DNA of 64,000 bases, taken from contig NZ_CP012601.1 of the NCBI RefSeq assembly GCF_001278755.1, forward strand, positions 1,674,001 through 1,738,000, given 5' to 3'. The translations under genes and the position numbers were made by a program. Source of the DNA: Bacillus sp. FJAT-22090 (GTDB taxonomy: Bacteria; Bacillota; Bacilli; Bacillales_A; Planococcaceae). The notes beneath the pieces were generated by a model. It did no database searches. It was not told where the DNA came from and worked only from the letters and a program-made list of their open reading frames with translations. Positions 1 through 64,000 of the stretch are shown in pieces (the stretch's first letter is position 1; every line of letters starts with the position of its first letter).

Positions 1-2
1 GA

Positions 3-28
3 TTACATGTATATTACATGTATTTATA
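3..28. promoter_or_regulatory. Tandem ACATGTAT operator, left copy
   Basis: Two copies of the palindromic core ACATGTAT lie at 5-12 and 16-23, 11 bp apart, about one helical turn. The 26-bp block differs at only three positions from a block at 10591-10616 in front of the glycan operon. It lies beyond the end of the yesL-like gene, so it probably controls a minus-strand gene that starts left of the window. The GntR-type regulator at 3131-4570 is the likely binder, by inference. Confidence 0.6.
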
Positions 29-91
29 TAATAATAATTTAAATTTCAGAATTATTCAATATTTTTCGGAGATATCTTTTCTATTTTTTTC

Positions 92-721
92 TTAATTTGT
101 TCTTTTATTTCCTTCAAAAAGGATAAACACTTTGCTTGAAATAGTCATTAATATAAAACAAATCAGACTACCACCAAAAAAAGGAAGCAATCCCGGAATT
201 TTAATCATAAAATAATACGGAAAGTAAAAACCTAGCACCATCAGCACTGAGTAGAGAGGGTTGGAAAGGACAATAAGTAAACAGTTTTTAAAATATTGCT
301 TAAAATTAAGTTTATAATGGACATAAATCGGAAGAGCATAAAGTAAGGCTACAACATAAATACAACCAAGAATAAAAAAGAAAAAGGAAATTAAAAGGCC
401 CCATAGTGTTGAAATACCCCGAAAAAACAGCAAATCTACATATATGACTAGCCCTAAAAAAGTCCATGCATACCCATATAAGTTTGCGTTAATAAATTCC
501 TTGCGGTACTCGTCTTTAAAATGCGAAAATATGTTAATTTCGATATCATCACCATGCATCCACTTTCTTAGGACCGAAAACATTGCTACACTAGAAGGAA
601 AGAAGCCAACAACCCCTGCCCCTATCACTATTCCCACACCCCACAGAATATTAAGATATGCAAGTTTCATAGCTAAGTCCAAGTAACGAAATATAGTGCC
701 CCTCCATCCAGTAAGTTCCAT
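92..721 (-). CDS. YesL-family (DUF624) membrane protein
   Basis: A 209-residue protein with about five hydrophobic segments. It shows the DUF624/YesL pattern: an N-terminal membrane pair, the FFPSSVAMFSVLRKW region and a charged cytoplasmic stretch. Family members sit in Bacillus polysaccharide-utilisation loci such as yes/ytc; their biochemical role is unknown, and an accessory role in sugar transport or regulation is only inferred. I start at 721 because GAGGGGTGA lies 5 bases before that ATG; the longer reading frame to 790 has no such site. It is the last gene of the glycan operon seen here. Confidence 0.8.
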   Translation of the reverse strand: MELTGWRGTIFRYLDLAMKLAYLNILWGVGIVIGAGVVGFFPSSVAMFSVLRKWMHGDDIEINIFSHFKDEYRKEFINANLYGYAWTFLGLVIYVDLLFFRGISTLWGLLISFFFFILGCIYVVALLYALPIYVHYKLNFKQYFKNCLLIVLSNPLYSVLMVLGFYFPYYFMIKIPGLLPFFGGSLICFILMTISSKVFILFEGNKRTN

Positions 722-799
722 ATATTCACCCCTCTTTAGAACGAAATTAATTATCGAAAATTCAGTCTTTATTTCGCAGATTTTATTCATTTTTGAAAA

Positions 800-3070
800 T
801 CAAAAGAATAAATCGACGTTATACGTTCCATTCTTCAAATTAAATTCTAGCAAGCCTTGTTTTGTATTATAGAAAACATCGTATTTACCCTTTTCCTCCT
901 CACCATTAATACATATCTTTGTAGGAGGAGCAGTTTTTATAAAAATTTGAGTAACTTTATGAAGTTCAATTTGCAGCATTGCCTCTGTTTCCTCAAAATA
1001 GCCGGAGATATTCATCTTCTCTGTCGATTTAATAAAAGTGTCATCCTTCACCTTCAGAAAGCTACCATTCATTAGTGAAAATTTACTTGGAGAGTTATCG
1101 GTTAGATGAAATGAAACCCATCCCTGTTCTCCATGAAGACAAATCACTCCATTATCCGTAATTTGTAAGGCACTTTTCCTATCTTCATTTATAAGGATAT
1201 AATCAGTAATGCCCTCACTTATACGGCTAACTTGCATTTGAAAAAATGGTCTATTACTATTCATTGAATAAGAGATATCACTTTTTGAAACTTTGGGAAC
1301 AAGCATAGTGATTAGGTATTGCATCTTTTCCTTCTCACTAGGTACCACTGAAAGATATGATCCGTACTCCTCTGCTCCTTCATATTGCTCAATACTCTTA
1401 ATTGTTTGGTGGGGATAGCAAATGTACAGAGATACTGAAGCTATTTCACCTCTAAAATCTATCCTGTTTTCTTCTGTTTTTTCTCCCGGCATTAATATCT
1501 TTTCATTTGCGAATATGGGAGAAGTTGTATGATATAGAAAACTAGGAATGCTATCTGCTTTTTCCTTCACTAACTTATCAACCAGAATAAAATAGCTTTT
1601 GTCTACGTGTAAAATTTTTCTTTCCCATTTTGAGACACTTGCATCATAAGCGTGCGTTGCATCACCAATAACGTAGGAAAAGTTTGCGGAAGTATACCAA
1701 TCTACAAACTTACTGCTACCCATTTGTGTTTGTCCTACACCATTCATAAGCATGCTATTATGTCCAACAGTTCCAATAGTAAAGTCTCTTCTAGAACCTT
1801 CTACATAATCCTGATATCCAGGATTCGTTATTAACCATTCGCCTGCAACATGTAATATAAAATTATTTTGATCATAATGGTTATGGTCTTTGGCTGATTG
1901 ACTTGAATTAAAAGCCAAGAGGTGATCTACCTCTTTCCAACCACTTCGAAGAGCAGCCCAGCCAATCCTAGAAAACATATTAGCATATTTATTCTTATAA
2001 TAAATTTCTGGTTCTATTGGGTCAGGAATGCCATTTGTATGGATCAATGTTTCCAATTTACTATTTGAGAATTTATTTATGTACCAGCTAGCAAGACGAT
2101 TTTGATTTTTGGATGCTAAAATTGCCATTGTAAAGGAAATATCCAAGCTGTAAAAAGAATCCGAAAAATTAGCAAAGCTCGTTTTTCCTCCTGTTCCAAG
2201 CATGTAAATAAAAACATCTGGCAGAAAATTAAAATACGAATGCTTCAGTAACGCATCATCTCCGGTAGAACGGAAAAAAATATCTGCAGCCATTAAAATA
2301 TGTCGTGCGGCTACATTCAAATACAACAAACCTTCAACATCAGAATCCTTCATCCTATTATCTAAATAATCTCTTAGATAGCTATAGGCGTTTAACAAAA
2401 AAGGCTTGAGTTCATCCTTATTATCGCTATCATATATGGCAAGTGAACCAATAAACATTGCCACTTTTTTTGAAGCAATAATATTATGACTGTCATGATT
2501 GTTAAAATCCTTTATAAATGGTTGTAGACCTTTTGTAAATATAGCATCCCTAATTGTTCTTTTTTCGTTCATAGATAACGTGCTATAAATTGCATCATAC
2601 CCGATTGCTGCTCCTATTGTGAAATGAGCATTACTTAAATTTCCCTCTGAACCCCTATGCGGAAATTCAAACCATCTAGTAAAAGAAGATAATTCAATAA
2701 GGTACGCCTTCACCTTATTAGCAAACCTTATTTCCTTAGTCATTCCATAGGCAAATGCTAAAACATTGATTCTTTCCTCAATTGCGCGAGAAAACATAGT
2801 CCAAAAAGGGTAATCAGTATATCCAAGGGGGTCGCCAATAGGCTCTAATTGCTTCAGAGGTAAAGTGATATCCAACGTTACAGAACAGCTTGGATAGGAC
2901 AAAGTAAAACCTTGTTCTACAATATATGACTCCGCCAATTTTATAGTATTTTTCCAAATGTCACTAAATTCGTTTTTCTCCACTCGAGCTTTAATTTCTC
3001 TTATTTCCATTTCATTCATTAAAATCCTAGGATTAGGCTTTATTGACTTTAGAGACTGGGATAATACCAT
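800..3070 (-). CDS. Heparinase II/III-family polysaccharide lyase-like protein
   Basis: A 756-residue protein resembling heparinase II/III-type lyases. The N-terminal 350 residues are helical (alpha/alpha-toroid type). The conserved DHNHYD motif at residues 395-400 begins the beta-sandwich half, followed by the GEWLITNPGYQDY region. Such enzymes cleave uronic-acid-containing polysaccharides by beta-elimination. No signal peptide is visible, so it probably works in the cytoplasm on imported oligosaccharides. An AGGGGTG ribosome site precedes the ATG by about 11 bases. It follows the regulator gene by 60 bp in one operon. The substrate cannot be told from sequence; heparin itself is not implied. 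Confidence 0.8.
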   Translation of the reverse strand: MVLSQSLKSIKPNPRILMNEMEIREIKARVEKNEFSDIWKNTIKLAESYIVEQGFTLSYPSCSVTLDITLPLKQLEPIGDPLGYTDYPFWTMFSRAIEERINVLAFAYGMTKEIRFANKVKAYLIELSSFTRWFEFPHRGSEGNLSNAHFTIGAAIGYDAIYSTLSMNEKRTIRDAIFTKGLQPFIKDFNNHDSHNIIASKKVAMFIGSLAIYDSDNKDELKPFLLNAYSYLRDYLDNRMKDSDVEGLLYLNVAARHILMAADIFFRSTGDDALLKHSYFNFLPDVFIYMLGTGGKTSFANFSDSFYSLDISFTMAILASKNQNRLASWYINKFSNSKLETLIHTNGIPDPIEPEIYYKNKYANMFSRIGWAALRSGWKEVDHLLAFNSSQSAKDHNHYDQNNFILHVAGEWLITNPGYQDYVEGSRRDFTIGTVGHNSMLMNGVGQTQMGSSKFVDWYTSANFSYVIGDATHAYDASVSKWERKILHVDKSYFILVDKLVKEKADSIPSFLYHTTSPIFANEKILMPGEKTEENRIDFRGEIASVSLYICYPHQTIKSIEQYEGAEEYGSYLSVVPSEKEKMQYLITMLVPKVSKSDISYSMNSNRPFFQMQVSRISEGITDYILINEDRKSALQITDNGVICLHGEQGWVSFHLTDNSPSKFSLMNGSFLKVKDDTFIKSTEKMNISGYFEETEAMLQIELHKVTQIFIKTAPPTKICINGEEEKGKYDVFYNTKQGLLEFNLKNGTYNVDLFF

Positions 3071-3130
3071 AACAACTATTACACCCCTTATTTATTCTGA
3101 TTATCCAAGTTTAATAAAGTATATCTACAT

Positions 3131-4570
3131 TTACTTCTTAACAGTTGCTTGTTTTTGATTTATTAAGTCTTCAATTCTTTTACACGTTTCGTCAGCTTTT
3201 TCCATATTAGCCCAAAAGAATTGCATTTCACGTTCAACTAACTCAAACTCATCGATCGTCAAATTAAGATCTCTAATTGTATGCACACTCTTCATTACAT
3301 CTTTAAAAGCATTATAGTTTTCTGGATGTATTCCAGGTTGTAGTAAATTATTATCTTCCGCAACAAAGCGAAGCATTGGAATTGTACAGCCGTTTTGCTT
3401 TATTAGAGTTTGTGCTTCCGTACTGACCATAAAACTTACAAAAGCCTGTGCAGCTTCTTTTATATTGCTACTTGCACTAATTCCTAGAGCACCACCTAGG
3501 AGAAGACTTGCCGGCACCTTTTTTTTAGGTGGTGGAAGAACATCCCATTTAATCTTGTGATCTCTAAATTCATTCATAAAGTAATAGGTGGTTAAGATCA
3601 TTGCAGCACCTTCACGCATAAAAAGATTTTCAGCTAACTCATTACTGCCATGAGAGAATATTGGAGAGACTTGATGCTTATACATTAAATCACCACAGAA
3701 ATTTAGAGCTTCACTATTTTCTTTACTATTCATGATCGAATTGGACAGATCATCTTCCATAAATTTTCCATCATTTTGCAAGAGAAATACTGGCCAACGA
3801 TTAGTGGAAGACGAAAAGCAAAAGCCATATTCATTTATTAAACTGTTATTATTTAAACCTCTCGTTGTCCGGCGTGCCAGTTCAAGTAAGTCATTCCAAT
3901 TTTCCATCTTGAAATCCTTTGAAATACCAGCTTCCTCAAACATTCGTCGGTTGTAGCAGATCATAACTGGTGAAAACACAAATGGCGTTACAGGAATTTC
4001 CTGATCAACTGAAAACATTTCAAATACTTTTTGATAGCTATCCTTCTCTGGATCAATGTGTTCAGGCAAATAAGGCTCCAGAATATCCAAACGATTCGTT
4101 TCCATCAGCTCACGGAAATGATAATCAGAAACAATAAATACATCCGGTCCATTTTCATGTTCAAGGGATTGTGTCAGATTGTATACGTATTGACTATTTG
4201 GTAATATTCGAAGATTTACTTTAGTAAAAGGATTAAGTTGTTCAAAACGTCTAATAATCTGTCTAATAATTTCAATTTCATAGGAATTCGAAAACCAACC
4301 GAGAGTAATCGTCTGTTTTTGTGTTTCATTAGGAATAGTAACTCTATTGCCTTTTCCAGGTATTTTTTCAATAAGACCTTCATCGACTAGCTCGGCCAAG
4401 GCCTTCCTTATGGATACTCTACTTAATTCATACACCTTACTTAATGTATTTTCAGGAAGAATAAATTCCCCAGGTTTAATTTTCCCTGCTATTATTTCGT
4501 CTTTTAGAGCATGGATAAACTTATTGTAGCGGTTTTCAAATTCACTTTTACGCTTTAGCAATAAATACAA
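3131..4570 (-). CDS. GntR-type DNA-binding domain fused to a solute-binding protein domain
   Basis: A 479-residue protein of two parts. Residues about 10-75 form a GntR-type winged helix (LSRVSIRKALAELVDEGLI). Residues about 88-450 resemble a family 1 ABC solute-binding protein, with DVFIVSDYHF, the PVMICYNRRMFEEAGI segment and a SASSNIKEAAQAFVSFMVS C-terminal region. There is no signal peptide or lipobox, so the binding domain should sit in the cytoplasm as a ligand sensor that switches DNA binding. It lies inside the glycan operon and is the obvious candidate for the ACATGTAT operators. A GGGGAG site precedes the start. The fusion is read directly; sugar sensing and the target sites are inferred. 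Confidence 0.82.
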   Translation of the reverse strand: MYLLLKRKSEFENRYNKFIHALKDEIIAGKIKPGEFILPENTLSKVYELSRVSIRKALAELVDEGLIEKIPGKGNRVTIPNETQKQTITLGWFSNSYEIEIIRQIIRRFEQLNPFTKVNLRILPNSQYVYNLTQSLEHENGPDVFIVSDYHFRELMETNRLDILEPYLPEHIDPEKDSYQKVFEMFSVDQEIPVTPFVFSPVMICYNRRMFEEAGISKDFKMENWNDLLELARRTTRGLNNNSLINEYGFCFSSSTNRWPVFLLQNDGKFMEDDLSNSIMNSKENSEALNFCGDLMYKHQVSPIFSHGSNELAENLFMREGAAMILTTYYFMNEFRDHKIKWDVLPPPKKKVPASLLLGGALGISASSNIKEAAQAFVSFMVSTEAQTLIKQNGCTIPMLRFVAEDNNLLQPGIHPENYNAFKDVMKSVHTIRDLNLTIDEFELVEREMQFFWANMEKADETCKRIEDLINQKQATVKK

Positions 4571-4634
4571 CTCCCCTACAGATTGATTGCCCTATTTTAA
4601 ATGAGAATGGAATGTTTTGCAAAGATGATTTAAA

Positions 4635-5702
4635 TCATTTTTTACACAACCAATAATCAAGAAATGAATAGGCAATTTGACGGATCTCAAACGGAAAATC
4701 ATGTCCAGAGTTTCCTATAAGATATTTTATTTTTTCACCTTCCCCCAACCAATCATATAAAGAATTTAGTTCAACTAAACCTACTGCTGCTGGCTTCCAA
4801 TGTGGAAATATTTTATCGTTTTGACCCATCCATAAAAAAAATGGGGTTGGGGCAACAAGGGCAGCAATTTCATGAAACTCAAATGGTACATTTCCATCAT
4901 CTAGATAATCACTCACTTTAGGTAAATGGGTGAACCATTCTCTTCTACCCCAACGATGTATCTCAGGGTCTTGTTCAAATAGCGAGAATCCACAACTGCA
5001 AATGACAGCTTTTATTCTTTTATCAACAGTAGCTAAAAAGTAGCTATTATAACCCCCAAGAGAATGACCTATTGCACCAATCTTTGAATGTTCTACTATA
5101 GTTAGCTCTTCCAACAAGCTTATTCCTTGTTGATGGTCTACAATCATTTTGGCTACCGCGGACCATTCTGGATGACTTTTATAAAAAGAAGCAGTTTGAA
5201 ATGGCTTTTCGTTTTGGTGGACTCTTTCTCCTGCAGTAATAGTGTCAGGGGCTAAAACAATATAACCTCTTTTAACAAGCTCTAGAGCATATTTTCTGTT
5301 TTCTCTTCCGCTTGAGGAGCTTATATCTTCCTTTCCGTTATCACTCGTTGGGTGCAAAGCAATAACTGCCGGGAACTTATTTATGTTATTAGCATGTAAT
5401 AAGTTTATAACATCGCTCTCTTTTCTTAACTCGTCTTGTTCAATGGATTTTGGTATTAACAGGTTTGCGGGTACCCAATCATTATAGACAGAGGCATACC
5501 TAATCCTGATTAAGTAATAGTCAGCGTAAACCTCCCAAGAGATAATCTTTTTGTTGGTTTTTACTAAAGGGGGAATACCGCCTATACAATTCAGCCAATC
5601 ATTCAATATGGTGGTTCTTTTCTTCATCCAATCATTCGAGTCATTTACGTTTCGTAATAAAGGGGGTGCACCCTCTTTTTCTAATGTTCTTAATGTATAC
5701 AT
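4635..5702 (-). CDS. Alpha/beta-hydrolase, dienelactone hydrolase/acetyl esterase-like
   Basis: A 355-residue alpha/beta-hydrolase. The nucleophile elbow is GHSLGG (about residue 215), an Asp candidate lies in the NDKIFPHW segment, and the catalytic His is in the GNSGHDFPFE stretch near the C-terminus. The fold and length resemble acetyl-xylan esterase and dienelactone-hydrolase-like proteins of glycan clusters, so it may remove acyl groups from imported sugars. No signal peptide is seen. I place the start at the ATG at 5702, which has GGAGTGG about 9 bases upstream; a TTG at 5720 is the alternative. It lies between the propeller gene and the regulator gene in the operon. Confidence 0.75.
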   Translation of the reverse strand: MYTLRTLEKEGAPPLLRNVNDSNDWMKKRTTILNDWLNCIGGIPPLVKTNKKIISWEVYADYYLIRIRYASVYNDWVPANLLIPKSIEQDELRKESDVINLLHANNINKFPAVIALHPTSDNGKEDISSSSGRENRKYALELVKRGYIVLAPDTITAGERVHQNEKPFQTASFYKSHPEWSAVAKMIVDHQQGISLLEELTIVEHSKIGAIGHSLGGYNSYFLATVDKRIKAVICSCGFSLFEQDPEIHRWGRREWFTHLPKVSDYLDDGNVPFEFHEIAALVAPTPFFLWMGQNDKIFPHWKPAAVGLVELNSLYDWLGEGEKIKYLIGNSGHDFPFEIRQIAYSFLDYWLCKK

Positions 5703-5729
5703 GGTTTGTGTCCACTCCAAATCAGCTAT

Positions 5730-7568
5730 TTATTTCTCTGTCTGTATACAGCATAAGTGACTTCCACTACCGTAAAAAATTCGTCTATTATAAAAGACGA
5801 TCCCACTACTGGCTTCCTGTAGCAATCTTTGGACTTCTTTCGGTTCATAAACCTTCTCTTTACTAATCTCAATTTTAAGCAATGTTTTACTTAAGAGACA
5901 AAAGAGTGTTTTAGAAGTTACATCATATACAAATCCTTCTCTAATTACTCTCCCCCAGCTAGATAAGTCTTGTTGATAAAGTATTTCTTGTTGATAGGGA
6001 TTACACACAAAATAAACACTCTGATCAGTAAGACAATGAGCACGGTCGAATGAATCCACATAAATCAAGGAAATTTCTCTTGCACCTATTATAGGAGTAA
6101 ATTTATGTCTCACTACTTTAGACTTCCAATCTAAAACATACAAGCATCCTTCCTTTTCTCTTAACTGAGCTCCACCTGGTGTCTCAATACTTGTTCCCCC
6201 AAGGATTTCTCCTGAACTTAATTCAGCAAGGCTGACAGTACTTTGGTTGACCACAACATTTTCATGCGTAATCAATTGGTTTTTTTCTGTTTCTATATGA
6301 TAGATGCCCAACGCACCCCCAACCATTCCATATCCAGGGAATCCTCCCCAAATGATATGTTGCCTATCACTTAATGCAATTGCACAACGTGGTCGATGAA
6401 TTTTCTCTTCCTGTAACACTAACTTAGGGTTATCTTTATACATGAATGCCTTTGATGTATCAAACACATATAGCTTACCTCCTGCATAGGCAACCCCAAT
6501 AAGCAAACTTCCATTGGAAGCATATGCACAAATATTCCCTCCTCCGCCTTTCTCGATTATTTGACCACCAAAATTGGTAGTCTTACCTGTTGAGATATCA
6601 AATCGAAAAAATTGCAACGGATGCATAGAGGTGCCATAAATATGTCCATCTGGACCAAAACATATAGTAGATAAAATTGCTCCATCCGAAAAATATGTGA
6701 ATGTTATTGTTTTGGATTCTCCAGTTTCTTTATGAATCATACGAACGATACGTTCCGACAGACTGTATAAAATGACTTGATAATTTGTTTCAAGATTACG
6801 GTGAATTTTTTGAAAGCCTGTTCCAGAGAAGGAGGATGGAGATAATTCGTTACTGTCTATATATTGGAATTCTCCATCAGAAAATTTCATCCAACGTGAG
6901 GAATAATTCACATCCTTTAAGTCAGAAGCGTCCGTATGTCCATAAACTTTTCCGTCTTCTCCCAAGTAGACATAACCTGCTCCCTTTTGCCTCTGTGAAT
7001 CCGGGATTAGATTTTTCTTATAGCCTTTCTCAAGATGAAAGGCAACGATATTTTTATTTTCTGTTCCAATCCCTATATACGCCCAGCCCATTTGATCAAT
7101 CGCTAAACTACCTGGATATTTTTCTGATGAATCCATAGAGCCAAAATCAACAATTTCTTTTGTTTTAGGATGATAACAGAGTAAATGACAGTGCGGATAT
7201 GAAGTGAAGTAAATATTCCCAACCTTATCCTCTCCAAAGCTAAAACCTAGAATTTCTTCTCCATTTTTTATGACTCTATAATATACAAAGCGCTCTAGAA
7301 AAGGATCCAATACCATGAACATTGTTCCAGCGCCTGTATAAAATAACCCATTACTGCTAAACGATGAGAAAGGATACTCTAGGTTGTTATCAGGAAAAAA
7401 TACTTGTTTTGAATAACCGTTTTCAGGATTAATTATTAGGACAAATCCTTTTGCAGCAATAACAAATCTACTTTCTCTATCTACATTAATGCACATCGCA
7501 GCAGTTCTTTCTTCTTCTGCAGAAACAGGGATTCCATAGTCAGTAAAATATGAATTAGCTTTATGCAC
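5730..7568 (-). CDS. Beta-propeller protein of unknown substrate
   Basis: A 612-residue protein made of repeated short beta-strand units, with recurring patterns such as GxxYxxxG, GPDGHIYGTS and GEDGKVYGHT. It resembles SMP-30/WD40-like propellers of sugar-degradation loci. No signal peptide or catalytic motif that I can name is visible. The start is a GTG with AAAGGAGAG 7 bases upstream, a strong site. It follows the aminotransferase gene by 44 bp and precedes the esterase gene by 27 bp, so it belongs to the operon. It may be a lyase, lactonase or binding scaffold; the function is open. Confidence 0.6.
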   Translation of the reverse strand: MHKANSYFTDYGIPVSAEEERTAAMCINVDRESRFVIAAKGFVLIINPENGYSKQVFFPDNNLEYPFSSFSSNGLFYTGAGTMFMVLDPFLERFVYYRVIKNGEEILGFSFGEDKVGNIYFTSYPHCHLLCYHPKTKEIVDFGSMDSSEKYPGSLAIDQMGWAYIGIGTENKNIVAFHLEKGYKKNLIPDSQRQKGAGYVYLGEDGKVYGHTDASDLKDVNYSSRWMKFSDGEFQYIDSNELSPSSFSGTGFQKIHRNLETNYQVILYSLSERIVRMIHKETGESKTITFTYFSDGAILSTICFGPDGHIYGTSMHPLQFFRFDISTGKTTNFGGQIIEKGGGGNICAYASNGSLLIGVAYAGGKLYVFDTSKAFMYKDNPKLVLQEEKIHRPRCAIALSDRQHIIWGGFPGYGMVGGALGIYHIETEKNQLITHENVVVNQSTVSLAELSSGEILGGTSIETPGGAQLREKEGCLYVLDWKSKVVRHKFTPIIGAREISLIYVDSFDRAHCLTDQSVYFVCNPYQQEILYQQDLSSWGRVIREGFVYDVTSKTLFCLLSKTLLKIEISKEKVYEPKEVQRLLQEASSGIVFYNRRIFYGSGSHLCCIQTEK

Positions 7569-7612
7569 TTTGGCTCTCCTTTCGCAAACTACTCTTTCCT
7601 TCTAGTTTCATT

Positions 7613-8848
7613 TTACAAAACATAATAGGAAGCAACTTTATTTACAGCTGCAATCATATCTTCAATATCTTGATTGGTATAAAATTCACTAATATTTAAA
7701 CGAATTGCTGTCTCAAGTATACGCTCGGCGTTGGGACAGCTACCAATAGAGTAGTCATACGTAGCAGTTTCAAACGGAAAGTGGCTATTTAGATATGCTT
7801 GTTTTTTTTGAAATAAAGGTTGTGCATATAAGACTTTAGGAATATATCCCGGCTGATTAGGGATTCCTTCAGCGGATAGAGCTTCTGAAAATTCTTCTCT
7901 CGAGCAGGATAAATGTTCCGTGTTTAAGGTCAACATATAAAACCAATAGCTACACCAACCCTCTTTAGTAATTCTCATCGGGTTAATTCCATTTATAGCA
8001 CTTAGACCGTGATTTAACTTTTCCCCTAACTCATTTCGTCTTGTACAGATCCAGTTAAGCTTTCTTAACTGAGCAATACCTACGGCACCTTGTAACTCTG
8101 TCATACGGTAGTTCGGCGCTAAGTACTCTAACTCCTTTAAGACGGACGTTTCTTGTCTGTGATAATTTTTATCAGCAAATGCATGAGTAGTGAAATAATC
8201 CGACTCTGAGCCTGAGTTAACAGTCACAATTCCTCCGTCTCCAGTAGAAATGTGCTTAAAATCATTTGTACTAAAGCACCCATAGTCACCAATTGTGCCA
8301 GTTAAACGCCCTTTATATGTCGTAAGATAACTTTGTGCACAATCTTCAATGACTTTGAGATTATACCTTTTCGCAAGTTCCATGATGGGGTCCATATCGC
8401 ATGGGTTGCCAGCCAAATGAACTACAATGATCGCCTTTGTTCTCGGAGTTATTTTTTCTTCAATTGTTTCAGCGGTCATTGTATAGCTATAGGGATTCAA
8501 ATCAGCAAACACAGGTATTGCATTTTGGTAAAGAACTCCGATTACCGTCCCTTGATCTGTAATTGGACTTGTTATAACCTCATCCCCAACTGAAACTCCA
8601 GCAGCACCAAGGGCTACATGAAGCGCTGCAGTACCAGAGGATGTAGCGACACTATATTCAACTCCGTATAAATCATTAAAATCACTCAGAAATTGTTTAA
8701 CCTTATTTCCAAAATGATAAAATAATGTATTTTGCTCAAGAGCTTCCAACAACTCACTTGCCTCATCAAGTCCAAAACGTTGGCCAGTACCAAAAGGAGT
8801 TGTTTTCACTTTTGATCCACCTTTTAAAGCCAGAATATTTTCCCCCAT
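7613..8848 (-). CDS. DegT/DnrJ/EryC1/StrS-family PLP aminotransferase
   Basis: A 411-residue sugar aminotransferase-type protein. It has the PLP-pocket signature VIEDCAQSY and the expected internal-aldimine lysine in FKHISTGDGG. N-terminal TSSGTAALHVAL matches the phosphate-binding loop of the family. Members move an amino group to keto-sugars, usually on nucleotide sugars. In this setting it could instead act on a sugar released from the degraded glycan. GGGGGAC precedes the ATG. It sits 15 bp after the deacetylase-like gene in the operon. The family call is firm; substrate and direction are not known. Confidence 0.85.
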   Translation of the reverse strand: MGENILALKGGSKVKTTPFGTGQRFGLDEASELLEALEQNTLFYHFGNKVKQFLSDFNDLYGVEYSVATSSGTAALHVALGAAGVSVGDEVITSPITDQGTVIGVLYQNAIPVFADLNPYSYTMTAETIEEKITPRTKAIIVVHLAGNPCDMDPIMELAKRYNLKVIEDCAQSYLTTYKGRLTGTIGDYGCFSTNDFKHISTGDGGIVTVNSGSESDYFTTHAFADKNYHRQETSVLKELEYLAPNYRMTELQGAVGIAQLRKLNWICTRRNELGEKLNHGLSAINGINPMRITKEGWCSYWFYMLTLNTEHLSCSREEFSEALSAEGIPNQPGYIPKVLYAQPLFQKKQAYLNSHFPFETATYDYSIGSCPNAERILETAIRLNISEFYTNQDIEDMIAAVNKVASYYVL

Positions 8849-8863
8849 AATAAGTCCCCCAAA

Positions 8864-10564
8864 TTAGGCTTCTTTCAGAATCTCAGCTGTTTTTGAGACC
8901 TGTTTACAATTAAACCCAAATCTTTGTACTATCTCCAAATTATTTGTATCTAAGTTTTGATTTTTGGATAATGGAACTAGGATTACAAAGTCATTTCTTT
9001 CCATTGATCCAGTTAATTCAATTTCTCCTGATTCACTTATGCCTGTTATAGATAATTTTCGACGTTCCCTTTCCCAATCATTGATTTGCCGGCTGGTCCA
9101 AAACGTAAAATCCTGATCTTTGGCAGTAGTTATTAATTCTAGAATTGCTTCACGTACTTTCGGCTGGTTGTAAATATGAAACTGATGGAAAAGAAAATGA
9201 GCCACTCCGTTTACCCTTTTTACACCATCTAAGAATGGCTGAATTACACTAACGTCTGAAAGCGTATTATGATTTAAATCTTGCGTTAAAAAACCAATTT
9301 CCAAAACGTCATAGAAACGATTCTTTTCATCCGACCATGATATTGGAAAATAAGGATGGCAGGTTCCGAACAAAAAGCCAATATTCCCTTTTTTGCTAGG
9401 GCCTCTTGATTGATCTACTTGTATCCCATTTTTTTCACACCACGCAAATAAATCTCCCCAGCCTTCGTAACGCGTATAATGATTTTTATTTGAAATAATG
9501 TCTTCAGTATCTGCTGCTTTTTTTATCCACTTTAATTGTGATGTAAAGGCATCCTCTGACCAAACTCCATCTTCCTGTTCTAGTGCATTATAATGTAAAG
9601 CAATTTCATGTCCATCTCTTTTAATCTGTTCATAGATCAAAGAGCTATATCCCGGCGCTATCATACACCAAGTTGATTGGACATTTTCAGATTTAAGGGT
9701 ATCTAATGTTATTTGAGCTGATTCATCGACATTTAAATCACTGTCATGGGATATCATGGCCACATATTTCACATCAGAAGGCCACAGATCTAAGAATGGA
9801 AGTGTCAATCCTTTTTCCATAACACATTTTAATAGATGCTCAACAATAACTTCTTTCCACAAGTCAGCATAAGGGTGTGGGAAATAAAGCATCCCTGTTT
9901 CTGAATAAGTTCTGTCTAAAACCCAGTCTAATTCAAAACCGTCTTCCGCCTTTAAAATATTTTCGTCTAGGTTTGCCGAACCATCAGGAGCTGGTATTCC
10001 ATCTTCAATCACATGTTGAGTACCTTGTTGCAACCCAACTATTGTACTTGGAATGGAAACTGCCCAACGCTCTATTATCCCTTCACCATATTTAATCCGT
10101 TGTAATGCAGTTGCTTCTTGCCCATTCTTTGTCTCATTGATCAAACCCATTTCAATTACTTTCAAACGGTTATGTTCATTCTTCCAAGGATCCGCATGAA
10201 GAAAACGCAATGGAACACTTTGATTTAGAAAGCTAGACAAATGAGCATATCCTTTAATAGGCTCTAAATTCTTAGAAAAACCTAATAATTCTCTAGCACT
10301 TTCCAATCCACCATATGAAATCACTGTTCCTCCAGCATGAACATATTCTAATATTTTTGAAGTAGTATTTATGCTTACTTGACACTGAGCTATCATCAAA
10401 ACATCAAATGTTTCATATTCTCCCAAAATATCAATTTTTTCATATGGTAGTCTGAAATGATCAAGAATTTCAAATAAATATTTCTCAAAAATATTCTGTC
10501 CTTTTGACCATCGTAACTCCGCTTCTTCTTCATCAAAAACGATTCCCAGTTTAGCCATTTTCAT
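8864..10564 (-). CDS. Polysaccharide deacetylase-like protein with N-terminal amidotransferase-like domain
   Basis: A 566-residue protein, first gene of the operon. Residues about 1-95 look like a class I glutamine-amidotransferase-type Rossmann domain without obvious catalytic residues (ILEYVHAGGTVISYGG). Residues about 260-460 resemble a polysaccharide deacetylase/NodB-type barrel, with a SHDSD metal-site motif, GHEIALHYN and later FLFHQFH. This suggests a metal-dependent carbohydrate esterase or deacetylase, probably cytoplasmic as no signal peptide is seen. AGAGGTGAT stands 6-7 bases before the ATG. The promoter side carries the tandem ACATGTAT operator. Confidence 0.7.
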   Translation of the reverse strand: MKMAKLGIVFDEEEAELRWSKGQNIFEKYLFEILDHFRLPYEKIDILGEYETFDVLMIAQCQVSINTTSKILEYVHAGGTVISYGGLESARELLGFSKNLEPIKGYAHLSSFLNQSVPLRFLHADPWKNEHNRLKVIEMGLINETKNGQEATALQRIKYGEGIIERWAVSIPSTIVGLQQGTQHVIEDGIPAPDGSANLDENILKAEDGFELDWVLDRTYSETGMLYFPHPYADLWKEVIVEHLLKCVMEKGLTLPFLDLWPSDVKYVAMISHDSDLNVDESAQITLDTLKSENVQSTWCMIAPGYSSLIYEQIKRDGHEIALHYNALEQEDGVWSEDAFTSQLKWIKKAADTEDIISNKNHYTRYEGWGDLFAWCEKNGIQVDQSRGPSKKGNIGFLFGTCHPYFPISWSDEKNRFYDVLEIGFLTQDLNHNTLSDVSVIQPFLDGVKRVNGVAHFLFHQFHIYNQPKVREAILELITTAKDQDFTFWTSRQINDWERERRKLSITGISESGEIELTGSMERNDFVILVPLSKNQNLDTNNLEIVQRFGFNCKQVSKTAEILKEA

Positions 10565-10590
10565 ATTAACATCACCTCTCAGAACATATA

Positions 10591-10616
10591 ATACATGTAT
10601 ACAACATGTATTTATA
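10591..10616. promoter_or_regulatory. Tandem ACATGTAT operator of the glycan operon
   Basis: The core ACATGTAT occurs at 10593-10600 and 10604-10611, with 11-bp spacing, followed by TTATA. The block starts 27 bp upstream of the first gene of the minus-strand operon, where a repressor could block transcription. A near-identical block lies at 3-28. Short palindromes of this kind fit winged-helix GntR proteins; the assignment to the operon's own GntR fusion is inference. Confidence 0.65.
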
Positions 10617-10741
10617 ACCTTTTATTAAATAGTAGTATAAATACAATTATTAATCAATTAATTTTTTGAAAATTTTATAAATTCTATTTTAATGGTTTTA
10701 TCCAAGGTAAAGGTATTTTTTTTATACATACAAAGGACATC

Positions 10742-10790
10742 AGACTGTAGACAAACTCAAAGAATTTGAAATTGTCTATAGTCTTTTTTT
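10742..10790 (+). terminator. Hairpin followed by T-run
   Basis: AGACTGTAGACAA at 10742-10754 pairs with TTGTCTATAGTCT at 10772-10784 with one mismatch, followed by seven T's on the plus strand. No plus-strand gene lies upstream. The motif CAGACTGTAGA at its left arm is also present, inverted, at the right end of the GC-rich element at 62071-62403, so the hairpin is probably part of a mobile or repeated sequence. Confidence 0.55.
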
Positions 10791-10807
10791 ATTTACAATA
10801 CATAGTA

Positions 10808-10950
10808 AGAAATCGTCGATTTCCGTTTCAGGCGCTACGCTTTCCACGGGCACGGCCTCAGCCTTCCCCCTCTCTACGCTCAGTCCGGGTGCTTCGGCTC
10901 GTGCTGTTCCCGTAGGAGTCTTCGCGCCTTCCACTCCAATCGACTAGTGT
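10808..10950. repeat. GC-rich dispersed repeat
   Basis: A block much richer in GC than its surroundings, beginning GATTTCCGTTTCAGGCG and ending near CCACTCCAATCGACTAG, with internal CTACGC/GCGT and GCCTCAGCC motifs. A related block with the same GATTTCCGTT start lies at 62071-62403. Repeats of this type are scattered in Bacillaceae genomes and often sit beside IS1182-like transposases, as here. Confidence 0.6.
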
Positions 10951-11010
10951 TGGCTAATTTAAAAAGTGTTGAGTTTCTAAATCTTCTAAGACGTTAAGGT
11001 GTTGAATATC

Positions 11011-11640
11011 ATGATCACTAAAAACCAAATCAATGAACGTGAATAACTTGAAATGCTAACGATTGAGCAGCTTGTACCGAAGGACCATTTGGTCCGTAAA
11101 TTAGATGCCGAGATTGATTTCCATTTCATTTATCCATTAGTAGAACATCTTTACTCTGCTACTGGGCGACCAAGTATTGATCCCGTTGTGTTATTTAAAA
11201 TGACGTTTATTCAATATACATTTGGAATCCGTTCGATGCTCCAAACAATAAAAGAGATTGAAACGAATATGGCGTATCGCTGGTTTTTAGGATTTGGTTT
11301 TCATACAGAAATACCACACTTCTCAACCTTCGTTAAGAACTACGAACGTCGTTTTCAAGAGACCGACATCTTTGAACAAATCGCATCTTAAAAGAGATTA
11401 TGGACCGTGGTCTATTATCAGAAGACCATGTATTCATTGATTCAACTCATGTGAAGGCGAGTGCTATTAAACGCGAGTATGGCAAGAAGATCGTAACGAA
11501 AGAAACACGTGCCTACGAGGAAAAGCTTCAAGAAGAGCTGAATCTAGATCGTGAAGAAAACGGAAAAAAGCCGTTTCCCCCGGAGAAGTACGTGATGAAA
11601 TGAAGGAAATCAAGGTGAGAGACGAACTCTCGGGGTACTT
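11011..11640 (+). pseudogene. IS1182-family transposase, decayed
   Basis: The reading frame starts at ATG 11011 but is stopped at 11044-11046 (TAA, probably a former CAA). It resumes with TIEQLVPKDHLVRKLD, typical of the N-terminus of IS1182-family transposases. It shifts frame near 11385-11395, continues with the EDHVFIDSTHVKAS stretch (an acidic catalytic region of the family), and is cut off around 11600-11640 with the whole C-terminal half missing. Three separate lesions make it non-functional. The adjoining GC-rich repeat probably came with it. Confidence 0.85.
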
Positions 11641-11698
11641 TTTCTACAGCTGGACATGTATTCATTCTTAAAACGAATTGAATAATTTGCAAATGATA

Positions 11699-12382
11699 TT
11701 ATTTTCCTTTACATAGATTTGTTCTTACCTCTTCAATAATAGAAGGAAGTTCAGCTAAATCATTTACATATAGTTCTGTTACAAATGTATCCCATTGATA
11801 GTCTTTCTTCCAAATGCTAATCATACCAACGTTTCTAGATGCTATGACATCATTTTCCGGATGGTCACCAACAAATATACTTTCGTTCGGATTTACTTGG
11901 AGTTTTTTTAATGCTCTTTCAAATATCTCTGGATCTGGTTTTTTAATTCCTTCCCATTCAGACACGAGGATAGCCTTGAAATACTTTTCTATGCCCAATG
12001 CCTTCAAATTATTCATCTGAAAGTCCCCAAATCCATTCGTAATCATTCCTAAAACTAAATTATTTTTTTGGAGTTTTTCCAGCATGCTTAATACATTAGG
12101 AAATGGAACACAATGATTCGGAAATTGAGAAATATAATCTTGTAATAAGTACTGCCAGTCAATTCCCTCTATCTCTAGCTCACTCACTAATTGTTGATAG
12201 ACCTTATCTTTCCATACATAACCACTGCAATCTAACTCAATAAATCTTTTCGTATATGTATCTTTTGGAATATCGCCTACCCATTTTTTAAACCGCTCGT
12301 ATTGATCGTCAATAAAATTCCTTACTGATTCATCACGGTTTAACAACGTTCCATCAAGATCAAAAATGATTGCCTTAATCAT
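11699..12382 (-). CDS. HAD-family hydrolase (phosphatase-like)
   Basis: A 227-residue HAD hydrolase. Motif I is FDLDGTLL near the N-terminus, motif II is the TNG stretch (MITNGFGDFQ), motif III lysine is in IKKPDPEIF, and motif IV is GDHPENDVIAS. This is the YjjG/PGP-like group, which dephosphorylates small phosphorylated metabolites; the substrate cannot be predicted. I start at 12382 because GGGG lies about 9 bases before this ATG, rather than at the longer frame at 12418. The upstream small reading frame overlaps its start by 8 bases, which suggests ancestral translational coupling. Confidence 0.85.
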   Translation of the reverse strand: MIKAIIFDLDGTLLNRDESVRNFIDDQYERFKKWVGDIPKDTYTKRFIELDCSGYVWKDKVYQQLVSELEIEGIDWQYLLQDYISQFPNHCVPFPNVLSMLEKLQKNNLVLGMITNGFGDFQMNNLKALGIEKYFKAILVSEWEGIKKPDPEIFERALKKLQVNPNESIFVGDHPENDVIASRNVGMISIWKKDYQWDTFVTELYVNDLAELPSIIEEVRTNLCKGK

Positions 12383-12529
12383 TTGTACTACCCCTTTCTT
12401 TTCTTTTTCTATCCTCATACTTAAGGAGTTCCACCTCTACCTCTAAATCGTTGAATCTTTTCTCTAAATTGTGGCTTCAAACATTGCTCCAGCTGCCACT
12501 GCCAAAGCTATCCATACGATAAAAGTCAT
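12375..12529 (-). pseudogene. Small membrane/coiled-coil protein gene, apparently frameshifted
   Basis: An ATG at 12529 with a strong AAAGGGGA site 5 bases upstream opens a hydrophobic frame (MTFIVWIALAVAAGAMFE) that stops after 21 codons at 12464. One base off, the sequence continues as a heptad-like coiled-coil (LEKRFNDLEVEVELLK) and ends at 12375, overlapping the HAD gene start. The span is 155 bases, one short of a multiple of three, so a single-base deletion in a gene of about 51 codons is the simplest reading. A functional 21-residue peptide is the alternative. Confidence 0.5.
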
Positions 12530-12699
12530 ATAGTTCCCCTTTACTAATGATAGATTATATTATTTTTTGTTAATTTAATTTATATTACCACTATAGAGTA
12601 ACTATTGGTTAAAAGAGGGTTTAAAAGATAAGCATTGTTTCCTCCACCTTACATTCTACCTTTTATGCACTTGTCAATTCATAGGACCACAATCATAAA

Positions 12700-12738
12700 A
12701 ATAAATAAAAGACCTATCCGCCGAAGCGAATAGCTCTT
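12700..12738 (-). terminator. Terminator after yqkE
   Basis: On the minus strand AGAGCTATTCGC, loop TTCG, then GCGGATAGGTCT followed by TTTATTTATTTTT. One mismatch and one G-U pair in a 12-bp stem. It lies directly after the yqkE stop codon. Confidence 0.8.
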
Positions 12739-12741
12739 CTA

Positions 12742-12993
12742 TTAAAACTTTGAACCGCTGTCCCCATACTCATCTAGTAATTCTGCAAATGATTTGTTCT
12801 TCTCTCTTTGCTTTTTTTCAAATGCAAGCATTGCTTGTCGTTCTTCCTCTTTTTCTTGCTCTTCTGCCACTAATTGTTTCTTTGTTTCTTTTAGTTTAGC
12901 AAGCACATCAGAGGAAAGTTGATCAAACAAACCATTTCCTTCTTCTTTTTGAACAGCTGGCTTAACAGGCTGTCTTTGTTTTTTCTTTGCCAA
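12742..12993 (-). CDS. yqkE: YqkE family protein (DUF3886)
   Basis: A highly charged 83-residue protein matching Bacillus YqkE: a basic N-terminus (KKKQRQPVKP), a long Lys/Glu-rich helix and the C-terminal FAELLDEYG motif. Function is unknown. The preferred start is the TTG at 12993, with AGAAGGTG 6 bases upstream; a GTG at 13002 is the alternative. It follows the thiolase gene closely. Its partner in B. subtilis, yqkD, is found 2.2 kb away here at 15186. Confidence 0.75.
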   Translation of the reverse strand: MAKKKQRQPVKPAVQKEEGNGLFDQLSSDVLAKLKETKKQLVAEEQEKEEERQAMLAFEKKQREKNKSFAELLDEYGDSGSKF

Positions 12994-13011
12994 ATGTTTC
13001 ACCTTCTTTTA

Positions 13012-14193
13012 TTAACGCTTAATAATTGTAGCTACCCCTTGTCCTCCACCGATACAAAGTGTCGCTAATCCAGTTTTTGCATCCTTTTTCTCCATTTCAT
13101 GAAGTAAAGAAACAAAAATTCTTGCTCCACTTGCTCCGATTGGATGGCCTAAAGCAATAGCACCACCATTAACGTTTAGTTTATCATGATCAAATGAAAG
13201 CTCTCTATCTACAGCAATCGACTGCGCAGCAAAGGCTTCATTTGCTTCAATTAAATCGATATCCGCTAGTGAAAGGTTGGATTTTTTTAGAACCTTTTTC
13301 ACTGCTTCCACTGGACCAATACCCATAACACTTGGATCTACCCCAGCAGATGCATTTGCAACAATCGTAGCTAATGGTTTTATGCCCAATTCGTCTGCTT
13401 TTGCTTTAGACATAACAACTACCGCTGCTGCACCATCATTTATTCCGGAAGCATTTCCTGCCGTTACAGAACCATCCTTTTTAAAAGCTGGGCGTAAAGT
13501 ACTTAATTTTTCTTGAGTGGACCCTTTTTTCGGATATTCATCGGTATCAAATATGATTGAATCTCCTTTTCGTTGAGGAATTTCTACTGGAACAATCTCA
13601 TCCACAAATTTTCCCTCTTCAATTGCTTTTGCTGCACGAGCTTGGGAACGTGCGGAAAATGAATCTTGCTCTTCTCTTGTAATATTGAATTGGTCACAAA
13701 GATTTTCAGCTGTTATCCCCATATGATAATCGTTAAACGCACACCACAAACCATCAGAAATCATACTGTCTACGACTTTTTGATCTCCCATTCGGAAACC
13801 ATCTCTAGCATTTTTTAATAGATAAGGAGCTTGGCTCATATTTTCCATTCCACCTGCTACTATTATATCTGCATCTCCTGCGATAATAGCTTGAGATGCA
13901 AGATGGATTGCTTTAAGACCTGAACCGCATACTTTGTTTATTGTTAATGCTGAAACAGCAACTGGTAATCCTGCTTGAATCGAAGCTTGTCTTGCTGGAT
14001 TTTGTCCTAAGCCCGCTTGCAGGACATTTCCCATAATAACTTCATCTACAGAATCCTTAGCGATCCCTGCTTTTTCTAACGCTTTTTCAATAACAATAGC
14101 ACCTAATTTTGTTGCAGGTATATCTTTCAGTGCCCCTTGGAAAGATCCGATTGCTGTCCTAACAGCACTTACAATAACTACTTCGTTTGTCAC
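13012..14193 (-). CDS. Acetyl-CoA C-acetyltransferase (thiolase)
   Basis: A 393-residue thiolase II. The nucleophilic Cys89 lies in [14 protein letters not shown]. The second conserved block is [17 protein letters not shown], with the catalytic His. The C-terminal acid/base Cys is in CIGGGQG. It condenses two acetyl-CoA to acetoacetyl-CoA or does the reverse. The GTG start has AGGAGG at the right distance. The divergent neighbour encodes HMG-CoA lyase, which yields acetoacetate and acetyl-CoA, so both fit ketone-body, leucine or short-chain acyl-CoA catabolism. It is close to MmgA/AtoB-type enzymes; I do not assign a symbol because several paralogues exist. Confidence 0.92.
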
Positions 14194-14277
14194 AGTTAAA
14201 CTCCTCCTCTTAATCCCCTAAAATAAAATTTGCTTGTTTAACCATCCATTCCTTACAATATAGATGGAGGGATGATT

Positions 14278-15174
14278 ATGTTCAGTTTACCAAAAAAAGT
14301 GACAATTATCGAGGTCGGTCCGAGAGATGGATTACAGAACGAAAAAAATGAAGTACCAACTGAAGTTAAATTAGAGTTTATCGAGAAACTTCAAAAAGCT
14401 GGTGTAAAGGAAATGGAGCTCACATCATTTGTATCACCCAAATGGGTTCCACAAATGAAGGATGCAAAAGAAATAGTAGGTAATACCACTAAATTTGGAA
14501 GGCAATTTGTTTTAACACCTAATGAAAAAGGAATTGAACTCGCAAAACAAGCGGGGGCAAATAATTTTGCGGTATTTGTAGGGGTATCAAATACATTTAA
14601 TAAAAAAAATATCAATAAAACGACCGAAGAGAGTATGATCGGACTCAAACCGCTTGTGGAAGTTCTAGTTAATGAGGATCATTTTGTACGTGCTTGCATT
14701 TCCACTGCTTTTTATTGTCCATATGAAGGATTAATTGACCCCAATAAAACTATCGAGTTATGTAGAGAATTTGTTTCTTGGGGAGTAAATGAATTAAGTG
14801 TTGCAGACACAATAGGTATGGCTAATCCAAAAGAAAGTTATATACTGTTTGAACGACTGAAAAGAGAATTTCCTGAAACACTTATCACTGCACATTTCCA
14901 TGATACACGAAAAATGGGTATAGCTAATATATTTGCTGCACTCCAAGCAGGGGTTGATCGTTTTGATAGTTCAGCTGGTGGTTTAGGCGGATGTCCATTT
15001 GCGCCGGGTGCTACGGGAAATGTAGCAACTGAGGATGTCGTGAATATGCTACATCAAATGGATATTGAAACGGATATTAACCTTGATTTATTAATTGAAG
15101 CTGTTGATTCAGTTGCTCCTTTTGTGTCTAGACCAATTGAGACCGGTATGTATAAACTAGTTAAAAGCAAATAG
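14278..15174 (+). CDS. mvaB: Hydroxymethylglutaryl-CoA lyase
   Basis: A 298-residue DRE-TIM family enzyme. The N-terminal VGPRDGLQNE motif carries the metal-binding Asp, and the GGLGGCPFAPGATGN loop carries the catalytic Cys. The HFHDT metal ligands lie between them. It splits HMG-CoA into acetoacetate and acetyl-CoA at the end of leucine degradation. The ATG at 14278 is preferred because GGAGGG lies 6 bases upstream; the ATG at 14272 directly abuts that site. It is called YngG in B. subtilis. The thiolase gene is divergent, and yqkD follows 11 bp downstream. Confidence 0.92.
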   Translation: MFSLPKKVTIIEVGPRDGLQNEKNEVPTEVKLEFIEKLQKAGVKEMELTSFVSPKWVPQMKDAKEIVGNTTKFGRQFVLTPNEKGIELAKQAGANNFAVFVGVSNTFNKKNINKTTEESMIGLKPLVEVLVNEDHFVRACISTAFYCPYEGLIDPNKTIELCREFVSWGVNELSVADTIGMANPKESYILFERLKREFPETLITAHFHDTRKMGIANIFAALQAGVDRFDSSAGGLGGCPFAPGATGNVATEDVVNMLHQMDIETDINLDLLIEAVDSVAPFVSRPIETGMYKLVKSK

Positions 15175-15185
15175 GGGTTGATGCA

Positions 15186-16115
15186 ATGAAAAAACGTGTA
15201 ATCATATGGACGAGTTTGTTAACTAGTATTTTAACAGCTACTGCCACTGTTTTTGGTTATTTTGTCACTAATAAACTAATGTATATGAAGAAAAAAGAAG
15301 ATGACTTTATACTCAATAGAGAGATAACATCAAAACGATTAGACGAAGCTTGGTTTCGTGCTGTGAATAAAACAGAGAAGTGGATTGAATCGATAAATGG
15401 ATATTCGCTTAAAGCTATTTTTGTAGAACCGCTTCAAACAAATAATTACGTAATTATATGTCATGGAGTAACAGAAAATAAAATTAATTCTCTTCGTTTT
15501 GTTCGCATGTTTGAACGATTAGGATTTAACAGTGTCGTTTATGATCATCGTAGGCATGGAGATTCTGGTGGAAAAACAACAAGTTTTGGATTTTATGAAA
15601 AAATTGATTTGCAATCTATTGTAGAAGCAGTAAGAGAACGTGCTGGAGAAAATGCCATCATAGGGATACACGGAGAATCAATGGGTGCTGCGACTATGAT
15701 ACTATATGCAGGCTCCATAATAGATGATGCTGATTTCTATATTTCCGATTGTTCTTTTTCAAATTTTGAAGAACAAGTTCTTCATATTATGCGACAAACA
15801 ACCCCTCTTCGATCCAGCTTAGCTATTCGCTTCGCTAACTTATTTTTAAAAATGCGAGATGGTTATACATTAAATCTTGTATCTCCGATCGATGTGGTGG
15901 ATCAAATAGAGAAACCGATGTTGTTTATTCATAGTTTAGAGGATGATTTTATTCTTCCGGTAATGACAGAAGAATTGTACGAAAAGAAAAAAGGTCCTAA
16001 GTCATTAAAGCTTTTTGATATTGGGGCACATGCAAAATCTTTCAATGAAAATGGCGAGGAATACGAACAAGTTGTTGCGGACTTTTTACAACAAAATAAT
16101 TTATTAAACAAATAA
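15186..16115 (+). CDS. yqkD: YqkD-like membrane-anchored alpha/beta-hydrolase
   Basis: A 309-residue protein with an N-terminal signal-anchor helix (residues about 5-30) and an outward alpha/beta-hydrolase domain. Nucleophile elbow is GESMGA, an Asp candidate lies in SLEDDFILP, and the catalytic His is in FDIGAHAKSF. It resembles B. subtilis YqkD; the substrate is unknown. It is 11 bp after the HMG-CoA lyase gene and shares its transcript, which ends in the shared terminator with yneF. Confidence 0.75.
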   Translation: MKKRVIIWTSLLTSILTATATVFGYFVTNKLMYMKKKEDDFILNREITSKRLDEAWFRAVNKTEKWIESINGYSLKAIFVEPLQTNNYVIICHGVTENKINSLRFVRMFERLGFNSVVYDHRRHGDSGGKTTSFGFYEKIDLQSIVEAVRERAGENAIIGIHGESMGAATMILYAGSIIDDADFYISDCSFSNFEEQVLHIMRQTTPLRSSLAIRFANLFLKMRDGYTLNLVSPIDVVDQIEKPMLFIHSLEDDFILPVMTEELYEKKKGPKSLKLFDIGAHAKSFNENGEEYEQVVADFLQQNNLLNK

Positions 16116-16138
16116 AAAGCACTCAATGGAGTGCTTTT
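16115..16138. terminator. Bidirectional terminator between yqkD and yneF
   Basis: Perfect 10-bp stem AAAAGCACTC / GAGTGCTTTT with loop AATG. T-runs on both strands serve the convergent yqkD (plus) and yneF (minus) genes. Confidence 0.9.
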
Positions 16139-16358
16139 ATTTGTTTTGCATTTTATTCATTTGATTCATCATTTGTTTTACTTGTTTCTCAGAAGGCTTG
16201 CGACCCATTTGTGCCATCATCATACGAAGCATTTGTTCATTAATAGGTGGATTTTCTTTTAAATATTTCATCATATATTGACGTGCAGCATAAAAGCCTA
16301 TTGCAGCTCCAGCAATTAATGCAACGATTACAATAACAATCCAAATCCAAGTTTGCAT
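16137..16358 (-). CDS. yneF: YneF family small membrane protein (UPF0154)
   Basis: A 73-residue protein with one N-terminal membrane helix ([19 protein letters not shown]) followed by a conserved cytoplasmic part ([19 protein letters not shown]). This is the UPF0154/YneF pattern found in Bacillales beside tkt. Function unknown. The start at 16358 has AAAGGAGGAGA at ideal spacing; the longer frame to 16403 is not supported. Confidence 0.88.
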
Positions 16359-16523
16359 ACTTTCTCCTCCTTTACGTTCTTGTCTACGTGTACAAGACAC
16401 CAATGAAAATTATACTATAGATTCTTTATCCAGACTATATAAATTCAAAAAAAGTAATTTAGACTAAATATAACATTTTCCAGTGAGATTAACTTTCTAG
16501 AATTGTTTGTCCTACAAAGATAA

Positions 16524-16567
16524 AAAGCAATTCGAATACTTTACGATGTAAGTATTCGAATTGCTTT
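16524..16567. terminator. Strong bidirectional terminator after tkt
   Basis: AAGCAATTCGAATACTT pairs with AAGTATTCGAATTGCTT around a short loop, a 17-bp near-perfect stem with A/T flanks on both sides. It ends tkt and insulates yneF. Confidence 0.9.
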
Positions 16568-16577
16568 AAAGTATCTA

Positions 16578-18578
16578 TTACTTTTCAAGCAAGTTTTTCA
16601 TTTTGGAAACGACATTCTCAACCGAGAAACCATATTCTTTCATAACGATTTCGCCCGGAGCACTTGCGCCAAATTTATCAATCGCTATGACATCTCCCTC
16701 AAATCCAACATATCGATGCCAACCAAGAGATGCTCCCATTTCAATAGCGAGGCGTTTAGTTAATTGTGAAGGTAATACAGATTTTTTATATTCACTGTCC
16801 TGTTGTTCAAATAAGTCCCATGAAGGCATAGACACAACCGAAACTTGTATTCCATCCTTCGCAAGAACCTCTTGCGCTTCAATCGCAAGGCTAACTTCTG
16901 ATCCAGTAGCAAGTAAGATAGCTTCCGCTTGTTCATTAGGAGAAATTACATAGGCACCTCTTGAAACACCCTCACTCGCTTTCTCCACAGAACCTTTAAG
17001 TGTTGGTAGATTCTGTCTTGAAAGAACAAGAATTGTTGGCTTGTTTTTAGAAGATACTGCAAGCTTCCATGCTTCTTTCGTTTCATTTGCATCAGCTGGA
17101 CGAATGACAGATAATCCTGGCATTGCTCGTAAAGAAGCTAAATGTTCAACTGGCTCATGTGTCGGACCATCTTCCCCAACAGCGATACTGTCATGTGTGA
17201 ACACATATGTTACAGGAAGTCCCATAAGAGCAGATAATCGAATTGCAGGTCTTACATAATCACTGAACACAAAGAAAGTACCACCAAATACATGGAGTCC
17301 ACCATGTAATGCCATTCCATTTAGAGCAGCACCCATTGCAAATTCACGAACACCAAACCAAATGTTCTTACCTTCGTAATTTAGTGGAGAAAAATCTCCA
17401 GCATTTTTAATTGTCGTTTTATTGGAGCCAGCTAAGTCCGCGCTTCCTCCAAAGAAGGAAGGTAAATTTTGAGCTATTGCATTAATTGCATCACCAGATG
17501 CTGAACGAGTTGCATGAGATGAGCCTTCCTCATATACTTTCATAGCTTCATCAAAGTTCTCAGGTAATTCCCCATTTATCGCACGTTTTAATGTATCTGC
17601 AAGTTCAGGAAATTCATTAGAGTAAGCATGGAACTTTTCATTCCAAGCACTTTCTTGTTCAACACCTAATCGTTTTGACGCTTCTTTAAACGTTTCGTAT
17701 ACTTCATCTGGTACATGGAAGTCCGCCTCAAACGACCATTTATAAGATGCTTTCGCTAATAATGTTTCGTCTTTACCTAATGGCATACCATGAGCATCTG
17801 ATTTACCCGCTCTATTTGGTGAACCAAACCCTATTACTGTTTTAACTTCAATAAGTGTTGGTTTATCATTTTGCGCTTTAGCTTTTTCAATTGCTGCAGA
17901 TATCTCTTCTAAATCATTACCATCTTTTACAAAAATATAATTCCATCCGTAAGATTCAAAACGTTTCTCTACTTTTTCTGAGAAAGATTTATTCAAATCT
18001 CCATCTAAAGAAATATCATTACTATCATAAAGAACAATTAATTTACTTAATTGCAAATGTCCAGCAAGTGAAATCGCTTCTGCTGCTACACCTTCCATTA
18101 AATCTCCATCTCCGCAAAGAGCATACGTATAATGATCAACCACTTCATAATTTGGTTTATTATAAGAAGCTGCTAAATGAGCCTCTGCCATTGCCATTCC
18201 AACAGCCATTCCGATACCTTGTCCAAGAGGTCCTGTTGTTGCTTCTACCCCTGCCGTGTGACCAAACTCTGGATGTCCTGGAGTTTTAGAATTCCACTGT
18301 CTAAAGTTTTTAATCTCTTCCATAGGAAGATCATATCCACCAAGGTGTAATAGACTATACAGAAGCATAGAACCATGACCCGCAGATAAAACAAATCGAT
18401 CACGATTGAACCAATTAGGATTATTTGGGTTATGTCGTAAATGCTTTGTCCAAAGCGTGTAAGCCATTGGAGCTGCTCCCATTGGTAAACCTGGATGACC
18501 AGAATTCGCTTTATCTATAGCATCAATTGATAAAGTACGAATAGTATTAATTGCAAGTAAATCTGATTGAAGTGACAT
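16578..18578 (-). CDS. tkt: Transketolase
   Basis: A 666-residue transketolase of usual length. The thiamine diphosphate motif [13 protein letters not shown] starts the ThDP-binding segment, the family signature [10 protein letters not shown] is near the N-terminus, and [11 protein letters not shown] carries the second-domain ThDP contact. It links the pentose phosphate pathway with glycolysis by moving two-carbon units between sugar phosphates. GAGAGG precedes the ATG at 18578 by 9 bases, preferred over ATG 18587. The order lexA, yneA, yneB, ynzC, tkt, yneF matches B. subtilis. Confidence 0.95.
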
Positions 18579-18663
18579 ATTTGACATCCTCTCAAGCTAA
18601 TTTTTTCTATATCTATAGTTTAGACAACAATCTTTGCATTATCAATGGTTTCTTAATGATTGA

Positions 18664-18897
18664 TTAATTCAGAAATTTTCCTTTTTTAGCTTGTTGCACC
18701 TTAAGTGGTGTCACATCATTACCTGCGGGATCCACAATTTTCACACTTTCAATTGTATCTCTCATTGTTGCACGAAATGTCTCTAAATATTCTTTTCTTA
18801 ATGAACTTTGTTCTTTTGCTTCCTCAACAGATAATCCAGAAGACTTTGATTTTCTAGATAGTTCACCAATTCTTGCTAGTTTTTCCTTACTAAGCAT
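18664..18897 (-). CDS. ynzC: YnzC family protein (DUF896)
   Basis: A 77-residue protein, exactly the length of B. subtilis YnzC. It has an N-terminal helical hairpin (LSKEKLARIGELSRKSK) and the conserved DPAGNDVTP motif. It is the third gene of the SOS-controlled yneA operon; the molecular role is unclear. The start at 18897 has AAGGGTGAT upstream; a GTG at 18906 is the alternative. Confidence 0.9.
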   Translation of the reverse strand: MLSKEKLARIGELSRKSKSSGLSVEEAKEQSSLRKEYLETFRATMRDTIESVKIVDPAGNDVTPLKVQQAKKGKFLN

Positions 18898-18962
18898 AAC
18901 AATCACCCTTTATATTTTATTCTTATATAAAGGTAAGGAAAAAACACACAGAGTGCAAGCCT

Positions 18963-19924
<962 letters not shown>

Positions 19925-19942
19925 TTAAATTACCCCTTTTAT

Positions 19943-20047
19943 AGAATGTTTGTTCGGCATGTATGTTCTTATATTAAAACGAACACATGTTTTTGTCAAC
20001 AACTTTTAGAACCTATGTTTGCATTTCATTATATAGGCTGATATACT
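19943..20047. promoter_or_regulatory. yneA-lexA control region with three LexA boxes and the lexA promoter
   Basis: Three matches to the Bacillus LexA box CGAAC-N4-GTTCG: 19943-19956 (AGAAT-GTTT-GTTCG), 19980-19993 (CGAAC-ACAT-GTTTT) and 20008-20021 (AGAAC-CTAT-GTTTG). A lexA promoter can be read as TTGCAT at 20019-20024, a 17-bp spacer and TATACT at 20042-20047. The third box overlaps its -35. This explains autorepression of lexA and joint SOS control of yneA. Confidence 0.85.
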
Positions 20048-20091
20048 ATAAATAAGAAAAAACAGTTCTATAATAAAAAGAGGTGAAGGTA

Positions 20092-20712
20092 TTGAAGAAA
20101 GCATCTAAACGACAAGAAGATATATTAGCATTCATAAAAGAAGAAGTGCGAAAAAAAGGATATCCACCTTCCGTACGTGAAATAGGTGAAGCGGTTGGAC
20201 TCGCTTCTAGCTCTACAGTACACGGTCATTTAGCAAGATTAGAAAGCAAAGGATTGATAAGAAGAGATCCTACAAAACCTCGTGCCATCGAAATTCTTGA
20301 TGGTACAAGCGCTACTATAGAAAGACAAGGTGTTGTTCATGTACCGTTAGTTGGTAAAGTAACAGCGGGACTTCCAATAACAGCAATTGAAAATGTTGAA
20401 GAATTCTTCCCTCTTCCTGAAACGTTTGGTACATCTGACGATCATTTGTTTATGCTTGAAATTATGGGTGACAGTATGATTGAAGCAGGCATATTAAATG
20501 GAGATTATGTTGTAGTAAAACAACAACAATCTGCTAACAATGGTGAAATTGTAGTTGCAATGACAGAGGACGATGAAGCAACTGTAAAACGTTTTTTCAA
20601 AGAAAAATCTTTTTTCAGGTTACAACCTGAAAACTCCTCAATGGATCCAATTATCGTCAACTCAGTAACTATACTAGGAAAAGTTGTAGGTGTTTATCGT
20701 CACATTCAATAG
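20092..20712 (+). CDS. lexA: LexA repressor
   Basis: A 206-residue LexA. N-terminal winged helix with [25 protein letters not shown], cleavage site Ala-Gly in KVTAGLPI, catalytic Ser in GDSMIEAGI and catalytic Lys in TVKRFF. It represses SOS genes and self-cleaves when RecA is activated. I choose the TTG at 20092, with AGAGGTGA upstream, giving nearly the B. subtilis length (205); the GTG at 20083 lies inside that ribosome site. Confidence 0.96.
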
Positions 20713-20725
20713 ATTCATGGTTGAC

Positions 20726-20754
20726 TTGACAGATAGAGTTATAATCCGTATGAT
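20726..20754 (+). promoter_or_regulatory. Consensus-like sigma-A promoter
   Basis: TTGACA at 20726-20731, a 17-bp spacer and TATGAT at 20749-20754. It lies 14 bp after the lexA stop and points into a gene-free stretch with a long hairpin and a terminator. Confidence 0.7.
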
Positions 20755-20760
20755 TACGTA

Positions 20761-20850
20761 GAGCCGATATCATATCTAAACAAAAAGTGGACATTTTTGT
20801 TTAGATCATCGAAAAAACTCCTTGACCTCTTGGTCGAGGGGTTTTTGTCT
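20761..20850 (+). ncRNA. Candidate small RNA of about 90 nt
   Basis: Directly downstream of the promoter at 20726 lies a perfect 13-bp inverted repeat (ATCTAAACAAAAA at 20774-20786, TTTTTGTTTAGAT at 20794-20806, loop GTGGACA). It is followed by a Rho-independent terminator: stem ACTCCTTGACC / GGTCGAGGGGT around 20817-20842, then T's. Promoter, structured body and terminator in 125 bp look like a complete small RNA unit. The terminator must also serve lexA, so the unit may only be lexA's 3' end; no coding frame with a ribosome site is present. Confidence 0.45.
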
Positions 20851-21070
20851 TTTTATAAAGAATATAAGCTTGGATACATAATTCTATTAATATGTGTTTG
20901 TCTATAGTTTTATTCTAGTAAGTACTATTATTTCATTTATAAAGACTTCATCTAAAGGAGTAGTATCTTTCTCAGCGCTATTATTCCTATTCAAAATAGA
21001 TAAATGTATATTTTAAATTTAATAATCATTAATATAACAATAACTAGCAAAGCCAAAATCGCAAGCGATT

Positions 21071-21256
21071 TTATAGGTTTATTGCTTCTTCATTAAAAGG
21101 TACAACTTCTCTAAACGACAGATCTTGTAAAAACTTTAACCAACTCAGAAGCTCTGACTAATGGACTTCTATCGCTACCAAAGTCTATTCCTTTGTTAGC
21201 CTTCCATTCACATGTAATGGATAGGAGAAGGACTAATGTAAGTCTATTAAGTGAAT
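21071..21256 (-). pseudogene. Degenerate coding remnant, unknown
   Basis: On the minus strand an open stretch from about 21256 to 21111 reads ...EWKANKGIDFGSDRSPLVRA.... A shift of frame after it gives FLQDLSFREVVPFNEEAI up to 21071. The composition looks protein-like in both pieces, but there is no start and I do not recognise the family. A minus-strand terminator (21307-21330) lies upstream of it. The rest of 20850-21570 shows no gene. Confidence 0.3.
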
Positions 21257-21306
21257 ATATTTTTCTTTTTTCATTTTTTCTATCAATAATTAGACATAAA
21301 AAAATA

Positions 21307-21330
21307 GTCTCACTCTATTATGAGTGAGAC
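21307..21330 (-). terminator. Minus-strand terminator hairpin
   Basis: GTCTCACTC at 21307-21315 and GAGTGAGAC at 21322-21330 form a perfect 9-bp stem. On the minus strand it is followed by a T-rich run. No minus-strand gene immediately upstream was found, so it is an orphan, perhaps left from a deleted gene. Confidence 0.6.
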
Positions 21331-21573
21331 CATATCTGACAATCTTTTAAGTCAAATATATATGAGAAAAATGAAGGGAGATCACATTTGTTTCTCTATA
21401 TTTATATACCCCAATTTAAAAAGATAAAACTAGATTTTTTCTAAATGTAATTTTCAAAAAATAAAAGGAGTAAAATTAAAAATATAGGGTACATTTAAGT
21501 TAGTTCATATTTCACTTAATACCTAACTCTAAGATTTCTTTACAGAAAAGAGAGCTTGGTGGGAGGTGATTAA

Positions 21574-21765
21574 TTGAAAAAAATCTATGGTATTAAAAGC
21601 TTAGTAGAGTATCTTGATTCAGTAAATTTTCCAATGTCTGAATCAAAAATTAATGATTTAATATTAAAAAAAGAGATACCTCATCAAAAACCTCTTTCCA
21701 CTATGCTTGTTTTTAATCTAGAACATATTGATTGGTGGATTGAAGAACAGCGATTAAAGCCATAG
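21574..21765 (+). CDS. Small excisionase-like DNA-binding protein
   Basis: A 63-residue protein with TTG start and a strong GGGAGGTGATTAA site. Its layout (an ILKKEIPHQKPLSTMLVFNLEHIDWWI stretch, i.e. a helix-turn then a beta-wing and a Trp-rich helix) resembles MerR/excisionase-type single-domain HTH proteins, which read short DNA sites. A GC-rich 8-bp hairpin (21772-21790) follows the stop. No phage genes flank it, so it may be a mobile-element leftover or a small regulator. Confidence 0.55.
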   Translation: MKKIYGIKSLVEYLDSVNFPMSESKINDLILKKEIPHQKPLSTMLVFNLEHIDWWIEEQRLKP

Positions 21766-21771
21766 TACTAC

Positions 21772-21790
21772 GCCCTACATTATGTAGGGC
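21772..21790 (+). terminator. Hairpin after the small HTH gene
   Basis: GCCCTACA-TTA-TGTAGGGC, a perfect 8-bp stem 7 bases after the stop codon. The T-run is weak, so terminator function is only probable. Confidence 0.45.
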
Positions 21791-21877
21791 ACATAACTTT
21801 AATATTTACTATTTCTTTTTCCCTAAAAATAGTTCATAATGAGGGTGTAAAAGAAGCTTTAAAAGGAGAAATGTCTT

Positions 21878-22036
21878 ATGATTTTCATCAAGAATGAGCT
21901 AAATTATTTGTTAGAGGATTATAGAAATTGTGAAAATTCTTCTATTAAAGAACTAATACTACAAGATATTAATCTTTTAAAAGAAGCTTTGGCTATTTTA
22001 CAACAAAATGAACAAGATTCCTATCCTATAAATTAA
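21878..22036 (+). CDS. Small helical protein of 52 residues
   Basis: ATG at 21878 with AAGGAG about 8 bases upstream, reading MIFIKNELNYLLEDYRNC and a second amphipathic helix (IKELILQDINLLKEALAIL), then a stop at 22036. Two helices with regular Leu spacing suggest a small helical hairpin that could bind a partner protein. Unknown function; too short for ordinary gene callers. The stretch 22037-22280 holds no gene that I can see. Confidence 0.5.
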   Translation: MIFIKNELNYLLEDYRNCENSSIKELILQDINLLKEALAILQQNEQDSYPIN

Positions 22037-22280
22037 TACTAACTTATTAAAAACAATACAACCTTAGCATCTTTGATTAAATAATGCTCCATATCTTTCC
22101 TCACAAATAACTCAGAGTTTTTTTATAGATAATTTTAATCCTCTAATATACAACTTCGCAGCATATACATTTATGCAGTAAATAACATACATCTCTTTTC
22201 GATTTAAAGTGTTAGGTGAAAAAATTTTCTACATAATTGTTATAAAGAACTGTTATTTAACATTTTATTTAAAACAAAAA

Positions 22281-22301
22281 AGAGCCCTCCAATAGAGCTC
22301 T
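22281..22301 (-). terminator. Terminator of the RsbR-like gene
   Basis: AGAGCTCTATTGGAGGGCTCT followed by a run of T's on the minus strand, directly after the stop codon at 22309. Confidence 0.75.
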
Positions 22302-22308
22302 GTTATAT

Positions 22309-23139
22309 TTATTTATGTTTTCTCATAGCTTGTTCTATCGTAGAATGTGTATCTATATTGGAAAAGTCTATCCCGAGTTGTACAGTTGTTTGAGCAATAC
22401 TTGGACGTAACCCAGATAGGCTTGATGTAACTCCAATCAACTTTAATGCATCAATCATATGAAATAGTTGCTGTGCAACCATTGTATCCACTACTGGAAC
22501 ACCAGATAAATCAATATACAAATGGCGGATGTGAGAATCAGCACATTGCTTTAACACCTGCTCTAGCATCACCTTTGCCCTGTTCGTATCAATCTCTCCT
22601 ACTAACGGCAATACTGCTGTCTTATTAACCAATTCGATAATTGGTGCACTTAGTTCCATTATCATTTCTTGATGAGCAATTAAACGACTTTCTGTTTGTC
22701 TTATAAATTCATTACTAAATTTTAGTATGACTCCATTAATCGTTTCAATAATTGCACTATGACATGTAAAAATTTGTTTAATTGTAAGTTCTTCTGGATA
22801 CTGTTCAACAAATTCTTCTATTAATTCTAAATATAAGTATTGCTGACGAAAGAATTCCCCGATTATCTCAGTTAAAGGAGTCTTCTGATGCCCTTCATCT
22901 TCTACGACAGTTTCCACAAAATCATCAAAGATTTCTAAGAATTCTTCACTTGGCTCATTAAATAAATAAACAAACTTTTCTTGAAATCTATGATTCTGTT
23001 TTTTAAGCTTATCTATTTCTTCTGGATTTAAGGTACCGTATATTCCTTTTTGATCTTTATTAAGTGTTGCATACCAACGCTCTGTTATTAACCATGTTCT
23101 TTCACGAAGAAAGTCATATAATAATTTATTGCGAATCAT
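22309..23139 (-). CDS. RsbR-type stressosome co-antagonist (STAS domain)
   Basis: A 276-residue protein. The N-terminal 140 residues are helical, as in the globin-like sensor part of RsbR proteins. The C-terminal STAS domain has LPLVGEIDTNRAK, the YIDLSGVPVVDTMVA phosphorylation loop and LSGLRPSIAQT. It closely resembles B. subtilis YqhA (RsbRD). These proteins build the stressosome with RsbS and RsbT and gate sigma-B activation. The Thr in VDTMV matches the RsbT-phosphorylated Thr. AGGAGGAACGG precedes the ATG. It stands alone, without rsbS/rsbT nearby. Confidence 0.88.
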   Translation of the reverse strand: MIRNKLLYDFLRERTWLITERWYATLNKDQKGIYGTLNPEEIDKLKKQNHRFQEKFVYLFNEPSEEFLEIFDDFVETVVEDEGHQKTPLTEIIGEFFRQQYLYLELIEEFVEQYPEELTIKQIFTCHSAIIETINGVILKFSNEFIRQTESRLIAHQEMIMELSAPIIELVNKTAVLPLVGEIDTNRAKVMLEQVLKQCADSHIRHLYIDLSGVPVVDTMVAQQLFHMIDALKLIGVTSSLSGLRPSIAQTTVQLGIDFSNIDTHSTIEQAMRKHK

Positions 23140-23497
23140 TCCGTTCCTCCTACTTTATTATTGCTTTGTACTCAAGTATAGCAAATGCATAAGAGTTTGT
23201 AATAATTTAATAATCTAAAAAAATAAGAGTTTCATCTTTCCAAAAGAACCGCCATCCTATGAATGTGTACTATTAAATTTTGTGCTGTTCCAGTTAATAA
23301 TTAGCTAGCTCCCTACCTTCTCCACTCGCTTCAGTGGAAGCTTATCTTCTATGCTGTATCGATTAGAATTCCAGTAAATAGCTAGTTTTTATCCAAAGGC
23401 AATAATATGGAATAGTTTAATAAAATTAATAAACTTTAAAAGCAGTGCAAGCAATAATTGTTTGCACCGCTTTTCTGTAATGCAGAATAAAAAGTAC
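23140..23497. other. Gene-free stretch with a hairpin
   Basis: No supported coding frame. A hairpin at 23438-23474 (AAAGCAGTGCAA against TTTGCACCGCTTT) has T's on both sides and ends the hydrolase remnant on its right. Confidence 0.5.
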
Positions 23498-23775
23498 TTA
23501 AAAGTCTTCAGATAAAAATTTATCTATGTCTATAATTATATTTTTTAGAACATCTATCGAGTTAATAATATCATCGTTATAGTCTAGGCTATGATTAACA
23601 CCAGAAATTAATTGTGAAGTTAAATTTTTGTTTTGTATCAATCTATCATATAACTCTTCCTTATAAACTTGATCTTTATCCCCAATTATACAAAACCCTT
23701 TGTTTCCAATATTAACTATAGTTTCTAAGACTTCGTCTAAGTTTAATAACGGGGTTAACCAAAAAGGCGTATACG
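23498..23775 (-). pseudogene. Alpha/beta-hydrolase gene, C-terminal half of split gene
   Basis: Minus-strand frame reading TPFWLTPLLNLDEVLETIV, then GFCIIGDKDQVY (expected Asp region) and GVNHSLDYND (expected catalytic His), ending in TAA at 23498. It has no start of its own: the frame runs into foreign DNA at 23775. Its missing front half, with the GKSLGT nucleophile region, is found 14.7 kb away at 38480-38873 in the same orientation. Confidence 0.8.
23771..23775. repeat. GTATA repeat, left junction of the island
   Basis: GTATA at the boundary between the hydrolase C-terminal half and the inserted DNA. The same five bases lie at 38480-38484 at the other boundary, as a target-site duplication would leave. 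Confidence 0.55.
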
Positions 23776-24443
23776 TCTGATTGGCAGCTCTTTACATTGG
23801 TGTGCGGCACATAAATTAAAAGAACTGCCAGCAACACCGGAAGGTTGACAGATTTACGACAGGTGGTCGGCATTTTACCGGATACTTTAATTGGGACACG
23901 GCGTGCTCTATTAGTGAATGGATGGGCAGTGCTCTACGGCGGAGTGAACTGGTGGTGGTAGATGTGAAGCACATGAGGTTCACTAGTGATGGATTAGTAC
24001 TTAACATTGAGCATAGTAAGACCGATCAACAAGGCGCGGGACAAGTCATTGCACTTCCTTATGGAAGCAATCGTTTGACGTGTCCGGTTCGTTCTATGCA
24101 GGAGTGGTTGGAGGTATCGGGAATCACCAGTGGTCCAGTCTTTCGGCGTATGGACCGACATGGAAATCTGTATGAACGCTTAACAGCACAATCGGTACGA
24201 TTGATCGTTAAAAAGAATTGTCAGGAGGCTGGGCTCCATGCTTCTTCTTATGGTGCACATAGTTTGCGAAGTGGTTTTTGTTCTATTGCAGCGAAAGCCG
24301 GAAAAAGTGAACATCAGATTATGCGACAGACCAGACATAAGCAATCAAGTTCTCTTCAAAGATATATCAAACATGGGACTGTTTTTGAGGATAATGCGGT
24401 AGTCGGTGTGAATAATTGTCCAAGAGAAATGTCAGAATGCTAG
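23776..24443 (+). pseudogene. Tyrosine recombinase/integrase, decayed
   Basis: Pieces of one integrase in three frames. An N-terminal piece reads LHWCAAHKLKELPATPE, then a stop near 23845. A middle piece reads VVGILPDTLIGTRRALLVNGW. After a frameshift near 23930, the catalytic part reads ALRRSELVVVDV (Arg I), HSLRSGF (His-x-x-Arg) and LQRYIKHG (Tyr), ending at 24443. The very N-terminus is missing at the island edge and an internal segment is deleted, so the protein cannot be active as such. It resembles XerC/D-type integrases of mobile elements. Confidence 0.82.
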
Positions 24444-24561
24444 ACTCACTGGGGCATCTTACAGAGTATATAGTTTAGGGGGGGCTGGTGCAAAAATATC
24501 AAATTAACCTCTAAAACATGGTCATACTAACACTATTACTTTAAAAAGGGGCGTAATCAGT

Positions 24562-25034
24562 ATGAAAAAGGAATAGTTATTCAAGTGGAAACATTTTCAA
24601 CCGGAGATTATTTTGTTAACAGTGAGATGGTACCTACGGTACAACCTTAGTTTTCGTAACTTGGTGGAAATGATGGAAGAACGGAGCTTGTTGATAGCTC
24701 ATACATTATGCGTTGGGTTCATCAATACGGACCTGAACTAGATACAAGAATACGACCGCATCTGAGACCAACAAATGATTCCTGTAGAGTCGATGAAACA
24801 TACATCAAAGTAAAGGGGCAATGGATGTATCTTTATCGTGCAATCGATTCTGAAGGGAATACCATTGATTTTTATTTAACTGAATCAAGAGATAAGCAAG
24901 CAGCCAAGAGCTTTTTTAAAAAGGCCTTGGCTTGTTCGCACATGTCTAAGCCTCGAGTGATAACAGTAGACAAGAACCCATCTTATCCCATCGCTATCCA
25001 AGAATTAAAAGAAGAAAAGCAGATACCCAAATAA
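24562..25034 (+). pseudogene. IS6-family transposase, decayed
   Basis: Starts at ATG 24562, with a stop codon at codon 5 (TAG), then FKWKHFQPEIILLTVRWYLR typical of IS6/IS257-type transposases. A frameshift near 24700 follows, then MRWVHQYGPEL, the DDE region VDETYIKVKG with catalytic Asp, and VTVDKNPSYP with the second Asp position. The C-terminal third is missing after 25034. No terminal repeats were found. Confidence 0.85.
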
Positions 25035-25035
25035 C

Positions 25036-25271
25036 GAAACATCTATCAAATCTCCACTTGGTTTTATTAAATCTAAATTAAAAAATGCATCAAATCTGCA
25101 TGCTAAAGGGGAAAAAGTTAGTTTTGGTGAACTGGAATTAACAGAAGGACGAAAAGAAATGATTCCTGAATGTTTGGGAAAAAAGATGATCCAAAAGAAG
25201 TGAAAAATCCAAATATCGAAGAAGAACGAAAAAAATTATTAGAAGAACTGAAAGTGCTTAAGGAAAAGTAA
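25036..25271 (+). pseudogene. Coding remnant of unknown family
   Basis: A lysine-rich plus-strand frame (SPLGFIKSKLKNASNLHAKG, GELELTEGRKEM) is broken by one frameshift near 25180. It continues as KEVKNPNIEEERKKLLEELK and ends in TAA at 25271. No start; the front was lost when the IS6 copy arrived. The C-terminal helix looks like a coiled-coil. Family not recognised. Confidence 0.4.
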
Positions 25272-25331
25272 ATAGAAGTGAGAAAATATTCTTTAATCAC
25301 GTCCTACAAGAAACTAATTAAAACCTATAAC

Positions 25332-25366
25332 AAAGCGCCGATGTCAAAACACGTGGGCGCTTTTTG
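25332..25366 (+). terminator. Plus-strand terminator
   Basis: AAAGCGCC and GGGCGCTTT arms around a 15-base loop, with T's after the right arm. It ends the transcript of the remnant at 25036-25271. Confidence 0.7.
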
Positions 25367-25510
25367 AGGCTTACAAATATAATTTTGTGAAATACTCATA
25401 AATAATAATTCGCATGCTTAAAATGGAAGGAGGAGTATTATTGTAATTGAATTAAATCAATATAATTATTATGAGTTCATTATTATGACACTTGAAAGGT
25501 GGAATTTTTT

Positions 25511-25852
25511 ATGTTCAAAATGAATGGTAAAGAAGCTTATGAAGCACATAATCGAACTGAGTTATTAGCAGGTTTAGAGGCAAAATCTGAATATATCATT
25601 ATTAAAGGAGACTATTATAAAGAAGTAAGAAAGATTATGGATATTCATATTCCAGAGAACGAAAGTATAGGAGTGGCATTAGGAAGTGCAGGTATGTTAT
25701 CAATTCTTAATTATGCAATAGATGCAGTAAGAAATTCATTCAGTAAAGCAGATAAAATAGATAAAAAAATAGATAAAAAGTTAAATGTATACAAAATTAA
25801 AAATATTACAGACGATGGTTTATTATTGAGCTTAAAACAGTTAGATTATTAG
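25511..25852 (+). CDS. Hypothetical protein of 113 residues
   Basis: Starts at ATG 25511 with AAAGGTGG about 9 bases upstream. The protein has an N-terminal MNGKEAYEAHNRTELL segment, a hydrophobic stretch (IGVALGSAGMLSILNYAI, residues about 57-75) that may touch the membrane, then a Lys/Asp-rich linker (KADKIDKKIDKK) and a C-terminal beta part. I do not recognise a family. It lies between mobile-element remnants in the island and could be cargo; a link with the lanthipeptide genes is not shown. Confidence 0.6.
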   Translation: MFKMNGKEAYEAHNRTELLAGLEAKSEYIIIKGDYYKEVRKIMDIHIPENESIGVALGSAGMLSILNYAIDAVRNSFSKADKIDKKIDKKLNVYKIKNITDDGLLLSLKQLDY

Positions 25853-25927
25853 AAATTACATTTATAGAACTATTGTAAGCGTCAAAAAATGCCCACCTAG
25901 TGTTTTAGGTGGGCATTGGCGTATTCA

Positions 25928-27500
25928 CTATTTAACTTTAATAGGGATGCAACAGTCCTTTGGAATGGTCTTTGACCACGGAAGGAACTGATCAAGTGCT
26001 TCCTGATCATCTAAGTCAATTTGTGGTAAGCGTTCAAAGAGATAGGTTGTAAAATAGTTCAATGGATTTAGTTGATTCTCTTTAGCCGTTTCGACAATGC
26101 TGTAGATGATGGCACTGGCAGTTGCTCCCTTCATTGATTGGGCAAACAGCCATGCTTTTCTACCCATCACGAATAGTTTAATGGAGCGCTCTGCTCTGTT
26201 ATTGTCGAGTTCAAGTTCATAAAGGCAATGAGCTTTGGCCATTGGTTTAAACTGTAATTGATGGCGTCACCTAATTTACTTTTGGGCGGAACTTGAGGAC
26301 GTTTGGATTTTAGCCACGCTAAATAAGCATCCAACACTGGTTGACTGCGTTTTTGAGGTTCTTCTTTCCGTTGTTCTGGACTACAATTTTCAAATTCCTT
26401 TTCTATCTGTTTTTCAATTTTATATAACAGCGAACAGAATTGAAGACCTTCAGCCGCAAGAGTCGTAGACTTGTCTACATTGGCAGGTAAAGATTTGAGA
26501 GTTTCGTCATATTTTCTCCTAGCATGCGCCCAGCAACCAACCAACTCCACGTCCTTTAAATCATGGTATCCCGCATAACCATCGACATGAAGATATCCCG
26601 CAAATCCTTTAAGAAATGCCTTCGGACGTTTACTGTGGCGCGAAGTTTGATAGTCATATAGGACAATCGGTGCTACATCGTAACTAGATCGGTACAACCA
26701 CATATAGGACTTGGAATTTGCCGCTTTTCCGGATTCTGCTAAAACTTGTACGGTTGTTTCGTCTGCCTGCAGACGGTCAAGTTGTAGTAGTAAATCGTGC
26801 AAGCGATTGTAAATCGGTGAGAGCCACCTCGTAGCACCATATATTACCCAGTTGGCAATCGTTTGGCGTGATAGAAAGACACCAAGCCGTTTCGGTACAA
26901 CGGCATCCCTTCTACGTATTTTTGATTCATTATATATGCCATTGAAGAAGGTGAAGCGAGACTTTTTGGAAAGACTGCCGCAGGCATTTTCGCTGTGATA
27001 ATCGGTGTTTCTGTTCCTGTCTGCTCACATTGACGGCAGCTGTAAATATGTTGAACATGTTCAACGACTGTCACTTGAGCGGGAACAATTTTTAATTCGC
27101 GTCTCGTTTGAGTGCTCATTTCGTGAACTACTTCGCCGCAACACAAACAGACCTGCTCTTTATCAGGTAAACGATAATGGATCGTTTCCGTAGGCAAGTT
27201 TTCAAGTTTCGCATCCCGTTGTCCGATATACTTTTTTCGTTGGTAAGTAACTGATTCAAGTGTGGGTTCTTCGACCTTTTCATCCACTGATATTTCAGCT
27301 TCAATATAAAGGAGAAGTTCGAGTTGATTTGGATTCGATTTTTCACTGGAAGCCCCAAATTTCTTTTGTTGGCTAAGTCGGAACTGTTCTTCCCACCATT
27401 TAATTTTTGCCTCTAGGACTTCTTTTTGTTTTTCTAAATCCGCATTTTTCGCTGCGAGTTCCTCAATTGTTTCTTGTAGTTGAGTCGTATTTTTTCCCAT
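25928..27500 (-). pseudogene. tnpC: IS66 transposase TnpC, two frameshifts
   Basis: From 27500: N-terminal coiled-coil, the [10 protein letters not shown] signature, and a zinc-binding block with CLCCGE and CRQCE. The frame breaks near 26870 after EGMPLYR, continues with the catalytic region [11 protein letters not shown], then shifts again near 26240. It ends with [20 protein letters not shown] and a C-terminal tail at 25928. Joined, the pieces match a complete IS66 transposase of about 520 residues. It is inactive unless the shifts are suppressed. Confidence 0.88.
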
Positions 27501-27547
27501 GAGAATATAGTACCATAAAGAGAGAATACATGGGGTGTCAGTTCTCT

Positions 27548-27880
27548 CTAAATGATAAATTTTGCATCAATTTTTGGAAGTCCATCGAGTAACCAATTTA
27601 ATTGACGTTGGCTAATTTTTAATGGACTTGCTGTTTGCGATTCAGACCAATGGAACAGCCCTTCATCTAAACGGCGATAGTATAGCCAAAATCCGTTTTG
27701 ATCCCAGTCTAAGATTTTTAATTTATCCCGCTTCCGATTGCAGAACACAAAGAGATTCGATGAAAAAGGATCTAGTTGAAAACTCAATTGAAATATTGCT
27801 GCTAGTCCATCAACAGACTTGCGCAAATACGTTGGACCACAAGCCAAGTAAACCTGATCAATCGGGGCTTTACTTAACAT
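27548..27880 (-). CDS. tnpB: IS66 accessory protein TnpB
   Basis: A 110-residue IS66 Orf2 protein, apparently intact. It has the family pattern [19 protein letters not shown] and [24 protein letters not shown]. It is needed with TnpA for IS66 transposition, with unknown biochemical role. I start at ATG 27880, overlapping the end of tnpA by 11 bases as usual in IS66; a TTG at 27898 is the alternative. Confidence 0.9.
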
Positions 27881-28213
27881 GCTGTAGCAGGATTTCAATC
27901 ACTTCTTGGAGAAGTGCTCGATTAAAATCTTCTTGAATCTCAATAGACACGTAGTCTATATGGATGCGAAGAGATGAGTTTGAATCGCAGTGTGAGCTAG
28001 ATTGACTTAGCGCCATCCATTGTGCTGTAGGTTGTGCATCGAAATTTGATTCTGAAGCAAGTCTTTTCATCCATTGATACATGCTTTGAAGACCAATTGG
28101 CAACAACGGATCGATGCCTTCAAGGCAAGTGGAGAAACCAGTTGTGAAAGCTTGGTGTCGCCACAACCAAATTGGTCTTGTTGCCATAGTTGTTTTCGTT
28201 CCTCTGTTGACAT
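27870..28213 (-). pseudogene. tnpA: IS66 TnpA-like gene, probably frameshifted
   Basis: ATG at 28213 reads MSTEERKQLW, then the frame must shift near 28187 to reach YQWMKRLASES and the conserved tail IEIQEDFNRALLQEVIEILL. The C-terminal part agrees with IS66 Orf1; the middle is poorly conserved, so the exact lesion is uncertain. Confidence 0.65.
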
Positions 28214-28341
28214 GGAAAAATAAAACCTCCTAACATTGATGTTATTGTGATTATCACAAAACTTCGGAGATGTTAGAAGGTGTGGAATTATTTGACGCTT
28301 ACCGTTGTTATCGGTCCATTTAATGCCGAAGCGACAATATA

Positions 28342-28854
28342 TTATTTTGTATTGCCTTCATTACTTTCCACAAATGATTCTGGTTCATTACAATAATCAA
28401 ACGTTAGATTTTTAATTCGTGCTTCTTTTGCTTTTTCAAGTGCTTTTAATTGAGCTTCTGTAGGTTTTTTCTTAGGTTTAGTATCTAACTCAACATCATA
28501 TAACTTTACCCAACTTTTATTGCTCCATACCTCGGGTCTATATTTATTAACATCAATGGGCTTCAAGCCCATTGATGTTAATTGAGTTTTAGTTTTGAGA
28601 TTTGGTGAAACATTTTTCCATCCACCCTTGATTTTTTCAAACTCTAAATTAAACCATAATTCACTCCTAAACAAAAAGATTAACTTATTTTGAGTGCCTG
28701 ATTGAAAATGATACAAAAGTTCCGCAAAAACAATATTATTGCATGTGAAGAAATTCACAGTCTTCTCGTTAACGAAAGAGAGCTTAAACTGTATTGTTAA
28801 CAAACATACCTTGCAATCCATATCCGTTTGCATAAATATATAATTTCGCCTCAA
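28342..28854 (-). CDS. Hypothetical protein, possibly a fused remnant
   Basis: The frame runs 170 residues but has no convincing start: a TTG at 28854 lacks a ribosome site, and the first 60 residues look random. The second half (KTKTQLTSMGLKPIDVNKYR, EVWSNKSWVKLYDVE, KKPTEAQLKALEKAKEAR) looks like a genuine conserved protein tail. It lies 26 bp after lanT on the same strand, so it may be transcribed with the lan genes. I do not recognise the family, and a role in immunity is not supported. Confidence 0.4.
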   Translation of the reverse strand: MRRNYIFMQTDMDCKVCLLTIQFKLSFVNEKTVNFFTCNNIVFAELLYHFQSGTQNKLIFLFRSELWFNLEFEKIKGGWKNVSPNLKTKTQLTSMGLKPIDVNKYRPEVWSNKSWVKLYDVELDTKPKKKPTEAQLKALEKAKEARIKNLTFDYCNEPESFVESNEGNTK

Positions 28855-28880
28855 GGAGCGAGGGAATTAAGTCCAAAAGA

Positions 28881-30650
28881 TCAAAATTGTTGCTTATCAT
28901 ACAAGCTACAATATATACCCTTTTTCTCCATTAACTGTTCATGATTACCTTGTTCACAAATATGTCCATTATCAAGAACAATTATCATTTCCGTTAATAA
29001 GCTTATTTTATTTAAATTGTGAGTTATAAAAATCCCTATTTTATCACTAAGAATTTCTTTGTATTTCAGTAAAATTTCTTTTTCCATTTCAGCATCAAGC
29101 GAAGCATTCGGCTCATCTAGTATATATAAGTCTGCTTTTTTTATAAACCCGCGAGATAATGCTATCCGTTGCCATTCACCCATTGATAGTTGTTTACCAT
29201 TATCAAACCAATGTCCTAATACTGTGTCTAGACCTTCTTCATCGAGTACTTTATCTTCAAAGTTAGAATAAGTGAGTATTTCTTTCAAAAGTAGATCATT
29301 ATCCATTTCTGCCAAGTTACCATATGCAACATTCTCCCGAACTGTCGTTTCATACTTAACATAATCTTGAAATACACAACCAATTTTTTTTATAAGGCTT
29401 TCTTTATTTATCTTCTTTAAATTAATATCATTTATAAATATTTCCCCTTCATAATTATCATAGAACCCCATAATGATTTTAATCAGTGTTGTTTTACCAG
29501 AACCATTTTTACCAATTAATGCAACTGTGTTATTGTTTGTAATAGTTAAATTAATATTTTTTAGTACATTTTTTTGACCATATGAATATGAAACATTTCT
29601 CAATTCAATTTTTTCTATCCTGTCGATATCTATTTTAGATTCATGCATTTCATTAGTAATATCTAGTTCCAAAAAATCAAAATACAACCCTATAAATAAA
29701 GCGTTCTTTGAAATAATACCCATTGTTGTTAATCCTGATTCTATATTAGTTTTTATACTAGAAACAGAACGAATATATGTAATAACAGCACCTATTAATA
29801 TATAGCCAACAAAGCCTTTATAGACTATATAAAAAAATACCCCTCCTAATATTATATGATCAAGACTTCCTAGGATAGTTTGTACAAAGGTAGATTTACG
29901 GAGTATGCTTACATCTTGATTAATAATTTCTTTAGAGAGATTACTATATTTATCAATTAGATATTTTTTCAATCCAAATAGCTTTATTTCTTTAAATGCA
30001 TTTCCCATTGTCATCAAGTATGATATATACCACACTTTTCTTTCTTTGCTAGTTCGTTCTTTTTGAACGTCAAATTGAAGTTTATTTATTTTAAGTGTAT
30101 ATAAGTATCTACTTACTGGCAAAGCTAGTACTATCGGTATTATCCACATATTAAAAGTAAATAAAATTATAATATAAGATATTATAGTCACAAATACTTT
30201 TAAGACAGAAATAACTTGAACAAATAACTCCATGACTTTTCCATTGCCTTCATTTTGAGCTCTGAGAATCATATTATAAATTTCACTGTTTTCAAATTGT
30301 ACTAAGCCTAAAGACGCTGACTTTTCTAATACAAGTATATTTAATTCGTTTTGAAATTTCAAAATAGTTTTTTGGGAATAATAAGTATATATGTTCGTAA
30401 TAATAGTTATAGAAAAATCTATAAAAATATATATAACTACCGCAAAAATTAGATCCTCTAACTTAGTGTTTGATAATTGTAATTTATCAATAATATCTTG
30501 CATAAATAGCAACGAAATCGGAGGCAAAACTCCCAGAATAACATTTGTTAAAACTGTAAAGCCTATAAATCTCTTGTTATTTTTAGAGATCATATTTAAG
30601 CACTTTAAAAAAATTTTGAAAATATATAATTTATTTTTTCTTTCATTCAT
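28881..30650 (-). CDS. lanT: Lanthipeptide ABC exporter (LanT)
   Basis: An exporter half-transporter of about 589 residues: six membrane helices in the first 310 residues, then an ATPase domain with Walker A ALIGKNGSGKTTLIK, signature LSMGEWQRIALSRG, Walker B LYILDEPNASLD and H-loop THNLNK. There is no N-terminal C39 peptidase domain, as in class I LanT (NisT type) and unlike glycocin exporters such as SunT. It should export the modified precursor with the leader still on. The start is uncertain: ATG 30650 or GTG 30662, both with weak ribosome sites. An IS5-type remnant separates it from lanC. Confidence 0.85.
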   Translation of the reverse strand: MNERKNKLYIFKIFLKCLNMISKNNKRFIGFTVLTNVILGVLPPISLLFMQDIIDKLQLSNTKLEDLIFAVVIYIFIDFSITIITNIYTYYSQKTILKFQNELNILVLEKSASLGLVQFENSEIYNMILRAQNEGNGKVMELFVQVISVLKVFVTIISYIIILFTFNMWIIPIVLALPVSRYLYTLKINKLQFDVQKERTSKERKVWYISYLMTMGNAFKEIKLFGLKKYLIDKYSNLSKEIINQDVSILRKSTFVQTILGSLDHIILGGVFFYIVYKGFVGYILIGAVITYIRSVSSIKTNIESGLTTMGIISKNALFIGLYFDFLELDITNEMHESKIDIDRIEKIELRNVSYSYGQKNVLKNINLTITNNNTVALIGKNGSGKTTLIKIIMGFYDNYEGEIFINDINLKKINKESLIKKIGCVFQDYVKYETTVRENVAYGNLAEMDNDLLLKEILTYSNFEDKVLDEEGLDTVLGHWFDNGKQLSMGEWQRIALSRGFIKKADLYILDEPNASLDAEMEKEILLKYKEILSDKIGIFITHNLNKISLLTEMIIVLDNGHICEQGNHEQLMEKKGIYCSLYDKQQF

Positions 30651-30939
30651 TATTAAGACCACTAACTTTCTTTAATTTTAAGCCATTATTGTTGACAAAA
30701 ACCGCAATAAAAAGGCAGTTAAAACTTTGACTTAAAATATTATTACAATCAAATGATAGTGTTGTGCACCTCTGGTTATATGGAGCTATTGCAGCTGTTA
30801 ATTACTTTGTTCATCCAGACAAAGTGAAATTTGGTTTCTATCTATTCCGCATGATATTTACTTCAAGTATAAAATATCTCCTATAGAAGCATATACTAAG
30901 CTAAAATTTAGTAATTTAAGAGCCTATCCAACAACAACC

Positions 30940-31290
30940 ATCCTATTTAAGAATAGGGATTAACTTTTTCCAACAAATAATAGCAAATGCAAAGGCGATA
31001 GCTATTATTGGTTTTTTCAAACCTGGCAAGCAGTTTCTTGAACCTGTTGAGGAATGAATGAGATACCTCCTCACCCCATCGAAGAGTTAGATTAAGGAGC
31101 TTTGGATTGTACCTATTAACTCTATCGATCACAACTCCTTTATCTTTTTGTCAACAACCTTCCCTTTATTCAGTTTCTCCCCTATCTGTTGGATTAGAAC
31201 CCAATAAATTTCTGTGCTAAAAAAGCATTTAACATACAAAAGTCAAGAGTGAGCCACTCCCCAGTCAACCCCTTTTACTTCATCGTACAC
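30940..31290 (-). pseudogene. IS5-type transposase remnant between lanC and lanT
   Basis: Minus-strand pieces EWLTLDFCMLNAFLAQKF, then SNPTDRG after a frameshift, the family's typical Asp region. Then come VVIDRVNRYNPKLLNL and SHSFLNRFKKLLARFEKTNN, a typical IS5-group C-terminus. Stops and shifts interrupt it and both ends are missing. The rest of 30663-31362 has no other recognisable gene. Confidence 0.7.
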
Positions 31291-31362
31291 ATATAGTCCT
31301 AACATCAAGATTGCTTCAAAGAATCCGCAGGCTGACTAAAGTTGAAAATACCTATATAAAAC

Positions 31363-32664
31363 CTAAATGAAAGCAAAATTTTTTTGAAAATTCGAATCAT
31401 TTTTTATCAATGTAATTAAAGTTAAGATACTACCCATAGGTCCGTCTAACACAGCAAATTCTTCCTTATGTTTGCCAGTGTGATCAATACCAAAAAAAGC
31501 ATATTTAGGATTGAGGTCATATGAGTGTATTAGCAATTCGGCATAATTTTTAATGGAATTGATTAAATTATCGCTCGGTTCAATCTTGTTATACCATTCA
31601 AATAAAAGAATTAGTCCTGAATACCCATGACATATAACTGTTGAATTCAATAAATGTTCTTCTCGTCTAAGTATAGCTATCTTATTTACCTGATCTTTAA
31701 CCAAATTTAATAAATCAATCCTATCCAAGGCTTTAGCTGCATGCTGTAAACTGCACAAAATACCAACATTTCCATAACACCAACTGTTGCGTTGTGCTTC
31801 TGTTATTGATTTATTATTCATGTATTCTTCAAGCGTTAAAATTCCAGGCCAATATGTTAAATTATTAATTTCACGAGCTGTTTTATCAAACTCTGCTACT
31901 AACTTTAAAATAGCATCTTTATGATTATTAATCTTTATACCTTTATTGTATGAAATAGACAATGCTAATAATATTCCTGCAATACCATGCGATATCCCAA
32001 AATTAAAATAACCACTTGAAAACATTTCTCTATCACTTGAAAATGGTAAATCTTCACTTTTCACATACCAACCAGAAATATTATGTCCATTGATATCTTT
32101 ATCTTCTATCAACTCTAATATATAAGATTGTATACTAGTTATTAATCTTTCTGATTTACTAAGATTACTAAATTCAATCAAGTATAACATCCAACCAGAA
32201 ACTCCCATGATTATATCGTATAGTTCTGCTTTGCATCGTTTGACATTAAAAATCACATTTAATTTAGAAATCATTCCTTCAATTAAAAAGTGCTCTACCT
32301 GATCATTAAAATTCTTGTAATTTCCAGTATTTTTCGATATAATATTCATTGCAATACTTGCATGCCCTAAACCGTTATAAATATTTGCATCATAAATATT
32401 TCCTGTCTCTATACGTTTTTTTATTTCTTTTACAATAACAAATATTATTTCATCACACCGATTATTTTCGTTCAATAAATTATATATTTCTCCTAAAAAT
32501 ATGGCATATGATAATAGTTTACTTCTATCTAAATTTTCAACTTGCTCCCTCAACAAAATATCAGATTCAATTTCTGTGTAAGTATCATTTATTATTTTCA
32601 TAATACTATCTATTTTGTCATCCTCTAGGTTATAAATGTTATTTATCTTATAAATATCAATCAT
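31363..32664 (-). CDS. lanC: Lanthionine cyclase (LanC)
   Basis: A 433-residue class I LanC. Conserved residues are H226 in FGISHGIAG, the zinc ligands C296 (SWCYGNVG) and C345-H346 (ICHGYSG), spaced as in NisC. It joins cysteine thiols to dehydrated Ser/Thr to form thioether rings. I start at ATG 32664, which overlaps the lanB stop by 8 bases and uses the GGAGG/AGAGG stretch at the end of lanB as ribosome site; the longer frame to 32688 is less likely. All key residues are present, so it should be active. Confidence 0.93.
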   Translation of the reverse strand: MIDIYKINNIYNLEDDKIDSIMKIINDTYTEIESDILLREQVENLDRSKLLSYAIFLGEIYNLLNENNRCDEIIFVIVKEIKKRIETGNIYDANIYNGLGHASIAMNIISKNTGNYKNFNDQVEHFLIEGMISKLNVIFNVKRCKAELYDIIMGVSGWMLYLIEFSNLSKSERLITSIQSYILELIEDKDINGHNISGWYVKSEDLPFSSDREMFSSGYFNFGISHGIAGILLALSISYNKGIKINNHKDAILKLVAEFDKTAREINNLTYWPGILTLEEYMNNKSITEAQRNSWCYGNVGILCSLQHAAKALDRIDLLNLVKDQVNKIAILRREEHLLNSTVICHGYSGLILLFEWYNKIEPSDNLINSIKNYAELLIHSYDLNPKYAFFGIDHTGKHKEEFAVLDGPMGSILTLITLIKNDSNFQKNFAFI

Positions 32665-35600
32665 TACCTCTTCCTCCATACTTAGCACTTAACGCTCTTC
32701 TTTTTTCCAAGTTAGCATATATACCATGTCTTACCAAAGAAATGATTTTTTTCTCCCAAGTATTATCTGCTTTAAATCTATTACATGACATATGAATAAT
32801 GCTTAAGATAATATCATTAATTTCATTTTTTAAGTTTCCTTTTGCTTCAACTTTTAAAATTTTATCTTTATATTCATTCAAAATAATGTTTCGTTGTTTA
32901 AATATGTGTAGTATATTAAGTTCATCTTTTGAAAGCAAAGATTTATCTCTGCTAACTAATCGAATAATTTCTTTTCTATTTTCTTTAAATACTTCACGAT
33001 AATCGCTTGGATTTCCACTTGCTTGTAACATCTCTAGTTGTCTTTGAGTATTAGGCTCTAAGACATCTAAAATAGCTAGGACATTCAAAATTCCTAAATA
33101 TAGGTCTGAATTTGCAATTGTTTTATTAGATAATCCATATAAAATATTTTCAATTACAATGCTATCAGCACAAAAGACATCCTCTGCTTTTTGTATTAAT
33201 TCAAAGCCCCCATATCTAGTTATCTCTGGTTCATAGGTATCATATATTCCTTTAGTTATTAATCCATTATCCCTTAATAATCTAAGCCAAGCATTTAATC
33301 TTTCAATTATTTTATCATCAGGTTGATTATAAAATTGTAATCTCAATCGAATGTGAGGTTCAGGATCATAATAGCGTATAAAAAAGTGTTTTTTTAGACC
33401 TTTATCTTCATAAAGTTCCGTACAAAAAAATTTTATATATCTCCCTATTAACTCTTCTTCACGCCCCCTACATCCATACAATTTTAAATATATCCAGCCA
33501 CTTTCACCAAACATAAAACTTTGATTATATCTTTCTTGAAACAAGTTATAATTAGGAAGTATTTTTTGATCATATAAAAATTCATTTGGATATAATTCGC
33601 TATTTTTGGAAAATGATACTATAATTTCATTCAAATATTTGTTATGATTAGAATCATATACAAATAAATTATTAAGATCTTGCAACGATTCTACTAAAAC
33701 TATATTTTTTTTGCTTTTCAATATATTTGTTACTAATTTACTCAAGTGAATATTTTCTAAGTCTATTAAGAGTTTTTTATCAAAATCTAATACAAAAAAT
33801 ACTTTTGGTATGTTATTAAAATTGCAGAATTTTATAAAGTCATCTTCACCCCAATTTTTTTTCTCTGCAAATCTTTCCAATTCTTTTTCTTCTACTTGCC
33901 ATGTTGCTGATTTTAAAATAATGTTTTTATAAGAAATTCTGGGCACATACATTGAATTAGGTATATGAAATTGTGATAAAATATAATTTAAGCTTTTTTG
34001 TTCAAAATAAGTCAAATCATATAAAAATCTTGAAAATTTACTAAAATATAATTCATTAAGCATATTTGTTTTAATCGCAACAATACGTTTATTAAGTGTT
34101 TTAGATTTTACATACAAGTTTTGGGTGTTTTTATCTATACCAACATATAAATCGGTTAGGGGAATATCAAATTTATTATCATTATAAGATGATATCGAAA
34201 TGCTATAATCAAAAGGGTTTTTATTTAAAGATACATTTCCGAATCTACTATTACTAGGATATTCATTGATTTCTGCCACGAGCGAAGTAGTGTTACTACA
34301 TGTTTCTTTAAATATATTCTCTGAAATACTTTCATCATCTATAAACGGCAGAAAACGACCTAAAGCTTGTCCTGCATTTGATGTTACACCTAAAAGGGCA
34401 ATATCGTATTCATCATTTTTTTCTCCATCTTTAATCATCTCCATATATATATCAAAGGAATCATTTTCTATTAGAGTAAAATCATTATCGGAAATATCTA
34501 ATAAATCTTTTTTTGTTAATTTTATCTCATTTATATTGTTTCGAAAGCGACGATTTAATAATTTTTGAAAACTCAACATTTTTGCGTTACTATTTTTTTC
34601 GTTGTCTTGAGTATTTATTTTATATTCATTCGGTATACCTAAACCTATGTTCTCATCTAAAACCTCGATAAGTGCAATTTCATCGTGCATTCCATATTTT
34701 TCTAAAAAATTATTCTTAAATATTTCAATGTGTGAGATATTCTTTTTAGGTGCTAAAGTTAACAAAAAATTTATACTCTCTTCAAGATTATTTTTAAACG
34801 ATTTACTTATTTTATTTGAATATACAGATTTAGTTAAATCAACTTGTAGATAATTTTTAGTTTCATAAATATCTTTCATTTTTTCACAGATATCTAAATA
34901 TATCTGTATGCCTTCGCCTATTTCGCATAGACAATACTCTTTAATTTTTCTTGAAATTTCATTTAATTTATAATAAATATTTTCTGATACACCATTTACA
35001 CAAAGAACTGATAAGATGTGTGCTAAAGGATCATCGCAAGATGTTGAAAAACGTAAATTAGTAAATAAAAATTCATTTTTAATCAAAGAATCTATTAAAC
35101 CATTGATTTTATCTCTACCAGCATCAGGATATAAGCTTTTCAAGTATAACTTAACATCCTTTATTCCAACAAAATCTGTGCAGTACTCCATGACAAGTTG
35201 CACTGCTTTTGTAAATCTAATAGACGACCTATTACTATTTTTATCATTATGTAAATGATAAATTGATAAATAAGGATTTATTAATCTATCGCCTTGCCTA
35301 TAGCAAGAAGGATTTACTTTGATCATCAAATTTTCTCTTAAACTTATATTTGACTCAATTAATCTAATAAGATTACAGCACCACTCAAAGTCAACACGCA
35401 CATGTTTTTCATACTTTTGCAATTCATTAATGTGTATATCTGTTCTGTCATCATTACCGAATTTTCCAATTGAAACTCCAGCGGTTAGACCATAAGGTGT
35501 TGAGCGTGTTGACATTCTATTATAGTATTTTATTAGAGTTTGAAGTAATTGTGGTTTTCTACTCTTAGTCATGTATAACATTTTATAAGTATCAATTGAG

Positions 35601-35773
35601 CTAACTAGTAATGCTTCTTCAAAAATCTTATTTGATAAGAAAAAGTCATAAATCTCATTATCATCCATACGAGAAGTCAATAATTTCTTTAAGTTATCTA
35701 TAGGAAATAAAGGTGTTCTTAGCAAAAAAGTTTCATGAATTTTATACTCACACAAAAGATCAGTGGCTTTCAT
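32657..35773 (-). CDS. lanB: Lanthipeptide dehydratase (LanB)
   Basis: A 1038-residue full-length class I dehydratase (NisB is 993). The N-terminal glutamylation domain includes RSTPYGL at residues 90-96. The C-terminal elimination domain has FMFGESGWIYLKLYG and FIRYYDPEPHIRLRL, its signature. It activates Ser/Thr of the precursor with glutamyl-tRNA and eliminates glutamate to give dehydro-amino acids. It lies 142 bp after the precursor gene, with a hairpin between, and overlaps lanC. Both domains are in one protein, unlike the split enzymes of thiopeptide clusters. Confidence 0.94.
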   Translation of the reverse strand: MKATDLLCEYKIHETFLLRTPLFPIDNLKKLLTSRMDDNEIYDFFLSNKIFEEALLVSSIDTYKMLYMTKSRKPQLLQTLIKYYNRMSTRSTPYGLTAGVSIGKFGNDDRTDIHINELQKYEKHVRVDFEWCCNLIRLIESNISLRENLMIKVNPSCYRQGDRLINPYLSIYHLHNDKNSNRSSIRFTKAVQLVMEYCTDFVGIKDVKLYLKSLYPDAGRDKINGLIDSLIKNEFLFTNLRFSTSCDDPLAHILSVLCVNGVSENIYYKLNEISRKIKEYCLCEIGEGIQIYLDICEKMKDIYETKNYLQVDLTKSVYSNKISKSFKNNLEESINFLLTLAPKKNISHIEIFKNNFLEKYGMHDEIALIEVLDENIGLGIPNEYKINTQDNEKNSNAKMLSFQKLLNRRFRNNINEIKLTKKDLLDISDNDFTLIENDSFDIYMEMIKDGEKNDEYDIALLGVTSNAGQALGRFLPFIDDESISENIFKETCSNTTSLVAEINEYPSNSRFGNVSLNKNPFDYSISISSYNDNKFDIPLTDLYVGIDKNTQNLYVKSKTLNKRIVAIKTNMLNELYFSKFSRFLYDLTYFEQKSLNYILSQFHIPNSMYVPRISYKNIILKSATWQVEEKELERFAEKKNWGEDDFIKFCNFNNIPKVFFVLDFDKKLLIDLENIHLSKLVTNILKSKKNIVLVESLQDLNNLFVYDSNHNKYLNEIIVSFSKNSELYPNEFLYDQKILPNYNLFQERYNQSFMFGESGWIYLKLYGCRGREEELIGRYIKFFCTELYEDKGLKKHFFIRYYDPEPHIRLRLQFYNQPDDKIIERLNAWLRLLRDNGLITKGIYDTYEPEITRYGGFELIQKAEDVFCADSIVIENILYGLSNKTIANSDLYLGILNVLAILDVLEPNTQRQLEMLQASGNPSDYREVFKENRKEIIRLVSRDKSLLSKDELNILHIFKQRNIILNEYKDKILKVEAKGNLKNEINDIILSIIHMSCNRFKADNTWEKKIISLVRHGIYANLEKRRALSAKYGGRGND

Positions 35774-35826
35774 TATTTAAACAGTCCTTTCTATAAAGAA
35801 TACCATTAAGCATAATATAAAAATGA

Positions 35827-35888
35827 TGATCGATTGAAATAACAAAGCTCATTTTTCAAATACATAGCCTTTGATTTTCAATCGATCA
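35827..35888 (-). terminator. Hairpin between lanA and lanB (attenuator)
   Basis: TGATCGATTGAAA at 35827-35839 and TTTCAATCGATCA at 35876-35888 form a perfect 13-bp stem around a 36-base loop. On the minus strand the stem is followed by CATTTTTATATT. Such intercistronic stems after lanA usually stop most transcripts, so that far more precursor than enzyme is made. Partial termination is inferred. Confidence 0.75.
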
Positions 35889-35915
35889 AATTATATGCCT
35901 GTAGCGCTCTAACTA

Positions 35916-36098
35916 CTAGCAACCATGGCAACTTGTTGTACAAGAAGCGGCAGTGTTAGATGATCCACCACAACTTGAATAACAAGAAGCAGCAGAAGTA
36001 ACCCAAACCGTTGTCGTAGCTATACTGCAACTAGGAGTGACGCTTCCCTCTACAGGTTTAAGTACAATATCTAAATCAAAATCATCAAAGTTTGGCAT
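35916..36098 (-). CDS. lanA: Class I lanthipeptide precursor (LanA)
   Basis: A 60-residue precursor. The leader carries the class I FDLD box at residues 7-10 (DDFDLDIVLK). The C-terminal part has Cys at 24, 39, 43, 53, 57 and 60 and 19 Ser/Thr in the last 42 residues. Two related units, SAASCYSSCG (35-44) and TAASCTTSCH (49-58), suggest internal duplication. The start at 36098 has AAAGGAGGTGAGA 2-3 bases upstream; a longer frame from 36131 does not. The leader cleavage site is unclear (perhaps near residues 18-23), as no LanP is encoded. The C-terminal residue is Cys and no LanD decarboxylase is present. Confidence 0.93.
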   Translation of the reverse strand: MPNFDDFDLDIVLKPVEGSVTPSCSIATTTVWVTSAASCYSSCGGSSNTAASCTTSCHGC

Positions 36099-36230
36099 AT
36101 TCTCACCTCCTTTCATTACATAAATTTTCACATATATAAAGAAAAGAACACCAAATAGCTTGGTAACTTAACGTTGATAATAAAATATTCCTAAAATAAC
36201 CACCTAGATAAACTTGACAGCTTTTTTAAG

Positions 36231-37517
36231 CTAACCCGAATAGCACCCATCATTTATAAGATTAGTATAGTAAATATCTGAATCCTCTACTTTCATGCAT
36301 TCTTCTTGCAACACATTAACCATTTTTTCTGTTTCAATTATAATCTTTTGTGCTAGCTCACCATCCACCTCGTAAAGCAACGGAAAAAAATTTCCGAAAT
36401 TAAGCAACTGAAGCTTCACAGAAAAAAATCTAGATATTAAAACTGCCTTTCTTATATTTAATATGGAATCAGAATTTTCCACAGTTTTTAGGCAAAACAT
36501 TCTTTCTTCTATCTTTTTGTTTGCACTAATCAACTTTTTTTCATCCAATATCATTTCTATGTATAAACTATCTGCATTATTGGGATAACTTGAGTTTAAT
36601 AGTTTGACTATATTTTCGCATTCATCTATTTTACCAAAATGAATGAAAATCAATGCTATATAAACATATGCAGCTCTTTCATAGGGTTTCGTATTTGTAT
36701 TTCCCGTTTGGATTTTTTTTATACAATTATTAGCGAGAAATAACAATTCATCATCGAATTTTTTGAATATATACAAATCACGCATCAAGAAAAAAGACCA
36801 TCTAAAATTATTACGTTCCATTTTTAATGTTTTTTTTAATAACACAATATTTCTATCTGACTTGTTCTTTCCGATAATCTTCTTAGATTCGTAACCATCA
36901 TGAAACAAAGTGAAATCCAAAGATACTGCCTTCAAAGGAATATTGTCTATTCTTCTTAGTTCTTCATGGACACATCCATAAAAATAAAAAGACGAACTAT
37001 TTTTAAAAATTCTTGCTAATGAATCATATTTCTCTTTAGTAGAATCAATTATTGTTGGCGATATCACAACCTCGTCATCTAATATAGAGATTATATATGA
37101 TATTGTTTTTTTGAATTCATATACGTTGATGTTATCAGAAATAAATTCATCAGCATCTATTGTAAAGATAATATCACCAGTAGATTTTTCTAACATGTAA
37201 TTCCTGATTTCCGAAAAATTTTCATTCCATTTGTGATAATAGAGTCTTATCTTTGAGGAATTAATACTTTCAATTATTTCAATTGTTTTATCTGTAGATC
37301 CGGTATCAACTATAACTATCTCATCAAAAAATGGAATAATGCTATTTAGGCATCTTTCTATACAATCTTCTTCATTCCGAACCATAAGATTTGCTGAAAA
37401 CAATAAATCTGAATTCAAAGCAAAGCCTTTAAGTAGATTATCAAATATAGTTGAGTCACATTTAGTAATGTGCTTCAAACATTGTTTATGGAATTCACTC
37501 GGAAATTTATTTTGCAT
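36231..37517 (-). CDS. SunS-like family 2 glycosyltransferase
   Basis: A 428-residue protein close in length and layout to SunS (422), the S-glycosyltransferase of sublancin. The GT-A domain has LMVRNEEDCIERCLNS, IVDTGSTDKT and the metal-binding DAD at residues 121-123, then YGCVHEEL and FHDGYES, which match SunS HGKVHEEP and YHNGY positions. The C-terminal half is a helical TPR-like region, as in SunS, which binds the peptide. It is immediately upstream of lanA on the same strand, so it probably glycosylates Cys or Ser/Thr of that peptide. Start ATG 37517, or TTG 37529 next to AAAGGGA. Confidence 0.85.
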   Translation of the reverse strand: MQNKFPSEFHKQCLKHITKCDSTIFDNLLKGFALNSDLLFSANLMVRNEEDCIERCLNSIIPFFDEIVIVDTGSTDKTIEIIESINSSKIRLYYHKWNENFSEIRNYMLEKSTGDIIFTIDADEFISDNINVYEFKKTISYIISILDDEVVISPTIIDSTKEKYDSLARIFKNSSSFYFYGCVHEELRRIDNIPLKAVSLDFTLFHDGYESKKIIGKNKSDRNIVLLKKTLKMERNNFRWSFFLMRDLYIFKKFDDELLFLANNCIKKIQTGNTNTKPYERAAYVYIALIFIHFGKIDECENIVKLLNSSYPNNADSLYIEMILDEKKLISANKKIEERMFCLKTVENSDSILNIRKAVLISRFFSVKLQLLNFGNFFPLLYEVDGELAQKIIIETEKMVNVLQEECMKVEDSDIYYTNLINDGCYSG

Positions 37518-37681
37518 ATTATAACTCAATCCCTTTTTTTCAGATACGAATTATTATTAAGCAACAAACTTTAAGTGGAAGCGGTTTCTAAAAACTGAAA
37601 AAACTATTAAATGATTGGTTTTCTCCTGAAATTGCATATACTCTCTCCTCTCCTTGTCCTATCTTTGTATTGTATGCTCAT

Positions 37682-37714
37682 AAAAAAAAAGCATGACAAA
37701 TGCCACGCTTTTTC
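37682..37714 (-). terminator. Minus-strand terminator upstream of the glycosyltransferase gene
   Basis: AAAGCGTGGCA, loop TTTG, TCATGCTTT with one mismatch, then nine T's on the minus strand. It separates the lanthipeptide transcript from the small genes at 37.9-38.3 kb, which implies a promoter for the lan genes between 37680 and 37520. Confidence 0.65.
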
Positions 37715-37759
37715 TCACATTGTTTCGAATGCAAGCTACCACTAAGCTAGATCAGCGAC

Positions 37760-38010
37760 AATGTTGTGGCAATGATTTATGTGAATGATGAACAAAAACC
37801 ATATTGCCAAAAATTCAGAACGGAAATGTTTGGGAAAAAGAAACAGAAGATGAATGGTTGGAATTTGAAGAGAAAGCAGATGGGAATCGCTCAGGGTTCT
37901 TGCAGAAAATAGTCTGGAATGGACTTGGAAATGAATCAGAATGGGATAATTATGCTGGTTTGGGCTATGCGGTTCTTGGAGCACAGAATATGGGCATGAG
38001 TCACGAGCAA
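37760..38010 (+). pseudogene. Coding remnant of unknown family
   Basis: A plus-strand piece reading MIYVNDEQKPYCQK shifts frame near 37820 and continues as VWEKETEDEWLEFEEKADGN, FLQKIVWNGLGNESEWDNYA and GLGYAVLGAQNMG. Residue composition is protein-like and acidic. It runs out near 38010, where the oppositely oriented zinc-ribbon gene starts to overlap. I do not recognise it. Confidence 0.35.
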
Positions 38011-38145
38011 ATCATCTTTGAGCGTTTTAAGATGTTCTTTTTCACATTTACCGCAAAGGTCAATTTCGTAATCCATCATGTTAATTTCAATTTCATCAAA
38101 ATCTTTCCCACAAGCTCCACAAGTTGCGATATATTCTTTATCCAT
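37936..38145 (-). CDS. Small zinc-ribbon protein, possibly truncated
   Basis: Starts at ATG 38145 with AAGGAGGGATA at good spacing. The first 45 residues hold two Cys pairs, CGACGKDFDE and DLCGKCEKEH, a four-Cys zinc ribbon. After about residue 48 the sequence runs into the plus-strand remnant and looks random until the stop at 37936, so the original C-terminus was probably lost by rearrangement. Function unknown. Confidence 0.5.
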   Translation of the reverse strand: MDKEYIATCGACGKDFDEIEINMMDYEIDLCGKCEKEHLKTLKDDLLVTHAHILCSKNRIAQTSIIIPF

Positions 38146-38189
38146 CATTATCCCTCCTTATTACTCTCAACGAATAAGTTGCGTAGCTT

Positions 38190-38336
38190 CTACGAATCTT
38201 TCGCATCATCGTTGTAAGAAAGTTTGATTTGAATTTCTTTTGCATAGTCATTAATCAATTTGTACATCACCTCCACATGATTTTTCATATCCAAATTATT
38301 TTTTTTCATTTCTGCATAGTTGTTATGAATATTCAT
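38190..38336 (-). CDS. Small 48-residue protein
   Basis: ATG at 38336 preceded by AAGGAAAA 7 bases away, reading MNIHNNYAEMKKNNLDMKNH, then a helix (YKLINDYAKEIQIKLSY) and a stop at 38190. It precedes the zinc-ribbon gene by 44 bp on the same strand, probably in one transcript. No family recognised. Confidence 0.45.
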   Translation of the reverse strand: MNIHNNYAEMKKNNLDMKNHVEVMYKLINDYAKEIQIKLSYNDDAKDS

Positions 38337-38479
38337 CTTAATTTTCCTTGTTTAATTAAAAATGAGAAGAATGTTTTAAAGTAAACAATAACTAGCATTC
38401 CATATAATTCCTTAATTTAATTATAATATATAAAAAATATATTAAATTATAATTATAAGAATAATATAATATATAAATA

Positions 38480-38484
38480 GTATA
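38480..38484. repeat. GTATA repeat, right junction of the island
   Basis: Second copy of the GTATA found at 23771-23775. It joins the island to the N-terminal half of the split hydrolase gene. Confidence 0.55.
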
Positions 38485-38873
38485 ATAAATTGCTTTTGCT
38501 TCCTTAAACTTTTCTCTTCGTAATTCTGAGCTTTTGTTCCTAAGGATTTCCCAATAAAATAAAAATTTGTGTATGAGTTAGTTTGTAAAACAGTATCTAT
38601 AACTAACCTTGAATCCATTTTTACTGCTTTAATTATCTCTTCTTTGTTAAAATCAGTATAAAAATCTGTGTTATAAGAATAATTGACTTCTAAAATATCT
38701 TTATTGTTATTAAAAATAATTCCACTTGTATAATGAAAAACTGGACTATTTACCGTGTATCCTGAACCTGGTAGTAAGATGTATAAGTCCTGAGAGTCTT
38801 CTTTTTTACCGTATAATTTATACGGAATTTTAAACCCTTTATACCCCTCTATACTCTCTTTTATAATTTTCAT
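38480..38873 (-). pseudogene. Alpha/beta-hydrolase gene, N-terminal half of split gene
   Basis: Starts at ATG 38873 with AAGGAGGAGG upstream: MKIIKESIEGYKGFKIPY, then LLPGSGYTVNSP and the nucleophile elbow GKSLGT. Just after it a one-base deletion in an A-run shifts the frame; the correct frame then reads SSELRREKFKEAKAIYY up to 38484. Joined across the GTATA to the piece at 23498-23775 this gives AIYYTPFWLTPLL without a break. The gene would have encoded about 220 residues. It is inactive. Confidence 0.8.
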
Positions 38874-38972
38874 CTTATAAACCTCCTCCTTCATGCCCCC
38901 CTGCAAACATTGTTCTCTTTATGAAATACACTTATTTTATTTTTTCAATAATTGAAATGTCGTAATAAGTTT

Positions 38973-39362
38973 TTATTCTTTTACAAAACCATGTATCTTA
39001 ATTAAATTATTCTCTAAATCACTTAAATAAAATTCATAGTAGTTAAAAATAGGATTTTGAATCTCTTCTACCCGCACTCCTTTTTCCTTAAAAATCCGAT
39101 AGGTCTCAAATATATCATCGCTTTGTAAGTCCAGTGCAGCGCTTTTGGGCAACTTATTCTTCTCACTTGCTTTAAAACGATTACTGATTGCAAGTTTAGT
39201 GTGTTCATTTAGAGAAAAGAAGTAAGCGACATCAATATTGCTAGTTGGTTTAGTCCCTAAAAGGTCTGAATACCATTCAACCGCACTAAGTAAATCCTCT
39301 ACAAAATGCCATATAACTACATTTCCATTTATACCATTACTTTGAATAGATGTTTTTGTCAT
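38973..39362 (-). CDS. VOC/glyoxalase-family protein
   Basis: A 129-residue single vicinal-oxygen-chelate module. It has the VEDLLSAVEWYSDLLGTKPT N-terminal unit and the EFYLSDLENNLIKIHG C-terminal unit with a Glu and a His at metal-ligand positions. Such proteins are small dioxygenases, isomerases or antibiotic-binding resistance proteins; no substrate is evident. GGGGGATAGG precedes the ATG. It stands alone just outside the island. Confidence 0.8.
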   Translation of the reverse strand: MTKTSIQSNGINGNVVIWHFVEDLLSAVEWYSDLLGTKPTSNIDVAYFFSLNEHTKLAISNRFKASEKNKLPKSAALDLQSDDIFETYRIFKEKGVRVEEIQNPIFNYYEFYLSDLENNLIKIHGFVKE

Positions 39363-39577
39363 ATATTCCTATCCCCCATTAAAATATTCATTTTATAAAA
39401 TATTCTCTATGACATTATGAAATACCTTTCATAGATAATCAAAAGAATCTTATATTGAAAGACTAAAAATCCAAACACAAATAACTCAAACCAAAAATAA
39501 GAACAGACATATACTAAAAAAATGCGCTTAAAGCACTGATAAACCTATTTAGAAAGGATGTAAGTATTAGTTCGAAA

Positions 39578-40225
39578 ATGGATTACACTTCATCAAATAA
39601 ACAGTTCACTTTTGATGTAAATAAAAGTACACTTTTCAAGAAAGATAATAGAAATTTTATTAATGTACTTGGTATTAAGCAATTAAATACATTACAAAAT
39701 GTGTCTTTACTTGATATTTTTCTTAGCAAGAGTAATGTAGTCGAGCCCCATTACCATCAAAATGCTGCAGAACTTGTCTATTGTATTTCTGGGGCAGCTA
39801 TTGTTTCTTTACTAAACCCTGATACAAAGAAAATACAAAATTATCAAATTACACCTGGTCAGGTAGCAAATGTTCCTCAAGGTTGGTGGCATTACGAAAT
39901 TGCTACTGTTGATAACACACATTTATTAGCTATTTTTGATGCTCCAACTCCTGAGGTAATTTTAGGTTCTGATATTTTAAAATTTACACCATCTAACATA
40001 ATGGCACATACCTATTGTATGGATGAAAATCAATGGAAAGAGGCAATTGCCCCTGTACAGCCATCCACCTATATTGGACCTCCTAAAGATTGTAATAGAG
40101 AAAAAGAGAAATCTTCTAAACAGCACTCTCAACATAAGAATAATTACGCGTATCATTATTATCCTAACACTACTCCGTATCCTTTTAACTATAATTATCC
40201 TTGCGGCCCAACTCCTTATTCTTAG
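39578..40225 (+). CDS. Cupin protein with Tyr/Pro-rich tail
   Basis: A 215-residue protein. Residues about 30-150 form a cupin barrel with the metal motif EPHYHQNAAELVYCISG and the second motif NVPQGWWHYEI, as in oxalate-decarboxylase-like bicupins but with one domain. Residues about 165-215 are rich in Tyr, Pro, Asn and His (NNYAYHYYPNTTPYPF), a composition common in spore-coat proteins. A coat location is therefore possible. The ribosome site is poor at the annotated ATG (AAAGGATG lies 17 bases upstream). Confidence 0.7.
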   Translation: MDYTSSNKQFTFDVNKSTLFKKDNRNFINVLGIKQLNTLQNVSLLDIFLSKSNVVEPHYHQNAAELVYCISGAAIVSLLNPDTKKIQNYQITPGQVANVPQGWWHYEIATVDNTHLLAIFDAPTPEVILGSDILKFTPSNIMAHTYCMDENQWKEAIAPVQPSTYIGPPKDCNREKEKSSKQHSQHKNNYAYHYYPNTTPYPFNYNYPCGPTPYS

Positions 40226-40247
40226 AAAATATATAAATTCCTTTAAT

Positions 40248-40274
40248 AAGACCTTCATGCGGAAGGTCTTTTTT
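40248..40274 (+). terminator. Terminator of the cupin gene
   Basis: AAGACCTTC, loop ATGCG, GAAGGTCTT followed by six T's. Confidence 0.88.
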
Positions 40275-40570
40275 GAACTTGGACAAATAAAAAGAACGAC
40301 CATGTGGACGTTCTTTAAAAAAATTTATAATCACAAGAGTTTATCTAAATTATCTTTCATAGCATATTTTTAGATTTTTGTATTCAACCAATTCTAAGAT
40401 CTTTTTTAAGACATCCATTTGGGTACAATCTTGTGCCATCTCGCAGGTGGACCCTCCAGTCATCCTCTAGTTAGTTCAGAAAAATTAGTTCTTCTAACTA
40501 AGCAAATGAACCAGTCGGTGAAAAATGAATTACATAGGATGAACTATCTAACAAACGGGAGGTGTTTGAA

Positions 40571-40732
40571 ATGGGTTATGATTGTTATCCATGTTACGGG
40601 TACGGGTATGGACCTGAGTATAATAGACCTTATGGTTCAGGATTCGCTTTAATTGTTGTTTTATTTATTCTATTGATTATCATTGGCGCAAGTTTCGTAA
40701 ACCATGGTAGATATGGTGGCGACGATTGCTAA
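40571..40732 (+). CDS. YjcZ-family sporulation peptide
   Basis: A 53-residue peptide with GGGAGGTG upstream of ATG 40571. It begins MGYDCYPCYGYGYG and then has a membrane helix (GFALIVVLFILLIIIGASFV), the hallmark of the YjcZ/CotJ-adjacent sporulation peptides, which are numerous in spore formers. The Cys/Tyr/Gly-rich front is longer than usual. A terminator follows. Confident by pattern, although role and timing are unknown. Confidence 0.85.
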   Translation: MGYDCYPCYGYGYGPEYNRPYGSGFALIVVLFILLIIIGASFVNHGRYGGDDC

Positions 40733-40760
40733 CAACATCCTTATAAAAATCATTCATTAG

Positions 40761-40786
40761 AGACAGGTTTCTTTTACCTGTCTTTT
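40761..40786 (+). terminator. Terminator of the YjcZ-type gene
   Basis: AGACAGGT and ACCTGTCT arms with a 7-base loop, then TTTTC. Confidence 0.85.
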
Positions 40787-40944
40787 CATTATTTATTCCA
40801 CCCCACTTTCACTACACCTACCGGATTCTCTGAAAGGTATTTACGAACCGTCAACGTTTTAAGGTATGAATTTTTTTAGGATATTTTTCAAACCATTAAT
40901 TGAAACACTTATTAGTAAAGGTGAAGATGCTTCTTAAAAATGGA

Positions 40945-41228
40945 CAGACTTTGTCGAAAAGATGGACAACCATGCCAAAGACTTCTCTGTTTAACGCCTT
41001 CTAACGAATTTTAAAAGAGCAGAAATAAAATCTTTACCTATCCACTCATTACGACATACGTATGTAGTTTTACTAATGGAAGCCGAAGCGGATATTAAGT
41101 ATATCCAAAAACAACTGGGACATGTTAGATTTCTAATAACCGTTGATGTATACGCTCATATTTCTAATAAAACAAAAAAGAAAAACACCGAACGAGTCGA
41201 CTCACGACTGAACGATGTTTTCAAATAA
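40945..41228 (+). pseudogene. Phage-type integrase, C-terminal remnant
   Basis: The plus strand reads MPKTSLFNAF, then, after a stop and shift near 41005, KRAEIKSLPIHSLRHTYVVL (His-x-x-Arg), YIQKQLGHV (the His/Trp position) and VDVYAHIS (catalytic Tyr), ending at 41228. Only the C-terminal catalytic part remains. It is unrelated in sequence to the integrase piece at 23.8 kb. A GGGGTGTT/AACACCCC hairpin (41260-41284) follows, between it and glnA, where an attachment site would be expected. Confidence 0.8.
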
Positions 41229-41318
41229 TATTTTTATAGCTTTTTATTGGGGTGAAATTGGGGTGTTCCTTTTTAAAACACCCCATAAATCAAGTCCATA
41301 AACCCCGCTAAATCAAGC

Positions 41319-42653
41319 TTAATACATTTTCAGATATTGTTCGCGTTCCCATGGGTGAACAGTTGTACGGAACATATCCCACTCGATTTCTTTTGCTTCT
41401 ACGAAGTTAGCGTAAATATGTTCGCCAAGTGCTCCGCGGATTATTTCGTTTTTACCAAGCTCTTGAATAGCAGCGTGAAGAGTAGGTGGTAAGTTGTGAA
41501 TACCATTTTCTATGCGTTCTTCTTCTGTCATAACATAAATATTACGATCTACTGCAGGTGGTGGTGTCATTTTGTTTTTGATACCATCTAAACCAGCTTG
41601 AAGAATAACTGCCATTGCTAAATATGGATTTGCTGCAGGATCTACTGAACGAACTTCGATACGAGTGCTCAATCCTCTAGATGATGGAATTCGAATCAAC
41701 GGGCTACGATTTTGACCAGACCACGCTACGTAACATGGTGCTTCGTATCCAGGTACTAGACGTTTATATGAGTTTACAGTAGGATTCGTAATAGCAGTAA
41801 AGCTTTGAACATGTTTTAATACGCCTGCCATAAATTGCATGGACGTTTCACTCATTTTCAATTCTGCTGAATCATCGAAGAATGCATTTTCTTTTCCTTT
41901 AAATAAAGAAACGTTAAAGTGCATTCCTGAACCATTAACACCGAAAAGTGGTTTTGGCATGAATGTCGCATGCAAACCATGTTTACGAGCAATCGTTTTA
42001 ACTACTAATTTAAATGTTTGAATATTGTCGCAAGCTGTAACTGCATCAGCATATTTAAAATCGATTTCATGTTGTCCTGGAGCTACTTCATGGTGAGATG
42101 CTTCAATTTCAAAGCCCATTTCTTCAAGTTCTAACACGATATCACGACGGCAGTTTTCTCCAAGATCAACTGGTGCTAAGTCAAAATAACCACCATGGTC
42201 ATTAAGTTCAAGAGTTGGCTCCCCTTGAGCGTCAAGTTTAAATAAGAAGAATTCTGGCTCAGGTCCTAAGTTGAAGCTTGTGAATCCTAATTCTTCCATT
42301 TCTTTCAATACGCGTTTCAAATTACTACGTGGATCGCCGGCAAATGGTGTACCATCCGCTTTATTAACATCACAGATTAGACGAGCAACTTTCCCTTTCC
42401 CAGTAATCCAAGGGAATACTACCCATGTATCTAAATCTGGAACTAAATACATATCAGATTCTTCAATTCGAACAAATCCTTCAATAGAAGATCCGTCAAA
42501 CATCATTTTATTATCGAGAGCTTTATCGAGCTGACTCACTGGAATTTCAACATTTTTAATCGTACCTAGTATGTCTGTAAACTGAAGACGAATAAAATTC
42601 ACCTCGTGTTCTTGAACGAACTTTTTAATATCCTCTTTTGTATACTTGCCCAT
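41319..42653 (-). CDS. glnA: Glutamine synthetase type I
   Basis: A 444-residue GS-I alpha of Bacillus type, lacking the adenylylation insert. Motifs: [21 protein letters not shown] with metal-binding Glu residues before it, the ATP-binding [13 protein letters not shown] and the [13 protein letters not shown] loop. Glu304 and Arg62-type feedback residues are expected but I did not position them. It makes glutamine from glutamate, ammonia and ATP, and when feedback-inhibited it activates GlnR. It follows glnR by 41 bp in one operon. Confidence 0.97.
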
Positions 42654-42694
42654 TTTTTCACTCTCCTAAAAAGTTAATATATATGAACCTCGTT

Positions 42695-43078
42695 CTATCG
42701 AAAGAAACGAGATAGGTCCCCTTGTCTTAAAGATGCACGTTGTTGCCTTTGAGCAAGCTGCATCTCTTCTTTAACAATTGCACGTAATTCTTTGTCCGAA
42801 ATTACTTGTCGTACTTCTTTCGAAGCAGTTGGATTCTTTTTCATTTCAAAAATTTGCTTAATGCCAGCAATATTCACTCCTGTTTTGAGCAAATCTTTAA
42901 TTTCTAATAATACATCAATGTCATCTAACGAAAACATTCGCTGCTTACCTTCTGTACGTGCAGGGTGAACAAGTTCCTGCTCTTCATAATATCTAATTTG
43001 TCTTGCTGTTAATCCTGTTAACTGCATGACTATATTCATGGATAGCAGTGGCATAGAACGTCTCCATTCCTTTTCCAT
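42695..43078 (-). CDS. glnR: GlnR nitrogen repressor (MerR family)
   Basis: A 127-residue MerR-type protein: SMNIVMQLTGLTARQIRYYEE helix-turn-helix and the C-terminal signature LRQGDLSRFF shared by GlnR proteins. It represses glnRA and other nitrogen genes when nitrogen is plentiful, with the GS complex as partner. AGGAGGTG stands before ATG 43078. Two operators lie just upstream. Confidence 0.95.
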   Translation of the reverse strand: MEKEWRRSMPLLSMNIVMQLTGLTARQIRYYEEQELVHPARTEGKQRMFSLDDIDVLLEIKDLLKTGVNIAGIKQIFEMKKNPTASKEVRQVISDKELRAIVKEEMQLAQRQQRASLRQGDLSRFFR

Positions 43079-43107
43079 CGCTGCACCTCCTAGTAGGTTA
43101 TAAAAAT

Positions 43108-43158
43108 AGTATATGTGATGTTAGCTTACATGTCAACATCATGTCAGAAAAACTTACA
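43108..43158 (-). promoter_or_regulatory. glnRA promoter with two GlnR boxes
   Basis: On the minus strand TTGACA (43136-43131), a 17-bp spacer and TATACT (43113-43108). The spacer itself is a GlnR box, TGTAA-N7-TCACA (43114-43130), matching TGTNAN7TNACA. A second box, TGTCA-GAAAAAC-TTACA on the plus strand, is at 43142-43158, upstream of the -35. B. subtilis glnRA also has two operators. Confidence 0.9.
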
Positions 43159-43203
43159 TTTATTTTTATCTTAATGAATATCACTTTCTATTTTGCTTAC
43201 TGC

Positions 43204-44454
43204 CTATTTTTTTAATGTTTGTAAGGCTCCTAATATTGCATATTTCACATGCTCATACGTTAAACCACCTTGTATAAACGCAGTAAAAGGAGGACGGATT
43301 GGTCCGTCAGCTGTTAACTCCATACTTGATCCTTGAATAAATGTTCCAGCGGCCATGATAACATCATCTTCATAACCAGGCATATAAGCAGGCTCAGGTG
43401 CAAATTGAGCATTTACAGGGGAATGTAATTGAATTGCTTTGCAAAATTGAATCATTTGCTCTGCTGTTTGGAATGAAACGGATTGAATAAGATCCGTTCT
43501 CTTTTCAGAAAAGTGTGGTTCAGTTGTCATGCCAGCATCTTCTAATACTGCAGAAGTAAAAATAGCCCCTTTTACAGCTTGTGAGACAATATGAGGAGCA
43601 AGGAAAAACCCTTGATACATATCTAATAACGTATTTAGAGAAGCACCTGCTTCCGCTCCTATTCCAGGTGACGTCATTCGATAAGCACATTTTTTTACTA
43701 AGTCACTTTTACCAGCAATATATCCACCCGTTTTAGCTATACCCCCGCCAGGATTTTTTATGAGTGAACCTGCCATTAAATCTACACCGATGTTAGTTGG
43801 CTCTAATTTTTCCACAAATTCTCCGTAACAATTATCAACAAAAATAATACTGTCTTTTTTAATTGATCTTATTTTTTGAACCATTTCTTCGATTTCACTA
43901 ATAGTAAAAGAAGGACGTACTGCATATCCCTTTGAACGTTGGATTGCGATCACTTTCGTATTTTCTGTGACTTTATTTTCAACGCTTTTCCAATCCACTT
44001 TTCCTGTCTCTAAGAGATCCACATGTTGATAAGAGATTCCAAAGTCAACAAGTGAACCAGTATCCTCTCCTTGACCGCTAACAATAGATTGGAGCGTATC
44101 ATATGGTTTACCTGTTATGTATAGAAGTTCGTCTCCTGGACGTAATACACCAAACAAACTTATCGATATAGCATGTGTACCTGAAATAATTTGCGGACGA
44201 ACGAGTGCCGCCTCTGCCCCAAATGTTGTCGCATATACCTTTTCTAGGGTATCACGACCTTCGTCATCGTACCCATAACCAGTTGATGGATGGAAATGAT
44301 GGTCACTTACATGATGGGACTTGAAAGCACTAATCACTTTTTGTTGGTTAAAAAATGCTATTTTTTCTACCTCCTTATGAAAGGATGTAATTTTTTCTTC
44401 AGCCTTCTCCGCTATAGCTAATATTTCGTCTGACAATGTTGTATGAAAGTTCAT
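43204..44454 (-). CDS. ynbB: YnbB-like PLP enzyme (methionine gamma-lyase-like, 'aluminium resistance' family)
   Basis: A 416-residue fold-type I PLP enzyme. EAALVRPQIISGTHAI is at the cofactor phosphate region, the FVDNCYGEFVE segment gives the PLP-ring Asp, and the lysine lies in GSLIKNPGGGIAKTGGY. The family is annotated as aluminium resistance or cystathionine-lyase-like, but its substrate is not established. It precedes glnR in B. subtilis too. The ATG at 44454 has AGGAGAGAATA upstream; the frame to 44508 is an extension. Confidence 0.88.
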   Translation of the reverse strand: MNFHTTLSDEILAIAEKAEEKITSFHKEVEKIAFFNQQKVISAFKSHHVSDHHFHPSTGYGYDDEGRDTLEKVYATTFGAEAALVRPQIISGTHAISISLFGVLRPGDELLYITGKPYDTLQSIVSGQGEDTGSLVDFGISYQHVDLLETGKVDWKSVENKVTENTKVIAIQRSKGYAVRPSFTISEIEEMVQKIRSIKKDSIIFVDNCYGEFVEKLEPTNIGVDLMAGSLIKNPGGGIAKTGGYIAGKSDLVKKCAYRMTSPGIGAEAGASLNTLLDMYQGFFLAPHIVSQAVKGAIFTSAVLEDAGMTTEPHFSEKRTDLIQSVSFQTAEQMIQFCKAIQLHSPVNAQFAPEPAYMPGYEDDVIMAAGTFIQGSSMELTADGPIRPPFTAFIQGGLTYEHVKYAILGALQTLKK

Positions 44455-44530
44455 GTTATTCTCTCCTAATTTTTCTTGAAAAACACCATGAGAAAAGACT
44501 AATCTCATAAAATGAAATTAGTCCTCACCA

Positions 44531-44830
44531 TTAGAACTGTAATTCGCCTTCCCATTCTTGCATGCCACCAACAATATTTGTTACTGTATATCCATTCTCT
44601 TCTAGAATTTCACACGCCATTGCACTGCGTCCACCAGCTTTACAAACAATATATTGAGGAACTGTTTGATCGATTTGATCAAAACTAGTTTCAATTTGTC
44701 CTAAAGGAATATGCTTGGCACCGGGAATAATTCCGTTTGCAACTTCTTCCTTTTCACGGACATCTATTATGCTAAATTGTTCTCCAGCATCTATTTTTTG
44801 TAGAAGCTCTTCTGCTGTTATAAAGTTCAT
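44531..44830 (-). CDS. Rhodanese-like domain protein
   Basis: A 99-residue single rhodanese domain. The active-site loop CKAGGRSAMA contains the persulfide-bearing Cys, and the DVREKEEVANG CH2A motif is present. It probably handles sulfane sulfur in the cytoplasm. Start ATG 44830, although the GTG at 44842 is also possible. It sits between hfq and ynbB, where B. subtilis has other genes. Confidence 0.85.
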   Translation of the reverse strand: MNFITAEELLQKIDAGEQFSIIDVREKEEVANGIIPGAKHIPLGQIETSFDQIDQTVPQYIVCKAGGRSAMACEILEENGYTVTNIVGGMQEWEGELQF

Positions 44831-44896
44831 TTTACTCGCCACTTTCTGTATAGATTCCTACAAATAATAATAGGAGTATTTCTAAAAGTCAATTTA

Positions 44897-45124
44897 TCAA
44901 ACTTCTTCAGTGTTGATATCTACAGATTTGGATGGTGAGAAAGTAGAAATTGCATGCTTATAGATTAATTGCTGTTTACCCTCGGATTCAAGTAAAACAG
45001 TAAAATTATCATAAGATTTAATAACACCTTTCAATTGAAAACCATTTAACAAAAATACGGTGACATAAATATTGTTCTTTCTTAATTGATTTAAATAATT
45101 GTCCTGAATATTCATAGGTTTCAT
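44897..45124 (-). CDS. hfq: RNA chaperone Hfq
   Basis: A 75-residue Hfq. Sm1 motif [28 protein letters not shown] and Sm2 motif IYKHAIST are conserved. It forms a hexamer that binds A/U-rich RNA. It follows miaA by 66 bp, the ancestral miaA-hfq order. Confidence 0.96.
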
Positions 45125-45190
45125 TCCAATACCCCCAAAGTATGCATTTTACATCAAATAGACTCTTCCACTCATTACTATTCGCTTTAA

Positions 45191-46111
45191 TTACTCATTT
45201 TCCTGCAAAATAGCTTGAATTTCTTTTATTATTGTTCCTGATTCAGTGAATGGATCATACCAGTGTATTTCCATTTTGTTTCGAAAGTAAGTTAGTTGGC
45301 GTTTTGCATATCTACGTGAATTTTGCTTTAAGTTATCAATAGCTTCTTCTATAGAAATTTTCCCATCCAAATATTCGTAGATTTCTTTATAACCAATTGC
45401 TTGAATTGATTGGACATCTCGAATACCTTTTCTGTGAAGGCCTTTTACTTCATCCAGTAATCCTTTATCCATCATAATATTCACTCTCTTATTGATTCTT
45501 TCATAGAGAAGTGCTCGGTCGATGGTAAGCCCGATAATATAATGTGGGTATATTCTTTCATTCCCTTGATTTTGTTCAATTTCATTTTTTCTTTTACCGC
45601 TTAATTCCACTCGTTCAATAGCTCTCATAATTCGTTGAACATTATTCGGGTGGATTTCGTTAGCAGCGATTGGATCAAGTTCAATTAATCGGGAATATAA
45701 ATCGTCAGAAGATAACTGCTCTAATTCTTTCATCAAGTTACTATCCGTTTTATGCTCTTCCGTAAAACGAAAATCATATAATACAGATTGAATGTATAGC
45801 CCTGTTCCTCCCACTATTATAGGAACACGACCACGTAGCGCAATCTCTTCTATTTTTTCACGGACTATTCGTTGATATTCAGCAACAGAAAAAGTGTCTG
45901 TAGGTTCTTTGATATCTAATAGATGATGAGGAACCCCTTCCATTTCTTCTTTAGTGATTTTAGCAGTTCCAATAGTTAATCCACGATATATTTGCATAGA
46001 ATCGCCGTTAATGATTTCTCCATTGCATGCTTTTGCAAGCTCTATACTGAGTGCAGTCTTACCGACAGCTGTAGGACCTACAATTGCCACTACAAAAGGT
46101 TTTTCAGTCAT
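45191..46111 (-). CDS. miaA: tRNA dimethylallyltransferase
   Basis: A 306-residue MiaA. The P-loop is [15 protein letters not shown]; then [27 protein letters not shown] and the C-terminal [11 protein letters not shown] motif. It adds dimethylallyl to A37 of tRNAs that read UNN codons. It overlaps the preceding lipase gene by 8 bases. Confidence 0.96.
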
Positions 46112-47024
46112 TATTCATCATCCATTTTTCAATAACATTGAAAGTATCTAATTTATTTTTTTCTAATAATATTTCGTGCCTTGCATTTTCCACTAAATGT
46201 ACGGTTATATTTTTCATCCCTGCATTTGACAAACCTTTCGCAACTTTAAAAATGTCCTTCCCATCTTTCCCCACCGGATCCACTGCTCCACTAATCAAGA
46301 GAACTGGTAGATCCTGGCGTATGTGGACAACCTCTTTGTTTTTATGAATCGTCTTTAGACCATCAAATAAATCGATAAAAAACTGGTTTGTAGGAATAAA
46401 TCCACACATCGGGTCATCTACATATTTTTTCACTTCTTCTGTATCCGTACTTAACCAATCGAAAGGAGTTTGAGCTTCCTTTATTTTATTATTAAATCCA
46501 CCAAAGGATAAATTATTAAGGATCTTACTTTCGGTTTTTGGTGATTTAAATTTAGAAGCCATTTTACCAATGATTAAACCAACGTCTCCCATTACTCCTG
46601 GATTAAAAGTAGTTCCGCAAAGAATTACTTTTGATAAAGAGTCACTATACTTCTGTATATATCTACGTGCAACAAAGGAGCCCATGCTATGTCCAAATAA
46701 TATTAGCGGTATTTCTACCAAGTCTTCTCGAACCTTCAGCAACACTTCGCGAACGTCCTCTGTAACAAGTTCAAATCCATTAGCCTCAGCAAAATATCCC
46801 TGTTGTCCATTTTTAGCAACTGTTCTACCGTGTCCTCTATGATCATGACCACTAACTATATATCCTTTGTTTACGAAAAAATTGGCGAATTCCTCATAAC
46901 GACCAATATGCTCAGCCATTCCATGTAGTATATGGACATGACCAATCGGATTTTGCTCTGGTAAATATTTAACAACATGGATCAAATGCCCGTCAGACAT
47001 TTGAGCTTCAATAATGGATTTCAT
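46104..47024 (-). CDS. Alpha/beta-hydrolase, lysophospholipase/monoacylglycerol lipase-like
   Basis: A 306-residue cytoplasmic protein: [20 protein letters not shown] (oxyanion HG motif), [10 protein letters not shown] nucleophile, [11 protein letters not shown] for Asp, and NARHEILLE for His. It resembles PldB-like lysophospholipases/monoacylglycerol lipases, which release glycerol or glycerophosphodiesters, matching the glpD and glpK genes just before it. Its ATG overlaps the glpD stop by one base (TAATG). Confidence 0.88.
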
Positions 47025-48676
47025 TAAGCTTCCCTACTTCCCCCTAAAGTCGCTTGCATCAGAAGTTTGTCTAGTTGTTTTTGGAAATTATCTGTTTCTT
47101 TTTCTGTGTAGTTTAATAATTGTTTCATCACTTGTAATATTTCATTTTTATAAGCTTTGTACTGATTTACTTGAAAATATAGCATGCCTGTTCTACGGAC
47201 TAAAAAGTCAGAAGGAGAGTAAGCCATCTCTTCATGTATCGCATAATAAACTTGTGCTAAAACACTTAATGGTAATTTTGAGTTATTGGATGCTTTCAAT
47301 AAATGCGCATACTGAAAAAGTTTATCTACATTCGAGCCATAAAATTTAGCGAGTTGTCTTCCTTCTTCTATAGTAAGTCCATATGATTGCGCAAGTCTTT
47401 CTTTCGAAGCAATAAATGCCCTAAAGTTTTCTGAGCCACCTACGTCTCCTCCAGAGAGCACTAGATGTTTTGTTACACATGGGCCATAATTATAATCTCC
47501 CAGTTGTTTTGAAATAGTATCTACAATGGACTCAGCCATTTTCCGATATCCCGTTAGTTTTCCACCTGCAATCGTGAATAAGCCTGAATCGGATTGCCAA
47601 ACCTCATCTTTTCGGGAAATCTCGGAAGGATTTTTTCCATCTTCATAAATGAGTGGACGGACCCCGGCCCAGGTAGACTCAACACTTTCTTCCGAAATTC
47701 GAACATCTGGGAACATATACTGAATTGCTTTTAAAAGATATTGCACATCCTCTTTTGTCGCTACAGGATGTTGTATATCTCCTTCAAAAAAAGTATCTGT
47801 TGTTCCTACATATGTTTTACCTTCCCGTGGGATAGCAAAAATCATTCGCTTATCGGGTGTATCAAAATAGATTGGTTGTCTGAGTGGAAAGTATGCTTGA
47901 TCGATAACAACATGAACGCCTTTTGTGAGTCTCAATTTTTTATTATTATCCATAGAATCTAGAGCTCGGACAGTATCCACCCAAGGACCAGTTGCATTAA
48001 TAATTTTTTTTGCATGAATTGTGATCTTCTTATTATTCACTTGGTCTATTACTTCTGCACCGATAGCCTTATATTGGTCGTTATAGACAAATGATTTTAC
48101 TTTTGCATAGTTTAGACAAACTGCTCCTTTTTCAATCGCTTTTTTAATTACTTCAATTGTCAACCTTGCATCATCCGTCCGATACTCTACGTAATATCCG
48201 CCTCCTCGAAGACCGTTACTTTTTAATAATGGTTCTTTTTGAAGGGTTTCTTCTGCTGAAAGCATATGTCTCTTTTCTTCCTTTTTTACTCCAGCTAAAA
48301 AGTCATATACCTTCAAGCCAAGGGAAGTTGTTTTCGGACCAAACGTTCCTTTTTTGTGGAATGGAAGTAGCATCCATTCTGGCTCCGTCACGTGAACAGC
48401 GTTTTCATATACAATTTCTCTTTCTTTTCCAACATCTGCTACCATCTTGACTTCAAATTGTTTTAAATAACGTAATCCACCGTGCACTAATTTGGTGGAT
48501 CTGCTAGAAGTACCTGCTGAAAAGTCTTGCATTTCTACAAGTGCCACGGACATTCCTCTTGTAACAGCATCTAAAGCGATACCTGCTCCGGTAATTCCAC
48601 CACCAATAACTAATACATCAAATTCATAAAAATTTAATGTATTTAATATTTGTTCACGTTCGACAGAAGATTTCAT
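47024..48676 (-). CDS. glpD: Aerobic glycerol-3-phosphate dehydrogenase
   Basis: A 550-residue FAD-dependent membrane-associated dehydrogenase. FAD motif VLVIGGGITGAGIALDAVTRG, TSSRSTKLVHGGLRYL substrate motif and the C-terminal Bacillus-type helical extension are present. It oxidises glycerol-3-phosphate to dihydroxyacetone phosphate and feeds electrons to the quinone pool. It lies 2 bp after glpK. Confidence 0.96.
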   Translation of the reverse strand: MKSSVEREQILNTLNFYEFDVLVIGGGITGAGIALDAVTRGMSVALVEMQDFSAGTSSRSTKLVHGGLRYLKQFEVKMVADVGKEREIVYENAVHVTEPEWMLLPFHKKGTFGPKTTSLGLKVYDFLAGVKKEEKRHMLSAEETLQKEPLLKSNGLRGGGYYVEYRTDDARLTIEVIKKAIEKGAVCLNYAKVKSFVYNDQYKAIGAEVIDQVNNKKITIHAKKIINATGPWVDTVRALDSMDNNKKLRLTKGVHVVIDQAYFPLRQPIYFDTPDKRMIFAIPREGKTYVGTTDTFFEGDIQHPVATKEDVQYLLKAIQYMFPDVRISEESVESTWAGVRPLIYEDGKNPSEISRKDEVWQSDSGLFTIAGGKLTGYRKMAESIVDTISKQLGDYNYGPCVTKHLVLSGGDVGGSENFRAFIASKERLAQSYGLTIEEGRQLAKFYGSNVDKLFQYAHLLKASNNSKLPLSVLAQVYYAIHEEMAYSPSDFLVRRTGMLYFQVNQYKAYKNEILQVMKQLLNYTEKETDNFQKQLDKLLMQATLGGSREA

Positions 48677-48678
48677 CC

Positions 48679-51980
<3,302 letters not shown>

Positions 51981-52020
51981 TTTTTCACCTGCTTTATAAG
52001 AATAATAGAGAGTTATTTTA

Positions 52021-54585
52021 TCACTTTTCTATTTCGTTTTGTAATTCATACAACAACTGTAATGCTTCTAATGGTGTTGTTCCTGAAATATTGATTTTTT
52101 TTAGTTTTTTCATTATTTTTTCTGCCGTTGTATTATCGGTAGTTTTTACATCTACCTGTTTTGGTTGTTCATCAAAAAATGATAACTGCATTTCTTGAAT
52201 AGCAGTTGCTTTTTCTTTTTTCTCTGTTTGTTCAAAAGTAGCTAAAATATCTCTTGCTCTTAATATAATTTCTGGAGGAAGTTGAGCAAGTTCTGCTACA
52301 TGTATTCCATAGCTCTTATCAGCTGGACCTTCTTTTAATTTATGAAGAAATACTACTTTTCCATCCTTTTCTGAAGCAGATACATGAGCATTGCGCAGTT
52401 TAGGCAAAGTCTGTTCCAAATCTGTCAGCTCATGATAATGAGTTGAAAATAGCGTATTCGCCCCAATATGTTCGTGTATATATTCCATCATTGCTTGTGC
52501 TAAACTCATTCCATCATAAGTAGATGTTCCTCGTCCTATCTCATCAAATAGAAGTAAGCTTTGACTTGTTGCATTCACAATTGCATGCTGGGACTCAATC
52601 ATTTCAATCATAAAAGTACTTTGCCCACCTGCTAAATCATCTGCAGCACCAATGCGCGTGAATATCTTATCGACTATAGGTAGCTTTGCAGACTCAGCAG
52701 GCACATAACAACCAATTTGAGCCATGATTACTGTTATCGCAACTTGTCGCATAAATGTACTTTTCCCGGACATATTTGGCCCTGTTATGAGGAGCATATT
52801 TTCTTCTTCTGTCAATATGCAGTCGTTTGGAACATACAATTGATTGTTCATCATTTTTTCGACTACTGGATGTCTACCTTCCAAAATTTCCATTGCATTA
52901 GATGCATGAAAAACAGGTTTTGTTAAACGATGCTTTTCAGATACTTGTGCAAATGAAATATACACATCTAGCTCACTTATTTGCTTGGCTAATTTTTGGA
53001 CTTTAGGTATGTATCCTTTTATTTGATCTCTAACCTTTGTAAATAATTCATATTCTAATACTAAGCTCTCATCTTCTGCTGAAAGTATTAGGGATTCTTT
53101 TTCTTTCAATTCATCTGTAATGTATCGCTCTGCATTCGCGAGTGTCTGTTTACGAACATATCTAGTTTCGTCAGCAAAGTGAATATTTGATTTGGTTAAC
53201 TCAATAAAATAGCCGAACACTCGGTTATACCCTATTTTTAAATTTTTTGCCCCAGTCAGCTCTCGTTCTTTTTGTTCTAACTCAGCTATCCACTTTTTCC
53301 CATTTACAGATGCATCACGGAGCTGATCTAAACGTTCATTGAAACCATCCTTTATGACACCACCATCTTTAACTGATATGGGAGGGTTTTCGCTGATCGC
53401 TTCATCTAGCTTACTCCAAATATCTTGGCAATCCTCCAAAGCTTGTCCTAAAGTGACTAATGTCGGGCTATTAGAATCAACTAATAGCTGCTTAATAATA
53501 GGAATTTTTGATAGGGATTGTCTAAGTTGTGCAAGGTCTCTACCTCCAGCACTACCAAATCCAATTCTTCCAACCAATCTTTCTAAATCATATACCTCTT
53601 TAAACGCTTCTTTTATTTCTTCTCTAAGCATAAAATCTTCTAAAAAGCTTGTAACAATTTCTAGACGAGATTCAATCGCTTTTTTGTCAGCTAGAGGCTG
53701 ATGGATCCATTGTTTAAGCTTTCGACCGCCCATTGCAGTTACCGTATCATCCAGTAGCCATAATAGTGTCCCTTTTTGCTCTCCATTTCGTATAGAAGAA
53801 ATAAGCTCTAGATTTCTCTTCGAATGATAGTCCATCGCTAGAAATGCTTCTCTTTTTTGAAATGTGAAGGGCTGAATATGTAATAAGGAACGCTTCTGTG
53901 TTTTTTCAATATATTTTAATAAACGCTTTACTGTTCGGTGAGTTTCGACCGGATGATTAGTAACATATTTTTCTGCACTATCGTTACTTAACTCATCTTG
54001 CTCAATAGATAAAGTAAAGTCATGTATCGAAGATAGATCATTTATCAATACATACAGTTGTTCACTAACAATCAATTCTTTCGCCTGTAAAGATAATAGT
54101 TCCTGTACAATCTCTTTCTCATCGCCTGTCATAATAGTAGTAAAACCGTCGCCAGTAGATACGTCTAAATAAGCAAATGCCACTTCATTGTTTGAAAGTA
54201 AGTCAGCAGATGCAATAAAAAAATTAGATTTAGTTTGCATCGCCTTACCTTCTATAATTGTTCCAGGTGTAATTAAACGAAGCACTTCCCTTTTTACAAC
54301 ACCTTTTGCTTCTTTAGGATTTTCAACTTGCTCGCAAATTGCTACTTTATGTCCTTTGCTAACAAGCGTTTCAATATAGTTCTGCGCTGCATGATGAGGT
54401 ACACCACACATTGGGACATTATCTTTTCTACTTGTTAATGTTATTTCTAATATGGCTGACGCTTTTATTGCATCCTCATAAAATAGTTCATAAAAATCGC
54501 CTAAGCGAAAAAATAAAAAAGCATCTATGTAGTCTTCTTTAATAGTTAAATATTGTTGCATCATTGGAGTAAGTGTTGTCATCAT
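52021..54585 (-). CDS. mutS: DNA mismatch repair protein MutS
   Basis: An 854-residue MutS1. The mismatch-reading FYE motif is in LGDFYELF; the ATPase has GPNMSGKSTFMRQ, LFDEIGRGTSTYDG and the STHYHELT switch. It binds mispaired DNA as a dimer. AAGGGA precedes ATG 54585; a second ATG follows directly. It is downstream of cotE after a terminator and begins a long repair/metabolism operon. Confidence 0.97.
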   Translation of the reverse strand: MMTTLTPMMQQYLTIKEDYIDAFLFFRLGDFYELFYEDAIKASAILEITLTSRKDNVPMCGVPHHAAQNYIETLVSKGHKVAICEQVENPKEAKGVVKREVLRLITPGTIIEGKAMQTKSNFFIASADLLSNNEVAFAYLDVSTGDGFTTIMTGDEKEIVQELLSLQAKELIVSEQLYVLINDLSSIHDFTLSIEQDELSNDSAEKYVTNHPVETHRTVKRLLKYIEKTQKRSLLHIQPFTFQKREAFLAMDYHSKRNLELISSIRNGEQKGTLLWLLDDTVTAMGGRKLKQWIHQPLADKKAIESRLEIVTSFLEDFMLREEIKEAFKEVYDLERLVGRIGFGSAGGRDLAQLRQSLSKIPIIKQLLVDSNSPTLVTLGQALEDCQDIWSKLDEAISENPPISVKDGGVIKDGFNERLDQLRDASVNGKKWIAELEQKERELTGAKNLKIGYNRVFGYFIELTKSNIHFADETRYVRKQTLANAERYITDELKEKESLILSAEDESLVLEYELFTKVRDQIKGYIPKVQKLAKQISELDVYISFAQVSEKHRLTKPVFHASNAMEILEGRHPVVEKMMNNQLYVPNDCILTEEENMLLITGPNMSGKSTFMRQVAITVIMAQIGCYVPAESAKLPIVDKIFTRIGAADDLAGGQSTFMIEMIESQHAIVNATSQSLLLFDEIGRGTSTYDGMSLAQAMMEYIHEHIGANTLFSTHYHELTDLEQTLPKLRNAHVSASEKDGKVVFLHKLKEGPADKSYGIHVAELAQLPPEIILRARDILATFEQTEKKEKATAIQEMQLSFFDEQPKQVDVKTTDNTTAEKIMKKLKKINISGTTPLEALQLLYELQNEIEK

Positions 54586-54687
54586 TAGTCATTCCCTTTT
54601 CTATACTTCTCTATAATTATTATAGCAAAAGATACGAAGAAAAGCGCATGCCCCTATCATTAATAGAAGGAAAGGTACTTGTTGTAA

Positions 54688-54720
54688 ATAAAAAAAAGCC
54701 GGAATAACTGACCGGCTTTT
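54688..54720 (-). terminator. Terminator between cotE and mutS
   Basis: AAAAGCCGG and CCGGCTTTT arms with a 9-base loop, T's on the minus strand. Confidence 0.88.
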
Positions 54721-55282
54721 AAAGTGATGAAGATTGGTCGTGGCCATGATTTTGAGAACTAGAAGAACTAGATGAACTAGATGAATTAGACGAACTTGAG
54801 GAGCTTTCTTCATTAAATGCCCACTCTTCTTCAAAATCTTGTTCATGTACTTGGATGCAAACTTTTGTTTCTCCTACCACTTCAGCAAGAAGTTCGCGTT
54901 CCACCATTACTTGAAATTTAGTGCCATTCTCAATAATTATTGCCTCTGTACAATTAGGCTGTTGGATTACACGTACGTGTACTTCTTCACCAGTTGAATC
55001 ACTATCTCTGTAATGTAATCGAATACGATCTTTGTAGTTTATTGTTTCTGTGAATACGGATGTTTTCGAATGGTCATGGTGTGCGTACCAGACGTTGATA
55101 TCAAATTTACCAACAACTTCTACATATTTTCCATGTTTTTTTGACTGAAAAGAATGATTGATAACCCAGCATCCTAAAATACTAGACGGTGTATTTGGCG
55201 GGCAAAGTACTTCACATGACTCCGTTCTTTTCTTTCCTTTAGCTATCACGGCTTTCGTCACGATTTGTCGCAAGTGTTTCAT
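54719..55282 (-). CDS. cotE: Outer spore coat morphogenetic protein CotE, poly-Ser tail
   Basis: A 187-residue CotE. Conserved blocks are IVTKAVIAKGKK, PSSILGCWVINHSF, VNVWYAHHDHSKT-like region (here DINVWYAHHD) and ERELLAEVVGETKV. It directs outer-coat assembly in sporulation. The C-terminal tail differs from B. subtilis: instead of only acidic residues it has 6 Ser, Asn and 10 Ser in a row, then QNHGHDQSSSL. The start at 55282 has AAGGAGG upstream; the frame to 55303 includes that site. cotE-mutS-mutL order is as in B. subtilis. Confidence 0.93.
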   Translation of the reverse strand: MKHLRQIVTKAVIAKGKKRTESCEVLCPPNTPSSILGCWVINHSFQSKKHGKYVEVVGKFDINVWYAHHDHSKTSVFTETINYKDRIRLHYRDSDSTGEEVHVRVIQQPNCTEAIIIENGTKFQVMVERELLAEVVGETKVCIQVHEQDFEEEWAFNEESSSSSSNSSSSSSSSSSQNHGHDQSSSL

Positions 55283-55418
55283 TTTTTTCCTCCTTGTATT
55301 CAAGTCATAACATCATATGCGCAATATGCCCAATCGGTTCTTCTGTTTTTTTATTCCATTGACCAGCTAAACGATTCTATATACAATGATTACATATATA
55401 GGATAGAGAGGTAATTGA

Positions 55419-56120
55419 ATGCCATTTTTTAATATTATATATGTTGAAAATGTCGAAAAAGCTACTAGCCTTGTTGTTGATAACCTAGAAGAAGAATTAA
55501 AATCAGGAAATTTAAATTCTTTAGGTTTGGCAACTGGAAGTACGATGATTCCATTTTATACAAGTATTGTTGAAACAAATTTAGATTTTTCTCAAGTTAT
55601 CGCCTTTAACTTAGATGAATACGTAGGACTGGATCCCTCACATAAAAACAGTTTCGCTTTTTTTATGCATGAACACTTATTTTCCAAAAAGCATTTTAAA
55701 GAAACAAATATTCCAAACGGACTTTCGTTAGATAAAAAGCTTGAATGTGCAAGATATGAAAAAAAGTTAGACGAGCATCCAATAGATATTCAACTTTTAG
55801 GGGTAGGAGAAAATGGGCATATTGCATTTAATGAACCTGGCACTCCATTTGATGCTTTAACGCATGTTGCAGAATTGTCCGATTCCACTGTTCATGTAAA
55901 TAGTCAATATTTTGAAGCCAACGAGAATATGCCTACTCAAGCTTTTACAATGGGTATTGCTTCTATTTTGAAGGCAAAGAAAATAATTTTATTGGCTTTC
56001 GGTGAAAAAAAACGAGCTGCCATTGATGCATTACTTGGAGATAACATAACAGAACAATGGCCAATCACTGTTTTGAAAAAACATCCCCATGTTACCCTCA
56101 TAACAAATATTAAACGATAA
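55419..56120 (+). CDS. nagB: Glucosamine-6-phosphate deaminase
   Basis: A 233-residue NagB of the short Gram-positive type. LGLATGSTMIPFY is the phosphate loop, FNLDEYVGL carries the catalytic Asp, and LGVGENGHIAFNEPG the catalytic His region. It converts GlcN-6-P into fructose-6-P and ammonia. It has its own terminator and no nagA beside it. AGAGAGGTAATTG precedes the ATG. Confidence 0.95.
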   Translation: MPFFNIIYVENVEKATSLVVDNLEEELKSGNLNSLGLATGSTMIPFYTSIVETNLDFSQVIAFNLDEYVGLDPSHKNSFAFFMHEHLFSKKHFKETNIPNGLSLDKKLECARYEKKLDEHPIDIQLLGVGENGHIAFNEPGTPFDALTHVAELSDSTVHVNSQYFEANENMPTQAFTMGIASILKAKKIILLAFGEKKRAAIDALLGDNITEQWPITVLKKHPHVTLITNIKR

Positions 56121-56158
56121 AAAAAGTTGTTTTCTAAAAAATAGAAGACAACTTTTTT
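56118..56158 (+). terminator. Terminator of nagB
   Basis: AAAAAAGTTGTTTTCTA and TAGAAGACAACTTTTTT arms around a 5-base loop. Confidence 0.9.
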
Positions 56159-56299
56159 ATCATATTGGATGAATCTTACTTCCAGAACATACAACACTTC
56201 ATAATCCTTCATTTCAGATACATTTTTTTCAATATTATTATAAAAATCTGCTGAAAATGAGCTCATTCCGTTTTCTCATCCTAATCAGACTCTAGTTTT

Positions 56300-56866
56300 C
56301 TAATAATAAGTTTCAAGCAACGGCCAAGTTGATGGCCAATTCTTTTTGTAAATCCTCTCTCTATAAATTTCCAGTAAATCAGGAGATTCCAAAAATCGAG
56401 GAGTCGGTTTTATTTTTAAATGAATTAAATCTTTAATTCCATGAGGAGCAGTTAAGATAACGTTATCTTCCTCATCTAGCTTCACACCTAAAGCTGTAAC
56501 TGTTTCTGGAAAATTTGCTATCCCTTCAACTGCTGATGAATACGGGGGTAAATTATTTATCACATGCATCCTAGACTGATTTTTAACAGACCATGGTACA
56601 TTAGGCAAGATTCTTTTAAGAGTTGCTTCGAATGTCTTTTCCGTTTCTTCGTTTGTATTGGAACTATCAAAATAAATGACATCAATATCTGTCAAAGGTG
56701 TTCTATCCTTAAAATTATGAATCGTATCCCATATTTTAGAGCGAACAAAACCTGCACAGATCCACCAATCTGGAAGGTTAAGTGTTTTGGCAGCTTGTAA
56801 CACTTCCATCATCCATTCATCTTCAGCTATAAGATTAGTAATATCATTTTCATACGTTATTTTCAT
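56300..56866 (-). CDS. Nucleotidyltransferase-like protein (DUF925)
   Basis: A 188-residue protein. GFVRSKIWD, then LTDIDVIYFD give the metal-binding Asp-x-Asp of a nucleotidyltransferase-like fold. Target and reaction are not known. It lies 4 bp after the ABC permease gene, probably in one transcript by position rather than function. Confidence 0.8.
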   Translation of the reverse strand: MKITYENDITNLIAEDEWMMEVLQAAKTLNLPDWWICAGFVRSKIWDTIHNFKDRTPLTDIDVIYFDSSNTNEETEKTFEATLKRILPNVPWSVKNQSRMHVINNLPPYSSAVEGIANFPETVTALGVKLDEEDNVILTAPHGIKDLIHLKIKPTPRFLESPDLLEIYRERIYKKNWPSTWPLLETYY

Positions 56867-56870
56867 ATCT

Positions 56871-58502
56871 CTACCTCTTTTTTGTGTGCTTTGAAAAAGT
56901 TACAGACCATCCAAATATAATTCCAACGATTAAAACAACCATGTAGCCAAACAAGCCGTATGGTATTTTAGAAACAATTACATGCGCTAAAACAAATAAT
57001 CCGATAAATATTAAACTAATAAACACTTTTAATGTCCCTGTATCTTGTGCATGCTCATGTAATTTTGAAAAAGGAAATACTTCCCCATTTAGCATACGAT
57101 AGGAGATAAGAGTCATCGCTATCCCAACAAGTAAAACAACAAACAAGTCAGGTACAATTCTAACAGAAAACAGGACTATAAAAAGAGCACTTAAAGATAC
57201 AAAAATTGGAAGAAAGTAATTAACTATACATGCTTTTAACGTACCGCTATAGATAGATAATTCGTTTTGCAATGGCGCTGCTCTGTAAATCCAATGACCT
57301 TTTGCATTGCTTGAAAATTGGAGCATATGAACGATAGTTGGTATTATCATCACACTAAAGTAAATGACCAAAAAAATATTTCCTTCCATTGTTTCTTCAA
57401 TGGATTTCATCGAGATATCATTAGCTAAAAAGATTAAAGGAAAAATGAAACCAAAGCCTAATTGAGGATAGATTTTTAGTTTTAGTTCTCTTTCTTGTTT
57501 CATCATTAAGGAAGAAAATCGGTAAAAAGTACGTTCTTCCTCGGTTCTACAAACAATCTTTGCCCATATTCTATCAAATTTAAAAGCTTTTCTCTTTCTA
57601 GTAGAATCACTTAGTAGTTTCCCTAAGTTTCTTTCAAAAGCAGGCATTAGACGAACGTAAAGCCAAACTGAGAAAATAGGAGTGAACAATGCAAATAAAG
57701 TCATCAGAATAATGTGAAATGAGAAGTCCTTATTTAAAAACAATTCAAATGGAGCTCCGTACCAAATCGGGAATAATAAAATATGCCACCATTCAAACGT
57801 ATACGAAATTTTCATATTAATAATTTCAAAAGACCTTGCAACTAGTTGATAGCTAATCGTTAAGGCTATTGTTAGAATGATTTGCACATAGTTGATAATA
57901 TCTTTTAGCTTTTCACCACTAAAAAAACGTAAAATAATTAAATAAACAAAAGCGGTTAAAACAACCACGAAGCAGCTAATTAGAATAATTTCAGTTAAAA
58001 ATATCAGTCCAAACCAGATTCCATGTTTAAAAATGCTTACTAAAAATGGTAATCCTACAAAAGAGCCCGTAAGCAAAAGCATATAAATCATAATATGAAC
58101 TATTTTTGCAGCATTTAGTGTTTTCAAGCTAATAGGTTTTGTATGAAGAATATTCTTATCTCGGATATCGAGTAATACACCCGAAAAATCAGATATCATG
58201 GATGTCATTAATATAAACATTACTAAACTAAACATAATACTCATTAAAAAAATATATTGGCTGCCTAAAAATAAAAATGGTGTCAATAAAAAAAGACCAA
58301 TTAATGCATAAAACCATAAAGACTTCAGGAACTGATTTCCCTCTTTTTTTACTTTAGATCCACTAAAGACCGTTGGCATTCGTCTGCTATCCATCATTAA
58401 TTTCAGCTGTAAAATCGTTCGCATAACTTCATAATCTATATCGAATTTTTGAAATAATCTTTTAAAGTTATCAAGAACATGAAGAATTTTAAAATCATTC
58501 AT
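56871..58502 (-). CDS. ABC transporter permease
   Basis: A 543-residue protein with about 11-12 hydrophobic segments in two groups, starting after a soluble N-terminal stretch of about 65 residues. It pairs with the ATPase gene upstream, which it overlaps by 8 bases. Such large two-halved permeases in Bacillales belong to exporter systems (EcsB/YthQ-like). The cargo is unknown. Confidence 0.8.
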   Translation of the reverse strand: MNDFKILHVLDNFKRLFQKFDIDYEVMRTILQLKLMMDSRRMPTVFSGSKVKKEGNQFLKSLWFYALIGLFLLTPFLFLGSQYIFLMSIMFSLVMFILMTSMISDFSGVLLDIRDKNILHTKPISLKTLNAAKIVHIMIYMLLLTGSFVGLPFLVSIFKHGIWFGLIFLTEIILISCFVVVLTAFVYLIILRFFSGEKLKDIINYVQIILTIALTISYQLVARSFEIINMKISYTFEWWHILLFPIWYGAPFELFLNKDFSFHIILMTLFALFTPIFSVWLYVRLMPAFERNLGKLLSDSTRKRKAFKFDRIWAKIVCRTEEERTFYRFSSLMMKQERELKLKIYPQLGFGFIFPLIFLANDISMKSIEETMEGNIFLVIYFSVMIIPTIVHMLQFSSNAKGHWIYRAAPLQNELSIYSGTLKACIVNYFLPIFVSLSALFIVLFSVRIVPDLFVVLLVGIAMTLISYRMLNGEVFPFSKLHEHAQDTGTLKVFISLIFIGLFVLAHVIVSKIPYGLFGYMVVLIVGIIFGWSVTFSKHTKKR

Positions 58503-59289
58503 GTATACTACCCTCTCTTACTATGCCAACAAACTTCTCAGCAATTTCCTCATGTTCTGTAAAACCAGTTAATTGATTAAAAATTTTTTCTAATGTTCCC
58601 TCTTTGTTTTGAGCCTTTAATTCTTCAAACGAGCCATCAGCAATTACTTGACCATTCACTAGTAATACAATTCGGTTACTGATTTTTTCAACAACATCCA
58701 TAATATGAGACGAATAAAATATAGTTTTTCCTTCTGCTGCTAGCTTTGCTAGTATTTCTTTTATAATCATTACACTATTCGCATCTAGCCCACTTAATGG
58801 TTCATCTAAGAACAATAAATCAGGATCATGTAGCAAACTAGAGATAATTAATACTTTTTGCTTCATTCCTTTAGAAAAGGATGAAAGACGTTGATGAAAT
58901 GCTGCTTCTAAATCGAATTGCTTCATTAACTCGAATGCTTTCTTCTCGGCAGTTTCCCTATTTAAACTATAAAGCTCTCCACAAAAAGTTAAATATTCAC
59001 ATGCACTTAAATTTTCATATAAATCTGCGGTTTCAGGTACATACCCAATCCTCTTTTTATACGTCACATCCCCCAAAGAAATATCATTACCGAAAATCTC
59101 TACTTTACCACTGTATCCTTCTATTAACCCGAGCATCAATTTAACGGTAGTACTTTTACCTGCGCCATTCGGGCCGATATAACCTATAATTTGCCCCTTA
59201 TATACTTCTAAGTTAACTTCATTCAATACTTTTTTATTACCAAAGGATTTAGATACTTTTATCAATGATAATACCTTATCACTATTCAT
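58495..59289 (-). CDS. ABC transporter ATP-binding protein
   Basis: A 264-residue ATPase. Walker A GPNGAGKSTTVK, signature FSKGMKQKVLI, Walker B LLFLDEPLSGLD and H-loop YSSHIMD. ATG 59289 has GGGGGAT 6 bases upstream; the longer frame to 59370 is not needed. It forms an exporter with the permease encoded next. Confidence 0.88.
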   Translation of the reverse strand: MNSDKVLSLIKVSKSFGNKKVLNEVNLEVYKGQIIGYIGPNGAGKSTTVKLMLGLIEGYSGKVEIFGNDISLGDVTYKKRIGYVPETADLYENLSACEYLTFCGELYSLNRETAEKKAFELMKQFDLEAAFHQRLSSFSKGMKQKVLIISSLLHDPDLLFLDEPLSGLDANSVMIIKEILAKLAAEGKTIFYSSHIMDVVEKISNRIVLLVNGQVIADGSFEELKAQNKEGTLEKIFNQLTGFTEHEEIAEKFVGIVREGSIHE

Positions 59290-59479
59290 TTGATATCCCC
59301 CTATTCTTATATTAAGGATAATCCTTCTATACTTGTAAAACAATACTAATAATGTTATAGTCTGTTGCAATCTGACTAATAAAATTGTTATTACTTTTTT
59401 CTATTGAAGTTCTCTATTAAAAAGTGTTAGTCTTTCATAGTAATCAATCTATTACTCACAACGTAAGGAGAGAATTCTT

Positions 59480-60679
59480 TTGTCAACGAAACAAGCAGCA
59501 CATACTGGGAGTATTACGTTCCTCATACTCGGTATCATTTTTATATCAGCAACATTAAGATCTCCCCTAACATCGGTAGGGCCGATTATTTCATACATTC
59601 GAGATGGACTAGCTATATCGAATGTTTTAGCAGGTTTTATAACGACTATCCCTCTTTTAGCATTTGCAATTGTTTCACCGTTCGCACCCAAAATTGCTCG
59701 TAAATTTGGAATGGAAATGGCTCTGTTTCTCTCTGTCTTATTGTTAGCTATTGGAATTATTTCGCGTTCTATAGGATCCACTACTTTTTTACTTATTGGT
59801 ACGGCACTTATAGGGATTGCTATTTCTTTTGGTAATGTATTGATGCCAAGTCTGATTAAACTTAAATTTCCTTTACAAGTTGGGTTATTGACAGCAATTT
59901 TTACAGTATCGATGAATATATCTGCCGGTATTGGGGCTGGAATAAGCTATCCAATAGCAGCTAGTACTTCATTCGGTTGGCAAGGTGCCCTTGGTTGCTG
60001 GGCAATTTTAACCATTATAGCAGCAATTATTTGGATTCCCCAAATTAGGAAGAAAGAGAGTTTGGAGACAAAAAATGTATCCACAAGCAACAATGAAAAA
60101 TCTTTATTACAATCCCCTCTCACTTGGACTATTACATTATGTATGGGGCTACAATCGCTAATATTTTATACAACTGCTGCATGGATTCCAGAAATACTAC
60201 AATCTCAAGGGATGGAAGCAGACCAATCGGGATGGATGCTATCCATCATGCAATTTGCACAACTGCCAATGACCTTTCTAATTCCGATTTTAGCTGGAAG
60301 ACTAAAAAACCAGCGAATACTTGTATTAGTATATACGATTCTGTATTTAATTGGTTTCGTTGGGTTATTAATGGGAATTAAAACGCTAGCTATTGTTTGG
60401 ATGATTTTCATCGGTTTAGCTGGAGGGGCTTCGTTTGGTCTAGTAATGATGTTTTTCTCACTTCGAACTCGAACACCCATGGAAGCAGCAAATCTTTCTG
60501 GAACTGCTCAATCAATTGGATATTTGTTGGCAGCTGTAGGTCCTGTATTCTTCGGTTATATTCATGATGTTACCTTGAGTTGGAATACTCCTATCATTCT
60601 GTTTATCGTAACGGCAATATTATTATTCATCTCTGGCATGCATGCCGGAAGAGATCGTTATGTATTTCCGGAAAAATAA
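59480..60679 (+). CDS. MFS transporter, CynX/NimT type
   Basis: A 399-residue 12-helix carrier. The N-terminal LRSPLTSVGPIISYIRDGL segment and paired Pro/Gly motifs match the CynX/NimT (YycB) group, which moves cyanate, nitroimidazole or similar small compounds. TTG start with AAGGAGAG 8 bases upstream. It has its own terminator. Confidence 0.85.
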   Translation: MSTKQAAHTGSITFLILGIIFISATLRSPLTSVGPIISYIRDGLAISNVLAGFITTIPLLAFAIVSPFAPKIARKFGMEMALFLSVLLLAIGIISRSIGSTTFLLIGTALIGIAISFGNVLMPSLIKLKFPLQVGLLTAIFTVSMNISAGIGAGISYPIAASTSFGWQGALGCWAILTIIAAIIWIPQIRKKESLETKNVSTSNNEKSLLQSPLTWTITLCMGLQSLIFYTTAAWIPEILQSQGMEADQSGWMLSIMQFAQLPMTFLIPILAGRLKNQRILVLVYTILYLIGFVGLLMGIKTLAIVWMIFIGLAGGASFGLVMMFFSLRTRTPMEAANLSGTAQSIGYLLAAVGPVFFGYIHDVTLSWNTPIILFIVTAILLFISGMHAGRDRYVFPEK

Positions 60680-60680
60680 A

Positions 60681-60719
60681 AAAAGGAATCAGCGAATTTC
60701 ATATGCTGATTCCTTTTTT
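60681..60719 (+). terminator. Terminator of the MFS gene
   Basis: AAAGGAATCAGC and GCTGATTCCTTT arms, 10-base loop, T-run after. Confidence 0.9.
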
Positions 60720-60893
60720 AGTTGGCTTGAGTATTTATAATGATGGAATTTTGTAAAGCTTTATAGTAAATGTTTCAGATACTTATGAGTAGATTTACGA
60801 ATGTGCACTTGACACACGCTACGCATCAGCCTCCGCAGGATGATTCGCATTGCATTACAATATGGAAAGAATAAGTTTAACCATACGTTTAAT

Positions 60894-61958
60894 TTAGTAA
60901 GGAGGGCTTTGATAAAAATAATTAGGGGTCTTTTTATCATTAGAAATGGTTTTATGAAAAATATGTGTTGTTGCTGGTGAAACAGGAGGAATTAACCAAG
61001 TCCAGTTCCCCGTTACATCACGACCTGCATCCATTTCATTTGACTCGAAGCGCTTGAATTGCTGTGCTGCTGTATGGTGATCTACTATACTGATTCCATC
61101 CTCTATATAGGAATATAATACAGCTGCATTCAATTCAACTAATGCACGGTCCTTCCATAGGGAAGCATTAGATTTAGTGTTTAATCCCATCCGTTCAGCA
61201 ATGGCCGGAAGCATATTATAGCGATAATCATCTGCTAAATTTCGTGCCCCAATCTCAGTACCCATATACCATCCATTAAAAGGAGCTGCAGCATAGGTAA
61301 TTCCCCCGACTTCCAACTTCATACTAGAAATTATAGGGACTGCATACCACTTCAATCGAAGCTCTTCAAACCATTTATATTCAGGATGACGAATGGAAAC
61401 CTCTAAGATGTATTCTTTAGGAATCTCAAATAACTTTGGTTGATTATTTTTTATTTGAATGACTATAGGTAACACATCAAAATGACTGTAATCACCTTTC
61501 CAACCTAGGTTTTCACATACTTTTGTAAATGGAATTGAATCGGGATCACCAACAACTCCATCCGAGGTCTCATAACCAGCATATCGAATTAACTGATGGT
61601 TCCAAATACGAACATCTACAGAAGAAAAAACTGAAATGGTAGGTCTTATTCTTCCCTCATTTGATGCAAACTGAATATGCTCTAATAATGCTTGGAAAAT
61701 TTCTTCTTCTGTTAGTATTTCTCTCTTATCCTTTACATTCAAGCTTTGCCAAAATAGACGCCCTATACATTTATTGCTATTACGCCATGCCATTTTAGCA
61801 CCATATGTAATCTCATCTAATGTCTGTTCATAGAAGCCTTTTTTCAATATTTCTTTCTCTATTTCTCTTAAACGGGCATGTTTTTTTTCATTAGATTGTC
61901 CTATTTCATCGTAATACGTATTAATAAAATCTTTCGCTTCTTTTAACACGTCATTCAT
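60894..61958 (-). CDS. nos: Bacterial nitric oxide synthase, oxygenase domain
   Basis: A 354-residue NOS oxygenase without a reductase domain, as in other Bacillus NOS. Heme-thiolate Cys64 lies in WRNSNKCIGRLFW. The substrate-binding Glu is in GWYMGTEIGARNLAD (with the WY pair), and the C-terminal WTWLIPPVSPATTHIFH binds pterin. It makes nitric oxide from arginine and protects against oxidative stress; electrons come from cellular flavodoxins. It stands alone; the downstream side holds a GC-rich element and an ABC exporter. Confidence 0.96.
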   Translation of the reverse strand: MNDVLKEAKDFINTYYDEIGQSNEKKHARLREIEKEILKKGFYEQTLDEITYGAKMAWRNSNKCIGRLFWQSLNVKDKREILTEEEIFQALLEHIQFASNEGRIRPTISVFSSVDVRIWNHQLIRYAGYETSDGVVGDPDSIPFTKVCENLGWKGDYSHFDVLPIVIQIKNNQPKLFEIPKEYILEVSIRHPEYKWFEELRLKWYAVPIISSMKLEVGGITYAAAPFNGWYMGTEIGARNLADDYRYNMLPAIAERMGLNTKSNASLWKDRALVELNAAVLYSYIEDGISIVDHHTAAQQFKRFESNEMDAGRDVTGNWTWLIPPVSPATTHIFHKTISNDKKTPNYFYQSPPY

Positions 61959-62051
61959 CCCTTCCGCTGTTCCTTACCATCATAAAAGAAACTGTTGAGT
62001 ACAAACAAGTCCTTAGGTTTATAAAGTTGTGAGGGAATTATGACAGAAAAA

Positions 62052-62070
62052 GAATATAAAAGTAATTTAT
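62052..62070. repeat. 19-bp direct repeat, left flank
   Basis: GAATATAAAAGTAATTTAT, identical to 62404-62422. The two copies exactly bracket the GC-rich element between them. Confidence 0.85.
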
Positions 62071-62403
62071 TTATTTTGGACCTGTTGATTTCCGTTCAAG
62101 GCGGACGCGTTTCGCCGGCAGTTTTTATCACTTACATTTTTTAATTAGTATTTATAGAAAATCGTTGAAAAAGGCGACACTCCTGCGGGAATATCGTAAG
62201 CCGAAGACCCAGCAGTTGAAGGGAAGGCAATCTAAGTTCGCCGCATCCTGCTCCTGCGCAAAGCCCGTCGCAAAAGAACTTTTGCGGCAACGATTGCATG
62301 ACCAAAATCTTATTTGCCCAAGCGGTTCGGCGCACGCGATCGGTAAGCTTCGGGAAACTTGAACTATCCAATATAGAAATAATTTCCGGTTTATCTACAG
62401 TCT
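62071..62403. repeat. GC-rich element between the direct repeats
   Basis: A 333-bp block. Inside its left side GATTTCCGTTCAAGGCGGACGC resembles the start of the repeat at 10808-10950, and its right side ends in TTTATCTACAGTCTG, the inverse of CAGACTGTAGA at 10741. No coding frame looks real. It is the whole content, apart from flanks, of the gene-free 61959-62445 stretch and looks like a non-autonomous mobile repeat. Confidence 0.65.
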
Positions 62404-62422
62404 GAATATAAAAGTAATTTAT
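62404..62422. repeat. 19-bp direct repeat, right flank
   Basis: Second copy of GAATATAAAAGTAATTTAT. The bases beyond it differ from those beyond the left copy. Confidence 0.85.
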
Positions 62423-62445
62423 ATATAAATTCCTTCTATATTTTT

Positions 62446-63153
62446 TTAATCTACCATTCGTTTTCTATACACAATTACTGTTAATACTATAAATAGTACT
62501 GCCCATAGGCTAATAATTCCTAAATTAGAAAGTACGTCAGAAAATTTTGCTCCTTCTTCTACCAAAGTAGCTAGCTCAATAAGTTGAACGCTTGGCATGT
62601 ATTCTGCAAGTTTTAATATTGGATATTTTTCAGCCCATACCGTAACAAAGGAACCCAAACTAAAAATACCAATGACAGGAAGAACTAAAACAGAAGATTC
62701 CATAACTGATTTTGCAATAAGTCCTAAAAGTGTGCCAACCGCAATATAAAATACAGCAGATATAATAATAGCTATTGCAACAAGTGTTATATTTGTCGGA
62801 TTATATTCGGATAAAAAGGCACTAAAGAAAATAATAACGATCGTTAAAACAAAAGATAATAAACTTTTACCACCAAGAATTTCTAATGTGCTAGCAGGAG
62901 ATAGCATTAAACCGCGTAGCGTATTTTTTTCTTTCTCTTCTGCTATTAAACAACATTGCACATAAGTTCCAACCATTGCAAATGTCATGTTAATACACAA
63001 AAAGTGTGCTTGAATTGTGTCTAATCCCATACGGCCGTAAATAGCAGCAATGAATAGTGGTAAGAAAATAACAATTGATACTGCCAAATTTCTTGAAAAA
63101 TCTTTAAAATCCTTTTGAAAAATAGCATTTATACGTTTCCATGAAAAGGTCAT
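62446..63153 (-). CDS. ABC-2 type permease
   Basis: A 235-residue membrane protein with six hydrophobic segments and the ABC-2 EEKEKNTLRGLMLSPAS motif that couples to the ATPase. Its start overlaps the ATPase gene stop by 4 bases. It resembles NatB/YhaP-type or antibiotic exporters; cargo unknown. Confidence 0.85.
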   Translation of the reverse strand: MTFSWKRINAIFQKDFKDFSRNLAVSIVIFLPLFIAAIYGRMGLDTIQAHFLCINMTFAMVGTYVQCCLIAEEKEKNTLRGLMLSPASTLEILGGKSLLSFVLTIVIIFFSAFLSEYNPTNITLVAIAIIISAVFYIAVGTLLGLIAKSVMESSVLVLPVIGIFSLGSFVTVWAEKYPILKLAEYMPSVQLIELATLVEEGAKFSDVLSNLGIISLWAVLFIVLTVIVYRKRMVD

Positions 63154-63998
63154 ACTAATTCTCCCCCTGTCACATTTACAAATATATCTCCTAAAGTAGG
63201 TTCATTTGAATGAACTGTCACCACTCTGTTTTCTTTCATTAAATGATACATTTCTTCCGCACCTGCTGCATTTTTTGGAAGAACTAGTTTCTCATCATTC
63301 GTCAATTCCAATGTTAATGTATCATCTGCAAATTGTTTTTTTAACTTGCTTGGTTGATCCATTAGCTGGATATGTCCTTTATTTAGAAAAGCAACACGAT
63401 CACACAATGTGTCTGTTTCTTGCATATCATGTGTTGTTAAAAATATAGTTGTACCTCTTTTATTTAACTCCCTTAATCCATTGTAAATATGGAGGGTGTT
63501 CACTGGATCTAAAGCAGACGTCGGCTCGTCTAAAAATAATAACTCTGGTTCATGAAGGATGGCTCTTGCTAAAATAACACGTTGTGTCATACCTTTGGAT
63601 AAGGTAGATACTTTCTTTTTACTTTCCTCTTTTAGATTTACAAAGCCAAGCGCCTCATCAACTTTGCTAGTTGGAAGATCGTAAAGTTGGCAATATAATT
63701 TTAAATTCTCATATATAGTAAGTCGACCATACAGCCCACTATTATCCGTTAGAACCCCAAAACGCTTCCGAGCAGTCGGAGTATTTAGAGTAGATACATT
63801 CTCACCAAAAACAAATGCTTTTCCTTCGGTTGGCTCTAACTGACCAGTTAAAATTTTGATCGTCGTCGTTTTCCCTGATCCACTTGGTCCAAGAAAGCCA
63901 AAAATTTCTCCTTTTTTCACATAAAAATTGACATCTTCAAGTGCTTTAAAATTAGAAAATATTTTTGCTAATCCTTTTACTTCAATTGCATTTTCCAT
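63150..63998 (-). CDS. ABC transporter ATP-binding protein
   Basis: A 282-residue ATPase: Walker A GPSGSGKTTTIK, signature LSKGMTQRVILA, Walker B LLFLDEPTSALDP, H-loop TTHDMQE. A C-terminal extension of about 70 residues ends in TLGDIFVNVTGG, common in DrrA/BcrA-like exporters. The ATG at 63998 is 2 bases from the window end, so its ribosome site cannot be seen. Confidence 0.87.
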   Translation of the reverse strand: MENAIEVKGLAKIFSNFKALEDVNFYVKKGEIFGFLGPSGSGKTTTIKILTGQLEPTEGKAFVFGENVSTLNTPTARKRFGVLTDNSGLYGRLTIYENLKLYCQLYDLPTSKVDEALGFVNLKEESKKKVSTLSKGMTQRVILARAILHEPELLFLDEPTSALDPVNTLHIYNGLRELNKRGTTIFLTTHDMQETDTLCDRVAFLNKGHIQLMDQPSKLKKQFADDTLTLELTNDEKLVLPKNAAGAEEMYHLMKENRVVTVHSNEPTLGDIFVNVTGGELV

Positions 63999-64000
63999 AA

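Follow-up and report, generated by a model that had tools for sequence, protein, structure and literature searches.

A class I lanthipeptide gene cluster with a SunS-related glycosyltransferase gene and a candidate glycosylated product in Bacillus sp. FJAT-22090

The window analysed here is a 64,000-nt stretch of the Bacillus sp. FJAT-22090 genome (GCF_001278755.1, NZ_CP012601.1, positions 1,674,001 to 1,738,000 of the forward strand). Between positions 28881 and 37517, its minus strand carries five open genes in the order GT (glycosyltransferase), lanA (precursor), lanB (dehydratase), lanC (cyclase) and lanT (exporter), and we recovered all five with the order, strand and place given in a preliminary description of this DNA. 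The GT gene (36231–37517) encodes 428 aa from an ATG start at 37517, with the longest frame beginning at a TTG at 37529, and is separated from lanA (35916–36098) by 132 bases. The frames of lanB (32657–35773; 1038 aa) and lanC (31363–32688; 441 aa in the longest frame) overlap, and lanT (28881–30662; 593 aa in the longest frame) follows after a gap of 700 bases (30663–31362).

LanB has glutamylation and elimination domains, with PF04738 and PF14028 matched across most of its length. Among solved structures, it is closest to MadB (9g04, E = 8e-113), followed by NisB (E = 6e-57). Nine residues are required for glutamylation and elimination in MadB (PMC12241602, in the part available). Eight of these correspond to R86, R90, T92, D128, D312, R473, R811 and R853 of LanB in the MadB alignment, and the ninth, a His, corresponds to H994 by the NisB alignment only. 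A reading of LanB as a sactipeptide or thiopeptide enzyme was dropped because its match to TIGR03891 spans only the C-terminal domain. LanC matches PF05147 and aligns with MadC (8byk) and NisC. The zinc ligands C304, C353 and H354 as well as D158, H234 and R300 (longest-frame numbering) are all retained; the roles of such zinc and acid/base residues are described in PMC9889658 (in part). These results bear out the earlier claims of a full-length LanB, here with its catalytic residues in place, and of a LanC with all zinc and acid/base residues, and the alignments support a putative class I lanthipeptide machinery with intact active-site residues.

The lanA frame is preceded by a clear ribosome-binding site, as read from the sequence, and encodes a Cys- and Ser/Thr-rich precursor that agrees with the 60-residue, six-Cys peptide with an FDLD leader described earlier. 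The F(N/D)LD leader motif is characteristic of class I lanthipeptide precursors, and it was also present in precursors beside other LanBs in the 38-locus sample described below. By analogy with xPx cleavage sites, the core probably extends from residue 24 onward, following a cut after the Ser behind Thr-Pro, which gives a predicted core of 37 aa with 16 Ser/Thr and all six Cys. Gly-Gly comes directly after one of these Cys, and the last residue of LanA is a Cys, as it is in glycocin F precursors; the C-terminal Cys of glycocin F is glycosylated. In sublancin, the glycosylated residue is Cys22, which is followed by Gly-Gly-Gly (SunA of phage SPBc2) and is glucosylated (PMC5100339, in part). By analogy, we take Cys-Gly-Gly and the C-terminal Cys of LanA as leads, not evidence, for a sugar site. 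A search for LanA relatives in 5.8 billion proteins, with a method that needs shared 5-residue words and is weak for 60 aa, returned only LanA itself, and a search in plasmids returned none. The region from 23.0 to 41.3 kb contains 216 small ORFs. A Cys/Gly filter left 18 of them, and visual inspection of these showed neither a second precursor nor an apparent GG-leader peptide.

The GT matches PF00535 (E = 1e-18) and also the SunS model TIGR04195 of NCBIfam (E = 3e-39), scoring 135 bits where the cut-off is 350. On its profile scores it is a distant SunS relative, the TIGR04195 cut-off excluding a SunS equivalog. Its predicted model, a GT-A domain with a helical C-terminal part, matched SunS and ThuS far above all other solved structures, and these two were the full-length matches, helical C-terminal part included. 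The alignment showed that the DAD, HE and HxGY motifs, which are catalytic in SunS and ThuS, are common to the GT and these enzymes. In two trees, both unrooted and quick and with the inner forks of the bacteriocin side partly open, the GT grouped with GTs from bacteriocin-type loci and 21 GTs from loci of unexamined context, apart from the GTs of 39 other genomic loci. Bacteriocin labels were assigned from annotation and neighbours, and the enterocin-locus GT is also counted as being of this type. Three long ORFs (882–950 aa) were rejected as peers of the bacteriocin-locus GTs, as their 261–280 bits are the sum of two domains with 128–163 bits each; they lie outside the bacteriocin side of the tree. 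The earlier designation as a SunS-like GT is supported by the predicted fold, with the qualification that this enzyme is a distant member of the SunS group.

LanT is an ABC exporter according to Pfam. Neither Pfam nor a comparison with four C39-type N-termini detected a C39 domain, in line with the earlier statements that LanT is devoid of a peptidase domain and that a glycocin-type C39 exporter is absent here. At 24 of the 38 other LanB loci there are exporters that match LanT with 290–546 bits, and the ABC proteins of 49 GT loci match it with at most 97 bits; by these scores the exporter belongs with LanT proteins. The stretch that separates lanC and lanT resembles the remnant of an insertion sequence: its ORF had no Pfam match, and plasmid DNA matched neither this gap nor the cluster nor the IS66 stretch mentioned below. 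Because this insertion-like gap splits lanC from lanT, lanT and the rest of the cluster may be on separate transcripts. LanP, LanFEG and regulator genes were not seen in the cluster, and a profile scan of 16 proteins from the cluster and its flanks detected no thioredoxin domain. Elsewhere in the genome, there are four S8-family protease genes, whose products could serve as leader-removing enzymes. The lantibiotic MutG model gave two adjacent permease-like matches ~1 Mb away, a possible immunity transporter, with 67.9 and 42.4 bits, below the cut-off of 117.2. The missing dedicated protease and recognised immunity, together with the insertion ahead of lanT, could mean that the cluster is non-functional in this strain, which would be compatible with any of the readings considered below; we consider this unlikely, as all five frames are open, the active-site residues checked are present, and one of the S8 proteases could process the peptide.

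We then considered what the GT acts on. From the gene order, the clade of the GT and the lack of another precursor, it probably glycosylates the same LanA precursor that LanB and LanC modify. Based on the genes, their domains and active-site residues, and the predicted fold and clade of the GT, we infer the chemistry of the product, the order of steps, the sugar and its site, and a possible antibacterial activity. LanB would bind the FDLD leader and dehydrate Ser/Thr using Glu-tRNA, and LanC would use all six Cys, or only part of them, to close thioether rings. With a nucleotide sugar as donor, the GT would attach a hexose or N-acetylhexosamine to a free Cys or Ser/Thr. LanT would then export the peptide with the leader attached, and a protease encoded elsewhere, such as one of the four S8-family enzymes, would cleave the leader.

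The cluster is located between lexA and glnA. This interval measures 20.6 kb here and 3.2–16.6 kb in relatives (the 12 of 18 genus relatives with both genes on the fetched stretch), and it contains IS66 and integrase pieces. On the lexA–glnA stretches of all 18 relatives, the GT, LanA, LanB and LanC had zero matches at E 1e-8, and LanT had weak ABC matches only. The interval is a variable island whose lan genes resemble cargo specific to the strain or species. We found no close copy of the GT in the 18 genus relatives; among their distant GTs, one scored 116 bits (707 for the window GT) and two scored 158–159 bits (547 for the window GT). One relative (L038) has a different class I cluster, with a LanB that is 32% identical and with no GT.

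We also looked for the pairing of such a GT with LanB and LanC elsewhere. A GT of this kind was found near other LanBs at none of 38 loci (within about 8 kb, E ≤ 0.01), which came from 11 family genomes, one phylum-sample genome (2 loci), 20 class-sample genomes (22 loci) and three of 105 plasmid records, with every LanB place from the genome searches included. Their LanBs are only 24–34% identical to that of the window, and the precursors differ. Two of these regions are shortened to 11–12 kb by contig ends, and six, in which LanC was not detected, are perhaps not lanthipeptide loci; the other 32 have LanC. In the opposite direction, LanB or LanC was near related GTs at none of 49 loci, of which ten regions are under 12 kb and one is only 3.2 kb. 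These comprise 39 genome places (from 20 of 21 other genomes of the order-level GT search, plus 19 from 18 of a further 92 genomes, with ORFs under ~480 aa chosen), four genome-contig loci and six plasmid loci; the order-level search was identical to the family-level one in size (261) and members. Among viral contigs, LanB or LanC was near the GT at none of 80 loci (80 kept of 407, query A1), queries A2 and P0003 gave zero confirmed relatives, and LanB gave zero pattern matches. GT matches were present in 13 phage records, including SPbeta-type records with SunS. The four closest GTs (P0003–P0006) are 41–53% identical, and their longest contigs have 4099, 3329, 1433 and 3175 bases. LanB residues 1–480 had five matches among the best 7993 candidates scored, none of them with a longest contig of one of these lengths. 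With the five closest GTs as queries, genome contigs yielded four distant relatives, none adjoining LanB or LanC. The pairing is thus without a second example in the three sets of loci, and this speaks against a shared substrate, as do the lack of LanP and a regulator in the cluster, the insertion-like stretch before lanT and the GT score below the SunS cut-off.

An alternative is that the GT is a bystander left over from a separate glycocin-type locus in the mobile island, which would make LanA the precursor of an ordinary lanthipeptide. Such an origin would fit an interval that varies within the genus and holds mobile-element pieces, the relatives' stretches devoid of GT, LanA, LanB and LanC matches, and the other LanB loci without a GT of this kind, but the GT frame is open, adjacent to lanA and on the same strand, the exporter is without a C39 domain, and no GG-leader peptide was seen beside the GT, so that we regard it as quite improbable. 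That the GT alters another cell component rather than the peptide, for example in self-protection, is very unlikely given that its full-length structural matches are SunS and ThuS, helical C-terminal part included, and that its clade contains bacteriocin-locus GTs.

Of the solved LanB and LanC proteins, those most similar in sequence are MadB and MadC of the maddinglicin cluster of Clostridium maddingley, which shares conserved active sites and class I logic with the window cluster; a SunS-type GT, as found in the window, is not mentioned in the available part of its description. The class I locus L157, which we take to be geobacillin-like, has a similar leader (DDFDLDIV) and a Cys-rich C-terminal end, with no GT nearby and a core that is otherwise different. 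Glycocins (sublancin, thurandacin and glycocin F/ASM1) have the same GT fold and are on the same side of the tree as the window GT, and in both cases there is a small Cys-rich precursor and export by an ABC transporter. However, glycocins have C39-peptidase exporters and disulfides, whereas the window cluster encodes LanB and LanC with a LanT that has no peptidase domain, and the glycocin loci inspected contain thioredoxin-like genes. The C39-peptidase (PCAT) exporter is a feature of glycocin clusters (PMC12457901, in part). NAI-112, a class III lanthipeptide with a deoxyhexose on Trp (PMC10373908, in part), and cacaoidin, of class V with a sugar on Tyr (PMC12328550, in part), also bear sugars but belong to other classes and use other acceptor residues than those proposed here. 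In the available part of a Bacteroidales survey, regions with a radical-SAM protein, LanC and an S-glycosyltransferase are described, with no LanB in the screened genomes and with the LanC proteins checked being without the zinc motif (PMC10352776). Glycosyltransferases in class IV clusters are reported in a lanthipeptide survey (PMC7268733, in part). According to the earlier statement, no characterised class I lanthipeptide is known to bear a SunS-type sugar. This agrees with the open literature searched, which yielded no class I case with a SunS-type GT, although Singh and Rao (2021) may list one in their glycocin survey. The available parts of PMC9576775 and PMC12016500 contain no class I glycosylated case, and that of PMC10885120 contains nothing on the leader seen here.

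If the GT does glycosylate LanA, the outcome could be a peptide with one Cys S-glycosylated and the other Cys in lanthionines, with the GT and LanC splitting the cysteines between them; we propose this only tentatively. Lanthionine formation and S-glycosylation both consume the Cys thiol. Candidate sites for S-glycosylation would be, by analogy, the Cys before Gly-Gly and the C-terminal Cys, and also the first Cys that the predicted core contains. If both enzymes act on a single precursor, the system would reveal how cysteines are apportioned between rings and sugar, and it would provide a natural glyco-lanthipeptide scaffold together with a GT that, in engineering, may take lanthipeptides as substrates. 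Were the GT inactive on LanA, the locus would represent an ordinary new class I lanthipeptide cluster.

An Rfam scan of 20–44 kb of the window gave zero matches above the gathering score. The gap between lanA and lanB (35774–35915, minus strand) contains a 13-pair stem with a z-score of −3.42, and none of 200 shuffles was equally stable (positions 35774–35925 folded). The stem is possibly an attenuator behind the precursor gene or an mRNA stabiliser.

The interval between lexA and glnA that holds the lanthipeptide cluster (20713–41318 in the window) is a variable insertion site within the genus. It measures 3.2–16.6 kb in 12 of the 18 genus relatives, and the integrase-like piece adjoining glnA found a match in seven of the 18. 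The window also carries an IS66-type transposase in pieces (25928–28187), one of which (26167–26802) was confirmed by Pfam. An ORF at 28342–28854 contains an inverted repeat (28546–28582) whose two 18-base arms match perfectly around a single-base loop.

Among the loci fetched from other genomes and plasmids, the two whose LanT is closest to that of the window (L054, 2351–8310; L055, 11501–16213) have, between lanA and lanB, genes that on inspection by eye resemble those for a MacAB-type permease, fusion protein and ATPase. Three further class I lan loci contain rows of many differing FDLD precursors (L162, L164 and L166, 5508–7899); a simple pattern count gave eleven such ORFs in L166.

Relatives of the cluster's SunS/ThuS-fold glycosyltransferase (GT) also occur in Gram-negative bacteria, near genes for HlyD and a C39 exporter (L056, 5290–11045; L057, 2463–7035), HlyD and MchC (L058, 5998–12906) or small peptide ORFs (L002, 9974–12390). 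These four look like glycosylated-microcin loci. Proteins of 882–950 aa with two tandem GT domains of SunS/ThuS-related type were observed in L102 (13454–16306), L105 (9357–12206) and L106 (5481–8129), next to additional GT genes.
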